Below are positions 1 through 64,000 of a stretch of DNA of 64,000 nt, piece by piece. The stretch's first letter is position 1. Each line of letters opens with the position of its first letter. The notes under the pieces were generated by a model. The model was not told where the DNA came from and searched no databases. It saw only the letters and a list, made by a program, of their open reading frames with translations. The translations under genes and the position numbers were made by a program. Origin of the DNA: Gammaproteobacteria bacterium (GTDB lineage Bacteria > Pseudomonadota > Gammaproteobacteria > Eutrophobiales > Eutrophobiaceae); NCBI GenBank assembly GCA_016193395.1, contig JACPSH010000016.1:1-64000 (forward strand), given 5' to 3'.

Positions 1-1
1 G

Positions 2-343
2 TTGGCGGAGGTCGTGTTCAAGCCTTCATCGAAAGTGACGGCCGCGCGTCTCAAGACCGTTATTCGGAATGCTTTAGATCGGTATGTGGAGGAAGAGCGT
101 GTGCCGGCTTCACTGTTGCACGCGGAAGCGAAGCGGCGGCATGGCAGCAGTTATCAGACGCCGGGATACTATTTGAAACTGTACCGACACCGTGGCGGGT
201 TCACCCAGGCCCGGCTGGCGCGAAAGGGCGGGATGCTGCAGCATCATATTTCGGAAATGGAACACAACCGGCGCCCTATCGGGAAAACGCTCGCGCGGAA
301 GGTTGCGCGGATTCTGAATTGCGATTACCGGCGCCTCTTGTAA
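2..343 (+). CDS. XRE-type helix-turn-helix protein, 5' end cut by window
   Basis: The C-terminal half (about residues 60-113) has the Xre/Cro pattern: RGGFTQARLARKGGM, then HHISEMEHNRRPIG, then a short helix ending in DYRRLL. Proteins of this type act as cytoplasmic repressors or antitoxins, often as the HigA-like partner of a toxin encoded just upstream, but the upstream side lies outside the window. The frame is open to base 2, where a TTG could serve as start, so the true N-terminus may be missing. It sits beside a hydrolase-caspase gene and several toxin-antitoxin genes, which fits an accessory locus. The DNA-binding fold is fairly certain; the target and partner are unknown. Confidence 0.7.
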   Translation: MAEVVFKPSSKVTAARLKTVIRNALDRYVEEERVPASLLHAEAKRRHGSSYQTPGYYLKLYRHRGGFTQARLARKGGMLQHHISEMEHNRRPIGKTLARKVARILNCDYRRLL

Positions 344-387
344 TTGCAGCCCGTCGCCCCGGAATCTGCGAAGCCGCTCTAGCTTTT

Positions 388-626
388 CGTCACCCCGGAA
401 GTTGCCCCGGACTCGATCCGGGGTCGTTTCCGGTACGACGGAACAATGGCATCACCCTTTTGTAGGATATTTCCGGCCCCCTCAAGCGCGCACACTCTTC
501 CCGTCACGTTTCATTCCGACCAACGGCGGGATCGCTAAAGCCGCGCTCCCCGAGACACCGTGGATTCCGGACAACCCCCCGGCCTGCGCCGGGGCTAAAG
601 GCTCACTCGCGGTTTCCGGAATGACA
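388..626. repeat. Class A dispersed palindromic repeats (two units)
   Basis: The 308-base gap between the HTH gene and the caspase gene holds no convincing gene. Unit one (388-441) contains the inverted pair CCCCGGA/TCCGGGG (405-411 and 417-423) and ends in TTTCCGGTACGACGG. Unit two (560-626) runs from TGGATTCCGG to TTTCCGGAATGAC. Related units recur at 2451-2745, 5691-5797, 7914-8014, 11701-11757, 14156-14294, 18205-18333 and 32331-32372. Confidence 0.8.
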
Positions 627-651
627 CAACACTTTTCCGGATGGAGGTTTT

Positions 652-2433
652 ATGCCGAAGAAGAAACTGAAAATCCTGGGCGTGCACGGCTTGGGCGATC
701 ACAGAAACAGCACCTGGAAGCAGGACTGGCAGACGGCCGTGATCAAGGCATTTCCCGGGCAGGACAACATCGATCTCGAATTCGAGTTCCTGAGCTACGA
801 CCACATTTTCGAGAACGTGGACATCTCGGCGTGGGAGGCCATGCAGGCGGTTTGGAAGCTGGCGCAAAGCGGCGTCAGCACGGCCCTCGGCGGCCGGCGC
901 GGCGTGCTCGGCGACGTCTCGGATCAGGTGAAGTGGACCGCGGGTTATGTCGTCGCCTGGCTCGAGGACGAGGAGTTCAAGCGCAAGACACGCGCGCTCG
1001 TGCTCGAGTCGCTGGTCGACAAGCAGCCGGATGTCGTTCTCGCCCACAGCCTCGGTTCGCTCATTACCTATAACGCATTTACCCACCAGGACGCCGCGCG
1101 TCCCCGGGTTGCCGCCGCGCTCCGCAACGCGCGCTACGTCTCGCTCGGGTCGCAGATCGGCAACGCCTTCGTCATTCGCAACCTGAGCGCGGGCCGCATC
1201 GTGCCGCTGCCGGTGAAGTACTGGTACCACCTCTACAACGAGGAGGACGACGTGTTCACCGCGCCCATCAAGCTATGGGACGCAAGCAATTTCCGGCAAG
1301 TGGACACTTACTTCGACATCGACGGCTTCGCCGATCACTCCCCGGTCGAGTACCTGAAGCACCGGAACACGATCGAGAGCGTGTGGCGGCCGGTGGCGGA
1401 ACTGCGCCTCGCCCGGGGGGTGCGTGCCTTCGGTTCGGAGCGGGTTGCGGGCCGGCGCCGGCCGGCGGCAGTTCGGGAGCCGGGCCGGCAGGCAAAGCGC
1501 GCGCTGCTCGTCGGCATCAACCAGTATCCGCATGAGCAGGATCGGCTGGAGGGATGCGTCAACGATGTATTCCGGATGAGTTCGGTGCTGCAGGAGTGCA
1601 GCTTCGCGCCGGCAAGCATCCGCGTCTGCCTGGATGAGCGGGCCACCACGGCCGGGATCACGGAGCGGCTCAAGTGGCTGCTGGACGATCCGCGTCCCGG
1701 TGATGAGCGCGTGTTCTTCTACAGCGGCCATGGCGCGACGATCCCCGAATATGGCGAGGACTTCGAGCCGGACCGCAAGACCGAGACGCTCGTGCCGTGG
1801 GACTTCGACTGGACACCCGAGCGGGCGATCGTGGACGACCAGATCTTCAGCCTCTACAGCCAGCTTCCCTACAACATGCGCTTCGCCATGATCCTCGACT
1901 GCTGCCATTCCGGCGGCATGCACCGGCAGGGCGGGGCGAAGGTGCGCGGGCTGAACCCGCCGGATGACATCCGCCACCGCGAGCTCGAGTGGAACAGGCA
2001 AACAAACATGTGGGTACCGCGGGGTTTCAAGCCGCTGAACCGGAGGTTCTCGTCGGATGACAAGGCGAGCAAGCGCTATTTCGGCGACAAGGGGGCGTCC
2101 ACCCGCATCGGCCGGGCATCGCTGCTGCGTGCGCAGCCGGAGCGTGAGTACCGGCAGGCGAAACGGCGCGAAGGCATCGTCGGGCCGTACCTGCCGCTCA
2201 TCATCGAGGCCTGCGCGGAGAAAGAATTTTCCTACGAATACCGGGATGGCGCGACGAGCTACGGCGCATTCACTTACGCGCTGACAAAGCGGCTGCGCGA
2301 GCAGAAGCGCATCAGCTTCGAGCGTCTGGTAAAAGAAACGGGAGATGAACTCGACTATCTCAATTACAAGCAGCGCCCGCAGATCCTCGGGCCGAAATCC
2401 GTGTTGTCCGCGCGCGTGCCGTGGAGGGATTGA
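652..2433 (+). CDS. Alpha/beta-hydrolase-caspase (peptidase C14) fusion protein
   Basis: This 593-residue protein has two recognisable halves. The N-terminal half (about 1-240) starts with ILGVHGLGDHR and has the nucleophile elbow AHSLGS around Ser133, as in serine alpha/beta hydrolases. The C-terminal half (about 280-590) is caspase-like. It opens with RALLVGINQYP, has the catalytic His in FYSGHGA (His360) and the catalytic Cys in ILDCCHSGGM (Cys418), and ends with the GAFTYALTKRLRE and RPQILGP segments typical of bacterial C14 proteins. No signal peptide or membrane segment is seen, so it should be cytoplasmic. Bacterial caspases are often proteolytic effectors in defence or cell-death systems. 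That role is inferred here from the architecture and from the toxin-antitoxin neighbours. Class A repeats flank it on both sides. Confidence 0.85.
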   Translation: MPKKKLKILGVHGLGDHRNSTWKQDWQTAVIKAFPGQDNIDLEFEFLSYDHIFENVDISAWEAMQAVWKLAQSGVSTALGGRRGVLGDVSDQVKWTAGYVVAWLEDEEFKRKTRALVLESLVDKQPDVVLAHSLGSLITYNAFTHQDAARPRVAAALRNARYVSLGSQIGNAFVIRNLSAGRIVPLPVKYWYHLYNEEDDVFTAPIKLWDASNFRQVDTYFDIDGFADHSPVEYLKHRNTIESVWRPVAELRLARGVRAFGSERVAGRRRPAAVREPGRQAKRALLVGINQYPHEQDRLEGCVNDVFRMSSVLQECSFAPASIRVCLDERATTAGITERLKWLLDDPRPGDERVFFYSGHGATIPEYGEDFEPDRKTETLVPWDFDWTPERAIVDDQIFSLYSQLPYNMRFAMILDCCHSGGMHRQGGAKVRGLNPPDDIRHRELEWNRQTNMWVPRGFKPLNRRFSSDDKASKRYFGDKGASTRIGRASLLRAQPEREYRQAKRREGIVGPYLPLIIEACAEKEFSYEYRDGATSYGAFTYALTKRLREQKRISFERLVKETGDELDYLNYKQRPQILGPKSVLSARVPWRD

Positions 2434-2450
2434 GGAAACAACGGAAAAAC

Positions 2451-2745
2451 ATGGCCGTCATTCCGGGCGAGTTCCGCGCGAGCGGCGGGAAGCCCGGGAT
2501 CCAGGTGCGACGCGCATTCCTTGCTTGATCCGTCAGCCCGGCCAAGGACGGCAGGTCTCACGCTCGTCACCCCGGAATCTGCAACGCAGATGTCCGGGGT
2601 CCATTTTTCCTGGCCGTACAATGGATGCCGGACAACGGCGCAGCCTGCCCCGGACTTGATCCGGGGCCGTTTCCGGCATGACGGAAAAAACATGGCCGTC
2701 ATTCCGGGCGAGGCCGCATAGCGGCCGCGAGCCGGAATCCAGCCT
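2451..2745. repeat. Class A dispersed repeats (several units)
   Basis: The 389-base gap after the caspase gene contains at least three units: 2454-2505 (GTCATTCCGGG to CCCGGGATCCAGG), 2564-2685 (includes CCCCGGACTTGATCCGGGG) and 2694-2745 (GTCATTCCGGG to GCCGGAATCCAGCC). Short ORFs here are products of the repeats. The remaining bases before the next gene hold its promoter region. Confidence 0.8.
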
Positions 2746-2774
2746 TGGCTCGGCCTCCGCATATCAACAAGTTA

Positions 2775-2802
2775 TATAATTATGGGTTTACGGTAATCCA
2801 TA
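2775..2802 (+). promoter_or_regulatory. -10 box and candidate operator for the VapBC-like pair
   Basis: A perfect TATAAT lies at 2775-2780 in an unusually AT-rich stretch. An imperfect palindrome (TATGG...CCATA, 8 of 11 positions symmetric) follows at 2781-2802, about 20 bases before the antitoxin ATG. A palindrome next to the -10 box is the usual arrangement for autoregulated toxin-antitoxin operons. No clear -35 box is visible. Confidence 0.45.
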
Positions 2803-2822
2803 AATATGCTTAACTGGCTGTC

Positions 2823-3095
2823 ATGAAGACGACGGTGGAACTGTCGGATGAGCTGTTTCGAAAGGCCAAGGCGATCGCGGCGCTGCGTGGCCGCAAGCTC
2901 AAGGATCTGATCGAGGAAGGGCTGCGCCTGGTGATCGAAGGTCCGGCGGCGGGCGCGCGCGGATCGGAGCAATACCCGAGTCTGCACGATCTCATGAAGG
3001 ACTACCTGGGCGTTGCGGATTCCGGGGTCGACGATCTCGCGAGCAACCCAAGACACATGGATGGTTTCGGGCGTGACACTTCGGGCGATCGTTGA
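2823..3095 (+). CDS. Antitoxin of a VapBC-like pair
   Basis: This 90-residue protein begins MKTTVELSDELFRKAKAIA, a typical ribbon-helix-helix start, followed by the charged helix GRKLKDLIEEGLRLVI. The C-terminal half is poorly conserved and probably binds the toxin. Its end overlaps the start of the PIN toxin gene by 35 bases, a translationally coupled antitoxin-toxin arrangement. It should neutralise the PIN nuclease and repress its own promoter through the palindrome upstream. The assignment rests on the RHH pattern and the PIN neighbour. Confidence 0.75.
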   Translation: MKTTVELSDELFRKAKAIAALRGRKLKDLIEEGLRLVIEGPAAGARGSEQYPSLHDLMKDYLGVADSGVDDLASNPRHMDGFGRDTSGDR

Positions 3096-3495
3096 TACCG
3101 GTCCCCTCGTCGCCTACCTCGACAGGGCGGAAAAACATCACGTCTGGGCAGCCGCGCAGATTCGCAAACTCGCAATTCCGTTGCTTGTCTGCGAACCGGT
3201 GCTGGCCGAAGCGCACTATCTGCTTTCGCGTCTCCCCGAGGCCCGCGATGCCCTGTTTGCATTGTTGCAGAACGGCGCGCTCAAAATCGCCTTCCGCCCC
3301 GGCGAGCATGTGAGCGAACTTCGAACGCTGCTGCGGAAGCATGGCGATCGGCCGATGTCCTATGCCGATGCCTGCATCGTGCGCATGGCGGAAATTCACA
3401 ACGGCCACGCGGTGTTCACGCTGGACGCGGATCTCGCGATCTACCGCAAGCACGGACGGGAACCGCTCGCGCTGATCGCGCCTCAGAGGGAATGA
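3061..3495 (+). CDS. PIN-domain ribonuclease toxin (VapC-like)
   Basis: This 144-residue protein has the PIN acidic set: Asp12 in AIVDTGPLVAYLD, Glu50 in VLAEAHYLL, Asp103 in MSYADACIV and Asp122/124 in LDADLAIY. Such toxins are Mg-dependent endoribonucleases held inactive by the cognate antitoxin. ATG 3061 was chosen because it lies just before the conserved first strand; the frame is open upstream to a TTG at 3013, which would add 16 residues with no PIN similarity. The stop overlaps the next ATG in ATGA, coupling it to the HepT remnant. The catalytic residues look intact. Confidence 0.8.
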   Translation: MVSGVTLRAIVDTGPLVAYLDRAEKHHVWAAAQIRKLAIPLLVCEPVLAEAHYLLSRLPEARDALFALLQNGALKIAFRPGEHVSELRTLLRKHGDRPMSYADACIVRMAEIHNGHAVFTLDADLAIYRKHGREPLALIAPQRE

Positions 3496-3650
3496 CAACG
3501 GCGCATCCTGGCGTTTCCTGGCAGAAGATCGGAAGCATGCGCAACGTCCTGGCGCACCCGCATGGGCTCGTCGCCTACGAAATCGTGTACGAGACTGTTG
3601 CCGACGAACTGCCCGTGTTGCTGAAGAAGCTGGAAAAGCGGCGGGTTTGA
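3492..3650 (+). pseudogene. Truncated HepT-like (DUF86, HEPN) toxin remnant
   Basis: This 52-codon frame starts within the ATGA overlap with the PIN gene. It reads like the C-terminal half of HepT-type ribonucleases: W-x2-I-GSMRNVLAHPHG, then VYETVADELPVLLKKLE. The HEPN signature R-N-x3-H is present (Arg17, Asn18, His22), but the usual Tyr two residues on is His24. Full HepT proteins are about 110-140 residues, so the N-terminal helices are absent, and no MntA-type antitoxin is adjacent. It is either a decayed remnant or a minimal peptide kept by coupling to the PIN gene. The GGDEF gene starts 4 bases after its stop. Confidence 0.6.
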
Positions 3651-3654
3651 ATCC

Positions 3655-4887
3655 ATGAGCTGGTACGCGCTCCGACGCCTGACTTTTCCCGCGCTGCTCT
3701 TCCTCGGCGCGGCAATCGGCCTGCGTTCGGTCTCGGCACTCTCGTCCCCCTACCAGTTGCTGCTCAACTGGCTGCCGATCGTCACTTTCGGCGGCGCCAT
3801 CGCGCTCAGCGTGTATTTCAACAACGCCCGGCGCTTCACCGGGGCGTTGCTGTTGCTGGTTATGTATCTCGTCATCCAGTCGCAGCTCCAGGTGCCGCTC
3901 GAGGATCCGCGGGCTCTCGTCATTTACTCCATGCTGAGCATCGCCGTGCCGGTGGTAGGCGCGCTGGTGCTCTTCATGCACGAGCCGGCGCTCAAGGGCC
4001 GCAACGGCATGCTGCTCGCTTCACTCATGCCGCTGCTGGTCGTGTCGGGATGGTTGGTGCAGCAGTTCTACTCCGGGCCGGCCGCGGCCTTCGTCGAGGC
4101 ATGGCTGCCGATCCGCGGTCTGCCCGGCTCCATGCTGTCGCTGGCGGCGATCGGCTGCTTCGCGCTCGTCATTGCGGCGGCGTTCTGGATCCTGGTCGAG
4201 CGGGACGACGAGAACGCGGCCGCGATCCTGGGCTCGATGCTGTTCGCGATGATCACGCTCGCGCATCTCGGCCGGCCGAAGATCTCGGCGATCATGCTGG
4301 GCGCGGCGGGATTGAGCCAGATCGCGAGTCTCGTGCGCAGTTCCTTCGACATGGCGTTCTGCGACGAGTTGACCGGACTGCTCGGCCGGCGCGCGTTCAA
4401 CGACCGCCTGAAGTCGCTCGGCCGGCGCTACGCGATCGCGATGGTGGACGTGGATCACTTCAAGCAGTTCAACGATACCTACGGGCATGACGTGGGCGAC
4501 GACGTGCTGAAGATGGTGGCGCGGCAGATCGACCGCGTGCGGGGCGGCGGGACGGCCTACCGGTACGGCGGCGAGGAGTTCAGCGTGATTTTCCCGGGCA
4601 AGGACGCCGACCACTGCGAAGCGTTTTTGGAGGAGATCCGCCGGAACGTGGAACGCTACCACCTGGCGCTGCGCGACACGAAGAAGCGCGAGATACCGGA
4701 AAAGGAAGCGCAGCGGCGACGTGGCCGGCGCGTGAAGGGCCGCGGGGAGCAGTCCGTCTCGGTGACGATCAGCATCGGGCTCGCCGAACCGGACGACACA
4801 CATGCGATGCCCGAGGACGTGGTCAAGGCGGCGGACGAGGCCCTCTACCGGGCGAAGCAGTCGGGCAGGAACCAGATCGCGTATTGA
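3655..4887 (+). CDS. Membrane-bound diguanylate cyclase (GGDEF)
   Basis: This 410-residue protein has about seven hydrophobic segments in residues 1-235, then a GGDEF domain beginning near FCDELTGLLGRRAF. The signature is GGEEF at 305-309, with metal and substrate residues in MVDVDHFKQFNDTYGH. Such proteins make cyclic di-GMP at the inner membrane in response to an unknown signal. The product-inhibition motif RxxD expected upstream of the signature reads RGGG, so feedback inhibition is probably absent. A basic insertion (KKREIPEKEAQRRRGRR) precedes the last strands. It starts 4 bases after the HepT remnant, which may be chance. Confidence 0.88.
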   Translation: MSWYALRRLTFPALLFLGAAIGLRSVSALSSPYQLLLNWLPIVTFGGAIALSVYFNNARRFTGALLLLVMYLVIQSQLQVPLEDPRALVIYSMLSIAVPVVGALVLFMHEPALKGRNGMLLASLMPLLVVSGWLVQQFYSGPAAAFVEAWLPIRGLPGSMLSLAAIGCFALVIAAAFWILVERDDENAAAILGSMLFAMITLAHLGRPKISAIMLGAAGLSQIASLVRSSFDMAFCDELTGLLGRRAFNDRLKSLGRRYAIAMVDVDHFKQFNDTYGHDVGDDVLKMVARQIDRVRGGGTAYRYGGEEFSVIFPGKDADHCEAFLEEIRRNVERYHLALRDTKKREIPEKEAQRRRGRRVKGRGEQSVSVTISIGLAEPDDTHAMPEDVVKAADEALYRAKQSGRNQIAY

Positions 4888-4941
4888 TCTGTCGCGCTGC
4901 CGCTCATACGAACTGCTGGCCGAGGCGTGGGAGTGAGGACG

Positions 4942-5382
4942 TCAGCGCCGTGCGGCGTGAACCTTCCGGCGGCGGGGTTCCTGGACTTGGTCCTTCGGCG
5001 CCATCCGGATCCGGGCGCGCAACCAGGCGGCGAACTCCTCCAGGGATAGACGGCCCTCCGCGAGCGCGAGGTACTGCGGATAAAGTTCGAGGTCAGTCGC
5101 CTCGAGTCGGCCATCGTTCATGCGGATGAACGCTTCGCAGGCTACTGCCGCGGTGCGCTTGTTTCCGTCCACGAAGGGAGGGTTGCGAGCGAGGCCGAAG
5201 GCCAGCGTTGCGGCGAGGTCCGCGAGGTCCAGCGCCGGGTCGCCGTAGGCAAATAGCTGCTGCGGCCGGGCCAGCGCTGATTCGAACAGGTTTTCATCGC
5301 GCACGCCGACGCTGCCGCCATGTTCGGCGATCTGGCGATCATGCATCGCCAGGACGCACTTCTTCGCGAGCCAGACGATCAC
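4942..5382 (-). CDS. Doc/Fic-family toxin with altered catalytic motif
   Basis: This 146-residue protein matches death-on-curing proteins: SVGVRDENLFESALARPQ, then ALDLADLAATLAFGLA, then the Fic loop. Doc proteins inactivate EF-Tu by phosphorylation, using an H-P-F-x-D-G-N-K-R loop. Here the loop reads NPPFVDGNKRT (residues 67-77), so the catalytic His is Pro68, a single-base change (CAT/CAC to CCT/CCC class). The rest of the loop is intact. The start is a GTG 10 bases after the AbrB-type antitoxin stop, in the same operon. It may be an inactive toxin; the fold assignment is secure. Confidence 0.85.
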   Translation of the reverse strand: MIVWLAKKCVLAMHDRQIAEHGGSVGVRDENLFESALARPQQLFAYGDPALDLADLAATLAFGLARNPPFVDGNKRTAAVACEAFIRMNDGRLEATDLELYPQYLALAEGRLSLEEFAAWLRARIRMAPKDQVQEPRRRKVHAARR

Positions 5383-5392
5383 TTGGAGCGAC

Positions 5393-5617
5393 TCAACTGT
5401 CCGCGAGCTTGCGCAGCAGATCGCGGCGCTCGCGCATCACCTGCTCCGCGATTTTCATCTGCCTGTCGAACTCCGGGTCATAGGGCATCAGCTTGATGCC
5501 GTCCGGCAGTTCAGCGGCGTACAGCGAATCGCCCTTGTCCACGCGCAGCCTGGTGAGCAGCTCCCTGGGGAGTATGACCCCCGCGGAATTGCCGATGGTG
5601 GTGATCTTCAGCTTCAT
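5393..5617 (-). CDS. AbrB/MazE-like antitoxin of the Doc pair
   Basis: This 74-residue protein begins MKLKITTIGNSAGVILPREL, the swapped-hairpin AbrB fold, followed by a DKGD-type turn and a charged C-terminal helix (DPEFDRQMKIAEQVMRERR) likely to bind the toxin. It is first in an antitoxin-toxin operon with the Doc gene. AGGAG lies 8 bases before the ATG. AbrB-type antitoxins are common partners of Doc toxins and usually repress their own promoter. Confidence 0.85.
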   Translation of the reverse strand: MKLKITTIGNSAGVILPRELLTRLRVDKGDSLYAAELPDGIKLMPYDPEFDRQMKIAEQVMRERRDLLRKLADS

Positions 5618-5640
5618 GATTGTTCTCCTGATTCTGGCGC

Positions 5641-5646
5641 ATTATA
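5641..5646 (-). promoter_or_regulatory. -10 box of the AbrB-Doc operon
   Basis: On the minus strand this reads TATAAT, 24 bases before the antitoxin ATG, inside an AT-rich island (5641-5660) in otherwise GC-rich DNA. Overlapping TTAT/ATAA half-sites around TACGTA could be the antitoxin operator. No good -35 box is visible. Confidence 0.5.
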
Positions 5647-5690
5647 ACATACGTAATAACGCGTGCTAGCCGCACCGTGGACCCCGGAAA

Positions 5691-5797
5691 CGCCTTCGGC
5701 GTTTCCGGGGTGACGAAAGTGCGCGGCCTTAGGCGTTTCCGGGGTGACGAAAGTGCGCGGCCTTAGGCGTTTACGGGATGACGAACGTGCGACCTTG
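5691..5797. repeat. 34-base tandem repeat with class A core
   Basis: Two exact 34-base units (5698-5731 and 5732-5765), each containing GTTTCCGGGGTGACGAAAGT, are followed by a diverged third copy (5766-5797). The GTTTCCGGGGTGAC core matches the ends of the class A palindromes. It lies between the M13 peptidase stop and the AbrB promoter. Confidence 0.85.
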
Positions 5798-5818
5798 CCG
5801 CGGTGACGAGGGGAAGAC

Positions 5819-7864
5819 CTACCAGATCGTGACGCGCTGCTCCGGTGTCCGCCACATCGCGTCGCCTTCCTGCACACCGAAGGCCTCGAAGAAGGCGGGT
5901 TGGTTCACCAGCGGGGCGACGCCGCGCACCGACGGCGGCGAGTGCGGATCGATCTTCACCCGGCGGATCGCTTCGTTCTCGCGCATCTTGCCGCGCCAGA
6001 CCTGCGCCCAGCCCATGAACAGCCGCTGCTGTCCCGTGAGCGCGTCGATCACCGGCGCATCCTTCCCGTCGAGCGAGAGCAGGTAGGCCTTCACCGCGAT
6101 CGCCAGCCCGGAGTTGTCGGCGATGTTCTCGCCGAGCGTCAGTTCGCCGTTGATGTGGTAGCCCGGCACCGGCTCGTAGGCGGTGTACTGTTCGATCAGC
6201 ACGCGCGTCTTCGCCTCGAATTTCTCGTGATCCTCCTCCGACCACCAGTCACGCAGGTTGCCGTCGCCGTCGTACTGGCTGCCTTCGTCGTCGAAGCCGT
6301 GGCTGATCTCGTGCCCGATTACCGCGCCGATCCCGCCGTAGTTGACGGCGTCGTCCGCCGCGGCGTTGAAGAACGGCGGCTGCAGGATGGCGGCGGGGAA
6401 CACGATCTCGTTCAGCTCCGGGTTGTAGTAGGCGTTCACGGTTTGCGGCGTCATGCCCCACTCTTCGCGATCGATGGGCTGGCCGAGCTTGTTGATGTTG
6501 CGCTGGTATTCGAAGCGCTGCGCGCGCTGGATGTTGCCGACCAGGTCATCAGCGGCGGTCGCCAGCGTGGAATAGTCGCGCCATTTCACCGGGTAGCCGA
6601 TCTTGGTGCGGAAACTGGCGAGTTTCGCCTGCGCCTCCTTCTTCGTGTCAGCGCTCATCCACTCGAGCGTGTCGATGCTCTGCTGGTAGGCTTTCATCAG
6701 GTTGGCGACGAGCTGCTCCATGCGGGCCTTGCTTTGCGGAGGAAAATACTTCGCCACGTACAGCTTGCCGAGCCCCTCGCCGATGGACTGCTCCACGACG
6801 TCCACGCCACGCTTCCAGCGCGGCCGGTTCTCGGGCACGCCGCGCAGCGCGGTGCCGTAGAATGCAAAGTCCTCGTCGACGAACTTCTTCGACAGGTAGG
6901 CGGCGTAGTCGGACAGCAGGTGCCAGCGGAAATACGCCTTCCACACCGGCAGCGGCATGTTGTTGAGCGCCTCGTTGAAGCCGGTGATGTAGCTCGGCTG
7001 GCTGACAATCAGGTAATCGACCTTGCCTTCAATGGCGGCGCCGGCGAGGAAAGCCTGCCAGTCATAGCCCGGTGCGAGCCCGGTAAGCTTGCCGAGTTCG
7101 AACTTGTTGTAGACCTTCTGCGGATCGCGGTTCTCGACCTTGGTCCATTGCGCCTTCGCGAGCGCGGTTTCCAGCTCCACGATCGCCTGGGCATTCGCCG
7201 TGGCGTCGGCATCGCCGGCCAGCCGAAGCATCAGAGCGACGTGTCCACGGTAGTGGTCCAGCGCATCGCGGAGCTTTACGTCATCGGCGAGCAGGTAGTA
7301 ATCGCGATCCGGCAGGCCAAGCCCACTCTGGGTGAGATCGACGACGTACTTCGTGGATTCCTTGTTGTCCTGGTGCACGATGGGCACATAGGGCGTGGAG
7401 ACGCCCATCGCGGCGAGGTGCGCGATCAGCGCGGGGATTTCGCTCCTGTCTTCTATCGCATCGATGCGCGCGAAATCCTCCGCCAGTGGCGAAAGGCCCA
7501 GTGCCTCAATCTTCGCCTCGTCCATGAAGCTCGCGTATAAATCACCGATTTTCTGCGCCTCGCTGCCCGGGGTGCGGGCGGGATCGTTCGCGGCGGTTTC
7601 GATCAGATCGCGCAGCGCGCCCTGCGCGTCCTCGTCCAGCTTGGTGAAGGAACCCCAGACCGCCTTGTCCGCGGGGATCTCGGTTGTGTCCAGCCACCTG
7701 CCGTTGACGTGCCGGTAGAAATCATTCTGTGCGCGCACGCTCTTGTCGAGATTCTGCGTCTCGATGCCGGAGGTGAGCCCGGCCGCTTCTCTGTTTATGT
7801 TTTGTGTGCAGGCGGTGGTCAGGGTCATGGCGATGGCGATGGCGGCTATCCAGTTGCGGATCAC
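5819..7864 (-). CDS. M13-family zinc metallopeptidase lipoprotein (PepO/neprilysin-like)
   Basis: The predicted protein has 681 residues. The GTG at 7864 was chosen because it gives a lipoprotein signal peptide (IRNWIAAIAIAMTLTTAC, Cys at the lipobox); upstream codons fall in a class A repeat. Family marks are the substrate-binding NAYYNPELNEIVFPAAI segment, the zinc site H518-E-I-S-H522 followed by GFDDEGSQYDGDGN, and the third ligand in GENIADNSGL. The C-terminus ends in TIW, close to the usual CxVW end. It probably degrades peptides in the periplasm, attached to a membrane. It appears monocistronic. Confidence 0.93.
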   Translation of the reverse strand: MIRNWIAAIAIAMTLTTACTQNINREAAGLTSGIETQNLDKSVRAQNDFYRHVNGRWLDTTEIPADKAVWGSFTKLDEDAQGALRDLIETAANDPARTPGSEAQKIGDLYASFMDEAKIEALGLSPLAEDFARIDAIEDRSEIPALIAHLAAMGVSTPYVPIVHQDNKESTKYVVDLTQSGLGLPDRDYYLLADDVKLRDALDHYRGHVALMLRLAGDADATANAQAIVELETALAKAQWTKVENRDPQKVYNKFELGKLTGLAPGYDWQAFLAGAAIEGKVDYLIVSQPSYITGFNEALNNMPLPVWKAYFRWHLLSDYAAYLSKKFVDEDFAFYGTALRGVPENRPRWKRGVDVVEQSIGEGLGKLYVAKYFPPQSKARMEQLVANLMKAYQQSIDTLEWMSADTKKEAQAKLASFRTKIGYPVKWRDYSTLATAADDLVGNIQRAQRFEYQRNINKLGQPIDREEWGMTPQTVNAYYNPELNEIVFPAAILQPPFFNAAADDAVNYGGIGAVIGHEISHGFDDEGSQYDGDGNLRDWWSEEDHEKFEAKTRVLIEQYTAYEPVPGYHINGELTLGENIADNSGLAIAVKAYLLSLDGKDAPVIDALTGQQRLFMGWAQVWRGKMRENEAIRRVKIDPHSPPSVRGVAPLVNQPAFFEAFGVQEGDAMWRTPEQRVTIW

Positions 7865-7913
7865 GATTTGGATACTCCCGTGTCGGAATGGTTCTGGGCC
7901 CTCAGTGTGCTTG

Positions 7914-8014
7914 ACTGGATTCCGGACGCTTCCCCGGCTTCCGCCGGGGTCGGTCCGGAATGACGGTTGAAGGTCGTCATTCCGGAACGGGCGCAGCCCG
8001 CTTCCGGAATCCAG
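7914..8014. repeat. Class A dispersed repeats between M13 peptidase and rhlE
   Basis: Two head-to-head units: 7914-7964 (CTGGATTCCGGA to TCCGGAATGACG) and 7974-8014 (CGTCATTCCGGA to TCCGGAATCCAGG). Each is an imperfect palindrome whose arms share the TTCCGGA core. Confidence 0.85.
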
Positions 8015-8054
8015 GCACGACGAAATTTCCCGCGTCTCGCCGCAAGGAGCACGC

Positions 8055-9302
8055 CTACCTTTTGCTCCAGTGCTTGCGCACTGGTTCGTCGGCAACGGCA
8101 TCAAGATTCCCTATCGGGATCGGCGCCATGCGCGAACGCGCCTTGATGACCCGGCGCGTCAGGTTCGGGTCGGGCGCGAATTCCGGTACGATCACTTTCG
8201 GGATTTCGAGGCCGAGCAGCCGCTCGATGTTGCGCAAGAGCGTGTCTTCCTCCGGCGAAACCAGCGAGATCGCCTCGCCGGGGTTGCCGGCGCGGCCGGT
8301 GCGGCCGATGCGGTGGATATAATCCCCAGGCACGTGCGGCAGCTCGAAATTGACGACGTGCGGCAATTGATCGATGTCGAGCCCGCGCGAGGCGACGTCG
8401 GTGGCCACCAGCACGTGCACCTTGCCGCGCTTGAAATTCTCCAGCACCTGCGTGCGCTTCGCCTGCGTGCGATCGCCGTGGATGGCGCCCGCGTTGATGC
8501 CCTCGCGCTGCAACTGCCGCGCCATGGAGCCGGCGTCCACTTTCATGTTCACGAACATGAGCACCTGTCGCCAGTCGCCCTCCTTCAGCAATTTCACCAG
8601 CAGGGTGCGCTTGCGCGAGCGATCGACCGGGTAGACCTTCTGGTCGACCTGTTCGGCGGCGGTGTTGTGAGGCGCGACCTGGACCGTGACGGGGTTCTTC
8701 AGGAAATCCTGCGCGAGCATGCGGATCTCGGGCGGCAGCGTCGCCGAGAACAGCAGGTTCTGGCGATCGCGCGGCAGCAGGCGGAGGATGCGGCGCACGT
8801 CCGGGATGAAGCCCATGTCGAGCATGCGGTCCGCTTCGTCGAGCACGAGGACCTGCACGCGCGACAGATCGATGTTCTTGTGCTCCGCGTGGTCGAGCAG
8901 GCGGCCGGGTGTGGCGACGACGATGTCGACCCCCTTGTTGAGCTTGGCGATCTGCGGATGCAGGCCGACGCCGCCGTAAACCACCGTGCTGCGCAACGGC
9001 AGGTATTTGCCGTAGATGTGCACGCTCTCGGCGACCTGCACCGCGAGTTCGCGGGTCGGCGTGAGAATCAGCGCGCGCACCGGGCGTTTTCCGTCCGGCT
9101 TTGACGCCTCCATCAGGCGCTGGAGGATCGGCAGCGTGAAGCCGGCGGTCTTGCCGGTGCCGGTCTGCGAGCCGCCCATCACGTCGCGGCCGTTGAGCAC
9201 TTCGGGAATGACCTGGTGCTGGATGGGTGTGGGTTCGGTGTAGCCCTGGTCGGCTACGGCTTCAAGGATTTCGGGGCGAAGGCCGAGGGAATCGAATGAC
9301 AT
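8055..9302 (-). CDS. rhlE: DEAD-box ATP-dependent RNA helicase RhlE
   Basis: This 415-residue protein has all the DEAD-box motifs in order: Q motif (GYTEPTPIQHQ, residues 20-30), motif I SQTGTGKT (45-52), PTRELA, TPGRLLD, DEAD in VLDEADRMLDMGF, SAT, then the helicase C domain with DVASRGLDI and HRIGRTGRAG. The N-terminus MSFDSLGL is typical of RhlE. It has only a short basic C-terminal tail. RhlE helicases remodel RNA in ribosome assembly and RNA decay, often at low temperature. The next gene upstream is divergent. Confidence 0.93.
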   Translation of the reverse strand: MSFDSLGLRPEILEAVADQGYTEPTPIQHQVIPEVLNGRDVMGGSQTGTGKTAGFTLPILQRLMEASKPDGKRPVRALILTPTRELAVQVAESVHIYGKYLPLRSTVVYGGVGLHPQIAKLNKGVDIVVATPGRLLDHAEHKNIDLSRVQVLVLDEADRMLDMGFIPDVRRILRLLPRDRQNLLFSATLPPEIRMLAQDFLKNPVTVQVAPHNTAAEQVDQKVYPVDRSRKRTLLVKLLKEGDWRQVLMFVNMKVDAGSMARQLQREGINAGAIHGDRTQAKRTQVLENFKRGKVHVLVATDVASRGLDIDQLPHVVNFELPHVPGDYIHRIGRTGRAGNPGEAISLVSPEEDTLLRNIERLLGLEIPKVIVPEFAPDPNLTRRVIKARSRMAPIPIGNLDAVADEPVRKHWSKR

Positions 9303-9579
9303 GGTGAACTGCGGTTACCTCAATGAACGAAACACCTGTGCGCCGTTTCCACGGGACAGAAGGTGCAGGCTGCGTATTTGACGTGGATGGGTTTCCAGAG
9401 CGGGGACAGGGGCGACTGCCTTTGTACGTGCTGGCTGTATGACGGGGCCAAATATATCAGAAATTGCCGCTATGGGCCCCGGATTGTTTGACCGGTGCGC
9501 GCGTTGAAATGTCTCTGAACCCGGTGTCCCGGGCCGGGGGATGACGCATGGAATGGCCGGCGGCTACACTGGCATCATC

Positions 9580-10944
9580 ATGGCGACACGACGCGCGGTC
9601 CTTGCGGGCGCCTCCGCGGCGGGCGCGCTGGCCGCATTGCGCAGCGTGCTCGGCGGGACGGCCGATCCGGCGGGGAGTGCGCCCGCCGGAAGGTTCGGCC
9701 CGTTGCGGCCGGATCCGGATCGCATCCTCGATTTGCCGAACGGTTTCTCCTACCGGGTGATCTCGAAAGCCGGCGCGATCATGGCCGACGGCCTGCGAGT
9801 ACCCGCCTCCCACGACGGCATGGCGGCCTTCGACGCGGGAGACGGCCGCGTCGCGCTGGTCTGCAACCACGAACTCCGTGTTGAAGACACTGCGCTCGGT
9901 CCGTTCATTCCGGGCGGCAAGCGCATCGCGGAGAAACGCATCTACGACCCTGGCCGCGGCGAGCCGTGCCCGGGCGGCACCACGACCATCCTCTACGATC
10001 CGCGCAGCCGCCGATCCGAGCGGCAGTTCCTGACGCTGGCCGGCACGGAGCGCAACTGCGCCGGCGGCGCCACACCCTGGGGCAGTTGGCTGTCGTGCGA
10101 GGAATCCGTGTCGGTTCCGGACGCGAAGCATGCGCGCGCGCATGGCTGGGTGTTCGAAGTCCCGGCGAACGCGTCAGGCCCCGTCGATCCCGTCCCGCTC
10201 ACATCGCTCGGACGTTTCAACCACGAGGCGGTGGCGATCGATCCGCGCACCGGCATCGTCTATCTCACTGAAGATCGGCCGGACGGGCTGCTCTACCGGT
10301 TCATCCCGAACGAGCGCGGCCGGTTCGCCGCGGGTGGGCGGTTGCAGGCGCTGTCCCTGCCTGACTGGCCGGGAGCCGATACGCGCAACTTCCCTTCCGA
10401 GGGCGCCGTCGCGTTCCCCATAGGCCGTGCATTCCGCGCGCGCTGGTTCGATCTCGAGGGCACGGATGCGCCGAAAGACGATCTGCGCCAGCGCGGATTC
10501 GCGGCTGGCGCGGCGCTGTTCGCGCGCGGCGAAGGAATCTGCATGGGCGGGAATGAATTCTTTTTTTGCTGCACGTCCGGCGGGCGCATCGGCGCGGGCC
10601 AGATTTTCCGCTACCGGCCCGGAAGCCAGGAAGGCGGCGTGGGCGAGTTCGACGCGCCCGGCGAACTGGATCTGTTTGTCGAATCCACCGATCGGAGTCT
10701 GCTCGACAACTGCGACAACCTGACCATGAGTCCGTGGGGCGATCTGCTGGTATGCGAGGATGCGAAGGCGCCCTGCGCGCTCGTGGGCGTCACGGCGGAC
10801 GCCGGTATGTACCGGTTCGCGGAGAATGCCTACACCGATTCCGAGCTGGCCGGCGCCTGTTTCGCGCCCGACGGCCGGACGCTGTTCGTGAACGTGTGGG
10901 ATCCAGGGATGACGCTCGCGATCACGGGGCCGTTTCCCGCCTGA
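9580..10944 (+). CDS. PhoX-like (DUF839) exported protein with Tat signal
   Basis: The start is placed at ATG 9580, which gives a twin-arginine signal (ATRRAVLAGASAAGALAAL); upstream in-frame ATGs precede no conserved sequence. The 454-residue protein resembles PhoX/DUF839 beta-propeller proteins: LPNGFSYRVISKAG near the start, then LGRFNHEAVAIDP, YLTEDRPDGLLYRFIP, CDNLTMSPWGDLLVCED, and a C-terminal FAPDGRTLFVNVWDPG. PhoX enzymes are Ca/Fe-dependent periplasmic phosphatases that fold before Tat export. Whether this member is a phosphatase is not certain. About 275 bases separate it from divergent rhlE; that gap shows no gene or clear promoter. Confidence 0.85.
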   Translation: MATRRAVLAGASAAGALAALRSVLGGTADPAGSAPAGRFGPLRPDPDRILDLPNGFSYRVISKAGAIMADGLRVPASHDGMAAFDAGDGRVALVCNHELRVEDTALGPFIPGGKRIAEKRIYDPGRGEPCPGGTTTILYDPRSRRSERQFLTLAGTERNCAGGATPWGSWLSCEESVSVPDAKHARAHGWVFEVPANASGPVDPVPLTSLGRFNHEAVAIDPRTGIVYLTEDRPDGLLYRFIPNERGRFAAGGRLQALSLPDWPGADTRNFPSEGAVAFPIGRAFRARWFDLEGTDAPKDDLRQRGFAAGAALFARGEGICMGGNEFFFCCTSGGRIGAGQIFRYRPGSQEGGVGEFDAPGELDLFVESTDRSLLDNCDNLTMSPWGDLLVCEDAKAPCALVGVTADAGMYRFAENAYTDSELAGACFAPDGRTLFVNVWDPGMTLAITGPFPA

Positions 10945-10955
10945 GCGCCTGAGTT

Positions 10956-11699
10956 TCAGCCGTGGCCGATGATGCCTATCCCGGGCAGACGCAGTTGCGG
11001 CCTGAGCGGGTTCAGGCCGAAGCAGACGCCGAGCACGTTGATCTCCAGTCCCTCGACGCGCGCGAGCGTCACGCCAAGCAGGCCGAACAGCGAAACCTGG
11101 TAGCCCGTCCCGCTCGGCGCGGCGGCGACGAGTTTCGCGCCCAGATAATCCTTGCCGATAGCCGTCGGCGGGAGATCGAGCCCGAGCGCAGGAACGTGCC
11201 GCGCGATCCAGCCGACGAAGGTGTTGCTGTTCGGTCCCGGCCAGAGCCGGTATTCCCCGGCGTAGGGATAACTCGCCACGGCCGTCTCGATGTCGGCGAT
11301 TACCGCCTCTGCTTCCGGTCCGCGCACGTCGGTGAGGATCACCGGCGCCTGTCCATACCAGCTTCGATCCGGGAAATCGCTTTCCGACTCCACCACCGGC
11401 AAATCGTCGTAGCGCCGCCAGCCGAGGACGTGGTGCACGCGATACTGCGGAGCATTGCGCGCCTTGGTCGCGACCCAGGTGTGCACGGCGAAGGCGCCCC
11501 GCCAGTTGAAAGCGCGCGCCGCGTACACCTGCACGACGGCTTCCTGCACCTCCTTCGGATCGGGCGCGATCCCGGTTGGCGAACGATCGGCGGTGCGCCA
11601 GTTCCCGTTGAACTTCACCGCGCCGCTGCACGCGACCAGCACCGGGCCGCCGAGGATGAGCGCGAGCGCCGCGATGCCAATTACAGTGCGGGGTCTCAT
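10956..11699 (-). CDS. DUF3750-type lipoprotein
   Basis: This 247-residue protein starts at ATG 11699 with a lipoprotein signal (IGIAALALILGGPVLVAC, lipobox Cys followed by Ser-Gly). The body has VYAARAFNWRGAFAVHTWVA, YRVHHVLGWRR and WPGPNSNTFVGWIAR, the pattern of DUF3750 proteins, whose function is unknown. The frame is open further upstream through a class A repeat, but those residues lack any signal. It ends 12 bases from the convergent PhoX-like gene, and the ankyrin gene lies just upstream on the same strand. Confidence 0.75.
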   Translation of the reverse strand: MRPRTVIGIAALALILGGPVLVACSGAVKFNGNWRTADRSPTGIAPDPKEVQEAVVQVYAARAFNWRGAFAVHTWVATKARNAPQYRVHHVLGWRRYDDLPVVESESDFPDRSWYGQAPVILTDVRGPEAEAVIADIETAVASYPYAGEYRLWPGPNSNTFVGWIARHVPALGLDLPPTAIGKDYLGAKLVAAAPSGTGYQVSLFGLLGVTLARVEGLEINVLGVCFGLNPLRPQLRLPGIGIIGHG

Positions 11700-11700
11700 A

Positions 11701-11757
11701 CCGTCCGTCATTCCGGACCGAGGTCGGCGAAGCCGGCCGAGCGCCCTGAGTCCAGCC
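11701..11757. repeat. Class A repeat supplying the ankyrin gene stop
   Basis: It runs from CGTCATTCCGGACCGAGG to CTGAGTCCAG. It overlaps the 3' end of the ankyrin gene, encoding its last residues, and the upstream region of the DUF3750 gene. Confidence 0.75.
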
Positions 11758-14128
11758 CACGCGTACGGCACTCGTCGACCGAAGGTGGATCTTTCAACCG
11801 CTTCGATAGCAGTTCGAAATTTTTAAGCAGGGCCTCCCGATTCAACCCGGGCGCGCCTCCGGCCGCGGGGATCTGCACGCACAGCCTCTCCAAAGGCGTC
11901 CGCCCCATTTTATCCACGACATTCGGGTCTGCGCCTGCATCCAGCAGGACCTGCAGCATTTCGGTCGGCCGGGTAGCGGCCTTGTGCACAAGCGTCTCAT
12001 CCCGCGATTCGGCCACGTTTGGATCCGCGCCGTATTTGACGAGCAGCCTGGCCAGTTCCACCTTGCCGAAGGTGACGGCAAATTCCAATAGCCGCCCGAA
12101 TGGACGATTCATGCCATTCGCATCCGCGCCGGCCTTCAGCAGGGCTTCCGCAAGTTCGAGACGGTCCCACCCAACCGCATCAGCCAACCGCGATTTCCCC
12201 CATTGGTCCTTTGCATTCACATCTGCGCCATGCCTGGACAGCAGTTCGATGAGTTCCGGGCTGCCTGCAAGAAACAATACTGTTTGCCCTGACCTGTTCT
12301 TGTGATCCGGATCCATGCCATGGCGAAGCAGTGCATCGGCCATATCTGCCTGCCCCTTTCTTATCGCCGCGAACAGCAGGGTCTCTCCGTCATCGTTGGG
12401 CGGCGGGTTCATGTTGAGGCCGTATTTCACCAGCAACTCGAGCAATCGCGTGTCATTCCTGCTAAAGGCCCACCAGAGATTACCGGACACGCCCGCGGGT
12501 TGAATGTTGGGGTCCCCTCCCGCCCGGAGCATGGCTTCGATGATTTCCAGGTCCGCGTTCGATTCTATCTTCGTATACAGGTGCGTCTTCCCGGAAGGCA
12601 GGACATAATCCGAATCGGCGCCGTGTTTCAGCAGAGTTTCCACGGCCTCCAGGGTCGTCGCCACATAGAGCGGCGTCCGTCCCCGCGGGTCCGCTCGGTT
12701 CGCGTCCGCTCCTTTCTCCAGAAACTTTTCCATGAGGTCGATCCGGTCCAGCCTCAGCAATGCCAGCAAGGGCGTTTCATTTTCGTAAGCATCCGGGTCC
12801 GGGTTGGCGCCTTTACTCAGCAACAGGTCGATACAGCGCACCAGCGCCTTATCCTCGCCGTGAGTCTCCAGTTTCCTGACAACCCGGAGCAATATGCTGT
12901 CCTTGGGATCGAAACTGATGTTTTTCCCAGTCCGCAGCATGTACTTCGCCTCAGGGAATTGGCCTTCCTGTATGGCCGCGTTGAGCGGCGAACCGAGCCT
13001 GGATCCTGAATAGCCGGGATCTGCGCCGATCGCGAGATACTCCTTGAGTCGTTCGTGTTCGCCCTTGGCCGCGGCGTCGCTGAACTCACGATAGTCAACG
13101 AGTATGTACGCGTCCTTCGGCATGGGCGTCCAGTCGTTCCGGTCGCCCGCCCGCTGGTAGAAGTCCAGATACTCCGCCATGGCTTCCGGGTCTTGCGTTT
13201 CGGGGAGCGGAGCGGTCTGCATGGCCTGAAAATTCGCAAGCGCCTTGAGGTCGCCAATTGCGACTCTCACTCTGTCCTCCGCTTCGCTTTTGCCGCAGAA
13301 CGCGTAAATACTCTCGATGGCCATGCGGACGGTCTCGCCGTTCGATCGGAACACGTCGAATAGCGGCGCCCCCTGGTTACCGCCGACCCTCTCGACCTTG
13401 GTGATTTCCTCGAACGGGATCGCGACGACGTGGCCGGTAACCTGGCCGTCCCCGGATTTCTCCTCGACGAACCCGGTCACGGCCACATTGCTGTCGCTCT
13501 TCGTCTCCTCGAACAGAGAGAACGCGGAACCGCATTTCCGGAAGTGCGACAGGCGATCTGAAGTGCCATCATCCCTGACGACATCAACGCTGAAAGCCGG
13601 ACGCACCGCCGCGGAAATGCCAAGGATCTCGCCCGTGGTCATATCGAAAATAAAGAGCCTGTCTTCGAGTGTTTCCAGGTAATAACGCCGCCCTCGATCG
13701 TCGAATTTGATATTTTTGATCCACGGATACCAGTCCGTATCGAGGAGATTCGGAACAACAGAGATGTCCTCGTACAGCTCCTCCGCGACAAATTCCCTGT
13801 AGAGCCCCGGACCGACAAAGCTGACTGACTTTGCGCCGGACAGCACGGCATATTGGCCATCGTCCGTGATCGCCGAAATGCGGCTGTGGCCGTGCAGGCC
13901 ATACAGCGGCTCGGCCCGCGGGCCTTTGCGATAGACGCCGGACGTCGTGTAGCTCACTCCATCGATCACGACACCATGCTCCGGCGCGAGGACCATTAAC
14001 CGGTGCTGCTTGTCCGGGGACTCGAGGACGGCGCTCGAATCCCCGTGCTCGGGTTCGGTATCGTCCGCTGCAATCGCCACGGCCAGTACCGCGAACATCA
14101 CCAAGACGACCACCTGCAGGCGCTTCAT
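11708..14128 (-). CDS. Exported ankyrin-repeat protein
   Basis: This 806-residue protein has a signal peptide (MKRLQVVVLVMFAVLAVAIA) and a non-repeat N-terminal region to about residue 350. At least ten ankyrin repeats follow, with units such as GADANRADPRGRTPLYVAT, GADVNAKDQWGKSRLADA and GADPNVVDKMGRTPLERL. Ankyrin proteins mediate protein contacts; the partner is unknown, and secretion to the periplasm is inferred from the signal. The last residues (GLDSGRSAGFADLGPE) and the stop are encoded inside a class A repeat at 11708-11757, so the C-terminus appears to have been extended by the repeat. Lower GC in places suggests separate history. Confidence 0.88.
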   Translation of the reverse strand: MKRLQVVVLVMFAVLAVAIAADDTEPEHGDSSAVLESPDKQHRLMVLAPEHGVVIDGVSYTTSGVYRKGPRAEPLYGLHGHSRISAITDDGQYAVLSGAKSVSFVGPGLYREFVAEELYEDISVVPNLLDTDWYPWIKNIKFDDRGRRYYLETLEDRLFIFDMTTGEILGISAAVRPAFSVDVVRDDGTSDRLSHFRKCGSAFSLFEETKSDSNVAVTGFVEEKSGDGQVTGHVVAIPFEEITKVERVGGNQGAPLFDVFRSNGETVRMAIESIYAFCGKSEAEDRVRVAIGDLKALANFQAMQTAPLPETQDPEAMAEYLDFYQRAGDRNDWTPMPKDAYILVDYREFSDAAAKGEHERLKEYLAIGADPGYSGSRLGSPLNAAIQEGQFPEAKYMLRTGKNISFDPKDSILLRVVRKLETHGEDKALVRCIDLLLSKGANPDPDAYENETPLLALLRLDRIDLMEKFLEKGADANRADPRGRTPLYVATTLEAVETLLKHGADSDYVLPSGKTHLYTKIESNADLEIIEAMLRAGGDPNIQPAGVSGNLWWAFSRNDTRLLELLVKYGLNMNPPPNDDGETLLFAAIRKGQADMADALLRHGMDPDHKNRSGQTVLFLAGSPELIELLSRHGADVNAKDQWGKSRLADAVGWDRLELAEALLKAGADANGMNRPFGRLLEFAVTFGKVELARLLVKYGADPNVAESRDETLVHKAATRPTEMLQVLLDAGADPNVVDKMGRTPLERLCVQIPAAGGAPGLNREALLKNFELLSKRLKDPPSVDECRTRGLDSGRSAGFADLGPE

Positions 14129-14155
14129 GTTGATTCACCTGTGTCACACGTTTTC

Positions 14156-14294
14156 CGTCATTCCGGACCGAGTCCGACACCGTCGGACGAGCGTCCGGAA
14201 TCCAGGCAAGACACGCAAAGCCGACCCTGTCGCACCTGACCCCTCATCGGGGCTGGATTCCGGGAGCGGCCTTGCGGCCGTTTCGGAATGACGA
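14156..14294. repeat. Class A repeats between ankyrin gene and arfB
   Basis: Two units: 14156-14205 (CGTCATTCCGGACCGAG to CGTCCGGAATCCAGG) and 14252-14294 (GCTGGATTCCGGG to TTCGGAATGACG). They fill most of the gap between the two genes. Confidence 0.85.
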
Positions 14295-14306
14295 TTGGGC
14301 AATTGC

Positions 14307-14726
14307 TCATTCGTTGTCAACGGGTTTACTGCGTTGTCTCTTGGTTTGACCGCGGCGGGTCTTTTCGTTTAGCCGCCGCTCGCGCGAGGCTCGAGTGGGG
14401 CGGGTCGGCTGGCGCTTCTTGCGGGTCACGGCCGCGCGCCGGATGAGCCACTGCAGCCGCTCCAGTGCTTGGGCGCGGTTGCGTTCCTGACTGCGCGAGG
14501 TCTGCGCCTTGATCACGACGATGCCGTCCCGGTTGATGCGCCGGTCGGCGAGCGCGAGCAGTCGCTGCTTGTAGTAGAGGGGGAGCGAAGAGGCGTGAAT
14601 GTCGAAGCGCAGTTCGATCGCGCTCGAGACCTTGTTGACGTTCTGGCCGCCCGGCCCCTGCGAGCGGATCGCGCTCATCCGGATCTCGTGATCCGGGATG
14701 ACGACGTGGTTCGAGATTTTCAGCAT
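14307..14726 (-). CDS. arfB: Alternative ribosome-rescue factor / peptidyl-tRNA hydrolase ArfB
   Basis: This 139-residue protein has the release-factor GGQ motif (SQGPGGQNVNK, GGQ at 26-28) near the N-terminus and a long basic tail (TRKKRQPTRPTRASRERRL, then RRGQTKRQRSKP) that inserts into the mRNA channel of stalled ribosomes. ArfB hydrolyses peptidyl-tRNA on non-stop ribosomes. ATG 14726 matches the family N-terminus (MLKISNHVVIPDHEI). It appears to be transcribed alone. Confidence 0.93.
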   Translation of the reverse strand: MLKISNHVVIPDHEIRMSAIRSQGPGGQNVNKVSSAIELRFDIHASSLPLYYKQRLLALADRRINRDGIVVIKAQTSRSQERNRAQALERLQWLIRRAAVTRKKRQPTRPTRASRERRLNEKTRRGQTKRQRSKPVDNE

Positions 14727-14790
14727 GGTGGCGCCGGTTCCGCGACACGCGAGCATGACGATTGCGCCGGGGTTCGTCTAGTATCTGATC

Positions 14791-15474
14791 GTGAACTCCC
14801 GCGTCGTGCGTTTCGTCGCGGTCTTCGCGCTGGCCCTGCTGGCGTACTATTCCTGGACGTCGAAGTCGCCTTCGATCGGCGAGTTGCCGTTAGGGAACCT
14901 CTGAACAAGTTCAGAGGTTCCCGCCATACAGGGAGGTATGGCCATTTTCCGATCGCGTAAGCGATTGGAAAATGAAGGAAAACGAAAACCGCGCTTTTCG
15001 TTTTCTGATCGCCAGGGATGGCGGAAATGCGGAAAATGCAGGAGCAATTTTCCGCCGTGCTCTGACAAGTCCTGGACGGAGTTGTTCAGAGCTTCCTTAG
15101 GCGTAGCACTGCCGCAGACGGTCTCGCCCCAGTTCGACGAGGGGTTGTCAGCCCCGGATCTGCCGCAGGCGGCTCTGGCACCATCCGGCGAGGAGCGCTG
15201 CCTGTGCCCGTCCTTCCGGAGGAAGGCGCAGATCGCACGCATCCCCTCCGGCAATTTCCATTCCCTCGACTCGGCCATGCTGGCCGGGCTCGAATACTCG
15301 GCGGAAGGGATTCAGGACACGGATTCCAGTCCCGGCGTTCAGCCGGGATTGATGCTTGCTGTCCGGACCGTGGAGGGCAATTTTGCGAAGGTGCTTGTCT
15401 ATGACGTCGATCCCGACCTCCGGTTGACGCTGGAATGGCGGGTTTACAAGGGCGACCCCGCGCGGCGCCGCTGA
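14791..15474 (+). pseudogene. Small membrane-anchored protein gene interrupted by a hairpin element
   Basis: A GTG at 14791 opens a frame with a hydrophobic signal or anchor (VVRFVAVFALALLAYYSW), and the frame hits TGA at 14902-14904 inside the class C element. Beyond the element, the same protein appears to continue from about 15097 (LGVALPQTVSPQFDEGL...) to TGA at 15474. Removing the 203-base element plus one TTAG duplicate (207 bases) joins ...ELP and LGVAL in one frame of 158 codons. The family is not recognised; the C-terminal half contains VQPGLMLAVRTVEGNFAKVL. The first part may still be translated as a 37-residue peptide. Confidence 0.6.
14894..15096 (+). mobile_element. Class C hairpin-array element, copy 1 (MITE-like)
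   Basis: This 203-base element has near-identical 15-base inverted ends (GGAACCTCTGAACAA and the complement of GGAAGCTCTGAACAA). It is flanked on both sides by TTAG (14090-series left copy at 14890-14893, right copy at 15097-15100). Inside are seven hairpins in a row: a 14-bp perfect stem at 14893-14922, GCCATAC/GTATGGC, CATTTTCC/GGAAAATG, GAAAACGAAAA/TTTTCGTTTTC, CGCCA/TGGCG, GCGGAAAAT/ATTTTCCGC with loop GCAGGAGCA, and the terminal CTGACAA stem. It has no coding capacity. A second copy lies at 54896-55097. Confidence 0.8.
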
Positions 15475-15503
15475 AAAAAGAAAACCCCGCAGCGCGGGGT
15501 TTT
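15473..15503 (-). terminator. Rho-independent terminator of the cold-shock gene
   Basis: On the minus strand, AAAACCCCGC pairs with GCGGGGTTTT around a 3-base loop, followed by TTTTCTTTTTT. It lies about 20 bases after the cold-shock gene stop and also touches the end of the interrupted gene on the other strand. Confidence 0.9.
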
Positions 15504-15522
15504 CCGGGAGTGACAAACGTGT

Positions 15523-15732
15523 TCAGACTTGCTGTACGGTGACGCGGGTCGCCTGCAATCCCTTCGGACCGGTCTTCGTTTCGTATTGCACGGTCTGGCC
15601 CTCCGCGAGGGTCTTGAAACCGTTGCCTTCGATAGCGGAGAAATGCACGAATACGTCGGGGCTGCCGTCCGTCGGCCGGATGAAACCATAGCCTTTGGAC
15701 TCGCTGAACCATTTGACAGTACCTGTCGCCAT
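15523..15732 (-). CDS. Cold-shock domain protein (CspA family)
   Basis: This 69-residue protein is a complete cold-shock domain: [15 protein letters not shown] carries RNP1, DVFVHFSAI carries RNP2, and the last strand is [10 protein letters not shown]. Such proteins bind single-stranded RNA and DNA and melt mRNA structure. The gene has its own terminator and about 170 bases of non-coding DNA upstream, where a long structured leader would be expected; no clear promoter was identified. Confidence 0.95.
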
Positions 15733-15906
15733 GTAAATAACCTCTACTTGTGAAGTTTAGCTTGTTGAATTGCTAACCCGCTGAACCGTACGGGAGGTGC
15801 CTTACAGCTTGACAGGAACTACCGGAATGGCCAGACCAGATTGCAACGCGGCCGAAGTTTAGACACATCGCGGCCTGCGGATCAAGGGTTTTCGCGCGGG
15901 CGGAGT

Positions 15907-16764
15907 TCACTCCGGCGCCAGCCAGCGCATGCGCGGCGGCGCATGCTCGCCGCGTTCCAGAACGCCCTCCAGCCAGCGGCTGACGCCCTGTAACTCGGAT
16001 GCGAACTGCCACGGCGGGTTGACGATCAGGAGTCCGGAACCGCTCAGGCGGTTGGGCGCGACGTCAGGCACGACGCTCATTTCGCTGATCAGCACCTTGC
16101 GCACGCCGGAGAGCTTGATCCGGTTGTGGAAGCGCGCGATAGGCTGGCGCCGATGCACCGGGTACCAGAGCAGGTAGGTCCCGGAGGGCCATTTCTGCCA
16201 GGCATCGTGCAGTGCGGAGGCGGCGCGCGCGAATTCGTCGCGCAATTCGTATGACGGATCGATCAAGGCGAGGCCGCGCCGCTCGCGGGGCGGGACCAGC
16301 GCCGGCAGCATTTCGAAGCCGTCACGGTGGTGCACCTGCACCTGCAAGTCACGCGCGAAACATTGCTGGAGGAGCGGCGCCTCGGTCGAGTGCAGTTCCG
16401 CGGCGACGATGCGATCGACACGGCGCAGGAACGTGCGCGCGATCCACGGCGAGCCGGGATAGAATCGCAGGCGTTGCGCGCCGTCAGTACCGGGCGGGTT
16501 CAGCCTGCGCACGATCTCCAGGTAGCGCGCCACCGGCGGCGGGCAGTCGTTGCGCCCCCAGAGCCGGGCGATCCCGGTTTCGAATTCGCGGTTCTTCCGC
16601 GCGTAGCGCGAGTCGAGATCGTAGACCCCGGCGCCGGCGTGCGTGTCCAGGCAGCAGAACGCCGAATCCTTCTGCAGCAGGTGGTCGAGGATCATGACCA
16701 GCGCGACGTGCTTGTGCACGTCCGTGAAATTGCCGGCGTGGAAGCCGTGCCGGTAGCTCAGCAT
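15907..16764 (-). CDS. rlmJ: 23S rRNA (adenine2030-N6)-methyltransferase RlmJ
   Basis: The predicted protein has 285 residues. The start at 16764 gives MLSYRHGFHAGNFTDVHKH, the conserved RlmJ N-terminus. Other family features are DTHAGAGVYDL (SAM binding), FYPGSPWIA, LALIDPSYE (catalytic motif IV, here DPSY rather than DPPY) and the closing LLIVNPPW. RlmJ methylates A2030 of 23S rRNA. The longer upstream frame lacks conservation. Confidence 0.93.
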   Translation of the reverse strand: MLSYRHGFHAGNFTDVHKHVALVMILDHLLQKDSAFCCLDTHAGAGVYDLDSRYARKNREFETGIARLWGRNDCPPPVARYLEIVRRLNPPGTDGAQRLRFYPGSPWIARTFLRRVDRIVAAELHSTEAPLLQQCFARDLQVQVHHRDGFEMLPALVPPRERRGLALIDPSYELRDEFARAASALHDAWQKWPSGTYLLWYPVHRRQPIARFHNRIKLSGVRKVLISEMSVVPDVAPNRLSGSGLLIVNPPWQFASELQGVSRWLEGVLERGEHAPPRMRWLAPE

Positions 16765-16872
16765 GGGTCGGTCGGGGAATGCGCCGGGGCAGGAATTTCT
16801 AATAGTATAGCGGTGGCGATCCGCATTTCGGCGCGGAGCGCCCCTGTTTTCCGTGACGGCCTGAGGATCGAT

Positions 16873-18174
16873 ATGGCGGACAAGCGCTCCAAAGTGAAAA
16901 CGCCGATGGTCGACACGACCCAAGTCACCTTCCTCGCGATGAAGAAGGAGGCGCAGAGCGGCAACCCGGATGCGCAGCTTACGCTCGCGGGTTTCTACGA
17001 GGAGGGCTACGGCATCGCGCGCGACATGGGTCTCGCCGCCCACTGGTACCTGGAGGCGGCCAAGTGCGGCCTGGTTGACGCGCAGGCGCGCATCGGATCA
17101 CGGTTCCTGCGCGGGATCGGCGTCGACCAGGATTTCGACAAGGCGATGTACTGGCTCCGGCGCGCCGCCGGCAAGGGCAGCGCGGATGCGATCGCCGAAC
17201 TGGGCTGGGCCTACCAGACCGGGCTCGGCACGAAGCAGAATTACAAGAAGGCGTTGACCTGCTACGAGCGCGCCGCGCTGCTCGGCCATTCGACCGCGCG
17301 GTACAACCTGGGTTACATGTACGCCAGCGGCTTCGGCACGGCCGTCAATCACCGCGTCGCGCTCGAGTGGTATCTGAAGGCCGCGGCACAGGGCAACGCC
17401 AGGGCGCAGCTCAATCTCGGGCTCATGCATCTGCATGGCACCGGCACGCCGAAGAGCGATATCGAGGCCGTGGAATGGTTCCGCAAGGCCGCCGACCAGG
17501 GTTATGCCAAGGCGCAGTTCAACCTGGCGCAGATGTACGCCCATGGCCGCGGCGTGCCGCAGGACCGCGCGGTGGCGGTGAAGTGGTACAAGCTGGCGGC
17601 GGAATCCGGCTACGACCGCGCGCAGTACGAGCTGGGCGTATGCTTTCTGGACGGCCACGGCGTGCGCAAGGACAGCCAGGAAGCCATGAACTGGCTGCTG
17701 AAGGCCGCGTTCCAGAATGACCCGAAGGCGCGGTACCAGATCGGCAAGATCTATATCAATGGCGACGGCGTCGAGCAGAGCGACGTGGAAGCGCTCAACT
17801 GGTTCCGCGAGGCGGCGGAGGCCGGCTATGCGCGGGCGCAGGTGCGCCTGGGGAAGATGTATGCCGAAGGGCGCGGCGTCGAGCGCGACGAGGCGCAGGC
17901 ATGCAAGCTGTACCTGCAGGCCGCGGAGCAGGGTTACGCGCCGGCGCAGGCCCGGCTGGGTTCGGCCTATGCCGCGGGCAGGGGCGTGCCGAAAGATCGG
18001 ATCCAGGCCTATGCCTGGCTCACGGCCGCGGCCGTGCAGAATGACACGAAGGTGCTGAAGGCGTTGAACCGTCTGCGGGAGAAGTTGAAGCCTCGGGAGA
18101 TGATCGAGGCGGACAAGCTGGGCCGGCGCTATCGCAAGGAGTTCCGGGCGCGGCCCGCGGCGGAAGAGGACTGA
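16873..18174 (+). CDS. Sel1-like repeat protein
   Basis: This 433-residue protein is almost entirely Sel1 repeats, about eleven units of 36 residues (for example AQFNLAQMYAHGRGVPQDRA, ARYQIGKIYINGDGVEQSDV). ATG 16873 was chosen because the repeats begin about 30 residues later and the open frame upstream overlaps rlmJ. No signal peptide is seen, so it is probably a cytoplasmic scaffold. It is divergent from rlmJ. The partner is unknown. Confidence 0.88.
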   Translation: MADKRSKVKTPMVDTTQVTFLAMKKEAQSGNPDAQLTLAGFYEEGYGIARDMGLAAHWYLEAAKCGLVDAQARIGSRFLRGIGVDQDFDKAMYWLRRAAGKGSADAIAELGWAYQTGLGTKQNYKKALTCYERAALLGHSTARYNLGYMYASGFGTAVNHRVALEWYLKAAAQGNARAQLNLGLMHLHGTGTPKSDIEAVEWFRKAADQGYAKAQFNLAQMYAHGRGVPQDRAVAVKWYKLAAESGYDRAQYELGVCFLDGHGVRKDSQEAMNWLLKAAFQNDPKARYQIGKIYINGDGVEQSDVEALNWFREAAEAGYARAQVRLGKMYAEGRGVERDEAQACKLYLQAAEQGYAPAQARLGSAYAAGRGVPKDRIQAYAWLTAAAVQNDTKVLKALNRLREKLKPREMIEADKLGRRYRKEFRARPAAEED

Positions 18175-18204
18175 AGTTGTCTGCTGCGGAGACGAATTGA
18201 ATTC

Positions 18205-18333
18205 GACTGGATTCCGGAGGCGGCCTTAGGCCGCTCCGGAATGACGGAGTGGCATTCAGAAGGCGTGTTACTCACTCACACCGTCATTCCGGACCGAGCC
18301 CGGCGCCAGCCGTGCGAGCGTCCGGAATCCAGC
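18205..18333. repeat. Class A repeats between Sel1 gene and mutM
   Basis: Unit 18205-18246 runs CTGGATTCCGGAGGCGG to CTCCGGAATGACG; unit 18281-18333 runs CGTCATTCCGGACCGAGC to GCGTCCGGAATCCAGC. They lie tail to tail between two convergent genes. Confidence 0.85.
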
Positions 18334-18389
18334 CCCCCGCGCGGCGCGAATCGCATCGTGGTCGGCTTTCTATCGGGACGTGCCCGGGC

Positions 18390-19205
18390 TCACTTCTGAC
18401 ATCGCGGGCAGTAGAACGTCGAGCGCTGTCCAAGGCGTACGGATCGGATCGGCCGGCCGCACACGACGCACGGCAGACCGGCCCGATCGTAGACGCGCAG
18501 CTCCTGGCTGAAATACCCCGGTTCGCCCACGCCGCTGACGAAATCGCGCAACGTCGTCCCGCCGCTCTGCACCGCCCGCGCCAGTACCTGTTTGATTTCC
18601 TTCGCCAACTGCTCGTAGCGGGCGAGTGAAATTCGCCCTGCCGGCCGCCGCGGATGCAGCCCGGCGCCGAACAGCGCCTCGTTTGCATAGATGTTGCCGA
18701 CGCCGACCAGGGTGCGACTGTCCATGAGGAAGGATTTGACTGCCAGCCTGCGCCCGCGCGACCGCGCGTGCAGGTGGTTGCCGTCAAACGTCTCGCTCAA
18801 CGGTTCCGGGCCGAGCCCTTTGAGCAGCTTGTGGCGAAGCGGATCGGCGCGAGTCCAGTGGATCGATCCGAAGCGGCGCGGATCGCGGAAGCGCAGACGC
18901 ACGCCGGAATCGAACACGATATCGACGTGGTCATGCTTTCCCGGCGGTGCCGGGCCGTCGACGACGCGCAGGCTGCCGGACATGCCAAGGTGAAGAATCA
19001 TGCTGCCTGCATCCATGCGGAAGATGAGGTATTTGGCGCGCCGCTCGATGCCGCGTACCCGCTGGCCGCGGAGCGCGCGCCGCAGCGTGCCGGGGACCGG
19101 CCAGCGCAGGTGCCGATCGCGCACGATCACGTCTTCGACGGCGTGGCCGAGCACGTGCGGGGCAATGCCGCGGCGGGTGATCTCTACTTCCGGTAGTTCA
19201 GGCAA
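18390..19205 (-). CDS. mutM: Formamidopyrimidine-DNA glycosylase MutM
   Basis: This 271-residue protein starts MPELPEVEI, with catalytic Pro2 and Glu3. Lys in RRAKYLIF, the H2TH region ([18 protein letters not shown]) and the C-terminal zinc finger (CVVCGRP...FYCPRCQK) follow. It removes oxidised purines such as 8-oxoguanine and cleaves the strand. The length is normal. It may be last in the operon with the ABC/GldG genes, although a 107-base A-rich spacer intervenes. Confidence 0.96.
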
Positions 19206-19210
19206 GGGAA

Positions 19211-19330
19211 GTCAAAAGTGCAAAGTTGAAAGTGAAAAGCTGGAGGTGATTAGAGACAAGCCAGCGTGCACGCGACCGCTAACCTGCCCCTCGCTCTCTT
19301 GCTTTGCACTTTTCACTTTTTACTTTCCAC
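19211..19330. repeat. A-rich inverted pair between DUF4340 gene and mutM
   Basis: GTCAAAAGTGCAAAGTTGAA (19214 on) has an inverted partner at about 19301-19328 reading GTAAAAAGTGAAAAGTGCAA on the minus strand. The partner contains the DUF4340 stop. The two arms could form a long stem in the transcript between the two genes. Confidence 0.55.
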
Positions 19331-20158
19331 TTGCTGCTTCAGCAGCAATTGCTCCGCCGTGTAGGCATCGAGGTGGTACTGCACGTTCAGGTCGGCGCGG
19401 CCGAGGATCACATTGTCGTCCTTCGACAGGATGTCGAACTCGACCGGGTCGCCGGCGCCCGACTCGATGCGGATATGGCCCGTCGCCGTGCCTTCGATAG
19501 GCGTTTGCACCGTGATCGCGCGCGCCGTTTCCCAGTTGAGGCTCACGTCTTTCGCCCGGTCCGCCGCGAGTCCCGCATCCGGTTCCTGTCGCCACGAGCC
19601 GTTGTCATCAGCCAGCGTGAACTGCGGGTAGACGATGCGCTGCGGCGGCGCGTCCCCGGCGAGCAGCTTCGGATCGATGAAGAAACCGGCATTCTGCGTG
19701 AGCTGGAAGACGAGGGTATCGGCGATCAGGTGCACCTGGCCGGAATAGAGCACGTAGCGGCGCGCTTCCAGCGGTTCGATATCGCCGAAGTCGAAGCGGT
19801 GCTCGTCGAAATACAGGCTGACCGGCGGCGCATCCAGCATGAATCGCGCCCGTTCGCCCGCGGGGATCGAAAGTCGCGCATGGCTGGGCTCGTAGAGCAG
19901 GCCGAGCACGGATTCGATGCGCGCCGGGTAGGCGGGGGCGCTGACCGGAGCGCTCATGACCCAACGCATGTCCCGGCGTTCAAAGTTCATCGGCACGTCA
20001 TTGGCGCGCTCGATGCGGATCCGGTGGATGCTGTCCGGCGCGATGTCCGTCAGTGGCGGCGGCGCTTCCGGCACCGGTTCGGGCGTCAACAGCAACCCGG
20101 CCGCCAGCACCGCGACCGCGACTGCCAGCACGACGTTGGCGAGCAGGCGCCTGCGCAT
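19313..20158 (-). CDS. DUF4340 domain protein of the ABC/GldG cluster
   Basis: This 281-residue protein has one N-terminal membrane anchor (LLANVVLAVAVAVLAAGLLL) and a periplasmic beta-rich body of the DUF4340 type, with IHRIRIERAND and RWVMSAPVSAPAYPARIESVLGLL near the start. Genes of this family commonly follow GldG-like genes, as here. The transporter function is unknown; in gliding bacteria the related Gld set supports motility, but no gliding genes are seen here. The stop lies in the A-rich inverted repeat. Confidence 0.8.
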   Translation of the reverse strand: MRRRLLANVVLAVAVAVLAAGLLLTPEPVPEAPPPLTDIAPDSIHRIRIERANDVPMNFERRDMRWVMSAPVSAPAYPARIESVLGLLYEPSHARLSIPAGERARFMLDAPPVSLYFDEHRFDFGDIEPLEARRYVLYSGQVHLIADTLVFQLTQNAGFFIDPKLLAGDAPPQRIVYPQFTLADDNGSWRQEPDAGLAADRAKDVSLNWETARAITVQTPIEGTATGHIRIESGAGDPVEFDILSKDDNVILGRADLNVQYHLDAYTAEQLLLKQQVESKK

Positions 20159-20185
20159 GGTTCAGTCCGCGGATCGCGCCACGGG

Positions 20186-21559
20186 CTACAGCCTGCGGCG
20201 GCGCCACCAGGTCGAGACGCCGGTGAGGAACAGGGTGATCGGCAGGATGACGAGGAAGAAGATGCCGAACAACCCGAGCGTAATGTTCTCCATCTCGAGC
20301 TGTGTGTCGCCCGCCGTGCGCGCCGGGATGGTGATCATGTCTTCATCGTGGCTCAGCCAGTTGACTAGGCGCAGGCCCAGTTCCAGGTTGCCGGTATTGG
20401 CGATGAAGGTATTGGAGAGGAAATCGCCGTCCGCGATGACCGCAATGCGCTGGTGGATGGTGCGCGCGTTTTCGCCTTCGGGCCTTTCGATGTCGCGCGT
20501 GAGCGCCACGCCCACCGTCAACGGCCCCTTCAGATCCTGGCCTTCATCGAGGCCGACCTCGCCCTGCAACGGGCCGGTTTCGAGCCAGGTGTGTTTGCCG
20601 CTGCTGAGCAAGGTCTGTGTTTTGTATTCCCCGCCGGCCTGCGCGGTGATCGCCCCGGCGCTTGGATACAGGCTGGTCAGGGCGAAATCGCGGAGTGCCG
20701 GATGCGCGCCATACAGGCTGGTCGTGATCAGCGTGACCGTCGGGTCGTTCAGTCCCAGCAGCTGGCCGGCGAAATCGATGATGGTCCCGGCCGGGAACTG
20801 CACGCCGAGGCGCGCGGCGAGCGCATCCAGTCCCTGCAAGGGGCCGGGATCGGTCAACCAGAGCAGATTGCCGCCGCCGTCCAGGTACTCGAGCATCAAT
20901 TCCACTTCGCCCGGCAACACCATGCCCTGCGGCCCGGCGATGACGAGGATCGACGTGTTGTCCGGGATGGCGCGCGTCTCGCCGAGGTTGAGCGCGTTGA
21001 AGCGGAAGCCGCGGCTCTTGAGTTGATCCGCCCACTGGCCGAGATCGGGGCCGTTCTGGCCGAGCGCGCTGCGCTCACCGTGACCTTCGAGGAACGCGAG
21101 CCAGCGTTCGCTGGTGCGCAGCAGGCGCTGCAGGGCGTTGCTGAATTCCTCCTCGCTGTCACGGCGCACGTGCTCGATGCGATCCCGGTAGCGCAGCACC
21201 AGTTCGCCGTGCACGCTCACGCCCAGATTGCGCACCTCGTCGGGCGCCGCGTCCGGGTTGACGAATGCCAGCGTGATGCCGGGTCGCGCGCGCTGGTAGC
21301 GGCTGACGAACTTGCGGACCAGGGCGCGCAGTTCCGGATCTTCGCGCGCGTAGGCCGTGATCGCGAGCGGCTCCGGCATCCGCTCCAGCACCTTCAGGCT
21401 TGCTTGCGAGAGCGAATGGCGGCCGGCCGTGGTCCAGTCCGCCTCCACCGTGTAGCGCGTGCTGAGCCACGCGAGCAGGCCGGCGAGCGCCACGATGAGC
21501 GCGCCCATGATCCAGCTGTTCAGCCGGTGCAGCGCCCGCTCACTGATTTTCAGCTTCAT
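20186..21559 (-). CDS. GldG-like auxiliary component of an ABC transporter
   Basis: This 457-residue protein has a membrane helix near the N-terminus (IMGALIVALAGLLAWLS), a large periplasmic region (YTVEADWTTAGRHSLSQASLKVL, LAFLEGHGERSAL, ILVIAGPQGMVLPGEVELML) and a C-terminal helix (FGIFFLVILPITLFLTGVSTWWRRRR). This is the layout of GldG/DUF4350-type proteins encoded with ABC-2 permeases. It lies 27 bases upstream of the DUF4340 gene. About 410 bases of repeats separate it from the permease gene in the same direction. Confidence 0.85.
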   Translation of the reverse strand: MKLKISERALHRLNSWIMGALIVALAGLLAWLSTRYTVEADWTTAGRHSLSQASLKVLERMPEPLAITAYAREDPELRALVRKFVSRYQRARPGITLAFVNPDAAPDEVRNLGVSVHGELVLRYRDRIEHVRRDSEEEFSNALQRLLRTSERWLAFLEGHGERSALGQNGPDLGQWADQLKSRGFRFNALNLGETRAIPDNTSILVIAGPQGMVLPGEVELMLEYLDGGGNLLWLTDPGPLQGLDALAARLGVQFPAGTIIDFAGQLLGLNDPTVTLITTSLYGAHPALRDFALTSLYPSAGAITAQAGGEYKTQTLLSSGKHTWLETGPLQGEVGLDEGQDLKGPLTVGVALTRDIERPEGENARTIHQRIAVIADGDFLSNTFIANTGNLELGLRLVNWLSHDEDMITIPARTAGDTQLEMENITLGLFGIFFLVILPITLFLTGVSTWWRRRRL

Positions 21560-21688
21560 CGTATTTCGTTCACCCGGCGCGTCAGGCAGCAGGTCTGTTA
21601 TTCGGCTGGGCCGGATTCCATCGTGCTTCCGTGATGGCCGGGTCCTGCCATCGTGTGCAGCCCGCCGGATTCATGTGACCACCGCGCC

Positions 21689-21781
21689 GGACGGGTCCTG
21701 TCACCGGGCACCCCTTTTCCGTGCTCGCTCGGTCCCCTCGCTTGCGCGCGGAAGAAGGGGAGTGCCCGGCGCCACCCGTCC
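21689..21781 (+). repeat. Class D hairpin element, copy 1
   Basis: Outer stem GGACGGGT/ACCCGTCC encloses internal loops CCTGTCA (left) and CGCC (right). An inner stem CCGGGCAC/GTGCCCGG follows, then an apical part with CCGTGCTCG and GCGCGCGGA. Two further copies (21830-21911 inverted, 25866-25969) keep the loops but differ in the stems by compensating changes. The whole gap 21560-21969 holds no gene. Confidence 0.75.
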
Positions 21782-21829
21782 GTTTGGCGCTTGAGATGAA
21801 TCCGGCCGATTCCATGCGCCAGTGCCTAC

Positions 21830-21911
21830 CGGGCGGGTGACATCGGGTCACCGCGCTTCGCGCGCAGCGACAGCGAGCACGAAGACGGTACCCGATGGCA
21901 GGACCCGCCCG
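21830..21911 (-). repeat. Class D hairpin element, copy 2 (inverted)
   Basis: Read on the minus strand: outer stem CGGGCGGGT/ACCCGCCCG, loops CCTGCCA and TGTC, inner stem TCGGGTACCG/CGGTGACCCGA, apical TCGTGCTCG and GCGCGCGAA. It lies 48 bases from copy 1 in opposite orientation, both inside the ABC operon gap. Confidence 0.7.
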
Positions 21912-21969
21912 CCGACCCACGAATGTAAAGCCGGCCGGATTCATTCGGGCAGGATACCGGCCGGCCATA

Positions 21970-22716
21970 TCAGTGGTACGTGCGGCGTGCGTCCAGGCGC
22001 CAGACGGACAGCGCGAGGAAGGAGGCGATGAGCAGGATGAAGTAGACGACATCCACGGAACTGAAATAACCGTCGAGCAGCCCGTCGAAGTGGCGCAGCA
22101 GCGACAGGTAGGAGAACACGGCGGCGACGGCTTCGCCCCCGGAGTAGGCCGCAATATGGATGATCCAGAGGATGAACAGCGCAGCGAAGCCGCCGATCGC
22201 CGCCAGCGCCGGTTGATCGGTCAGGGTCGACACGAAGAGGCCGACGGCGGCAAATGCGGCCATCAGCAGCCCGAGGGCCAGCAGCCCGGCGCCCAACTGC
22301 CCCATGTCGAGCGCCGTCCCGGCGAGCAGCGACAGCGGCATGAGCGCAATCATGCCGAGCATGCAGAGCAGGAAGCCGAGCACGCCGAGGTACTTGCCGA
22401 GCACGATCTCGGTGAGCGAGATAGGCGCGGATGAAAGTAACTGCATCGTGCCGCTGCGCTGCTCCTCGCTGAACAGGCGCATGGTGAGCAGCGGCGACAC
22501 GAGCAGGAGCACGATGCCGGCAATTTGAAGCGTGCCGGTCACGACGATGTCCGTGAGGCCGCGGGCGGCGGCTGCCGTGCCCGGCTCGAGGAATTTCCAC
22601 AGCAGCATGAAAAAGAAAATCGCAAGCAGGAATTGCACGACCGCCAGCACCGCCCATGCAAGCACCGTCTGGAACATGCGCCGCAGTTCCGTGCCCGCGA
22701 TGGTGAAGACCATCAT
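21970..22716 (-). CDS. ABC-2 type permease (GldF-like)
   Basis: This 248-residue membrane protein has about six helices: VLAWAVLAVVQFLLAIFFFML, VTGTLQIAGIVLLLVSPLL, a block at GVLGFLLCMLGMIALMPLSL, and others. The N-terminus ends TELRRMF, typical of ABC-2 permeases. Between helices 2 and 3 lies MRLFSEEQRSGTMQLLSSAPIS, the coupling helix contacting the ATPase. Its ATG overlaps the stop of the ATPase gene (ATGA), so the two are translationally coupled. Confidence 0.88.
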   Translation of the reverse strand: MMVFTIAGTELRRMFQTVLAWAVLAVVQFLLAIFFFMLLWKFLEPGTAAAARGLTDIVVTGTLQIAGIVLLLVSPLLTMRLFSEEQRSGTMQLLSSAPISLTEIVLGKYLGVLGFLLCMLGMIALMPLSLLAGTALDMGQLGAGLLALGLLMAAFAAVGLFVSTLTDQPALAAIGGFAALFILWIIHIAAYSGGEAVAAVFSYLSLLRHFDGLLDGYFSSVDVVYFILLIASFLALSVWRLDARRTYH

Positions 22717-23663
22717 GGGTGCGCATCCGGCGCGGGGGGTTCACCGCGCGTCAACTGCAGGTAGATCTCCTCCAGCGTCCCCGCGGACGGTGCGAGTTCG
22801 TACAGCCCCCATCCCTGAGCGGCGGCGCTTTCCGAAAGCGCCACGGCTGAATCGCTGCCGGCGCGGCCGGTGATGCGGAAGCGCTGCGCGTCGATGGCAT
22901 GCACTTCGGCGACGCCGGCAACCGCCTGCAACGCCGCGAGCGGCGGCGGATGCCGCAGCGCGATGACGAAGACCTGTTCCTGGTCGGCGTCGCGCAGTCC
23001 GGCCAGCGGCTCGTCCAGGATCAGTTTCCCCTCATCGATGATCAGCACCCGGCTGCACACGGTCTGCGCCTCGGACAGGATATGGGTGGAGAGGATCACG
23101 CTGTAGACATCGCCGAGCTCGCGGATCAACCCGCGGATCTCGACAATCTGGCTCGGATCGAGGCCTACGGTGGGCTCGTCCAGGATCACCACCGCGGGCG
23201 CGTGGATGATGGCCTGGGCGACACCGATGCGCTGGTGGAAGCCTTTCGACAGGTTGCCGATGAGCCGCCCGCCGGCTTCCTCCAGGCCGCAGCGATGCTT
23301 GCTGCGCGCGACGGCCGCAGCGCGCTCCGCGGACGGCACGCGCCGCAGTTGCGCGCAGAAGTTCAGGTATTGATCGACCGTGAGGTCGTAATACAACGGT
23401 GGATGCTCGGGCAGGTAGCCGATGTGCTGCTTGGCGCCGCGCGGATCCAGGGCCAGATCATGCCCGGCGATGGTGACGCGGCCATTGCTGGGCGCGAGGA
23501 CGCCACAGAGCATCTGCATGGTCGTGGTCTTGCCGGCGCCGTTCGGTCCGAGGAAACCCAGGATCTCCCCGCGCTGCACCGTGAAGCTGAGATCGCTGAC
23601 CGCGCAATGGGCGCCGTAGTAGCGTGTCAGGTGTTCTACGGCGATCAGGGTATCCTGCGGCAT
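22713..23663 (-). CDS. ABC transporter ATPase (GldA/CcmA-like)
   Basis: This 316-residue protein starts at ATG 23663 (MPQDTLIAVEHLTRYYG), with Walker A FLGPNGAGKTTT, signature NLSKGFHQRIGVAQAI (SKGFHQR in place of LSGGQ, usual in this subfamily) and Walker B VVILDEPTVGLDP. The C-terminal 90 residues are the regulatory part found in GldA-type ATPases. It powers the adjacent permease; the cargo is unknown. A longer start at 23696 adds 11 unconserved residues. Confidence 0.92.
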   Translation of the reverse strand: MPQDTLIAVEHLTRYYGAHCAVSDLSFTVQRGEILGFLGPNGAGKTTTMQMLCGVLAPSNGRVTIAGHDLALDPRGAKQHIGYLPEHPPLYYDLTVDQYLNFCAQLRRVPSAERAAAVARSKHRCGLEEAGGRLIGNLSKGFHQRIGVAQAIIHAPAVVILDEPTVGLDPSQIVEIRGLIRELGDVYSVILSTHILSEAQTVCSRVLIIDEGKLILDEPLAGLRDADQEQVFVIALRHPPPLAALQAVAGVAEVHAIDAQRFRITGRAGSDSAVALSESAAAQGWGLYELAPSAGTLEEIYLQLTRGEPPAPDAHP

Positions 23664-23717
23664 CGCGCAGCTATTATTCCAATTGCGGTCCGACATGCAA
23701 GCTACATGCGCGGGCGG

Positions 23718-23990
23718 TCAGCAGGGTGATGCAAAACTCCGTTTTGCATCACCCTGAAGCGCCCCAGGGCAGATTTCCTGCTCCTGCGAAATCTGCACTT
23801 CCGCCATCCCTGGCGGTCGGCAGATTTCCTGCTCCTGCGAAATCTGCACTTCCGCCATCCCTGGCGATCGGATGGGACGCAGCGTTTATCAGACACGCAA
23901 GTGTTTGATAAACGGAGCGAGGCCGAAGCTGCGCTTTGCTTGACGCGCGATGCAAAAGTCCACGGACGGATTTTTGCATCAACCTGTTAG
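23718..23990 (+). repeat. Class B hairpin-array element, left copy
   Basis: The 385-base gap between the divergent ATPase and desaturase genes is mostly this element. In order: a perfect 16-bp stem with TCC loop (23722-23756); GCAGATTTC/GAAATCTGC (23769-23796); CCGCCA/TGGCGG; a second copy of both; GTTTATCAGACAC/GTGTTTGATAAAC (23884-23913); a weak GGC/GCC hairpin; and a stem on GATGCAAAA/TTTTTGCATC (23949-23980). The same modules in inverted order and orientation form 63652-63868. A single terminal hairpin is at 37203-37242. No protein is coded. Confidence 0.85.
23769..23870 (+). repeat. 51-base tandem duplication inside the class B element
   Basis: Bases 23769-23819 and 23820-23870 are the same 51-base module (GCAGATTTCCTGCTCCTGCG onward through CCATCCCTGGCG), differing at one base near the end. 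The other class B copy (63652-63868) has this module once. Confidence 0.9.
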
Positions 23991-24048
23991 GCTGGCCGGG
24001 CAGGCAAAACTTGGCTAGCATGACGGCCGAAACCGCCAGGAGGCTGCC

Positions 24049-25215
24049 ATGTTCAGCGACCTGCCCGTCTGGGGCTACATTCTCATCGCACTGGGGCTGA
24101 CCCATATCACCATCGCCAGCGTCACCATCTACCTGCACCGCCACCAGGCGCACCGGGCGATCGAACTGCACCCGGCCATCGCGCACTTCTTCCGCTTCTG
24201 GCTCTGGCTCACCACCGGCATGGTGACGAAGGAGTGGGTGGCCGTACACCGCAAGCATCACGCGCGCGTCGAGCAGCCGGAGGATCCGCACAGCCCGCAG
24301 ATCCGCGGCATCCGCAAGGTGCTGTTCGAGGGCGCGGAACTGTACAAGGCCGAGGCGCAGGTGCGGGACACGCTGGATCAGTACGGCCACCAGACCCCCT
24401 GCGACTGGGTCGAGCGCAGGATCTACAAGGGGCGCCAGAACTGGGGCATTGCCGTCATGTTCGCCATCGACGTGACGCTGTTCGGCGCCGCCGGCATCGC
24501 CATCTGGGCCGTGCAGATGGCCTGGATTCCGTTCTTCGCCGCCGGCGTCATCAACGGCATCGGCCACTACTGGGGCTACCGCAATTTCGAGTCGCCCGAT
24601 GCCTCCACCAACATCGTGCCGTTCGGGCTGCTGGTCGGTGGCGAGGAACTGCACAACAACCACCATGCTTTCGCCAGCTCGGCGCGCTTTTCATCGAAAT
24701 GGTACGAACTGGACCTGGGCTGGGGTTATATCCGCGTGCTCGACCGGCTCGGCCTGGCCGGGATCAAGAAACTGCCGCCGATGCCGCTGATCGATCTCGA
24801 CAAGCATGGCGTTGACCTTGACACGCTGCGCGCCGTGATCGCGAGCCGCCTCCACGTCACGGCGCATTACGCGCGCAACGTCATTGCGGCGGTGTACAAG
24901 GACGAGAAGGCAAAGGCGAACAATGCGGCGCGGCGCCTGCTGCGGCGCGGCCGCCGGCTCATGGTGCGCAACGAGTCCCTGTTGGATCTGCGCACGCGCA
25001 AGTATCTCGAATCGATTCTCGCGCAGCACCAGCCGTTGCGGGTCGTCTACGAGTTCCAGCGGCGCCTGCACGATCTGTGGCAACAGCGCACCGCCAGCCA
25101 GGAGCGGCTGCTGCATGCCTTGCAGGAGTGGTGCCGGGAGGCGGAGGCGACGGGAATCGAGGCGCTTGAGGCATTCGCGCGCGAGCTGCGGGGCTATACT
25201 CTGGTGACGAATTAG
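24049..25215 (+). CDS. Acyl-CoA delta-9 desaturase (membrane fatty acid desaturase)
   Basis: This 388-residue membrane protein has the three histidine boxes of delta-9 desaturases: HRHQAHR (30-36), HRKHH (67-71) and HNNHH (202-206). Hydrophobic pairs lie at 8-28, 45-60 and around 135-175. The boxes hold a di-iron centre that introduces a cis double bond into acyl-CoA or lipid-bound chains, adjusting membrane fluidity. A C-terminal extension of about 120 charged residues after the last box matches the long bacterial DesB/DesC-type forms. It has a clear terminator downstream. Confidence 0.92.
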   Translation: MFSDLPVWGYILIALGLTHITIASVTIYLHRHQAHRAIELHPAIAHFFRFWLWLTTGMVTKEWVAVHRKHHARVEQPEDPHSPQIRGIRKVLFEGAELYKAEAQVRDTLDQYGHQTPCDWVERRIYKGRQNWGIAVMFAIDVTLFGAAGIAIWAVQMAWIPFFAAGVINGIGHYWGYRNFESPDASTNIVPFGLLVGGEELHNNHHAFASSARFSSKWYELDLGWGYIRVLDRLGLAGIKKLPPMPLIDLDKHGVDLDTLRAVIASRLHVTAHYARNVIAAVYKDEKAKANNAARRLLRRGRRLMVRNESLLDLRTRKYLESILAQHQPLRVVYEFQRRLHDLWQQRTASQERLLHALQEWCREAEATGIEALEAFARELRGYTLVTN

Positions 25216-25271
25216 CCAGTGGCTCGGGACTCGGGACACGAGGCCCGTCTCCCGAGCCCCACGCTGACAAC

Positions 25272-25299
25272 AAAAAACCCGCCTCACGGCGGGTTTTTT
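25272..25299. terminator. Bidirectional terminator between desaturase gene and rpmG
   Basis: AAAAAACCCGCC pairs with GGCGGGTTTTTT around TCAC. T-runs exist on both strands, so it can end transcription of the desaturase gene (+) and rpmB-rpmG (-). Confidence 0.95.
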
Positions 25300-25318
25300 C
25301 ATTATCGATCCGGAAGCG

Positions 25319-25489
25319 TCATTTGCTCAGCTTCGCTTCCTTGTAGATCACGTGCTTGCGCGCCACCGGATCGTATTTGCTCATCTCCATCTTGTCGGGC
25401 ATGGTGCGCTTGTTTTTGGTCGTGGTGTAGTAATGTCCCGTACCGGCCGTCGAGACCAGCTTTATTTTCTCCCGGTTGCCGCCCGCCAT
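25319..25489 (-). CDS. rpmG: 50S ribosomal protein L33
   Basis: The 56-residue product reads [18 protein letters not shown], then [15 protein letters not shown] and [14 protein letters not shown], a standard L33. It lacks the zinc-binding Cys pairs, so it is the C-minus form. It lies 11 bases after rpmB in the usual rpmB-rpmG operon. Confidence 0.96.
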
Positions 25490-25500
25490 GATGGGTCTCC

Positions 25501-25737
25501 CTACACTTTCTCGCCGCGCGCGCGGAGATCCGCCAGGACCTTTTCAATCCCGACCTTGTCAATGGTGCGCAGCCCCTGGCGGCTGACGCGCAGGCGCACC
25601 CAGCGCTTCTCGCTCGCCACCCAGAAGCGGCGCGTGTGCAGGTTCGGCAGGAAGCGGCGCTTCGTGCGGTTGTTGGCATGGGAAACGTTGTGCCCGGACA
25701 TGGGCCGCTTCCCGGTAACCTGGCAGACTTTGGACAT
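25501..25737 (-). CDS. rpmB: 50S ribosomal protein L28
   Basis: This 78-residue protein starts [20 protein letters not shown], with [13 protein letters not shown] and a C-terminal [12 protein letters not shown]. It is the C-minus form like its L33 partner. It is first in the rpmB-rpmG operon. The frame is open upstream to 25971, but that part is class D repeat sequence. Confidence 0.96.
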
Positions 25738-25865
25738 GAACAGGACTGACGCTGATGCTGGAAAGGGGGCGCATTGTACAGGGGACAGGGGTCCGGGGCC
25801 AGAGGTCTGCGGGACAAACCCAGCTCCCGGGCCGGCATGATTCTTGAACGGTTGAGAGATTCGAC

Positions 25866-25969
25866 GGACGGGTTCTGTCACCGGGTGCCGCTGTCCGTGC
25901 TCGATCCAACCCTCCCCCGGTGGGGCCCTTCCGCTGCGCGCGGACAACGGCACCCGGCGCCACCCGTCC
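25866..25969 (+). repeat. Class D hairpin element, copy 3
   Basis: Outer stem GGACGGGT/ACCCGTCC, loops TCTGTCA and CGCC, inner stem CCGGGTGCCG/CGGCACCCGG, apical CCGTGCTCG and GCTGCGCGCGGA, plus an extra GC-rich hairpin inserted in the apex. It lies between radC and rpmB. Confidence 0.75.
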
Positions 25970-26002
25970 ATTTTTCGCCTTGCCGTTCCTTAATAGCTCG
26001 CC

Positions 26003-26677
26003 TTAGAGGAGTCCCCGCTCCGCGAAGGAAACCACTTCCGCGTCGCCGACGACAAAGTGATCGAGCACACGCACGTCCACCAGCGCGAGCGCGTCGCGCA
26101 GCCGCAGCGTGATAGCGCGGTCGGCATGCGAGGGTTCAGCCACGCCGGAGGGATGGTTGTGCGCGAGGATCACGGCCGCCGCATTGTGGTGCAGCGCGCG
26201 TTTCACCACTTCCCGCGGGTGCACGCTGGCGCCGTCGATCGTGCCTTCGAATAGTTCGTCGAAACTGATCACGCGGTGGCGATTGTCCAGGAATAGGCAG
26301 GCGAACACCTCGCGGCTGTAGGGCCGCAGGCGCGACTTGAGGAATGCGCGCGTATGTTCCGGACTGTTCAAGACCGTGTCGCGCTTCAGCGTGGCCGCGA
26401 GGTAGCGGCGGCCGAGTTCGAGCGCCGCGCGCAGTTGCGCGAATTTCGCCGAACCGAGACCGTGGATCGCGCACACTTCGGCCCGGCCGGCATCGAGCAG
26501 GGGACGCAGGCCGTCGAAGGCGAGCAGCAGATCGCGGGCCACGTCCACCGCGGTCCTGCCGTTCGCTCCGGTGCGAAGGAAAATGGCGAGGAGTTCCGCA
26601 TCCGAAAGCGATGCGGGCCCCTGTTGCAGAAGTTTTTCCCGGGGGCGCTCGGCCACCGGCCAGTCGCGGATCGGCAT
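26003..26677 (-). CDS. radC: RadC-family JAMM/MPN+ protein
   Basis: This 224-residue protein starts [17 protein letters not shown], then has helix-hairpin-helix [11 protein letters not shown]. The JAMM zinc motif follows: Glu in [18 protein letters not shown], then [14 protein letters not shown]. It was historically linked to DNA repair, but its activity is unproven. It sits divergently beside coaBC, as in many gammaproteobacteria. Confidence 0.93.
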
Positions 26678-26813
26678 TGGAACCTCCCTGTTCGATATGG
26701 GCAAAGCCGCCGCATCCGGCGGCTCCCGCCCGAGCGGGCGGGCCCGGAAACTATACATCGGATCCGGTCCAACCTTAACCAGAAATGGGGGAAATGGGTT
26801 AAAATTCAATCCC

Positions 26814-28028
26814 ATGAGCAGCCTGGTCCAGAAGCGAATCGTGCTTGGCGTCAGCGGCGGCATCGCGGCCTACAAGGCCGCCGAGCTGGTCCGGCGACTG
26901 CGCGAAGGCGGTGCTGAAGTACGCGTCGTCATGACGCGCGCGGCCTGCGAGTTCATCACGCCGTTGACCCTGCAGGCATTGTCCGGCCAGACCGTTCGCA
27001 CCGAACTGCTGGATCCCGGACAGGAGGCGGCCATGGGACATATCGAACTCGCGCGCTGGGCGGACGTCGTGCTCGTGGCCCCGGCCAGCGCGAATTTCCT
27101 GGCACGCCTGGCACACGGTCTTGCGGACGATCTGCTTGCCGCATTGTGCCTGGCCGCGGACGTTCCCGTTCTGGTCGCCCCCGCGATGAACCAGCAGATG
27201 TGGCGCAACGCGGCGACTCAGGACAATGCGCGACTGCTGGCCGCGCGCGGCGTCGCGCTGCTCGGTCCCGCGGAAGGCGAGCAGGCCTGCGGTGAAACCG
27301 GACCCGGGCGCATGCTGGAACCGGCCGAGCTGGCGCAGCTCGTCGAACGTCATTTCCACACCGGCCTGCTCGGCGGATTGCAGGTGCTGGTCACCGCCGG
27401 TCCGACGCGTGAAGCCATCGACCCGGTGCGTTTCATCAGCAACCGCAGTTCCGGCCGCATGGGATATGCCATCGCATGCGCGGCGTGCGAGGCCGGGGCC
27501 GCCGTGACGCTCGTATCCGGGCCGGTGTCGATCGATCCGCCGGAACGGGTGCGTTGCGTGCCGGTGCGCACGGCGGACCAGATGCGAGCCGCGGTCATGC
27601 ACGACGTGGCCGATGCGGACATTTTCATCGCCGCAGCCGCGGTGGCCGATTACCGGTGCAACGCGGCGTCCCAGGAGAAGATCAAGAAGCAGAAAACGCG
27701 CCTTTCCCTGGAACTGGAGCGGACGCCGGATATCCTCGCGGAGGTCGCGGCGCTGCCGCGGCCGCCGTTCACGGTCGGGTTCGCGGCGGAAACCGAGTCG
27801 CTGGAGAAACATGCCCGGGAAAAATTGCAGGACAAGGGACTGGACATGATTGCGGCCAACCTGGTCGGCGCGGGGCTGGGCATGGAGACGGAGGACAACG
27901 CCCTCGAAGTGTATTGGCCGGGTGGCGCCGCATCGCTCGAACGCGCCACCAAGGACAAGATCGCGCGCCGGTTGATCCATCTCGTAGCCGAGCGCTTCCA
28001 CGCCAGGGGCGCAGAGCGCGCGCATTGA
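26814..28028 (+). CDS. coaBC: Phosphopantothenoylcysteine decarboxylase/synthetase
   Basis: This 404-residue bifunctional coenzyme A enzyme starts at ATG 26814 ([20 protein letters not shown]). The CoaC flavoprotein half has the active His in [20 protein letters not shown] and the PAMNQQMW loop. The CoaB half begins near [20 protein letters not shown], with [11 protein letters not shown] and the nucleotide-binding [13 protein letters not shown] segment. It makes 4'-phosphopantetheine from phosphopantothenate. The dut gene that usually follows is absent. Confidence 0.95.
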
Positions 28029-28088
28029 TCGAAACCGCTGTCGGCGGTTCCGCCGCGCGCGGCGACTTCCAACAACAGACATAGGGAT

Positions 28089-30689
28089 ATGACAAACGGT
28101 CCCGTCACCGAGAGACGTTTCAGCCGCCGCGTCGTGCGGCAGGCGATCATCGCGGGGACGACCGTGGTTGTATTGATTCTACTGGCCGCGGGCGGCTGGT
28201 ATGTGTACAGCGCACGCGTCAAGTCCGCGGCCGATGCCGTGCACAGGAAGAACCAGGAACAGGCGCAGCAGTTCGCCGCCGCCATCGCCCGCCCCATCGC
28301 CGGGATCGGCGAGAAGTTGCAGGCGCTGAGCAAGGAACCCGCGCTCATTGCCCTGTTCGAACAGGAGGACAAGGCCGCGCTCGAGGCCGCGGCGGCGGAA
28401 CGCGCCGCGGAGTTCCCTTCGGCGCTCAGGCTGCGGCTGCTGTTGCCCGGCGGCTACGAACTGGATGACAAGGCGAGCCCGCCGTTGAGCTTCGCTTCCC
28501 TGGAACTGCTCAAGCGCGCGGAAGAATCGGGCGGTCCCGTCAGCGTGGAAGTGCATCTGTTCGGATCGCCAGGGCAACACCTCGTGCTGATCCAGTCCGC
28601 GCACAATCAGGCAGGCCAGTTGGTCGGCCTGGCCCACCTCAGCCTGGACGTCAATTTCATCAAGGAAACGCTGGACCCGCTCGAGCTCGGCGCGAGTTTC
28701 CTCGAGTTGCGGCAGACCGTGGGCAGCCGATCGGTCACGCTGGGTACGGCGGGATCCGGCCCGGGCGCGGGCGCGCCCACCGTCGTATCGGTTCCCGATA
28801 CACGCTGGAACGTTGCCCTATGGTCGGAGGCCGGCTCAGCGGCCGCGGCCACCGAGCCGGGAGACGGGTCGATCGGCGTTCTGGCTCCGGCCGTGGGCCT
28901 ACTGGTGATCGTTTTGGCTGGCGGCGCATGGTTCCTACGCCGCCGTGCGGATGGTCCCGAGGCTTCCGGGGAGGTGCCGGGGGTGACATACGCCGGCGCG
29001 GTCAAGGCGATCATGGAAGGAGCCCATCCGGGCATGGAGCAGTTGATCCCCAATCTGCCGAGGCTCGGAGTGAAAGGACCGGTCAAACCGGTTTCCAAGG
29101 GGTTGACCGGGGACGATATCACGATGATCGCCAAGCGCGATCAACTGCAGCCCGGTGGCAAGGACCCTGCCGGTCCGGAAAAAGGGCAGGCGCCGGCGGG
29201 CAGACCCGCGCCGGCCGCGGCGAAGCGGGCGCCGAAGGATCAGGCTCCAAAAGCGAAAGCACCCGCGCCGGCCGCGCCCAAAAAAGCGGCACAGACGGAG
29301 TCCGAAGCGGTGCAACTGTCCCCCGGGATCTTCCGCGCCTATGACATCCGCGGCGTGGTCGGCAGGACGCTGTCGGCGGGGATCATGGAGGCGATCGGCC
29401 AGGCCATCGGTTCCGAAGCGAAGGCGCGCGGCGTGGACGTGCTGGCGCTTGGACGGGACGGGCGCAATTCGAGCCCGGAACTGGCGGAGGCGCTGGGGAA
29501 GGGTCTTCGCAACGCCGGCCGCAACGTGATCGATATCGGCATGGTTCCAACGCCGCTGCTTTACTTCGCGACGCATCACCTGGAGGTCGGCGGCGGCGTC
29601 ATGGTGACCGGCAGCCACAACGGCCCGGAATACAACGGCGTCAAGATCGTGCTTGCCGGCGAATCGCTCTCGGGCGATGCGATCCGGGAACTGTTCCAGC
29701 GCATCATGGACGACCGGCTGGAAGGCGGCAGCGGCGAGATCCACAGCAACGACATCGTCGCGGATTACGTCCGGCGCGTCTCCGAGGACATTCCCGTTGC
29801 GCTCGGCGGCGCTTTCAAGCTGGTCGTGGATTGCGGCAACGGCGTGGCCGGCGGCGTGGCGCCGAAACTGCTGCAGGCCCTCGGGCACGACGTGGTCGAG
29901 CTGTTCTGCGAAGTGGATGGCCGATTCCCCAACCACCAGCCGGATCCCAGCCAGCCGGAAAATCTGGAAACACTGCGCGCCTGGGTCGCCGAGTCGCAGG
30001 CCGATCTCGGCCTGGCCTTCGATGGCGACGGCGACCGGCTCGGCGTCGTGGACGGCGACGGCAACATCATCTGGCCTGACCGGCAGTTGATGCTGTTGGC
30101 GCGCGACGTGCTGTCGCGCAACCCGGGCGCGCCGATCATCTTCGACGTCAAATGCAGCCGCCATCTGCGCAAGGTGATCGAGGAGGCGGGCGGCAAGCCG
30201 TACATGTGGCGCACCGGCCACTCCTTGATCAAGAGCAAGATGAAGGAGCTGGATGCGCCGCTGGCCGGCGAGATGAGCGGGCACGTCTTCTTCAAGGAAC
30301 GCTGGTATGGCTTTGACGACGCGCTCTACACCGCCGCGCGCCTGCTGGAAGTTCTGATGAAGGAAAAGAGAAAGCCGGCTGAAGTGTTCGCGGATCTGCC
30401 GCAGGGCGTTTCCACGCCGGAGCTGCGCGTGGAGTTGCCGGAATCGGAGCACGCGGTGTTCATGGGCAACCTCTCGCAACTGATCTCATTCGACGGCGCC
30501 GAGGTTTCCGATATCGACGGTTTCCGCGTCGAGTTTCCGGATGGCTGGGGCCTGGTGCGGCCGTCCAATACCTCCCCGGTTCTGGTGCTGCGCTTCGAGG
30601 CGGAATCGGAAGCTTCGTTGCAGCGCATACAGGGGCTGTTCCGCGACGCGCTGCGCACCGTGAAGCCGGATTTGAAACTGCCGTTCTGA
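28089..30689 (+). CDS. algC: Phosphomannomutase/phosphoglucomutase with N-terminal membrane sensor-like region
   Basis: This 866-residue protein has a membrane helix at about 19-41, an extracytoplasmic region of about 210 residues, a second helix near 260-282 and an Ala/Pro/Lys-rich linker. A complete phosphohexomutase runs from about 411 (GIFRAYDIRGVVG). The phosphoserine loop is TGSHNGPEYNGVK (Ser near 508), the metal loop is DGDGDRLG (about 644) and the C-terminus is RPSNTSPVLVLRFE. It interconverts mannose and glucose 1- and 6-phosphates for LPS and exopolysaccharide precursors. Long forms of this kind occur in pseudomonads; the periplasmic region's function is unknown. It lies between coaBC and argB. 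Confidence 0.93.
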   Translation: MTNGPVTERRFSRRVVRQAIIAGTTVVVLILLAAGGWYVYSARVKSAADAVHRKNQEQAQQFAAAIARPIAGIGEKLQALSKEPALIALFEQEDKAALEAAAAERAAEFPSALRLRLLLPGGYELDDKASPPLSFASLELLKRAEESGGPVSVEVHLFGSPGQHLVLIQSAHNQAGQLVGLAHLSLDVNFIKETLDPLELGASFLELRQTVGSRSVTLGTAGSGPGAGAPTVVSVPDTRWNVALWSEAGSAAAATEPGDGSIGVLAPAVGLLVIVLAGGAWFLRRRADGPEASGEVPGVTYAGAVKAIMEGAHPGMEQLIPNLPRLGVKGPVKPVSKGLTGDDITMIAKRDQLQPGGKDPAGPEKGQAPAGRPAPAAAKRAPKDQAPKAKAPAPAAPKKAAQTESEAVQLSPGIFRAYDIRGVVGRTLSAGIMEAIGQAIGSEAKARGVDVLALGRDGRNSSPELAEALGKGLRNAGRNVIDIGMVPTPLLYFATHHLEVGGGVMVTGSHNGPEYNGVKIVLAGESLSGDAIRELFQRIMDDRLEGGSGEIHSNDIVADYVRRVSEDIPVALGGAFKLVVDCGNGVAGGVAPKLLQALGHDVVELFCEVDGRFPNHQPDPSQPENLETLRAWVAESQADLGLAFDGDGDRLGVVDGDGNIIWPDRQLMLLARDVLSRNPGAPIIFDVKCSRHLRKVIEEAGGKPYMWRTGHSLIKSKMKELDAPLAGEMSGHVFFKERWYGFDDALYTAARLLEVLMKEKRKPAEVFADLPQGVSTPELRVELPESEHAVFMGNLSQLISFDGAEVSDIDGFRVEFPDGWGLVRPSNTSPVLVLRFEAESEASLQRIQGLFRDALRTVKPDLKLPF

Positions 30690-30692
30690 TAG

Positions 30693-31676
<984 letters not shown>

Positions 31677-31689
31677 CGGGGTTCAGGAC

Positions 31690-32280
31690 GTGGCCACCGA
31701 ACATCGATCTGACCGTCGCCAGCAGATCCTGGAGATCCTCGCGCGCGAACTGGAGACCCACCCCGGCTCGCGCATCACGACCGCAGCGCTAGCCAAGGCG
31801 GTGGGCGTCACGGAGGCGGCGCTGTACCGGCATTTCGCCAGCAAGGCGAAGATGTTCGAGGCGCTGATCGATTTCGCGGAGGACTCCGTGTTCACGCTCA
31901 TCAACCGCATCCTCGAACAGGATAAGAACGTCGTGGCGCGCTGCGAGCGTATTGTCCGGCTGCTGCTTGGGTTCGCCGAGCGCAACCCGGGGATCACGCG
32001 GGTGCTGCTGGGCGATGCGCTGGTGGGGGAGAACGAGCGGCTGCGCGTTCGGGTGGCGAAGTTTTTCGAGCGCATCGAGACGCAGATCAAGCAGGTGCTG
32101 CGCGAGGCGAATCTCACCGACGGGCCGCGCGCGGCGGCGACCATCGATGCGACGGCCAACGAGATCATGGCGCTGATCGAGGGGAGGATGGGGCAGTTCG
32201 CCCGAAGCGATTTCGCGCGGCGGCCGACGGAATTCGTCGACGATCAGTGGGCGATGCTGCGCGTCGGCCTGTTCAAGTGA
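31690..32280 (+). CDS. slmA: Nucleoid occlusion factor SlmA (TetR family)
   Basis: This 196-residue protein starts at GTG 31690. The TetR helix-turn-helix is ITTAALAKAVGVTEAALYRHFASKA, and the regulatory domain includes ITRVLLGDALVGE, characteristic of SlmA. SlmA binds specific chromosomal sites and blocks FtsZ assembly over the nucleoid. The coaBC-(dut)-slmA-pyrE order in other gammaproteobacteria supports the name. Confidence 0.9.
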   Translation: MATEHRSDRRQQILEILARELETHPGSRITTAALAKAVGVTEAALYRHFASKAKMFEALIDFAEDSVFTLINRILEQDKNVVARCERIVRLLLGFAERNPGITRVLLGDALVGENERLRVRVAKFFERIETQIKQVLREANLTDGPRAAATIDATANEIMALIEGRMGQFARSDFARRPTEFVDDQWAMLRVGLFK

Positions 32281-32330
32281 CGGCGGGCCGGCTTTAATCT
32301 GGCTTCGGCGCTGAAGGTCTATTGGCCCGC

Positions 32331-32372
32331 CGTCATCCCGGAAGCGCCGAAGGCGCATTCCGGGATCCAGTC
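32331..32372. repeat. Class A repeat after slmA
   Basis: It runs from GCCGTCATCCCGGAAGC to GCATTCCGGGATCCAG with a CGCCGAAGGCG centre. It lies between convergent slmA and the DUF4124-like gene. Confidence 0.8.
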
Positions 32373-32459
32373 TTTTTCTGTGACTTTGCGCACGCGATGC
32401 ACGACAGGCTGAGCGGAGAATTGCCGGGCGGAGCGCCCGACCGGAAGTTCGCGTAGCGC

Positions 32460-33116
32460 TTACTGCGAGCCCGAGCCGCCCTGGAGTTCCTTGAAGCGAA
32501 CGATCTTGCCTTCGTACTCCTGCTTCAGCGCTTCCTGCTCGTTGTGCTTCTGATCCATGAAGTCCTGGTTGTTGGCGATTTGCCGGCGCAACGATTCAAT
32601 GTCCTTGAGCAGGGCCTCGTTGGGCGATTTACCGGCGCGCTCCTCGGCTGCCGCCGCGGCGATGCGCTTCTGCAGGTCCTCCTCGATCTTCGCGTTGCGC
32701 GTTTTCGTTGAAGTGATGGCGACCTCCAACGCGTCGACCTTGTCGTCGCGCACCCGTTCGATGTCCTCGATGCTGGTGAAGGTCGCGAGGAGCACCTGAT
32801 CCTGCCTCGCGGCCTCCTGTTCGGCCTTCTTCTTGGCGTCCTCTTCCTGTTTCTTTTGCGCTTCCTGCGCGAGCTCTTCGTCGGTCTTGACGCGCCCGGT
32901 TTCCTCGAGCTTCATGCCCGACTCGCTGCGTACCTCGTGTCCCTGTTGCGCATATTCCGGCGGCACGTTCTCGCCGCACTCGCGCACTCCATCCTTGTTG
33001 GTCCAGCATTTGATCGAGCTAGCGCCCTTCTTTGGCTGGGCCGCCGGCGCGGACAGGCTGATGCCGGCCGCGGCAACGATTGCGATTAGCGTGAATAGCG
33101 GTCTGGACCTGTACAT
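32460..33116 (-). CDS. Exported DUF4124-like coiled-coil protein
   Basis: This 218-residue protein has a signal peptide (LFTLIAIVAAAGISLSAPAAA-type, residues 7-27). A DUF4124-like start (IKCWTNKDGVRECGENVPPEY) with two Cys follows. The rest is a long charged coiled coil (EEDAKKKAEQEAARQDQ, EDLQKRIAAAAAEE, then DFMDQKHNEQEALKQEYEG). The likely location is the periplasm; the function is not known. It is on the same strand as pyrE but with 98 bases between. Confidence 0.75.
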   Translation of the reverse strand: MYRSRPLFTLIAIVAAAGISLSAPAAQPKKGASSIKCWTNKDGVRECGENVPPEYAQQGHEVRSESGMKLEETGRVKTDEELAQEAQKKQEEDAKKKAEQEAARQDQVLLATFTSIEDIERVRDDKVDALEVAITSTKTRNAKIEEDLQKRIAAAAAEERAGKSPNEALLKDIESLRRQIANNQDFMDQKHNEQEALKQEYEGKIVRFKELQGGSGSQ

Positions 33117-33214
33117 AGAAGTTTCCCCCGTCGAATTTCGGGTGCCCGCGTCGAACCTAGATCCCGGTTGGGAAATTATACTACCGGCTCCTCGGCGAGG
33201 ATAAGCACATGGAT

Positions 33215-33871
33215 TCAAGGGCCGCGGGCGGCCACTCCGTAACGGTCGCGGTATTCGCGGATGGCGCGCAGGCGATCCCCCGCGTCCTGGCGCTGCTCCA
33301 GATACTCGATGAGGTGGGCCAGCGTCACGATGCTTATGACCGGGATTCCATGCCGTTGTTCCACCTCCTCTAGGGCGGAACGGCCTGCCTGTCCCCGTTC
33401 CTGCCGGTCCAGGCAGACGACGACGCCCGCCGGCAGGGCGTCCGCGGTACGTATCAGAGAGACCGCCTCGTTGACCGAAGTGCCGGCCGTGATGACGTCG
33501 TCTATGATCAGGACGCGGCCGGCCAGGGGCGCGCCCAGCAGCAGGCCCCCCTCGCCGTGATCCTTCGCTTCCTTGCGGTTGAAGCTGTAGGGCACACGGC
33601 GCTTGCGTTCGGCGGCAAAGACCACGGCAACCGCGCTTGCCAGCGGGATGCCCTTGTAGGCCGGGCCAAACAGCATGTCGAAGGGGGGGCCGGACTGTTC
33701 GATGGCATTGACGTAAAATCGCCCCAGCCGAAGCAGGCTGGTGCCGGTGTCGAACAACCCGCTGTTGAAGAAATAGGGGCTCTGCCGGCCCGACTTCAGG
33801 GTGAAATCGCCGAAACGCAGCACGTCCTCGGCGATGGCGAATTCGATGAACTCCTTCTGGAAGTCTTGCAT
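33215..33871 (-). CDS. pyrE: Orotate phosphoribosyltransferase
   Basis: This 218-residue protein has SPYFFNSGLFDTG near the N-terminus, the catalytic Lys region FNRKEAKDHGEGG and the PRPP loop VLIIDDVITAGTSV. It converts orotate and PRPP to OMP in pyrimidine synthesis. It is divergent from xthA, a conserved arrangement in this group. Confidence 0.96.
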   Translation of the reverse strand: MQDFQKEFIEFAIAEDVLRFGDFTLKSGRQSPYFFNSGLFDTGTSLLRLGRFYVNAIEQSGPPFDMLFGPAYKGIPLASAVAVVFAAERKRRVPYSFNRKEAKDHGEGGLLLGAPLAGRVLIIDDVITAGTSVNEAVSLIRTADALPAGVVVCLDRQERGQAGRSALEEVEQRHGIPVISIVTLAHLIEYLEQRQDAGDRLRAIREYRDRYGVAARGP

Positions 33872-33963
33872 GAAATATGAACCGGGTCTCCCGCGGACGG
33901 CCCGCAGGCCGTGGGGGTGCGGGCGGACTCATGATAACTGGCGCCAAGAAAGGAAACCAAACC

Positions 33964-34740
33964 GTGCGGATTATAACCATCAATGTCAACGGCCTTCGTT
34001 CAGCGTGCAGCCGCGGTTTTTACCAATGGCTGTCGAAACAGAATGCGGATGTGGTCTGCATGCAGGAAACGCGCGTTCAGCACACCGAACTTCCGGAAGC
34101 GATCCTCTCGCCGCCCGGTTACCTCGCTTTTTTCAATGACGCCGAAAAGAAGGGGTACAGCGGCGTAGCATTGTTCGCGCGCAGGCAGCCGGATCGCCTT
34201 TACTACACGCTCGGCTGGGACGAGGCCGATCGTGAGGGCCGCTACATCCAGGCGGATTTCGGCAAGTTGAGCGTGGTGTCCGTCTACCTGCCGTCGGGGA
34301 GTTCCGGTCCCGAGCGCCAGGCCATCAAGATCGACTTCATGACGCGTTTCCTGCCCCTGCTCGAGAAAATGCGCCGCCGGCGCCGCGACTACGTTCTTTG
34401 CGGCGACTGGAACATCGCCCACAAGCGGATCGATATCAAGAACTGGCGGGCCAACCAGAAGCATTCCGGGTTCCTGCCGGAAGAGCGCGCGTGGATGACT
34501 GGCGTGCTGGATCGAGTCGGCTTCGTAGACGCGTTCCGGGAAATCAACGAGGAGCCGGACCAGTACACCTGGTGGTCGAACCGCGGACGCGCATGGGAGA
34601 AGAACGTGGGTTGGCGGATCGACTACCAAATCGTCACGCCCGGGCTGCGCAGGAAGATCAAGCGCGCGGCCATCTACAAGGATCAGCGTTTCTCCGACCA
34701 CGCGCCACTGACGATCGATTACGCGGTCAACGCGGACTGA
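33964..34740 (+). CDS. xthA: Exodeoxyribonuclease III (AP endonuclease)
   Basis: The predicted protein is 258 residues. The GTG at 33964 gives the family start RIITINVNGLRSA and has AAGGA 9 bases upstream; an upstream ATG at 33931 is possible. Catalytic signatures: QETRVQ (metal-binding Glu), GDWNIAHK, TWWSNRGRAWEKNVGWRIDY and the closing SDHAPLTIDY. It cleaves abasic sites in base excision repair, working after glycosylases such as MutM. Confidence 0.94.
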   Translation: MRIITINVNGLRSACSRGFYQWLSKQNADVVCMQETRVQHTELPEAILSPPGYLAFFNDAEKKGYSGVALFARRQPDRLYYTLGWDEADREGRYIQADFGKLSVVSVYLPSGSSGPERQAIKIDFMTRFLPLLEKMRRRRRDYVLCGDWNIAHKRIDIKNWRANQKHSGFLPEERAWMTGVLDRVGFVDAFREINEEPDQYTWWSNRGRAWEKNVGWRIDYQIVTPGLRRKIKRAAIYKDQRFSDHAPLTIDYAVNAD

Positions 34741-34784
34741 GCGACGGGCCGCGGTCTACCCGGGCCGGCGGAGTGCCGGGCGCG

Positions 34785-35228
34785 CTATTGCGTGAAGAAC
34801 TGCTGGTCGAAGGAAAACTGGACCGGCGCGGTGTCTCCGTCCGGGATGACCCGCACCGAGAACTTCAGTGTCTCCTCATGGGCGACCGTCGTCTCCGCGA
34901 TGTAGTAGATCGCGTTGTGCTCATCCAGTTCGCGCACCGACAAATCGCGCAGTTGCCCGCTCAGGTTGGTGGCCGTAGCCGTCACCGCCGCCTTCACCGG
35001 CTGACCGGTCGTTCCCATCACTTTCTTGAGCACCGAGATGTTCAGCAACACCCGGTTCCGGCTGCGCGGTATCCCGTAACCCTTGGCGACCTCGGCCGTG
35101 AGGATATCCGTGGTGAACGCGCTGTAGTGGATGGTGTAATCGCCGAAGTTCATGGACTGTTCGGCCGCCGCCGGGCCGATCCACAGGAGCATGAACGCCG
35201 CGGCCAGTTTCGCTGCTACCCTGTTCAT
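34785..35228 (-). CDS. Exported DUF4426 protein
   Basis: This 147-residue protein starts at ATG 35228 with a signal peptide (KLAAAFMLLWIGPAAAEQ). The mature part, NFGDYTIHYSAFTTDIL then YGIPRSRNRVLLNISVL and a C-terminal FSFDQQFFTQ, matches DUF4426 periplasmic proteins. In Pseudomonas these lie near metX/metW and the yggT cluster, which fits this site. The function is unknown. Confidence 0.85.
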   Translation of the reverse strand: MNRVAAKLAAAFMLLWIGPAAAEQSMNFGDYTIHYSAFTTDILTAEVAKGYGIPRSRNRVLLNISVLKKVMGTTGQPVKAAVTATATNLSGQLRDLSVRELDEHNAIYYIAETTVAHEETLKFSVRVIPDGDTAPVQFSFDQQFFTQ

Positions 35229-35385
35229 GGTCGCGCTCCTCTTCGCCGGCCACAGGCCGTTGAAAATGAAAGGGAAAAAACGGCCGCGGCCATCGCCTTG
35301 GGCTTCCCGCAACGTCAGGTCGGGCGGCCGCGGAGTCCACCAAATCATAGCAGAACGAGGCCTGCCGACGGGTGCCGGCGGAGGA

Positions 35386-35709
35386 TCAGGGCGCTGTTGC
35401 GGCGGCGTGCAATTCCCTGAACCAGGCGGGCAGGCGGCCCGGCGCGTCGATGCGCACGGTCTTGTTGCGGCTGTGTGCGCCGCGAATGAGCAGCACGCGG
35501 CCTGGCGCGACGTGAAACTCTTCCGCAATCCAGGCGGCGAGATGCGAGTTTGCCCGGTTTTCCACCGCCGGCGAGGTCAGCCGCAGGCGCAGGCGCCCCC
35601 CGTGAATTCCCGCGGCTTCGTTCCGGCTGGCGCGCGGTTGAACGCGGATTTCGAGACGCAGCACCTTCCCCTCCCAGGAACACCAGGCGCCGGCAGCGGG
35701 GGCCGCCAT
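35386..35709 (-). CDS. YggU (DUF167) family protein
   Basis: This 107-residue protein has LRLEIRVQPRASRNEAAG, RLRLRLTSPAVENRANSHLAAWIAEEF and LIRGAHSRNKTVRID, the conserved DUF167 core. The start overlaps the yggT stop (TGATG), so it is translationally coupled. The function is not established. Confidence 0.92.
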   Translation of the reverse strand: MAAPAAGAWCSWEGKVLRLEIRVQPRASRNEAAGIHGGRLRLRLTSPAVENRANSHLAAWIAEEFHVAPGRVLLIRGAHSRNKTVRIDAPGRLPAWFRELHAAATAP

Positions 35710-36290
35710 CAGTGCGCCAGCGCGCGGCCCAGATCGGTCAGCGGCCGGATGATGAGGATGACGACAAGTTGCAGGGCGATGAGCACGACGATCGGCGAGA
35801 AATCCAGCCCGCCGACCGGCGGCACCAGCCGGCGCGCCGGGCGCAGCAGCGGGTCGGTGAGGCGATGCACGATGACGGTCACGGGATTGTAGGCATCGGG
35901 ATTGACCCAGCTCAGCACCACCTGGATGAGCACCGCGAAAATGAAAATGTAAACCACCAGATTCAGCAGTTCGGCAATGCTCAGCACGAACAGGCCGGCC
36001 GGCGCGAGGAGCCGGCCTGAATACACGAGCCCGAGCAGGCTGAGTTCGATGATCTTCAGGATCAGCATCAGTACCAGGCATGGCCAGTCGATCCCGCGGT
36101 AGCCCGGGATCAATCGCCGCAGCGGTCGAAGCGGCGGATTGGTGAGGGCAACCACGAACTGCGAGACCGGGTTGTAGAAATCCGCGCGTACGTACTGCAG
36201 CAGGAAACGCAGAATCACCGCCACCAGGTAGAGGCCGAACAGCGTGCTGATCAGGAATCCGATGGCTTCCGCGATGTGGCCGCCGCCCAT
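35709..36290 (-). CDS. yggT: YggT-family membrane protein
   Basis: This 193-residue protein is two tandem YggT units with about four to five helices. Each unit has the NPVSQFV/NPLRP-type segment (FYNPVSQFVVALTNPPLRPL, then YNPVTVIVHRLTDPLLRPA). YggT proteins are linked to membrane organisation or ion homeostasis. It starts directly after the proC stop and overlaps yggU. Confidence 0.92.
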   Translation of the reverse strand: MGGGHIAEAIGFLISTLFGLYLVAVILRFLLQYVRADFYNPVSQFVVALTNPPLRPLRRLIPGYRGIDWPCLVLMLILKIIELSLLGLVYSGRLLAPAGLFVLSIAELLNLVVYIFIFAVLIQVVLSWVNPDAYNPVTVIVHRLTDPLLRPARRLVPPVGGLDFSPIVVLIALQLVVILIIRPLTDLGRALAH

Positions 36291-37118
36291 CTACTCGGCT
36301 CCGTAGGTGCGCGCCAGTTCCGCGGCGCGCTGACTGGCGGCGCGCAAGGCGTCGCCGAAAGCGCGCGCCAAGCCGGCCCGTTCGAGTACGCGCATGGCGG
36401 CTTCCGTGGTCCCACCCTTTGATGTGACCTGGCGGCGCAGTTCAGCAGGATCGGAATCTCCGGCCAGTGCCATGCGCGCGGCGCCGAGCGCGGTTTCCAG
36501 CGTCAGCACGCGCGCCTGTTCGGCCGGCAGCCCGAGTTCGGCAGCCGCTTTTTCGAGCGTTTCCATGAGCAGGAAAAAGTAGGCCGGACCGCTGCCCGAG
36601 AGGGCCGTGACCACGTCCAACAGGTTTTCATCGTCGATCCAGAGCGCACTGCCGACAGCGCGCACGATCTGCTCGGCCTCGTCGCGCTGCGCGGCGCTGA
36701 CGTTCGCGGCCGCGCACAGCGCGGTCGCGCCGGCCCGGATCAGCGCCGGCGTGTTGGGCATCGCGCGCACCAGGGACAGGTCTGCGCCGAGCCAGCGGCC
36801 GATGTCGTGAAGGCGGATCCCCGCCGCGATGGACAGGATCAGCGGCCGCAGTTCACGCAGGCGCGGCGCGGCGGCGCTGACGACCGCTTTCATCGACTGC
36901 GGTTTGACCGCGAAGATGACGACGTCCGCGCCTTCCAGTGCCGCATCGTTGTCCGCGACGACTTCGATCCAGAACTGTGACTGCATGCGCTGGCGCTGCG
37001 CCGCGTCCGGGTCGGCGGCGCAGAGAGAAGACGCGGGCCGGCCATCGGCGATCAGCCCGCCGACGAGGCTGCGTCCCATGTTGCCGCAGCCGATCACCGT
37101 TATCTTCGATGTGGTCAT
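36291..37118 (-). CDS. proC: Pyrroline-5-carboxylate reductase
   Basis: This 275-residue protein starts at ATG 37118 (MTTSKITVIGCGNMGRSL, the NADPH-binding GxGxMG). Further features are VIFAVKPQ, MPNTPALIRAGATALCA, ALSGSGPAYFFLLMETL and SKGGTTEAAM near the end. It catalyses the last step of proline synthesis. It is downstream of yggS, with a class B terminal hairpin between them. Confidence 0.95.
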   Translation of the reverse strand: MTTSKITVIGCGNMGRSLVGGLIADGRPASSLCAADPDAAQRQRMQSQFWIEVVADNDAALEGADVVIFAVKPQSMKAVVSAAAPRLRELRPLILSIAAGIRLHDIGRWLGADLSLVRAMPNTPALIRAGATALCAAANVSAAQRDEAEQIVRAVGSALWIDDENLLDVVTALSGSGPAYFFLLMETLEKAAAELGLPAEQARVLTLETALGAARMALAGDSDPAELRRQVTSKGGTTEAAMRVLERAGLARAFGDALRAASQRAAELARTYGAE

Positions 37119-37202
37119 CGTTTCCGCCGTTTCCCCGAGCAGGCGCTCGTAGGCGAGTTTATCAATTTGCCGGAGTGAGCTGCGTCCCATCCCTCGGGTG
37201 CT

Positions 37203-37242
37203 ATAGGTTGATGCAAAATCGGGTTTTGCATCAACCTGTTAG
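37203..37242 (-). repeat. Solo class B terminal hairpin between yggS and proC
   Basis: A perfect 14-bp stem, AGGTTGATGCAAAA/TTTTGCATCAACCT, with loop TCGGG. The same outer hairpin ends the class B arrays. The yggS stop TAA is part of CTAACAGGTTG at its edge. It is not a classical terminator, since no T-run follows. Confidence 0.85.
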
Positions 37243-37925
37243 TACACCCTCTGGCCGAAGATGCCGGTGCCGATGCGGACGATCGTGGCGCCCTCGGCAA
37301 TGGCCGCCTCGAAATCCTGCGTCGTTCCCATGGAGAGCGTATCCAACTTGTGGCCCTCGCGATTGAGTTGCTCGAGGCACTCGCGCACGGCGCGGAACTG
37401 GGCGCGCTGCGTTTCGAATTCCGCGACGGGATCCGGCATGGCCATCAGGCCGCGCAGCTTGAGCCCCGGCAGGGCGGCCACGGCCGCAGCCAGTTCGGGC
37501 AGGGCGCCGGGCTCGACCCCGGACTTGCTCCGCTCGCCGCTGATGTTGACCTGCAGGCACACATTGAGGGCAGGAAGGTCCGCGGGGCGGGACGCGCTGA
37601 CCCGGCTCGCGATTCGCAGCCGGTCCAGGGAATGCAGCCAGTGGAAACCGGCGGCGACGGCGCGGGTCTTGTTCGACTGCAGCGGCCCGATGAAATGCCA
37701 GTACAGGCCGCGGCCCTCCAGCTCCGCGATCTTGGGAAGGGCTTCCTGGACGTAGTTTTCGCCGAAATCCCGCTGACCCACCTCGGCGGCGGCGAAGATG
37801 GCCGTCGCGGGGTGGGACTTGCTCACCGCCAGCAAGGAGACGCTCCCCTCCCGCCGCCCGTGCCGCCGTTCCGCCGCGTGGACGGATTCGCGAAACGCTG
37901 CAAGATGTTGTGCGATGTTTTTCAC
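37239..37925 (-). CDS. yggS: PLP homeostasis protein YggS/PROSC
   Basis: The predicted protein is 228 residues; the GTG at 37925 gives KNIAQHLAAFRESV, the family N-terminus. The PLP Lys lies in LLAVSKSHPA, followed by FGENYVQEAL, WHFIGPLQSNK, VNISGERSKSG, LSMGTTQDFEAAI and GTGIFG. It buffers pyridoxal phosphate and affects amino-acid pools, including proline and branched-chain routes. It is divergent from pilT, the usual arrangement. Confidence 0.95.
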   Translation of the reverse strand: MKNIAQHLAAFRESVHAAERRHGRREGSVSLLAVSKSHPATAIFAAAEVGQRDFGENYVQEALPKIAELEGRGLYWHFIGPLQSNKTRAVAAGFHWLHSLDRLRIASRVSASRPADLPALNVCLQVNISGERSKSGVEPGALPELAAAVAALPGLKLRGLMAMPDPVAEFETQRAQFRAVRECLEQLNREGHKLDTLSMGTTQDFEAAIAEGATIVRIGTGIFGQRVY

Positions 37926-38109
37926 GGAAAATCGGTGGGTTATACTGCAATGGCGGGTATCATTGTGCCCCAGGCGCGGGCACTGATATAAGTGGAATTC
38001 GGACGAGTCAGGGAGCGCCCACCCGCCGAAGAGTCCGGCGGAGTATCCTGATTCGCCAATCACGGAACCGCGGCCGCCGTCAGCCGGCAGCCTGGTCTTG
38101 GAGGCTTGG

Positions 38110-39144
38110 ATGGATATCGGTGAATTGCTCGCATTCAGTTTCAAGAACAAGGCGTCCGACCTGCACCTCTCGGCCGGGCTGCCGCCGATGATCCGCGTCG
38201 ACGGCGACATCCGCCGCATCAACGTGCCGCCGATGGATCACAAGGAAGTGCACGACATGGTGTACGACATCATGAACGACAAGCAGCGCAAGGATTACGA
38301 GGAATTCCTCGAGTGCGACTTTTCCTTCGAAGTCCCGCAACTTGCGCGGTTTCGTGTCAATGCGGCCAACCAGAATCGCGGTGCCTTCGCGGTGTTCCGG
38401 ACGATCCCTTCGAAAATCCTGTCGCTCGAGCAATTGGGCGCGCCGAAAAGTTTCACTGAAATCGCGGACTATCCGCGCGGCGTCGTGCTGGTGACCGGAC
38501 CCACCGGTTCCGGCAAGTCGACCACCCTCGCGGCCATGGTCAACCACAAGAACGAGAGCGAGTACGGCCACATCCTGACGGTCGAGGATCCGATCGAATT
38601 CGTCCATGAGAGCAAGAAGTGCCTGATCAACCAGCGCGAGGTACACCGCGACACGCTCGGATTCAACGAAGCGTTGCGTTCGGCCCTGCGCGAAGATCCG
38701 GATGTCATCCTGGTCGGTGAAATGCGCGACCTGGAAACGATCCGGCTGGCCCTGTCCGCCGCCGAAACCGGCCACCTGGTGTTCGGGACCCTGCACACGA
38801 GTTCCGCCGCCAAGACCATCGACCGCGTCGTGGACGTGTTCCCGGCGGCGGAGAAGGAAATGGTACGCGCCATGCTGTCGGAGTCGCTGCGCGCGGTCAT
38901 CTCCCAGTCACTGCTGAAGAAGAAGGGCGGCGGACGCGTCGCGGCCCACGAAATCATGATCGGCACGCCGGCCATCCGCAACCTCATCCGCGAGAACAAG
39001 ATCGCGCAGATGTATTCCGCGATCCAGACCGGGCAGCAGTTCGGCATGCAGACGCTCGACCAGAACCTCCAGCAGCTCGTGCAGAAGGGCGTGGTGGAAC
39101 GGACCGAGGCCCGGTTGAAGGCGGCCAACAAGGATAATTTCTGA
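38110..39144 (+). CDS. pilT: Type IV pilus retraction ATPase PilT
   Basis: This 344-residue protein starts at MDIGELLAFSFKNKASDLHL. Walker A is GPTGSGKSTTLAAM, the Asp box EDPIEFVHESKKCLINQREV, Walker B DVILVGEMRDLETIRLAL, with AAETGHLVFGTLHTSSA. The AIRNLIRENK segment near the C-terminus is the PilT signature. A hexameric ATPase at the pilus base, it depolymerises the pilus for twitching. It is the first of three PilT-family genes in tandem. Confidence 0.95.
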   Translation: MDIGELLAFSFKNKASDLHLSAGLPPMIRVDGDIRRINVPPMDHKEVHDMVYDIMNDKQRKDYEEFLECDFSFEVPQLARFRVNAANQNRGAFAVFRTIPSKILSLEQLGAPKSFTEIADYPRGVVLVTGPTGSGKSTTLAAMVNHKNESEYGHILTVEDPIEFVHESKKCLINQREVHRDTLGFNEALRSALREDPDVILVGEMRDLETIRLALSAAETGHLVFGTLHTSSAAKTIDRVVDVFPAAEKEMVRAMLSESLRAVISQSLLKKKGGGRVAAHEIMIGTPAIRNLIRENKIAQMYSAIQTGQQFGMQTLDQNLQQLVQKGVVERTEARLKAANKDNF

Positions 39145-39179
39145 GTATCCGCAGGCGCTAGCAGCGCAGGAGCAGATCA

Positions 39180-40346
39180 ATGGAACGCGAACAGGCAATC
39201 AAATTCATGCGCGACCTTTTGAAACTCATGATCGAGAAAAAGGGGTCGGATTTGTTCATCACCGAAGGTTTCCCGCCGGCGATCAAGGCGCACGGCAAGG
39301 TCTCGCCGGTGTCCAAGACCCCGCTGACCGGGGAAAACACCAAGACCATGACGTACGCGATCATGAACGACAAGCAGCTCAAGGAATATGAGGCGACGAA
39401 AGAGTGCAACTTCGCGATTAACCCGGTCGGCATCGGACGGTTCCGCTGCAATGCGTTCATTCAGCGCAGCTACTGCGGCATGGTCCTGCGCACCATCGAA
39501 ACCGAGGTGCCGAACCTGGACAAACTTGGCCTGCCGGCGGTGCTGAAGGACATCGTCATGACCAAGCGCGGCCTGGTCATCATGGTCGGCGGCACCGGTT
39601 CGGGGAAATCCACGTCGCTGGCGGCGATGATCGATTACCGCAATCAGAACAGCTACGGCCACATCATCACCATCGAGGACCCGGTCGAATACGTTCATCC
39701 GCACAAGAACTGCATCATCATGCAGCGCGAAGTGGGCGTGGATACGGACGACTGGGATATCGCGCTCAGGAATACGCTGCGCCAGGCGCCCGACGTCATT
39801 CTGCTGGGAGAAATCCGGACCCGCGAAACCATGGAATTCGGCATCTCCTTTGCGGAAACGGGACACCTGGCCATGGCGACGCTCCACGCGAACAGTTCCA
39901 ACCAGGCGCTGGACCGCATCATCAACTTCTTCCCGGAGGAACGCCGGCAACAGTTGTTGATGGACCTGTCGCTGAACCTGAAGGCCGTCATCTCGCAGCG
40001 CCTGCTGCGGTCGCCAGACGGAAAGGGGCGCGTTGCGGCCATCGAGATCCTGCTGAACTCGCCGTTGATTGCGGACCTGGTCCTCAAGGGCAACGTACAC
40101 GAGATAAAGAACATCATGGCGAAGTCGCGGGAACTGGGGATGCAGACCTTCGACCAGGCGCTGTTCGACCTATTCGAGGCCGACAAGATCACCCTCGAGG
40201 ATGCCCTGCGCAACGCCGATTCGATGAACGAACTGCGCCTGCGCATCAAGCTGGAGGGCAAGGCGGCAAAAGGATCGGACAAGCTCGGCGGGCTCGACCA
40301 CCTGAGCCTGGAAGAAGAAAAGGAAAAGTCGGGGATGATGCGTTGA
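39180..40346 (+). CDS. pilU: PilT-dependent retraction ATPase PilU
   Basis: This 388-residue protein has Walker A GGTGSGKSTSLAAM, Asp box EDPVEYVHPHKNCIIMQREV, Walker B DVILLGEIRTRETMEFGI and FAETGHLAMATLHANSSNQA, with a charged C-terminal tail (LSLEEEKEKSGMMR) typical of PilU. PilU works with PilT to boost retraction force. It follows pilT by 35 bases. Confidence 0.93.
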   Translation: MEREQAIKFMRDLLKLMIEKKGSDLFITEGFPPAIKAHGKVSPVSKTPLTGENTKTMTYAIMNDKQLKEYEATKECNFAINPVGIGRFRCNAFIQRSYCGMVLRTIETEVPNLDKLGLPAVLKDIVMTKRGLVIMVGGTGSGKSTSLAAMIDYRNQNSYGHIITIEDPVEYVHPHKNCIIMQREVGVDTDDWDIALRNTLRQAPDVILLGEIRTRETMEFGISFAETGHLAMATLHANSSNQALDRIINFFPEERRQQLLMDLSLNLKAVISQRLLRSPDGKGRVAAIEILLNSPLIADLVLKGNVHEIKNIMAKSRELGMQTFDQALFDLFEADKITLEDALRNADSMNELRLRIKLEGKAAKGSDKLGGLDHLSLEEEKEKSGMMR

Positions 40347-40401
40347 TGCGCGGCACTACTGTCGCGACTACAGTGCACTGACCGGGAGGGAGACTGTCCG
40401 A

Positions 40402-41460
40402 ATGGATATCCTGCCTTATCTGAAATTGATGGTGGAAAAGAGCGCCTCCGATCTGTTCCTCACGGTCGGTGCGCCAGTGAAGATCAAGATCGAGGGCAAG
40501 TCCCAGTCCGTGGGCAAGACGCTGTTGACCGGTGATCTGTGCAAGGCGGCGGCCTACGCCATCATGAGCGAGCACCAGATCAAGAAGTTCGAAGACACGA
40601 TGGAGTGCGATTTCGCGATCCCGCTGCCTGACGGCGGCGCCCGCTTCCGCGTCAACGTATTCCGCCAGCGCGGCGAGGTTGGCATCGTCATGCGCCGCAT
40701 CCCGCAGAATATCCCGACCGTGGATCAGCTTGGCCTGCCCGAGGTATTGAAGGACCTGATCATGCAAAAGCGCGGGCTGCTGCTGATGGTCGGCGCCACC
40801 GGTTCAGGCAAGTCGACCACGCTGGCCGCGATGCTCGATCACCGCAACGAGAATATGTTCGGCCATATCCTGACGATCGAGGATCCTGTCGAATTCAGCC
40901 ATCCGAACAAGAAATCCATTATCAATCAGCGCGAAGTAGGCGTGGATACGCTGTCCTACAAGAACGCGCTGAAGGCGTCCCTGCGCGAAGCGCCGGACGT
41001 GATCCTGATTGGCGAGATCCGCGATCGGGAAACGATGGAAGCAGCGCTGGAACTGTGCAACACGGGTCACCTGGCCATCTCCACGCTGCACGCGAACAAC
41101 GCAAACCAGGCCATGGAGCGCGTCATCAACCTGTTTCCCCAGGAGATGCAGAAACAGCTGTTCATGGATCTGTCGCTGAACCTCCGCTCGGTCATTTCGC
41201 AGCGGCTTGTCCTGGGTGTCGACGGCAAACGCTGTGCGGCGATTGAGATCTTGATCAATACACCGCACATTGCCGAGTTGATCCTCAAGGGCGAGATCCA
41301 CGAGATCAAGGAAGCCATGGCGACGAGCGGCGCGACCGGCATGCAGACCTTCGACACGGCGCTCTACAACCTCTACAAGGAAGGCCGCGTCAGCCTGGAG
41401 GAGGCGCTCAACAACGCCGACTCCAAGACCAACCTCGAAGCCAAGATCAATTTCGGTTGA
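40402..41460 (+). CDS. Second PilU-like retraction ATPase
   Basis: This 352-residue protein is a third complete PilT-family ATPase in the same operon: Walker A GATGSGKSTTLAAM, Asp box EDPVEFSHPNKKSIINQREV, Walker B DVILIGEIRDRETMEAAL and CNTGHLAISTLHANNANQA. It resembles PilU more than PilT in the last part (VISQRLVLGVDGKRCAAIEIL, INTPHIAELILKGE), but lacks the acidic tail. It may specialise in a different pilus or modulate PilT/PilU. All catalytic motifs look intact. Confidence 0.88.
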   Translation: MDILPYLKLMVEKSASDLFLTVGAPVKIKIEGKSQSVGKTLLTGDLCKAAAYAIMSEHQIKKFEDTMECDFAIPLPDGGARFRVNVFRQRGEVGIVMRRIPQNIPTVDQLGLPEVLKDLIMQKRGLLLMVGATGSGKSTTLAAMLDHRNENMFGHILTIEDPVEFSHPNKKSIINQREVGVDTLSYKNALKASLREAPDVILIGEIRDRETMEAALELCNTGHLAISTLHANNANQAMERVINLFPQEMQKQLFMDLSLNLRSVISQRLVLGVDGKRCAAIEILINTPHIAELILKGEIHEIKEAMATSGATGMQTFDTALYNLYKEGRVSLEEALNNADSKTNLEAKINFG

Positions 41461-41581
41461 TTCACGCGGCGGTCGTTTTCGAACGCCGCGCTGGCTGATA
41501 CCAGCCATCCGTACCTGTTCCGGCTCGCGCGCTCCCGGCGTCGTCAGCGGTTTCCAGCCCGTCGCCGCAATCGCCGGCCGC

Positions 41582-41597
41582 TGGCACGCTTTCTGCA
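41582..41597 (+). promoter_or_regulatory. Candidate sigma-54 (-24/-12) promoter of the PqqU-like gene
   Basis: TGGCACGCTTTCTGCA keeps the invariant GG-N10-GC spacing and most of the TGGCAC-N5-TTGC consensus (one T to C change). It lies 50 bases before the receptor ATG. A site of the same form lies upstream of the facing pqqA-like gene. No sigma-54 activator gene is in the window. Confidence 0.5.
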
Positions 41598-41647
41598 ATC
41601 ACACTCTGCGCTGCCTGGGGGTGGCTATGGCGTAGAGGAGAGACACG

Positions 41648-43714
41648 ATGTCGCGATCTGCAACCCTGTGGATGACCGGAACGTTGCTCGCCGGTTTGTG
41701 GTCAACCTCAGCGGACGCCAAGGAAACGCTGAAGGAAGTGGTCGTGACGGCCACGCGTATCCAACAGCGGCTGAGCGACGTGCCGGGCGGCGTAACGATC
41801 ATAGAACAGAGGGACCTTCAGCTCGGCCGGCAGCAACTGGGCCTGGATGAAGCCCTCGCGCGGGTACCGGGGGTGTTCTTCCAGGACCGCTACAATTTCG
41901 CGCAGGATCTGCGCATCGCCGTGCGTGGTTTCGGCGCGCGCTCCAATTTCGGGATCCGCGGGGTCAAGGTATTCGTCGATGATATTCCGTCCACGCTCCC
42001 CGACGGGCAGAGCGGCGTGGACGATATCGATCTCGGATCGCTCTCCCGGGCCGAAGTGATCCGCGGCCCATCCTCGTCCATTTATGGCAGTTCCTCCGGT
42101 GGCGTCCTCAACCTGTATACGGAGGACGGGCCGGATACGCCTTTTGCGGAGGCCGGGATCACGATTGGGGCATTCGACCAGCAGAAGTACCAGTTGAAGG
42201 CGGGGGGGCAGCACGGGGATCTCAATTACCTGCTCAACGGTTCTTATCTGAACTACGACGGCTACCGCGATCACTCCGAAGTCAATCACGCCCTCTTCAA
42301 CAGCAAGTTTCGCTATGACGTCGACGCGGCGTCGGACCTGACCCTGGTATTCAACCTGGTCGATTCGCCCGTCGCGGATGATCCCGGGGCGCTGACGGCA
42401 GCGGATGTCGAGGCCGATCCGCGCCAGGCACAGCCCCGCAACTTGAGCTCGGACGCGGGCGAATCGCTGCAGCAGCAGAAATTCGGCTGGCTATACCGGC
42501 GCGAGTTCGGTTCCGTCCATGAACTGAGATTGCGCAACTACTATACGTGGCGCGATTTCCGCAATCTCCTGCCCCTGGGCACGCATATTCCGTTTTCCGC
42601 GATCGACGGCGTCGTGGAGTTCGACCGGTTCTTCTATGGCGGAGGAGTGCAGTACACGTACAGCGGTAATTTTTTCGGGCGCGGAAACCGGGTTACGGCC
42701 GGATTTGATGTCGACGTGCAGGAGGATGATCGGCAGCGATATGTCAACAGCTCGGGCGCCCAGGGCCCCCTGACTTTTGATCAGCTGGAAGAGGCAAATG
42801 CCTGGGGATTCTATGTCCGCGATGCGCTCGCGCTTTCGGATTCGCTCGAACTGACTGTCGGTGGCCGCTTCGATGTCATCGATCTGTCCGTGGATGATCG
42901 GTTTCCGGCCAATGGCGATCAATCGAGTTCGCTCGATTTCGACGAATTCAGCCCCTCTGTCGGGCTGACCTGGAACGCCTGGAAGGAGATTTACCTGTTT
43001 GCCGGCTATGCCACGGCCTTCGAAACGCCCACCTTCACCGAACTGGGTACCCCGGCGCAGGAGTTGAACGCCAATCTCGGTGGTTTCGCCAACGTGCAGG
43101 CACAGACCGCGACGGGATTCGAGTCGGGTGCGCGTGGCATGCTTTGGGACGGGGCGAACTTTGAAATCGCGGCATTCCACATGGACGTCGAGGACGAAAT
43201 CACCAACGTGGTCAGCGTCGCCAACCGCGCGTTCTTCGAGAACGCCGACACGGATCGGACGGGGGTGGAAGCCTCGTTCGTGGCCGAGTGGTACGACGGC
43301 CTGCGCCTGACTGCCGCGTACACCTATTCGGATTTCACTTTTGAATCCTTCCCGTCCAACCCCGCCGCGGTTGGAAGTCACCTTCCCGGTATCCCTGAAC
43401 AGCAGTTTTACGCGGAACTCGCCTATTTCCACGAATCCGGCTTCTACGTGGTCTGGGACGTGCTCGTGGTCGATGAACTGTTCACCAATAATCTCAACAC
43501 GGAGGTCTCGCCGGGCTACACGGTGTCCAACCTGCGGCTGGGCGGGGAATTCAACTTCGGATCCTGGCGACTGTCGCCGTACGTCGGCCTGAACAATCTG
43601 TTTGACGAGTCCTACAGCGGCAACGTGCGCCTGAATGCCTTTGGCGGCCGTACCTTCGAGCCGGCGCCGGGGTTCAATCCGTATGGTGGCGTGAAGGTAG
43701 GCTTTGACTTCTGA
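41648..43714 (+). CDS. TonB-dependent outer-membrane receptor, PqqU/YncD-like
   Basis: This 688-residue protein has a signal peptide (about 1-24), a TonB box (KEVVVTATR) and a plug domain. The 22-strand barrel ends in GVKVGFDF with the terminal Phe. GAGGAGA lies 6 bases before the ATG. As far as I can recall the family, the plug resembles E. coli YncD/PqqU, the TonB-dependent receptor reported for pyrroloquinoline quinone: NFAQDLRIAVRGFGARSNF, GIRGVKVFVDDIPSTLPDGQ and IRGPSSSIYGSSSGGVLN. GYRDHSEV and VADDPGALT also match. It faces the pqqA-like gene, which supports PQQ as substrate. Iron siderophores cannot be excluded from sequence alone. Confidence 0.8.
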   Translation: MSRSATLWMTGTLLAGLWSTSADAKETLKEVVVTATRIQQRLSDVPGGVTIIEQRDLQLGRQQLGLDEALARVPGVFFQDRYNFAQDLRIAVRGFGARSNFGIRGVKVFVDDIPSTLPDGQSGVDDIDLGSLSRAEVIRGPSSSIYGSSSGGVLNLYTEDGPDTPFAEAGITIGAFDQQKYQLKAGGQHGDLNYLLNGSYLNYDGYRDHSEVNHALFNSKFRYDVDAASDLTLVFNLVDSPVADDPGALTAADVEADPRQAQPRNLSSDAGESLQQQKFGWLYRREFGSVHELRLRNYYTWRDFRNLLPLGTHIPFSAIDGVVEFDRFFYGGGVQYTYSGNFFGRGNRVTAGFDVDVQEDDRQRYVNSSGAQGPLTFDQLEEANAWGFYVRDALALSDSLELTVGGRFDVIDLSVDDRFPANGDQSSSLDFDEFSPSVGLTWNAWKEIYLFAGYATAFETPTFTELGTPAQELNANLGGFANVQAQTATGFESGARGMLWDGANFEIAAFHMDVEDEITNVVSVANRAFFENADTDRTGVEASFVAEWYDGLRLTAAYTYSDFTFESFPSNPAAVGSHLPGIPEQQFYAELAYFHESGFYVVWDVLVVDELFTNNLNTEVSPGYTVSNLRLGGEFNFGSWRLSPYVGLNNLFDESYSGNVRLNAFGGRTFEPAPGFNPYGGVKVGFDF

Positions 43715-43764
43715 ACTTCAGTTTCGCGGCGGGTGAAACGGGCAAATTTGCGGGCGTGGAAAAG

Positions 43765-43788
43765 AAAAGGGGCCTTGCGGCCCCTTTT
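43765..43788. terminator. Bidirectional terminator between receptor and pqqA-like gene
   Basis: AAAAGGGGCC pairs perfectly with GGCCCCTTTT around TTGC. It lies 51 bases after the receptor stop and 23 bases after the pqqA-like stop, so it can serve both convergent transcripts. Confidence 0.92.
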
Positions 43789-43810
43789 CCCGTAATCCCG
43801 TTTCGGGTGA

Positions 43811-43885
43811 TTACTTGTTGTTGATGTACATCGTCACTTCGAAACCGAAGCGGATGTCATCGTACGAGGGTGTCTGCCAGTTCAT
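43811..43885 (-). CDS. pqqA: PqqA-like PQQ precursor peptide
   Basis: This 24-codon gene is preceded by GGAGAG 8 bases before the ATG. The peptide begins MNWQTPSYDDIRFG and continues FEVTMYINNK. PqqA peptides are 22-29 residues, with a fixed Glu-x3-Tyr that is cross-linked to build PQQ. Here these are Glu16 and Tyr20, as in known PqqA, and FEVTMY is the most conserved family segment. PqqE, with PqqD as chaperone, joins the two side chains. No pqqB, C, D or E gene is in the window, so the gene is an orphan here. An in-frame ATG at 43948 would extend it to 45 residues but lies inside the candidate promoter and lacks a good ribosome site. Confidence 0.85.
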   Translation of the reverse strand: MNWQTPSYDDIRFGFEVTMYINNK

Positions 43886-43936
43886 TTCAGTCTCTCCGTT
43901 AACAGAGTCAGGGTTTGTTTCCTGTGCCTTGATAGC

Positions 43937-43952
43937 AGCAGATTTCATGCCA
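43937..43952 (-). promoter_or_regulatory. Candidate sigma-54 (-24/-12) promoter of the pqqA-like gene
   Basis: Read on the minus strand: TGGCATGAAATCTGCT, with the GG-N10-GC spacing and the same T to C deviation at -12 as the receptor site. It lies 51 bases before the short-form ATG. The AT-rich stretch beyond it (43975-44010) could hold activator or IHF sites. The rest of the gap to 44107 shows nothing else. Confidence 0.45.
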
Positions 43953-44107
43953 GTTTGCCCGCTTACGGCATGAACTATAAGTATTTATAAATCAGATAGT
44001 TATAAATCATGCATTCAAGCAAGGCCCGGCATGGGGTGCAAACGTCCGAATGACTGGTTACAGGCAACCACGGGATTGGTTGCCTAAGACCGGCATCCGG
44101 CGCGCGG

Positions 44108-45016
44108 TCAGCCCGGAAATACCGCGGTGGCGTCGAAGACCGGGCCGTCCACGCAGACGCGCAGCATCGCCGGGCCTTCGGGGGTGGTGACGCGGATGGC
44201 GCACCCCGCACACCCGCCCACGGCGCATGCCATGTATTCCTCGACGCAAACCTGGCAGGGCAGTTGATAATCACTGGCCAGCTTCGCGACGGCTCGCAGC
44301 ATGGGCATCGGTCCGCAACCGAAGATCTCGATCTCGCGGCGTTCGTGCTCATCCAGGGTGCCGATCCAGTGCCGGGCCAAATCCGTAACGAAGCCCTCGA
44401 AGCATCCGGCCCGGTGCTGCCCGCTGGTGAGCCGGCTCGGAATCTTCCAATCCTCGAAAAGCGGCATGGCGGCAATGGTGCCCTCCGGCATGCCGGGCAC
44501 GAGTATCTGCGACGGCCGCGGCCGGAACGGGAACGGCACCTCGGAACCCATCAGGACGAGCGGGGCGGCGGGAAGGCGGCACGAGCGCATGTGCTCGGCG
44601 AGGAACACGATGGGGGGGATCCCCACGCCACCGCCGATCAGCAGCGGACGCCGCCGGTAACCCAGCAGCTTGAACGGAACGCCGATCGGGCCGATCAGGC
44701 TGATCTCCTCGCCCTGGCGCCGGCCCGCCAGTAGACGGCTGCCCAGGCCGTGGGCCTTGAACAGGATTTCAATCCAGCCCGCCGCGGGATCGGCGCGCAT
44801 GATCGACATTGGACGGCGCATCGGCAACGTTCGATCGCAACGCACATGCACGAACGAACCAGGCCGTGCGGCGGCGGCAATAGACCGCGACTGGAGCCGC
44901 AATACATGCTGTTCGGCCTCGTAAGGCGTGTGCGCCAGCACGGCCGCGGTTTCGACATGGAGCGTGCCGCGCGTTTCCGGATGGATAACGGCGGCAGTGG
45001 CGGCGGGCGGCGTCAT
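44108..45016 (-). CDS. PyrK-like FAD/2Fe-2S electron-transfer subunit
   Basis: This 302-residue protein has the ferredoxin-reductase fold of PyrK: FAD-binding RRPMSIMRA, NAD-binding PLLIGGGVGIPPIVFLAEHM and GCGPMPMLRAV. A 2Fe-2S cluster site closes it (CVEEYMACAVGGCAGCAIRV followed by CVDGP). PyrK passes electrons from dihydroorotate dehydrogenase B to NAD. Gammaproteobacteria normally use quinone-dependent PyrD without PyrK, so its presence beside pyrC' is notable; no class 1B pyrD is in the window. It overlaps the pyrC' stop by 4 bases. Confidence 0.85.
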   Translation of the reverse strand: MTPPAATAAVIHPETRGTLHVETAAVLAHTPYEAEQHVLRLQSRSIAAAARPGSFVHVRCDRTLPMRRPMSIMRADPAAGWIEILFKAHGLGSRLLAGRRQGEEISLIGPIGVPFKLLGYRRRPLLIGGGVGIPPIVFLAEHMRSCRLPAAPLVLMGSEVPFPFRPRPSQILVPGMPEGTIAAMPLFEDWKIPSRLTSGQHRAGCFEGFVTDLARHWIGTLDEHERREIEIFGCGPMPMLRAVAKLASDYQLPCQVCVEEYMACAVGGCAGCAIRVTTPEGPAMLRVCVDGPVFDATAVFPG

Positions 45017-46287
45017 GTCCCGAAGACCACGCGTCCGCCGACGAGCGTGTGGCTGATCTTCCCGGCCACTTCCCAGCCCGCGAAGGGCGTATTTTTCCCG
45101 GCGCTCCGCATCTCCTGGGCGCGCACCGTGTACGCTTCCTGCGCGTCCACCACGACCACGTCCGCGGGGGCGCCCATCGCCAGGGTCCCGGCCTCGATCC
45201 CGAGGATATCAGCAGGTGCCTGCGTGATGGCGGCCACGGCGCGCATCAGCGGCAGCGTGCCGTCATGCACGAGTCCGAAAAGCAGCGGCAGAAGCAATTC
45301 AATCGTCGAGGCGCCAGGCTCGGTCATGCTGAAGGGGGCCGATTTGGCGTCCAGGTCATGCGGCTGGTGATCGGAACAGACCGCGTCGATCGTGCCGTCG
45401 GCAAGCGCCTGGCGCAGCGCGCGCTGATCCGCGAGCGTGCGCAGCGGTGGGTTGAGATGACAATTCGATTCGTAGCCAATCACGTCGTCCACGGTGAGCC
45501 GCAAGTTGCAGATCCCGACGTCGGCGCTGACCGGCAGCCCGGCCTTCCTGGCCTCCGCGATCAGTGCGACGCTGCGCGCCGCGGAGAGCCGGCAGAAGTG
45601 CACGCGCGCGCCGGTGCACTCCGCCAACATCAGCGCGCGGCTTACCGCCACCGTTTCCGCCGCCGCCGGGATCGGCGGCAGGCCAAGCCGGGTGCTGATC
45701 GCGCCTTCATGCACGACGCCGCCGTTGCGCAGGTCATAGTCTTCCGCGTGAAGGAACACCGGCAGTTCGCAGCTTGCCGCATATTCCATCGCCCTGCGCA
45801 GCACTTCGCTGTTGGTCACGGGATGGCCGGCATTGGTGACGGCGAGGCAGCCGGCGCGTTTCAGCGCGTGCATTTCCGCCAGCCGTTCCCCGGCCAGGGC
45901 GTGAGTCAGCGCGCCCAGCGCATAGACGCGCGTCTGGCGGGCGGCGCGGGCCCGACGATGAATCAGTTCAACGACCGCCGGCGTGTCGATGACCGGGTCG
46001 GTGTCCGGCGGGAAGCAGAGGCTGGTCACGCCGCCTGCCACCGCGGCCGCGCACTCGCTTGCGATGGTGGCCTTGTGCTCGGCGCCGGGTTCGCGCAGGC
46101 GCGCGCACAGGTCGACCAGCCCTGGCAGCACCCATTTCCCGGACGCGTCGATCTCGCGGTCCGCCTGGAAACCCGGCGGGCTCCGGCCGACGGCGGCAAT
46201 GATCTTTTCGGCGATGAAAAGGTCAGCTTGCCGGTCGACGCCCGCAGCCGGGTCGATGATGCGGCCGTTGCGGATCCGGATCCGCAT
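45013..46287 (-). CDS. Dihydroorotase-like protein PyrC' (probably non-catalytic)
   Basis: This 424-residue protein resembles type I dihydroorotases (LPGLVDLCARLREPG, FLHAEDYDLRNGG, VCSDHQPHD), but the metal-binding H-x-H of the first motif reads C-A-R. In Pseudomonas a similar inactive DHOase is needed to assemble aspartate carbamoyltransferase. The neighbouring pyrB supports that structural role. The ATG overlaps the pyrB stop (TGATG). A catalytic dihydroorotase must lie elsewhere. Confidence 0.88.
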   Translation of the reverse strand: MRIRIRNGRIIDPAAGVDRQADLFIAEKIIAAVGRSPPGFQADREIDASGKWVLPGLVDLCARLREPGAEHKATIASECAAAVAGGVTSLCFPPDTDPVIDTPAVVELIHRRARAARQTRVYALGALTHALAGERLAEMHALKRAGCLAVTNAGHPVTNSEVLRRAMEYAASCELPVFLHAEDYDLRNGGVVHEGAISTRLGLPPIPAAAETVAVSRALMLAECTGARVHFCRLSAARSVALIAEARKAGLPVSADVGICNLRLTVDDVIGYESNCHLNPPLRTLADQRALRQALADGTIDAVCSDHQPHDLDAKSAPFSMTEPGASTIELLLPLLFGLVHDGTLPLMRAVAAITQAPADILGIEAGTLAMGAPADVVVVDAQEAYTVRAQEMRSAGKNTPFAGWEVAGKISHTLVGGRVVFGT

Positions 46288-47267
46288 CAATCCTCCGCCG
46301 CGCTGGCGGGCACGACCGAACCCATGATGAGCGCCATGATGGCCATGCGCACCGCGATCCCGTGGCTGACCTGCTGCAGGATCACCGAACGCTCGCCGTC
46401 GGCGACCTCGGAGTCGATTTCGACGCCGCGGTTAATCGGTCCTGGATGCATGACGATCGCGTCCGGCCGCGCCACGCGCAACCGCTTCTGCGTGAGCCCG
46501 TAGCAGTGGAAGTATTCGTGCTCGCTCGGCAGGAGCGCGCTGCGCATGCGTTCCCGCTGAAGGCGCAGCATGATGATCACGTCGACGTCGGCGAGCCCCT
46601 GCGACACGTCATGAAACACCCTGACGCCCATCGCTTCGATCTCCGAGGGAATCAGCGTCCTCGGTCCAACGACGCGGACTTCGCGCGCCCCCAGCGTGTT
46701 GAGCGCGTGGATCTCGGATCGGGCCACGCGCGAATGCGCGACGTCGCCGACGATGGCGACACGCAACGAGGCGATGTCGGGCTTGTGGCGCCGGATGGTG
46801 AACAGGTCCAACAGGGCCTGGGTCGGGTGCGCGTGGCGCCCGTCACCGCCGTTAATCACGCGGACATGCGGCGCGACCTGGCGCGCGATGAAGTGGGCCG
46901 CCCCGCTGTTGGCGTGCCGCACCACGAACATGTCGCAGTGCATTGCCTCGAGCGTGCGCAGCGTGTCCTGAAGCGATTCGCCCTTGGTGGCCGAAGAGGT
47001 TGAGACATCCAGGTTCAGGACGTCGGCGGACAACCGTTTCGCCGCCAGCTCAAAAGTCGTCCGCGTGCGAGTGCTCGGCTCGAAGAACAGGTTGACGACG
47101 GTCTTTCCGCGCAGCAGCGGGACTTTCTTGACGGCCCGGTCGGCGACGCCGACGAAGGATTCGGCGTAGTCGAGGATTTCGTAGAGATGCTGCTGGCTTA
47201 AACCTTCTGTAGTGAGGAAATGTCTGAGGCGCCCGTTCTGGTCCAGCTGAATGTCGCGCGCCGTCAT
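46287..47267 (-). CDS. pyrB: Aspartate carbamoyltransferase catalytic subunit
   Basis: This 326-residue protein has the carbamoyl-phosphate site [36 protein letters not shown] and [13 protein letters not shown]. The N-terminal extension of about 15 residues before the fold is the Pseudomonas-type feature that contacts the PyrC' partner. It makes carbamoyl-aspartate. It overlaps pyrR by 4 bases. Confidence 0.95.
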
Positions 47268-47773
47268 CCGGATTGCTTGATTACCAGAGCCAGGGGCTCC
47301 GGGCCGGTGAGTTTAGCATGTTCGTCCGGTTCCAGCTCAAGTCTGCGCCCGACGATGTCCGCCTGGATGGGCAGCTCTCGCCCGCTGCGGTCGATGAGGA
47401 CGGCAAGGCAGATGCTGGCCGGCCGGCCGTAATCGAAGATCTCGTTCATCGCGGCGCGGATCGTGCGGCCCGTATACAGGACGTCATCGACCAGGATCAG
47501 GTGCCGGTCATCCACCGCGAACGGCAGCCGGGACGGCACGACCTGCGGGTGCAGCCCGATGCGGCTGAAGTCATCGCGGTAGAATGCGATGTTGAGCTCG
47601 CCGAGCGGCGAATCGATGTGCAGCGCTCGCCGCAACCGATCGGCGATCCAGACTCCCCCGGTATGGATGCCGATCACCAGGGGATCCCCGCGCGCGGTCG
47701 AACGCAGGAGCCGCTCCGCCTGATCCTGCATGTCCTCGATCAGCCGCTCGATTTCCGTGTGCTCGAGTTTCAT
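47264..47773 (-). CDS. pyrR: PyrR bifunctional regulator/uracil phosphoribosyltransferase
   Basis: This 169-residue protein starts at ATG 47773. The PRPP loop is [30 protein letters not shown] and the C-terminal [16 protein letters not shown] also match. In this clade PyrR sits at the head of pyrB-pyrC' and acts as an activator or repressor of pyrimidine genes. No attenuator was found in the leader. It starts within the end of yqgF (4-base overlap). Confidence 0.93.
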
Positions 47774-48216
47774 CGCGGAACTGCGGGCCTCTTGACGGAC
47801 CCGGCCGGCGGTCGGCCCGGCGCCGCTTGACCGGCGAGCCACGTCTCCAGGATAGCCTGGGCGGCGACGGCGTCCACCCCGCTGCCCATGCCTGTCCGCT
47901 GCGTGGCCTCGAAGGTGGAAAGGCGTTCATCGGCGCGGTGCACCGGCAGCCCGAAGCGTCCGGCCAGCTGGCGTGCAAAGCGATCGGCGGCATCCGTCAC
48001 GGGTTGGCGCGAGCCGTCCATGTTGAGCGGGTTGCCGACGATCAGCGCCTGCGGCTGCCAGTCACGGATCAGAACGGAAATCCGCCGCCAGTCCGGCCGT
48101 CCGCGGCGCGACTCGATGATTTCCAGGGGGGTGGCGGTCGCGGTCAGGTTCTGTCCGACCGCAACGCCGATCCGCTTCTCGCCGTAGTCGAAGCAGAGCA
48201 GGTTCGGGCGATTCAC
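47770..48216 (-). CDS. yqgF: Putative Holliday junction resolvase YqgF/RuvX
   Basis: This 148-residue RNase H-fold protein starts at GTG 48216, with the first catalytic Asp in [27 protein letters not shown], and [11 protein letters not shown]. The final Asp lies in [14 protein letters not shown]. It is implicated in 16S rRNA 5' processing and possibly recombination. It overlaps yqgE (GTGA) and pyrR. Confidence 0.93.
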
Positions 48217-48773
48217 GCGTGGCCGACGTCCGAGGAGAGCTTCTCCAGCTCCACCCCGAGCAGGCGCGCCGCGGACGCCCAGCGCTGCTCGCTGGGGATC
48301 CGGAAGATGATATCGGTATCCGCCGGCCCGCTGAGCCAGGCATTGTCCTTGATCTCCTGCTCCAGCTGCCCGGCGGCCCATCCGGCGTACCCCAGCGCGA
48401 TCAGCGAATCGCCGGGGCCATGTCCCTCGGCGATGGCCTGCAGGATGTCGCGCGAGGTGGTGACGCCGATATCGCCGCTGACGCTGATCGAGGATTGCCA
48501 CTCCGAATCCGGCCGGTGCAGGACGAATCCGCGATCCGTCTGCACCGGACCGCCCTGGTAGATCGGCATCCGTTCCACGTCCTTGGAGCAGGCGGCCAGT
48601 TCCATCTGGGCAAGCACTTCACCGAGCGCGAGATCGAGCGGCCGGTTGATGACGATCCCCATCGCACCGTCCTCGTTATGCGCGCAGATGTAGGTGACCG
48701 TCTGGTGGAAATTGGGATCCGCCAGATTAGGCATGGCGATCAGGAACTGGTTGGTGAGGTTGGCGATTTGCAC
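48213..48773 (-). CDS. yqgE: YqgE/AlgH family protein
   Basis: This 186-residue protein has LTNQFLIAMPNLADPNFHQTV, NEDGAMGIVINRPLDLAL, YQGGPVQTDRGFVLH and ALGYAGWAAGQLEQEI, the complete UPF0301 pattern. It starts with GTG. In Pseudomonas the homologue AlgH affects alginate regulation; the biochemical role is unclear. It is in the tonB-yqgE-yqgF-pyrR operon. Confidence 0.94.
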   Translation of the reverse strand: MQIANLTNQFLIAMPNLADPNFHQTVTYICAHNEDGAMGIVINRPLDLALGEVLAQMELAACSKDVERMPIYQGGPVQTDRGFVLHRPDSEWQSSISVSGDIGVTTSRDILQAIAEGHGPGDSLIALGYAGWAAGQLEQEIKDNAWLSGPADTDIIFRIPSEQRWASAARLLGVELEKLSSDVGHA

Positions 48774-48830
48774 GCTAATATTGTATCCGGCCCCCGTATC
48801 GCAGACTACCGGCGCCAGGGGGCGACGGGC

Positions 48831-49742
48831 TCAGCGGAATCCGGCGTTGTTCAGGAATTGCCAGGTGCGCGTGATATGGAGGATGTCGGTTTCCTTGCGG
48901 ATATCGTTCGGGAACGGCGCGAACGGCGCGGCCAGGTGGACGATGCCCACGGCCGCGTCGTCAAGGATTTTCTGGCCGGATGACCGGCGGATGACGATAT
49001 CGTTGACGCTGCCGTCCGGGTTCAGGGCGACGTCCAGGATCAAGCTGCCCGACAACTGCCGCTTACGCGCCTCGTCCGGGTAATTAAGATTGCCGACCCG
49101 TTCGACCTTCGCGCGCCAGGCCTCCATGTAAGCCGCATACTTGTACTCGCGCGTGCTCGCGGAGACGAATTTGCGCTTGGGGCGCTGGGCCTGCGCCTCG
49201 AGTTTTTCCTTGATCTCCGCGGAGAGCGCGGCGATCTTGAAACTGTTGGTGAGCAACGCGGCGGCGCTCGGCAGCGCCTGCCTGGGCGGGGCGGCTGGCG
49301 CGTGCTGCGGCTGCGGCGCGTCCACCGGATCCGGCTTCCGGGCGTCTTGTGGTTCCCCGGGCGCCTCCGCGGCCAACACGTCCCTGGATTCGGTCTTTCT
49401 CTCGGGCCGCGGCGGCGGGGCAGGGGCGGGCTGCGACTGGACTATCGCCGCCTGTGCATCGGGGAAGGGCGGCGGCAGGGGCGTGGCCGGAATGACCTGG
49501 TCAGCCGCATCGCCGCCGCCCTCGAGGCTCGCCTGGGCGAGCAGCGTCGCCTGCTCCGGGGCCGTCGGGGTCTGTTCGCGGACGAGCACGATCTCCATCG
49601 TGTCGTAGCGCGGCTCAATCGCGTCTTCGGGCGTGAACGTGACGCCGAGGACAATGACTGCATGGGTAATCACCGCGAGGCAAAGTGTCAATCCCAGCCG
49701 ATCGACCGGCCTGATCACCGGCAGGGCTGCGGCCGCCGTCAA
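48831..49742 (-). CDS. TonB-family energy transducer
   Basis: This 303-residue protein has an N-terminal membrane helix (LGLTLCLAVITHAVIVLGV with the His found in TonB), a Pro-rich periplasmic spacer (PAPAPPPRPERK) and a C-terminal TonB domain (YMEAWRAKVERVGNLNYPDEARKR, then LDVALNPDGSVNDIVIRRSSG). It transmits proton-motive force to outer-membrane receptors. Its site between gshB and yqgE matches Pseudomonas tonB3, linked there to twitching. TTG at 49742 is the likely start. Confidence 0.9.
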   Translation of the reverse strand: MTAAAALPVIRPVDRLGLTLCLAVITHAVIVLGVTFTPEDAIEPRYDTMEIVLVREQTPTAPEQATLLAQASLEGGGDAADQVIPATPLPPPFPDAQAAIVQSQPAPAPPPRPERKTESRDVLAAEAPGEPQDARKPDPVDAPQPQHAPAAPPRQALPSAAALLTNSFKIAALSAEIKEKLEAQAQRPKRKFVSASTREYKYAAYMEAWRAKVERVGNLNYPDEARKRQLSGSLILDVALNPDGSVNDIVIRRSSGQKILDDAAVGIVHLAAPFAPFPNDIRKETDILHITRTWQFLNNAGFR

Positions 49743-49799
49743 TGTCTTTCAACCCGCGCGCGCATGTCTCCTTATTATTATATCCGCTCCGGGCGTGCT

Positions 49800-50744
49800 T
49801 CAGGATCCACGCCGGGCCGCGACGACATCGAGCAGTTGGCCGGCGATGTCCAGTTCGAACGCGGCGTCCAGCTCCCGGATGCAGGTTGGGCTGGTGACGT
49901 TGATCTCGGTGAGGTAATCCCCAATCACGTCCAGGCCGACGAACAGCAGTCCCTTGTCCCGCACTACCGGCGCAAGCTGGGCGCATATCCAGCGGTCGCG
50001 GTCGCTGAGTTCGACGCCGACCCCGCGCCCGCCGGCCGCGAGGTTGCCACGGAAGTCGCCCGCCTTCGGGATCCGCGCCAGCGCATAGCCGACCGGTTCG
50101 CCGTCGATGAGCAGGATGCGTTTGTCGCCCTGCTCGATCTCCGGGAGAAACCTCTGGGCCATGACGAACCGCGACTCGAATTCGGTCAGCGACTCGGTAA
50201 TGACCGCCACGTTCGGATCCTTGCGGTTGAGGCGGAAGATGAACATGCCGCCCATGCCGTGCAGGGGCTTGAGCACGACGTCGCCGTGCTCGTTCACGAA
50301 GTCGCGGATCTGCGCCGCGCTGCGTGTCACGAGCGTGGGCGGGATGCATTGCGGAAAGTGGGTGATAAAGAGTTTTTCGTTGACATCGCGCAGGCTGACG
50401 GGATCATTGACAATCAGCGCACCCTGGCGCATCGCGAGTTCAAGCAGGTGGGTCGAGTAGATATACTCCGTATCGACCGGCGGGTCCTTGCGCATCAGGA
50501 TGACGTCGAGACCGGAAAGAGGCGAGATCTGTTCACCGTGAAAGCGGAACCAATCATTCGGGCGATCGTCCACCGACAGGGCCCGCATGCGCGCCATGGG
50601 AGTGCCGTCCCGGACGAACAGGTCGTTCAATTCCATGTACTGCACGGGCCAGCCGCGGCGCTGCGCCGCGAGCAGCATGGCGAAGCTGCTGTCCTTCTTG
50701 ACGTTGATCCCGGAGATGGGATCCATGACGACGCCCAGTTTCAT
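49800..50744 (-). CDS. gshB: Glutathione synthetase
   Basis: This 314-residue ATP-grasp protein has KLGVVMDPISGINVKKDSSF at the start, then FVNEHGDVVLKPLHGMGGMF and GDKRILLIDGEPVGYALAR. It ends with GLDVIGDYLTEINVTSPTCIREL. It joins gamma-glutamylcysteine and glycine. It is divergent from hemC. Confidence 0.95.
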   Translation of the reverse strand: MKLGVVMDPISGINVKKDSSFAMLLAAQRRGWPVQYMELNDLFVRDGTPMARMRALSVDDRPNDWFRFHGEQISPLSGLDVILMRKDPPVDTEYIYSTHLLELAMRQGALIVNDPVSLRDVNEKLFITHFPQCIPPTLVTRSAAQIRDFVNEHGDVVLKPLHGMGGMFIFRLNRKDPNVAVITESLTEFESRFVMAQRFLPEIEQGDKRILLIDGEPVGYALARIPKAGDFRGNLAAGGRGVGVELSDRDRWICAQLAPVVRDKGLLFVGLDVIGDYLTEINVTSPTCIRELDAAFELDIAGQLLDVVAARRGS

Positions 50745-50843
50745 GTGCTTGGTTACAGGCTCGAGATGGGTGGGTCGGTCAGCGCGGCACGGCTAGTGTA
50801 GCCAGAACATCCACGAAAATATATTCGGGAACCGACTGCATCC

Positions 50844-51770
50844 ATGCGCACATTGCGGATCATCTCCCGCCGGAGCCCCCTGGCGATGTGGCAGGCGGAG
50901 CACGTCCGCGAGCGGCTGCAGGCCGCGCATCCCGGTCTGCGCGTCGACATCGACGGCATCGCGACTCAGGCCGATCGTTTCCTCGACACCTCGCTGCCCG
51001 CGATGGGCGGGAAGGGCGTGTTCGTCAAGGAGCTGGAGCAGGCGCTGCTCGACGGCGCGGCGGACATGGCCGTGCATTCGATGAAGGATGTTCCGGTTGA
51101 ACTGGCGCCGGACCTGGCGCTGCCGGTCATGTTGCCGCGGGCCGACGCCCGCGACGTACTGATCTCGCGCGCCTACCCCAGCGTACAGGCGCTGCCCGCG
51201 GGGGCGCGCGTCGGCACCTCCAGCCTGCGGCGCCGAAGCCAGTTGCTGAACCGGCGCCCCGATCTCCGCCTCATGGACGTCCGCGGCAACGTCGGAACGC
51301 GCCTGGAAAAGCTCGACCGCGGCGATTTCGACGCGCTCATCCTGGCCGCGGCCGGGCTCGGACGGCTCGGATTCTCCGACCGCATCCGCGAGTATCTCGA
51401 TCCCTCGGTCATGCTGCCGGCGGCCGGCCAGGGCGTGATGGGGATCGAATGCCGCCGTAGCGATGAACTCACCCTGAAAATGATCCGGCCGCTCGATAAC
51501 CCGGATGCGCATGCCTGCGTGCTGGCCGAGCGCGCCGTCGGCGCCCGTCTCTTCGGCGGCTGTCACCTGCCACTGGCCGCCTACGCCCGAATCGATCGCG
51601 CCGGGCTGATCCTGGAAGCCCTGGTGGCGAGCGCGGATGGCAGCCGGCTGCTCCGTTCGCGCGCCACCGGCGCGATCGGGCGGCCGGGTGAACTGGGAGA
51701 TGCGCTCGGCCGCGCCCTGCTGGCGCAGGGGGCGGGAGACATCCTGAAGGAGATCGGCCATGGCGTCTGA
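50844..51770 (+). CDS. hemC: Porphobilinogen deaminase
   Basis: This 308-residue protein has LRIISRRSPLAMWQAEHV, DMAVHSMKDVP, GTSSLRRRSQLL, DVRGNVGTRL and LAAAGLGRLG. The cofactor Cys is in LFGGCHLPLAAY. It polymerises four porphobilinogens to hydroxymethylbilane. It is the first gene of hemCDXY. Confidence 0.96.
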   Translation: MRTLRIISRRSPLAMWQAEHVRERLQAAHPGLRVDIDGIATQADRFLDTSLPAMGGKGVFVKELEQALLDGAADMAVHSMKDVPVELAPDLALPVMLPRADARDVLISRAYPSVQALPAGARVGTSSLRRRSQLLNRRPDLRLMDVRGNVGTRLEKLDRGDFDALILAAAGLGRLGFSDRIREYLDPSVMLPAAGQGVMGIECRRSDELTLKMIRPLDNPDAHACVLAERAVGARLFGGCHLPLAAYARIDRAGLILEALVASADGSRLLRSRATGAIGRPGELGDALGRALLAQGAGDILKEIGHGV

Positions 51771-52557
51771 CGCCGACTCGCCGTTGCGCGGCAAGGCGAT
51801 CCTGGTGACGCGGCCCCGGCAGCAGGCGCAGCGTCTGTGCGACATGATCCGGGCCGCCGGCGGCCGAGCCATCCGCATCCCGGCCATGACCATCCTGCCG
51901 CCGCAGGACGACGGGCCCGCCCGCCTGGCCCTGCAGGCGCGCGCCGCGTACGACGCGGTCATCTTCGTCAGCCGCAATGCGGTGCTGTTTGCCGAGAAGC
52001 TGAGCCCGGAATTCGTATCCGCGCATTCCGGAAAGCCGGTCTACGCCGTCGGCGCGGGGACCGCCGCGGAACTGGAGATGCGGGGCATCGACGCGATGAC
52101 GCCGCGCGGCGATCAGTACGGATCGGAGGCGCTACTGGAGCTCGCCAGCCTCAAGGAAGAGCGGGTGCGCGGCCGATCAGTCCTGATCGTTCGCGGGATC
52201 GAGGGGCGCATGATCCTCTGTCGGGAACTGACGCGGCGAGGCGCGCGCGTGACCTCGGCGGAGGTCTACCGGCGGGCGGCGCCCGAGCCGGATCCGGCCG
52301 GGCTGAGGCGGATGTGGCGTGATGAACCACCCGATGTCATAGTGATCACGAGCGTTCAGGGCCTGGAACAACTCGTGTCGATGACCGATCCGGAATGGCG
52401 CGCCGCCCTGCTCGGCACGGCGCTCGTGACCATCAGCGGGCGCGTCGCCAGACGCGCGTCGGGCCTCGGATTCCGGGCGCCCGTCCGGGTGGCGCGGGCT
52501 GCGAGCGATGAAGGACTGATGGACACCATCACGCAAACTCTGTCGGAACAGGCATGA
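51760..52557 (+). CDS. hemD: Uroporphyrinogen-III synthase
   Basis: This 265-residue two-lobed protein has LVTRPRQQAQRLCDMIRAAG, VIFVSRNAVLFAEK, YAVGAGTAAELEMRG, SVLIVRGIEGRMIL and VIVITSVQGLEQLV, the usual HemD pattern. It closes and inverts hydroxymethylbilane to uroporphyrinogen III. It overlaps hemC by 11 bases and hemX by 4. Confidence 0.93.
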   Translation: MASDADSPLRGKAILVTRPRQQAQRLCDMIRAAGGRAIRIPAMTILPPQDDGPARLALQARAAYDAVIFVSRNAVLFAEKLSPEFVSAHSGKPVYAVGAGTAAELEMRGIDAMTPRGDQYGSEALLELASLKEERVRGRSVLIVRGIEGRMILCRELTRRGARVTSAEVYRRAAPEPDPAGLRRMWRDEPPDVIVITSVQGLEQLVSMTDPEWRAALLGTALVTISGRVARRASGLGFRAPVRVARAASDEGLMDTITQTLSEQA

Positions 52558-53630
52558 GTACCGATCCCGGATCCGTGGATACCCGCGTCGCCGCGCCGAC
52601 GGACACGCGAGCGCGACGCGGCAAGGCAGCCTTTCTCGGCCTCCTGTCCCTGGTTCTGTCCGTAGCGGCGCTGCTGGCGGTGTTTGTCCTCTATGAGGAC
52701 ACGCGTCAGAAGGAGGCGTTGTCCGATACCCGACGCGCGGAGACGGATCGTCTCGTGAATCGCATCGATCGGCTGGAGCGCGATCTGGATCAGTCCCGGC
52801 TCGAAACCCGGCAGTTGCGCGACGCGCTGACGTCGCTCGAACGGAAGGAATCCGCGGCCGCGCAGGCCATCGCCGGCCTGCTCGCCTCAAGCCGCCAGAC
52901 GAATCTCGACTGGGCGCTGGCGGAGGTCGAGCACCTGCTGGTCATCGCCACGCAGCGACTGCAACTGTTGCATGACGTGCCCACCGCCCTGGCGGCAATG
53001 GAGTCAGCCGCCGCGCGCCTGCGCCATCTTGATGACCCCGGTCTTGACGATCTGCGCGCCCAGCTTGCCGCCGACATCGATGCGCTGAAGGCGGTCCGAG
53101 ACGTAGACATCAGCGGACTCGCGCTCTATCTGACCGACCTGTCGGATCGCGTCGATTCCCTGCCGCTGGGCGGACGGTCCGGCAGGGCGCAGGGCGCGCG
53201 GGATCGTGGCGAGGCCGGCGCGCAGTCGGGATGGCGCGGCCTGCTCTCATCGATCTGGAGAGAGTTCAAGAGCCTGGTCGTCGTGTCGCGCACCGGCGCG
53301 GCGACCGGGGCGACGCTGCTGCCCGAGGAGCAGTATTTCCTGTTCCAGAACCTGCGCCTTCAGATTGAAACGGCTCGCCTCGCGGTCGCGCGCCGGGATA
53401 TGCGCATGCTGCACGCGGCGCTGGCGACTCTGGATGACTGGTTGCGCAGCCACTTCGACACGAGCAGCGCGGACGTGGCCAACGTCCTGGATTCCTTCAA
53501 GCGCATGCAGCAGCTCGATCTGGATCCGGAGTTGCCGGATATCACTTCATCCATGGAAACTCTTCGCGCCTTCGTGCACGAACGCGCGGTGGAGGGGGCT
53601 GTGCCGGACTCGGCCGCACCGCAGCCATGA
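52554..53630 (+). CDS. hemX: HemX-like membrane protein
   Basis: This 358-residue protein has one membrane helix (FLGLLSLVLSVAALLAVFVLY, near 25-45), then a coiled coil and the HemX domain (NLDWALAEVEHLLVIATQRL, PEEQYFLFQNLRLQIETARLA). It is usually annotated as uroporphyrin-III methyltransferase-related, but it lacks a methyltransferase fold. It probably organises haem enzymes at the membrane. It is coupled to both neighbours by ATGA overlaps. Confidence 0.9.
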   Translation: MSTDPGSVDTRVAAPTDTRARRGKAAFLGLLSLVLSVAALLAVFVLYEDTRQKEALSDTRRAETDRLVNRIDRLERDLDQSRLETRQLRDALTSLERKESAAAQAIAGLLASSRQTNLDWALAEVEHLLVIATQRLQLLHDVPTALAAMESAAARLRHLDDPGLDDLRAQLAADIDALKAVRDVDISGLALYLTDLSDRVDSLPLGGRSGRAQGARDRGEAGAQSGWRGLLSSIWREFKSLVVVSRTGAATGATLLPEEQYFLFQNLRLQIETARLAVARRDMRMLHAALATLDDWLRSHFDTSSADVANVLDSFKRMQQLDLDPELPDITSSMETLRAFVHERAVEGAVPDSAAPQP

Positions 53631-54865
53631 GGGTGCTGCTTGTCGCTTTGCTCGCCTTCCTGGCGTCCATAGCCCTCGGCATCCTGATCGCAAAAGACGC
53701 CGGCCGGGTCGTGGTGATGGTTGGCGACTGGAGCATGCAGACCAGCACCAGCGTGTTTGCGGTGGCATTGGTCCTGGCTGTGGCGTGTGCATGGCTGATC
53801 GCACGCATCGTCGCGGGGATTTTCCGCCTGCCTCGCAGCTTCAGACTGTGGACGTCGCGGAGGCGGTTGCACCAGTCGGAGGCATTGCTCGCGCGCGGCC
53901 TGCAGGCCATGCTCGAGGGCGAATGGAGGCTGGCGGAACGCGCCTTCGTAAAGGGCGCCGCCCACAGCCGCGCCCCGCTCATCCATTATCTTTACGCGGC
54001 GCGCGCGGCTCACAAGCAGGGCGCCGCCGAGCGCCGCGATCGCCATCTCGACCGCGCCGGGGAAACCGGTCAGGACTCGCTGCTCGCGGTTGGCCTGACG
54101 CGCGCGGAACTGGAACTGGGCGAAGGCCGGGTCGAACAGGCCGGCGCCTCCCTGCGCGATCTGCAGGCGCGCTACCCCGAGGCGCGGCAGGTGAAACGCC
54201 TCCTGTGGGAAGCCAGCCGCCGCCTGCACGACTGGGGCGGCGCGCTCGAACTGCTCAAAGAGCTCGAACCCGCCAGGACGCTTCCGGCCGAGCAGCTGAG
54301 CAGCGGCAAGGTGGAAGCCTATGCCGGCCTGATCCGCGATGCCGGGCGCGGGGCGGACCGCATGCGGCTGGATGCCGTGTGGCACGCGATCCCGCGGCGC
54401 ATGCGCCGTGAACCCCGGGTCCTCGAGGCCTATGTGACGGAGCGCCTGCGTTTCCCCGAAACGGCGGACTGCGAGGTGCTGTTGCGGCATCACCTGGATC
54501 GTTCAAGGGATCCCGGCCTGATGCGTCTTTACGGTCAGGTGGAGGGCGCCGATCCGAACAGGCAACTCAAGAACGCCGAACACTGGCTGCAGGAACAGCC
54601 GCGCGATCCGGAGTTGCTGCTGACCCTGGGGCGGTTGTGCCGGCGCGGCAGCCTGTGGGGCAAGGCGCGGAGTTACCTGGAAGAATCGATTGGATTGCAG
54701 CCCGGACCCGATGCGTTGCAGGAACTGGCCGCGCTGCTCGAATATCAGGGCGAGCACGCCGCGGCGGCCGCGTGCTACCAGCGCGGACTGGCGCTGATGT
54801 CCGGCGGCGGCACCGCGCCGCAGGCCCAAGGCGGCGCCACGGACCGGATGCGCATACGGGTCTGA
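53627..54865 (+). CDS. hemY: HemY-like membrane TPR protein
   Basis: This 412-residue protein has two membrane segments near the N-terminus (LLVALLAFLASIALGILIA and VFAVALVLAVACAWLIARIV), then TPR-type helices (ALLARGLQAMLEGEWRLAERA, LLTLGRLCRRGSLWGKARSYLEESI). It is the HemY of the hemCDXY operon, not the protoporphyrinogen oxidase of the same name, and has no known enzymatic activity. It may scaffold haem synthesis. Confidence 0.92.
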   Translation: MRVLLVALLAFLASIALGILIAKDAGRVVVMVGDWSMQTSTSVFAVALVLAVACAWLIARIVAGIFRLPRSFRLWTSRRRLHQSEALLARGLQAMLEGEWRLAERAFVKGAAHSRAPLIHYLYAARAAHKQGAAERRDRHLDRAGETGQDSLLAVGLTRAELELGEGRVEQAGASLRDLQARYPEARQVKRLLWEASRRLHDWGGALELLKELEPARTLPAEQLSSGKVEAYAGLIRDAGRGADRMRLDAVWHAIPRRMRREPRVLEAYVTERLRFPETADCEVLLRHHLDRSRDPGLMRLYGQVEGADPNRQLKNAEHWLQEQPRDPELLLTLGRLCRRGSLWGKARSYLEESIGLQPGPDALQELAALLEYQGEHAAAAACYQRGLALMSGGGTAPQAQGGATDRMRIRV

Positions 54866-54895
54866 TCCGCGGGGAACGCTCGCGCCGCCGATTAA

Positions 54896-55097
54896 GGAAC
54901 TTCTGAACAAGTTCAGAGGTTCTCGCCATACATGGATGTATGGCCATTTCCCAATCGCCTGAACGATTGGGAAATGAAGGAAAACGAAAATCACACTTTC
55001 GTTTTCTGACCGCCAGGGATGGCGGAAATGCAGAAAATGCAGGAGCAATTTTCCGCCGTGCTCTGACAAGTCCTGGATGGACTTGTTCAGCAGCCTG
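54896..55097 (+). mobile_element. Class C hairpin-array element, copy 2
   Basis: Same module order as 14894-15096: GAACTTCTGAACAAGTTCAG hairpin, GCCATACA/TGTATGGC, CATTTCCC/GGGAAATG, the GAAAACGAAA stem, CGCCAGGGATGGCG, a stem around GCAGGAGCA, then the CTGACAAGTCC end. The left end is intact; the right end differs from copy 1 and reads CAGCCTGTCA, running into the prk stop. It separates convergent hemY and prk. Confidence 0.85.
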
Positions 55098-55973
55098 TCA
55101 GCCGGCGTTCCGTTCGTCCACCATGCGGCGGATGACCGGGTTGACAATGAGCTGCATGGCCAGGATCAGTTTGCCCGCCGGCACTACGATCGTGTCCAGC
55201 GTGGACATGAAAGACCCTTCCAGCATGTCCAGCAGGTAGCGGAAATCCACCGCCACTTTATGCAGGTTGCGGATGTGGATGACGGAAAAACTCTGATCGG
55301 CGGTCGGGATTTCATCCGCCGCGAACGGGTTGGAGGTGTCCACGGTGGGGACGCGCTGGAAATTGATGTCGGTGCGGGAGAACTGCGGGGTGATGTAGTA
55401 CACGTAGTCGTGCATGCGATCCAGGATCATCCTGGTCGCATCCTCGGCCGTGTAGCCGCGCACCGCCTTGTCCCGATGGATCTTCTGGATCCACTCCAGG
55501 TTGATGATGGGCACCACGCCGATGAGCAGGTCGACAAAGCGGGCGACGTCGCAGCGCTCGGTCTTCAAGCCGCCGTGCAGACCCTCGTAGAACAGGAGAT
55601 CGGTCGGCTCGGGAAGCGATTCCCAGGGCGTGATCGTGCCGGGAGGACAGCCGTAACGCGCTGCGACTTCCTCGTTGTGCACATAATGGCGGCGCCGGCC
55701 GGTGCCGCGTTCCGCGTATTCGCGGAACAGCGTTTCCAGCTCATCGAACAGGTTGTCCTCGGGGCCGAAGTGCGTGATGGTGCGGCCTTCGGCGTGCGCC
55801 AGCTCCACGGCTTCATCCATCTCGCGGCGGTCGTAACGGTGGAAGCTGTCGCCTTCCACGAAGGCGGCGGTCACGCCCTCCTTGCGGAAGATCTGCTCGA
55901 AGGCCAGCTTCACGCCGGTCGTCCCGGCGCCGGAGGATCCGGTCACGGCGATGATGGGATGTGTCTTCGACAT
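55098..55973 (-). CDS. prk: Phosphoribulokinase
   Basis: This 291-residue protein starts MSKTHPIIAVTGSSGAGTTG (P-loop), followed by EGDSFHRYDRREM, HFGPEDNLFDELE and DLLFYEGLHGG (Walker B-like). DLLIGVVPIINLEWIQKIHRD, ATRMILDRMHDYVYYITPQF and the C-terminal region complete it. It phosphorylates ribulose 5-phosphate to RuBP. No RuBisCO is in the window; many heterotrophic gammaproteobacteria carry this PrkB form without a Calvin cycle. The stop TGA is at the edge of the class C element. Confidence 0.92.
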   Translation of the reverse strand: MSKTHPIIAVTGSSGAGTTGVKLAFEQIFRKEGVTAAFVEGDSFHRYDRREMDEAVELAHAEGRTITHFGPEDNLFDELETLFREYAERGTGRRRHYVHNEEVAARYGCPPGTITPWESLPEPTDLLFYEGLHGGLKTERCDVARFVDLLIGVVPIINLEWIQKIHRDKAVRGYTAEDATRMILDRMHDYVYYITPQFSRTDINFQRVPTVDTSNPFAADEIPTADQSFSVIHIRNLHKVAVDFRYLLDMLEGSFMSTLDTIVVPAGKLILAMQLIVNPVIRRMVDERNAG

Positions 55974-56047
55974 GGATGCAGGGCCCCGGCAGGGGCACAT
56001 TTTGCCCGGCCACGGCGGATTAGTACATTGCGATATACTCGCCGCCG

Positions 56048-57790
56048 ATGACGCCCGGCCTTCCACGTTCCTCCGATCTCAGCCTGTACCGGCGGCTGCT
56101 CGCTTACGTCGCGCCCTACTGGCGCACCTTCCTCGTGTCGCTGGCCGGCATGCTGGTGCTCGCCGCGACGGCCCCGGCGGTCGCCGCGTTGCTGAAGCCC
56201 ATCCTGGATGACGCGCTGATCGGGCGCGACCCGGAGATGATCGTGCGCATCCCCGTATACCTCATCATGCTGTTCACCCTCCGCGCCGCGGCGTCCTACA
56301 TCAGCATGCTGTCGCTGGCCTGGGTGTCCAGCCGGGTGATCATGGATCTGCGCGCCGCGATGTTCGGGAAACTGCTGACCTTCCCGAGCGAATATCACGA
56401 CCGGCACAGCGCGGGCGGCGTCATCTCGAGATTCACCTACGACGTCACGCAGATCAAACAGGCCGCGACCGAGGCCATCACGGTGGTGTTCAGGGACTCC
56501 CTGTACGTCGCCGGTCTCGTGGGCTGGATGTTCTACGTCAACTGGCAGATGACCCTGGTCGCGGCGATCAGCGCGCCGTTCATCGTGGCGACGGTGAACG
56601 CGCTCCGCGCGCGGTTGCGGGCGATGAACCGGCGCGTGCAGGACTCGATGGCCGACATTCACCAGAGCCTGGGGGAGGCCATCGACGGCCATCGCATTGT
56701 CAAACTGTACGGGGGGCAGGAACAGGAGGCCGCCCGGTTCGGCGAGATCATCAACGCGAACCGCCGCTTCAGCATGAAGGCGGCCGCCGCCGCCGTCGCC
56801 GGCAGCCCGGCGGTCGAGATCATCACCGCGTTGGCGCTGGCCGCGATCGTACTCATCGCCGGGCGCCAGGCGATGGCCGGGACGCTGAGCGTCGGATCGT
56901 TCGTATCCTTCTTCGGCGCCACCGCGATGGTGCTGCCGCCGCTGAAGCGGCTGGTGCGCATCAACGAGCACATCCAGCGCGGGCTGGCGGCCTGCGAGAG
57001 CGTGTTCGGGCTGCTCGACGAACCTTCCGAGGGGGACACAGGCGTCATCGAACTGGGAGCGGTGGGCGGCGAGATCGCGATCCGCGGGCTGGATTTCCAG
57101 TACGATGCCGGCGCCCGGTCCGCGCTGCATGGCATCGATCTGCAAATCCGGCCCGGTGAAACCGTGGCGCTGGTCGGCGCCTCCGGCAGCGGCAAGACGA
57201 CGCTGGCACATCTCCTCGCGCGTTTTTACGTGGCGGGCCCGGGCCGGATCTTCATCGACGGACGCGACATCCACGAGATCACGCTTGCCAGCCTGCGTTC
57301 GGCGATCGGGCTGGTCAGCCAGGACATCGTCCTGTTCAACGATTCAGTGCGCAACAACATCGCCTACGGCGCGCGCCGGTCGGCCTCTGATGCGGAGGTC
57401 GTCGCCGCGGCGGAAGCGGCGCATGCCATGGAGTTCATCCGAACCCTGCCGGAGGGGCTGAAAACGCGGATCGGCGACCGCGGCGCGCTGCTGTCCGGCG
57501 GACAGCGCCAACGCATCGCGCTGGCACGCGCGCTGCTCAAGGATGCCCCGATCCTGATCCTCGACGAAGCGACTTCAGCCCTGGATCTCGAGTCCGAGCG
57601 GCAGATCCAGCTTGCGCTGGAGAAAATCCGCGGCCGCCGCACCTGCATTGTCATCGCGCACCGCTCCTCCACCATCGCCGCGGCGGATCGCGTCATCGTT
57701 CTCGATCGCGGGGTGATCGCGCAGATTGGCACGGCCGCGGAACTGTTGAAACGCGACGGACCCTTTGCGCGCCTGCACCGAAGCGCATGA
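56048..57790 (+). CDS. msbA: Lipid A export ABC transporter MsbA
   Basis: This 580-residue protein has six membrane helices in the first 310 residues and an ATPase domain: Walker A GASGSGKTTLAHLLARF, Q-loop GLVSQDIVLF, signature LLSGGQRQRIALARALL, Walker B ILILDEATSAL and the switch IAHRSSTI. MsbA flips lipid A-core across the inner membrane. Start PGLPRSSDLSLYRRLLAYV fits the family. Confidence 0.93.
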   Translation: MTPGLPRSSDLSLYRRLLAYVAPYWRTFLVSLAGMLVLAATAPAVAALLKPILDDALIGRDPEMIVRIPVYLIMLFTLRAAASYISMLSLAWVSSRVIMDLRAAMFGKLLTFPSEYHDRHSAGGVISRFTYDVTQIKQAATEAITVVFRDSLYVAGLVGWMFYVNWQMTLVAAISAPFIVATVNALRARLRAMNRRVQDSMADIHQSLGEAIDGHRIVKLYGGQEQEAARFGEIINANRRFSMKAAAAAVAGSPAVEIITALALAAIVLIAGRQAMAGTLSVGSFVSFFGATAMVLPPLKRLVRINEHIQRGLAACESVFGLLDEPSEGDTGVIELGAVGGEIAIRGLDFQYDAGARSALHGIDLQIRPGETVALVGASGSGKTTLAHLLARFYVAGPGRIFIDGRDIHEITLASLRSAIGLVSQDIVLFNDSVRNNIAYGARRSASDAEVVAAAEAAHAMEFIRTLPEGLKTRIGDRGALLSGGQRQRIALARALLKDAPILILDEATSALDLESERQIQLALEKIRGRRTCIVIAHRSSTIAAADRVIVLDRGVIAQIGTAAELLKRDGPFARLHRSA

Positions 57791-58144
57791 TCCCAAGTAG
57801 CGTAGTTCGAACCTGAATAGGATGAATGAAAGACAACATTCCCGAGATTGACCATTTTGCGGAAAGTCGATTGTATTTCTCTCCCCAAACAGAGCCTGAG
57901 CGACCGGCGCATAACCCCATTTGTCTCAGCCCTGCCCGAACCGGCCCGCACGACTCCGGATAGGAGCTCCGTGAGTGGCGCACCGGCAATTCAGGTCGGA
58001 TCACATGCTGCCCGTTGGACCGGTTTCGCCACGACCGCCGGACCCGGGTCGAAGATTCGCCAATTCAAGACTACAATCCGGAATCAGCGCGCGATGATTT
58101 TCCTATCCCTGACGTATGGAATGAGTCCTTCCTTTGCGCCTGAA
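57791..58144. other. Intergenic region with no recognised feature
   Basis: These 354 bases lie between msbA and the convergent broken receptor gene. No gene, terminator or member of the repeat families was identified. The short open frames here are not conserved with anything I recognise. Confidence 0.6.
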
Positions 58145-60360
58145 TCAGAACGCGCGACGCACTGTCACCCCGATAGTACGCGGCTGGTTCGTGTGGAAGC
58201 CAAGTCGGGCGCGCCCGCCACGTTCGCGGTCGAAAGCCAGATTGGCATTTTCATCGGTGACGTTGTTCACGTAGACGATGAGGCCCCAGGTATCGTTCTC
58301 AAAGCCGGCGTTCAGGTTAAGAATAGTATAGGAATCGAGCCTCAGATCGATCGCCGTCACATCGGCGCCGGTGGCGCCGCCGAACGGCAGGTTCGACACG
58401 AAGTTGCCCGCCCCCGGAACCTGATCTGACGGCTGGGTGTAGCGGCTCCCGATGTGCTGCACGGAGCCGGCGACGAACCCTTCCATGCCCTGCAAGAAGG
58501 CTTCCATCGGAAAATAATAAGCCGCTCCCGCCGCCAACTGGTATTTCGGTACCGACGCCAGCCTGTTGCCGTCCTCGATGCCGCCGATGATGTTGCCGGT
58601 GCCATCGCGCACCGTCGAATCGAACTCCGCCTCCTGCCAGTTGCCGGCGAAAGTGAGCTCGAGGCCGCCGACCGGCACCCAGTTGAACTCCACTTCGACG
58701 CCCTGGGAGTGCGCATCCGGCACGTTGAAGGAAATTCGTGAGGAGCAGGAACCCGCGTCGAGCGTCACCTGCAGGTCGGAGATGTCATTGTAATAGGCGG
58801 CCGCGTTGAACGTGTAGTTCGGGCGGGACATCTTCAACCCGACTTCATAGTTCCACGATGTCTCGTCCTCGTAGCTCTGAAAGCCGCCGAAGATCGCTTC
58901 ATCCTGAACAGGCCGCCGGAAATGAATGCGCGGTCTTCATCGAAATTGTAATAACGCGCACCCGCGGTCAACGTCAGCCGCTCGAATATTGCATAACTTC
59001 CCTCGCCGAAGACGGCCCATTGCTTGATGTCGTAGGGCAAGTCAGCGTGGTAGGGATTGTCCACGAGGCCGAAGCCATTGTCGACCGCCGCGGAGGTTCC
59101 CGCGCCGAACGCTGCGTCGGTGAAGAAATCGTACCCCGGCGTCGGCAAGCGCTGCGCGTAATCGCGGTCCACGTCGGAATAGAACGCGCCGAACAGCCAC
59201 TGCAGGGCGGAATCGGTGTCCGATGCCAGCCGCACTTCCTGCGTGAACTGTTTCAGCTCGGTCGTGTCACGGAGATTGGAAGGCAGGAGAACGCCCGCGT
59301 CCGGAAAGCTCAAATCGACGGAAACGCTGCCCGTCAGCGCGCTGGCGTCGCGGCTGACCAGAATGTCGCGATTGGTGTAACTGGTGATCGAGGTGATGTC
59401 GATCATGCCCGCGTCGTAGGTGGCATTGAGGTCGGCGAGGAAGGTCTCGTCATCAAATTCCTCATTCAGCAGCAGGAACTGCTCGCGCTCGCGGAAGTTC
59501 ACGGCTGGGCGGGTGGTGGTGTAGGGATTGGCAAAAAGATTGAATTCCTCCTGCCGGTTGAAGCCGTCGACCTCGACTTTCTGGTATACGACCCGCGGCG
59601 TTACGAGGAATTCGGGCGTGATCTGCCACGACAGTGCCGCGCGAACGCCGGAGCGGTGACCGTCGTTCACGTTATTGTCGTCGCCGCCGCCTTCGCGCAA
59701 TGCGTCGATGAAGCCGCCATATTCAGTGTGAAAGCCAGCCACGCGCAGCGCCATCGTGCCGGGCATGAATACGATATTTGCCACGCCCTTGGCGTGACCA
59801 CCCGTACCGCCGTCCGTGCTGGTGTTCACGTTTGCTTCAAGCGACCCCGAGGTCTCATCGATATCGGGCTGGTTGGTGATGTAGCGAATGGTGCCGCCCA
59901 CCGAACCGGAGCCGAACAGCGTGCCCTGCGGGCCACGCAGCGTTTCGACGCGGTTGAGATCGTAGAGGTCGAGGTCCGGGGTGAACAGGGAAAGCGAGAT
60001 CACCGATTCATCGAGATACACGCCGACCTGCTCCTTCACGCCCGGCTGGTCGCGTACGATCTGGCCGGCGGAAACGCCGCGCAGCGCCACCTGGCTCTGC
60101 CCCGGGCCGAGGTTCTGGATCGTCATGCCGGCGACGTTGCGCGAAATATCTTCGAGATTGGTGGAGCCGGTGCGCTCAATGTCCTTTTGCGTTTGGGCAT
60201 TGATCGAAAACGGCACGTCCTGAATTGTCGTTGAACGCTTGGTGGCGGTGACGATGATTTCGGTTATTCCTTCGGTTTGTGCAAAGGCGAGGTTCGGCGC
60301 CGTGGCCAGTATCGCCACCACGCTTCCGATCGTTTGCAGTAATCGCGGTGACTTATTCAC
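58145..60360 (-). pseudogene. TonB-dependent receptor broken by internal deletion and frameshift
   Basis: The N-terminal part (60360 down to about 58905) has a signal peptide (RLLQTIGSVVAILATAPNLA), a plug with EIIVTATKRSTTIQDVPFSI, LRGVSAGQIVRDQPG and GPQGTLFGSGSVGGTIRYI, and barrel strands to AFISGGLF. The frame then changes. The second frame reads IFGGFQSYEDETSWNYEVGL and continues to the barrel end, with terminal TVRRAF. Receptors of this kind usually have about 75-80 residues (a GFR-GG / NDPLN region) between these two segments; they are missing. Product lost or truncated; substrate unknown. Confidence 0.85.
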
Positions 60361-60621
60361 GATGTTTTCCCCTAATCCGTAGTTTATGGATTGCCGTTGG
60401 AGTAAGAAAAATAATCGGCTTTAGAACGCTAATTATGTTACCGGGATTTCTCGGAAACAAGTGGCGCCCGGACATCGAGAGCTGGGGTGGCCTTACCCCC
60501 CTTCTGAGACAGTTCAAAGCTGGAAACGCGCAGCGTTCCGGATCCGGTTCTCCCCACCGTGTTGTGTGAATTCACTGCTTGTCAGGTGCCGGCGTAAACC
60601 GTGAAAGTCTGGGAGCACCCA

Positions 60622-62694
60622 TCACAGATCCCGCCCCAAACTAATCCTCCCGGAATTGGTTGTACCGGCCTGACGCCAATTCTGTATATTGGACGGTGAT
60701 CGGAAGAAGCCCACCGCCTGGCGAAGAGCCGGCATCGCTTCTTTCCTTCCCGCGTAGCGTGCGGCGATGTACAGGGTCGTGACGGCGCGAATGGCCTCTG
60801 CCTGTTGCGGCAGGCGGTTTCCGGCGCGGCGCGCGAAATCTTCGGGCCCCTCGCTTGGCTGTCGCGCCATGCCGCAACGTGCAAGACGCCTGCAAAACCG
60901 GTCGTAGAGACGTTTCGCTTCATCGGACCTGCGGACCCCGGACTTGAACAGCCACGCGGCAACGGCGAGCAGAATCAGCAGCCCGGTGATCGTCAACCCG
61001 AATACCAGGCCCGGCGTATCAATGTCCCCGAGGCCGAGGCGGTGGAGGAAAAGTGACTGGCGGTTGCGGTCATAACCCAGCACCCACTGGTTCCAGCGGT
61101 TGTTGAAGGCATCCCAGGTGAACCGGAACCGTTCCCACAGCGTGCGTGCGAACAGGTTGTCCTGCAATCCCAGCGGCACGTTGAATATGCTTTCCGGAAG
61201 CGCCGATTCGATGCCTTCCAGGATGCGTGAGGGCGCCACCGCGGCGGTCGGGTCGATCCGCACCCAGCCTTCCTCGCCCAGCCACACCTCGGCCCAGGCA
61301 TGCGCGTCGCGCTGGCGCACGATCAGGTATTGGCCCACCGGGTTGATCGCGCCGCCCTGGTAGCCCGTCACGACGCGCGCCGGGATGCCGGCGGCGCGCA
61401 TGAGGACGACGAAGGCCGCCGCGAAATGCTCGCAGAAGCCCCGGCGCGTCTCGAACAGGAACTGGTCCACCGTGTCATCGAGCAGCGGCGGCGGACTGAG
61501 CGTGTAGTAGAACTCTTCCTGGTTGAAGTACTCAAGGGCGTGCTGGATCACCTGCGCGTCATCCAGCCCGGTTCCGCGCCAGGAGGCCGAGAGGCCTGCG
61601 GCATGCGCATGTTTCCCCGGCGGCAATTGCAGCGCGCGCTGCAGCTCCTCGCGATCGGAGACAAACAGATCGTGGTCCGGATAGGAGCTGAGCGTGTAGC
61701 GCACGCGGTTCTGCACCGGACTGCGCACACGGATCTGCATGTCATGCGTGAACCACCCCTGCCGCGGCGGCGCCGACGGCAATTCCAGGCTGAACAGCCA
61801 GTTCCGCTCGGTGGGTTCCAGTGTCACCGTGTACTCCACGGCCTGGCCTTGCACGGAGAACTGCGGCTCCGCGCTGCGCGGCCGGTCCTGGATCCACTTC
61901 ACGCCGTCCGTGGACCAGAGCACCGGCCCGCGCCAGTACAACTCCGATCGCGGCGGGATGGCGCCCGCGAACTCGACGCGGAAAGCCACTTCATCCGAGA
62001 GCGTGAGATCGCTGATGGCGCCGGGCGCCATTTCATCGTCGAGGCCGGTGGATCCGGAGCGCGCGTCCTTGGGCATCCCCCACAGCGGGCCCGCCACGCG
62101 GGGAAAAAGGACGAAGAGAACCAGCATCAGCGGCAGCGCCTGGGCGAGCATGGCCAGCGCCAGGAGCAGCTTGCGCGCGCTGCCCAGGATCCCGCGCTCG
62201 TCATTGAGTCCGACCAGGGCCGCGACGAAGATCACCGCGGCGCCGCCCATGAACACCGCGCTCAGGATCGACTGGATGAAAAAGAAATTCGTGAGCAGCA
62301 GGAACAGTCCGATGAAGATCGCGATGTAGAAGTCGCGCTCGTGCCGGAGCTCGATCAGTTTCAGGGCGGCCAGCAGGATCAGCAGGGACACGCCCGCGTC
62401 GCGGCCGGTGAGCGTTCCGTAACTGGCGTAGACCCCGGCCAGGATGCAAGCGCCCAGAAACAGGATCAGGAACAGCGCCGGCCAGGTCCGGGCCGCTTCG
62501 CGGCCAGGGGGCGCGGCGGGGGACCACAGGCGCCATGCCGCGAGCGCCAGGTAGACGACCGGCACCCAGACCGGTGTCCGCGCGAAGTGGGGCGCGGCGG
62601 CCGTGGTCAGCGCGACAACGAGCCATGCCAGGGTCGGGTGGACCGCGCGTCCCGTGGCGCCGCGGCCGATCGTCGAGATGGCTTCAGAGACCAT
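60622..62694 (-). CDS. tgpA: TgpA-like membrane transglutaminase
   Basis: This 690-residue protein starts at ATG 62694 within the end of the DUF58 gene. About six helices lie in the first 200 residues, then a periplasmic transglutaminase domain with Cys in RRGFCEHFAAAFVVLMRAAG, His in DAHAWAEVWL and Asp in VRIDPTAAVAPSR. One more helix (GLVFGLTITGLLILLAVAAWL) and a DUF4129 C-terminus follow. In Pseudomonas TgpA is essential. It forms the usual moxR-DUF58-tgpA operon. Confidence 0.93.
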   Translation of the reverse strand: MVSEAISTIGRGATGRAVHPTLAWLVVALTTAAAPHFARTPVWVPVVYLALAAWRLWSPAAPPGREAARTWPALFLILFLGACILAGVYASYGTLTGRDAGVSLLILLAALKLIELRHERDFYIAIFIGLFLLLTNFFFIQSILSAVFMGGAAVIFVAALVGLNDERGILGSARKLLLALAMLAQALPLMLVLFVLFPRVAGPLWGMPKDARSGSTGLDDEMAPGAISDLTLSDEVAFRVEFAGAIPPRSELYWRGPVLWSTDGVKWIQDRPRSAEPQFSVQGQAVEYTVTLEPTERNWLFSLELPSAPPRQGWFTHDMQIRVRSPVQNRVRYTLSSYPDHDLFVSDREELQRALQLPPGKHAHAAGLSASWRGTGLDDAQVIQHALEYFNQEEFYYTLSPPPLLDDTVDQFLFETRRGFCEHFAAAFVVLMRAAGIPARVVTGYQGGAINPVGQYLIVRQRDAHAWAEVWLGEEGWVRIDPTAAVAPSRILEGIESALPESIFNVPLGLQDNLFARTLWERFRFTWDAFNNRWNQWVLGYDRNRQSLFLHRLGLGDIDTPGLVFGLTITGLLILLAVAAWLFKSGVRRSDEAKRLYDRFCRRLARCGMARQPSEGPEDFARRAGNRLPQQAEAIRAVTTLYIAARYAGRKEAMPALRQAVGFFRSPSNIQNWRQAGTTNSGRISLGRDL

Positions 62695-63649
62695 ATCGCG
62701 CCAACTGCTCCAGACACTGGTGCTGATGGTCGGCGCCGCGGCCGTGATCGACGCGTATACCCGGAAGCTCCAGCGCGTATTGGTAACCCAGCTTCTCCGC
62801 CTCGAGCACCCAGCGGCACAACTGCGACAGCTGCGCCTCGACGCCGAACCCCGGCGTGACCGCATCCCAGCGCAGCACCAGCCGGTGCGCCCCCGCGCCC
62901 TCAAAACGCTTCACGAGCAGTCCCTGCTCGCGGGCGAGCGCCTTCCAGTCGATATTGCGGATTGAGTCGCCGGGGCGGTAGGCGCGGAACCCGGTGAAGT
63001 CATCGGCGCCGGCATGCCGGCCGGTAAGTTGAGCGGACTCCGCCCCCTCGACGGGCGGCAGCGGCGCCGAACCCGCCGGTCGCGGATAGACAAGGCAAGT
63101 CGGGCCGGCATCGAGGTAGGACCAGGATTGCAGCAGCCCGAGCGGATAACGCGTGCTCAACAAAAGCCGATCCAGCCTGAGCAATCCGCGCCGCTTCGCG
63201 CTGATTTCGACGTCGATGTTGCGCATCTCGCCGGCGCGCACGTCGAAGCCGTGCGCGGGCGCGCCGTCGGCGCGCCACCAGCGCTGCCGCGGATAGGGGC
63301 GCACGTTCAATCCCGGCCGATCGTAGCCCGCTCGGTTGTCGAACAGCAGCGGGAACCGCGCGGTTCCGCCAGCGAACACGGCCTCGGGCGCGGCCAGTTT
63401 GACCACCAGGCCACGCAGGTTGCGGTAAGTGTGCAGCATGCACACCAATAGCAGGCTGGTGAGCAGGAAGGTCAGAAGGTACGCCATGCTGTTCGTGTAG
63501 TTGACGGCTCCGAGCAGCATGACGACGAGGGTGATCAGGAACATCAGGCCCTGGCGGCTGAAAAAGATGTAGACGCGCCGGCGCACGGGCGCGGGACCGG
63601 CGCCCGCCGCCGGGGACAGCGCACGCTCGAGGACGATGGTCTGCGCCAT
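62684..63649 (-). CDS. DUF58 (von Willebrand-type) membrane protein
   Basis: The predicted protein is 321 residues, starting at ATG 63649. Two helices near 30-75 (LMFLITLVVMLLGAVNYTN, AYLLTFLLTSLLLVCML) precede the DUF58 domain, with DFTGFRAYRPGDSIRNIDWKALAREQGLLVK, the family signature. It acts with MoxR ATPases in envelope or protein maturation. It overlaps tgpA by 11 bases. The expected upstream moxR is separated by a class B element. Confidence 0.92.
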   Translation of the reverse strand: MAQTIVLERALSPAAGAGPAPVRRRVYIFFSRQGLMFLITLVVMLLGAVNYTNSMAYLLTFLLTSLLLVCMLHTYRNLRGLVVKLAAPEAVFAGGTARFPLLFDNRAGYDRPGLNVRPYPRQRWWRADGAPAHGFDVRAGEMRNIDVEISAKRRGLLRLDRLLLSTRYPLGLLQSWSYLDAGPTCLVYPRPAGSAPLPPVEGAESAQLTGRHAGADDFTGFRAYRPGDSIRNIDWKALAREQGLLVKRFEGAGAHRLVLRWDAVTPGFGVEAQLSQLCRWVLEAEKLGYQYALELPGIRVDHGRGADHQHQCLEQLARYGL

Positions 63650-63651
63650 TG

Positions 63652-63868
63652 TCAGCAGGTTGACGCAAAAGTCCGTCCGTGGACTTTTGCGTCGCGCTTC
63701 GGCCAAAGCGGAGCTTTGGCCTCGCTCCATTTATCAAGCACTCGCGTGCTTGATAAATGATGCGTCCCATCCGACCGCCAGGGATGGCGGAAGTGCAGAT
63801 TTCGCAGGAGCAGGAAATCTGCCCTGGGGCGCAGGCCGATGCAAAACGGGTTTTGCATCGGCCCGTCA
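63652..63868 (-). repeat. Class B hairpin-array element, right copy, between moxR and DUF58
   Basis: In + order: GACGCAAAAGTCC/GGACTTTTGCGTC (63662-63693, perfect 13 bp); GGCCAAAGC/GCTTTGGCC; CATTTATCAAGCAC/GTGCTTGATAAATG (63728-63759, perfect 14 bp); CCGCCA/TGGCGG; GCAGATTTC/GAAATCTGC with loop GCAGGAGCAG (63795-63822); and GCCGATGCAAAAC/GTTTTGCATCGGC. It is the inverted counterpart of 23718-23990. It would be transcribed within the moxR operon. Confidence 0.85.
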
Positions 63869-64000
63869 GGGAATGGGGACTTGCCGGATCAGGCGTTCCA
63901 CCGCCGCAGTGCCGCCGGATTCCTCCTGTTCTTCCAGGGCGATCAGTCGGTGGCCGATCACGCTGGGCAGCACGGACTGGACGTCCTCCGGAAGGACGTG
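63866..64000 (-). CDS. MoxR-family AAA ATPase, C-terminal end
   Basis: The last 44 codons of a gene that continues past the window edge: HVLPEDVQSVLPSVIGHRL, then an acidic stretch (LEEQEESGG) and VERLIRQVPIP. The V-x-PEDVQ...HRL segment is the lid region of MoxR ATPases. Its place upstream of DUF58 and tgpA fits. The stop TGA lies at the edge of the class B element. Confidence 0.88.
   Translation of the reverse strand, partial: HVLPEDVQSVLPSVIGHRLIALEEQEESGGTAAVERLIRQVPIP

Follow-up and report, generated by a model that had tools for sequence, protein, structure and literature searches.

The 64-kb stretch of DNA analysed here (the window) carries a gene for the PQQ precursor peptide, pqqA, that converges with a gene for a 688-residue TonB-dependent receptor of the PqqU/YncD type, and upstream of both genes we find a sigma-54 promoter and one common palindrome (Table 1). 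This promoter signature, common to pqqA and pqqU, is what is new here; a limited full-text literature search, its results judged mostly by title and abstract and subscription journals being mostly outside its reach, turned up no sigma-54 or NtrC-type control of either gene. As the same box and the same enhancer palindrome stand at both genes, joint activation rather than switching is predicted, and we consider it probable that the locus belongs to a regulon for PQQ supply in which pqqA and pqqU are activated together by a two-component system encoded on another contig of the same genome (C57).

Table 1. Features of the pqqA–pqqU slot and its borders, in window coordinates
Feature	Position	Strand	Evidence
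pilU-like gene, one slot border	40402..41460	+	conserved order
Enhancer-like palindrome TGGCTGATACCAGCCA upstream of pqqU	41492..41507	.	1 of only 2 TGGYTN6ARCCA matches in 64 kb
Predicted sigma-54 -24/-12 promoter of pqqU, TGGCACGCTTTCTGCA	41582..41597	+	sequence match; module 2nd in window
PqqU/YncD-type TonB-dependent receptor	41648..43714	+	NF041535 400 bits; 9c4o 338 bits; Foldseek TM 0.88/0.91; residues Q86 F101 R302 R362 R527
Perfect 11-bp hairpin, probable shared terminator	43764..43789	.	sequence and fold
pqqA, PQQ precursor peptide, 24 codons	43811..43885	-	TIGR02107 44.9 bits, cut-off 20
Predicted sigma-54 promoter of pqqA, TGGCATGAAATCTGCT	43937..43952	-	sequence match; box conserved in slot pqqA upstreams
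Enhancer-like palindrome TGGTTACAGGCAACCA (+ strand), TGGTTGCCTGTAACCA on - strand, upstream of pqqA	44055..44070	.	pattern match
pyrK-like gene (name by inference), other slot border	44108..45016	-	conserved order in relatives

Judged by its sequence, the 24-codon ORF is a true pqqA: it is preceded by GGAGAG and encodes the peptide MNWQTPSYDDIRFGFEVTMYINNK, which exceeds the curated cut-offs of both HMMs (TIGR02107, 44.9 versus 20 bits; PF08042, 39.2 versus 21.1 bits) and carries Glu and Tyr at x3 spacing within FEVTMY (E16 and Y20 of 24), as a sequence-only reading of this locus had correctly recognized. That reading had also found no pqqBCDE nearby; none lies in the window, and PqqB, PqqC, PqqD and PqqE are all encoded, with scores above their cut-offs, on contig C57 (approximately 15.1–16.0 and 22.3–24.5 kb), among ORFs that we read as C1 and molybdenum-cofactor genes. 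The absence of pqqC and pqqE, which that reading would have counted against the idea in related genomes, is thus not what the genome (2.7 Mb in 60 contigs, 96.65% complete) holds, and it encodes in addition a second PqqA (C57:39812) and two PQQ-dependent (quinoprotein) alcohol dehydrogenases that exceed their cut-off. Because pqqBCDE lie on another contig, the PqqA made at this locus would serve the pathway in trans.

On both sequence and structural-model comparisons the receptor, with Plug and barrel domains, falls with PqqU rather than among the siderophore receptors. Its top NCBIfam model is that for PqqU (NF041535, 400 bits, versus 170 bits for the siderophore model), its best relative of solved structure is Escherichia coli PqqU (338 bits, the next non-PqqU receptor scoring 52 bits), and Foldseek searches with an AlphaFold2 model (pLDDT 83) rank PqqU with bound PQQ (9c4o; TM 0.88/0.91, E 7e-57) ahead of 6v81 (4e-53) and FecA (6e-36). 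These scores, structure relatives and fold ranking led us to reject a siderophore-receptor reading, and the resemblance to the E. coli PQQ receptor that had been noticed from the letters alone held up in the comparison. The equivalog cut-off of NF041535 (1200 bits) is reached neither by the window receptor nor in any of the 53 family genomes, versus one of 14 control genomes; we read it as set for close E. coli orthologs, and so call the receptor PqqU-type rather than a certified equivalog. The published PqqU signature, an aromatic residue at Y99 with R304 and R365 in E. coli numbering (Munder et al., 2025, PMC12124388), is matched at all three positions by F101, R302 and R362, and E. coli Q84 and R536 are retained as Q86 and R527, the latter in a low-confidence loop of the model. 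PQQ is the predicted cargo of the receptor.

The promoter boxes of pqqU and pqqA both fit the sigma-54 pattern TGGCAY-N5-YTGCW exactly, with GG, GC and their fixed spacing, and the -12 end lies 50–51 nt from the ATG in both. Three exact boxes are observed in 64 kb versus 0.26 expected, and two palindromes of the form TGGYT-N6-ARCCA versus 0.17 expected, one lying 90 bp upstream of the pqqU box and the other 118 bp upstream of the pqqA box. The region singled out by the sequence-only reading, 41582 to 43952, ends exactly at the outer ends of the two boxes, which its text did not mention. A scan for sigma-70 promoters found none. The third exact sigma-54 match, at 57522, falls inside an ABC-transporter-like ORF and was taken as chance.

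The palindrome pattern was written after inspection of the pqqA alignment and then widened to fit pqqU, whose palindrome in the window departs from the pqqA consensus at one base in each arm. Since the pattern was fitted post hoc, an independent test was made with a weight matrix trained only on the pqqA promoters of other genomes: across the window it ranks pqqA (38.7) and pqqU (34.2) first and second, while the third-best site scores 18.5 and 25 Markov sequences reach no more than 18.6. Chance promoter matches were rejected on the strength of the shuffles and of this model trained elsewhere. We regard the conserved palindrome as a putative upstream activator site to which an enhancer-binding protein would bind. 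The module (at most one mismatch in all) was not found in the stretches examined around pqqB, pqqCDE and the two dehydrogenase genes of the window genome.

The signature extends well beyond the window. TGGCA and TGC of the sigma-54 box are conserved in 17 other aligned upstream regions of pqqA at this position, that of Methylohalomonas lacus included, and among 46 distinct pqqA upstreams the palindrome (at most two mismatches) is present in 45 and the box (at most one) in 35. The 1.12 Mb of DNA analysed from the family and from M. lacus, drawn mostly from around pqqA, pqqU and pyrK and hence not a genome-wide sample, contain 48 exact palindromes, of which 42 belong to pqqA and 5 to pqqU; 1.87 Mb of other DNA holds three. 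The lone family palindrome away from both genes is at position 1179 of locus L210 (genome G036). A palindrome scoring above 8, a threshold chosen after inspection, precedes pqqU in 13 of 17 family genomes of PQQ makers, the window genome among them, but in only 1 of 9 non-makers and ahead of only 4 of 67 unrelated receptors. The corresponding Fisher p values, 0.003 and 7e-9, overstate independence, as maker and non-maker genomes share ancestry. The four remaining maker copies fall below this threshold, in maker relatives the palindrome of pqqU is often accompanied by only a weak sigma-54 box, and the pqqU of M. lacus, the only other one adjacent to pqqA, lacks a clear module. M. lacus has a tandem pqqA pair (G191:C12; L313, 620–1345 and 1426–1650), at which a palindrome/sigma-54-like module also faces away, toward a 152-aa membrane-like ORF.

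Both genes sit in a slot between pilU and pyrK, inside a conserved block (proC-yggS-pilT-pilU / pyrK-pyrC-pyrB-pyrR-ruvX-yqgE-tonB-gshB, names from ORF reading). Among 48 same-family relatives with pyrK, the slot holds pqqA alone in at least 16, a PqqU-like gene alone in at least six and both in none, counts that are lower bounds as some contigs end inside the slot. The pairing noticed in the sequence-only reading is therefore real at the window but not general, for we find it together in the slot only here and in M. lacus, a member of another order. Five of the six pqqU-only slots belong to one genus (G007–G011; loci L193, L204, L177, L176 and L201). Searches of this genus yielded no pqqA and no pqqC, although four of its five genomes retain a PQQ-dehydrogenase match that is strong but under the curated cut-off. 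The slot receptors of this genus have L at the R304 position and that of M. lacus has T, so that they fail the strict PqqU signature. More generally, a full-length PqqU-like receptor is present in all nine family genomes that have neither pqqA nor pqqC. In a wider survey of 80 further genomes, those with the best pyrK matches among 369 sampled across the class, the slot held pqqA or pqqU only in M. lacus, which argues that it is not a general hotspot; a search across the order to which M. lacus belongs gave no genome but its own. In a tree of 107 receptors, those encoded in the slot fall in at least three separate branches, the others occupying genus-specific places; such scatter implies that the gene moves, and that it either entered the slot repeatedly or was lost from it on many occasions. 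One PqqU-like gene (L094, 10001–12037) is inserted elsewhere in the housekeeping block, where it separates yqgE from tonB.

Between the convergent stop codons lies the hairpin GAAAAGGGGCC-TTGC-GGCCCCTTTTC, with A and T runs inside its stem. The suggestion from the letters alone that the two genes share a bidirectional terminator is a reasonable reading of this perfect hairpin, but the terminator scan did not flag it, owing to the position of the T-run inside the stem, and the fold of the whole intergenic strand is unremarkable (z -1.2).

A candidate regulator stands beside the second pqqA. This copy is divergent from a gene for a HAMP histidine kinase, which is followed by a gene for an NtrC-type regulator with receiver, sigma-54 activator and Fis HTH domains (L010, 8632–11528, on contig C57 of the window genome, G000). 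Such an arrangement, with a conserved histidine kinase gene pointing away from pqqA, is frequent where pqqA lies outside the slot: a kinase 50–61% identical is encoded divergently next to pqqA at 17 more loci in genomes of the family. These loci end inside the kinase, so that the regulator gene is seen only in the window genome. No named equivalog fits the kinase or the regulator, the scores being far below the cut-offs of all. The regulator is likely the protein that binds the palindrome and activates the two promoters.

In the scheme that we propose, the kinase and regulator of C57 probably act through binding to the TGGYT-N6-ARCCA palindromes, and the regulator would set sigma-54 RNA polymerase to work at both genes, pqqA and pqqU. 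A need for PQQ on the part of the quinoprotein alcohol dehydrogenases would raise PqqA, which PqqE, PqqD, PqqB and PqqC encoded elsewhere would convert to PQQ in trans, and the outer-membrane importer, raised at the same time, would recapture leaked or foreign PQQ. In its fullest form, the proposal is of a dedicated NtrC-type system with sigma-54 that controls precursor supply and import as one regulon in a mostly uncultivated gammaproteobacterial order (and pqqA alone in Methylohalomonas), senses PQQ demand or level, and perhaps includes a receptor for metal-bound PQQ; we put the chances of this at about even. PQQ that leaks from cells is a shared good, and what is at stake is a producer's balance between making and recapture. 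Across the family, precursor and importer genes bear a common promoter signature that points to a candidate regulator, and it offers a reason for the persistence of extra pqqA copies at a distance from the rest of the pathway genes.

The pairing could instead be an accident of gene order, a mobile pqqU having landed where pqqA had long stood beside pyrK, with the two genes independent. Such an accident fits the rarity of adjacency, seen in M. lacus and in just one of the 53 family genomes, many of which are fragmented, and it also fits the variation of pqqU location by genus. Munder and colleagues found that synteny between pqqU and the pqq operon is generally missing, with four Burkholderiales exceptions, and took this lack of synteny to mean that the two are in most cases under separate control (PMC12124388). 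Independence is nevertheless unlikely in our view, as a common module gives the two top-ranked sites of the window and accompanies pqqU at other places in maker genomes, and PqqU-like genes of at least three separate tree branches occur in one slot. The sequence-only reading had proposed a switch between making and scavenging, with one gene on while the other is off. The genes are indeed convergent, and between genomes the slot pqqA goes with makers and the slot pqqU mostly with non-makers, so that something of this idea survives as a pattern between genomes only; within the genome, the same promoter type with the enhancer motif 90 and 118 bp upstream is an activation layout at both genes, and such a switch appears very improbable.

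Joint activation of the two genes would be compatible with a different cargo, such as PQQ complexed with a metal (Ca or a lanthanide) or a similar chelate. E. coli K274 is replaced by E272 in the window receptor, a glutamate invariant in all 26 aligned family receptors and one for which possible metal co-transport has been suggested (Munder et al., 2025, PMC12124388), and of the 11 E. coli contact residues compared only four are identical, with F in place of Y99 in addition. The signature trio is conserved, however, as is R536, and the promoter ties the gene to pqqA; we hold import of something other than free PQQ to be a rather doubtful alternative to the PQQ uptake of the preferred scheme.

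The closest characterized relative of the receptor is E. coli PqqU (YncD; the high-affinity PQQ importer of PDB 9c4o and 6v81; PMC12124388), to which it is a full-length match with 35% identity over the aligned region, the best fold match, Y99/R304/R365 as F/R/R, and R536 and Q84 kept. Unlike E. coli PqqU, it has K274 replaced by E and scores below the narrow NCBI equivalog cut-off, its gene adjoins pqqA and has a predicted sigma-54 promoter, and its host also encodes PQQ synthesis. The C57 system resembles AtoSC/NtrBC-type systems acting via sigma-54 in its kinase (HAMP/HisKA/HATPase), in its regulator (receiver, AAA+ sigma-54 and Fis HTH domains) and in having a palindrome some 100 bp ahead of the -24 box, but differs from the named equivalogs in scoring far below their cut-offs and in its probable targets, pqqA and pqqU. 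Methylotrophs, too, are known to have additional pqqA genes at unlinked sites: passages of PMC11317620 describe orphan or multiple copies that lie apart from the remaining pqq genes, as here, in Methylorubrum extorquens and Methylovorus, and those passages mention neither a sigma-54/NtrC-type promoter nor a link to a PQQ importer. Linkage of a PQQ importer to PQQ biosynthesis is shared with the four Burkholderiales (PMC12124388), in which pqqU is syntenic with the operon and in the same orientation, whereas in the window it adjoins pqqA only, and the two genes are convergent, each with its own predicted promoter of the same type.
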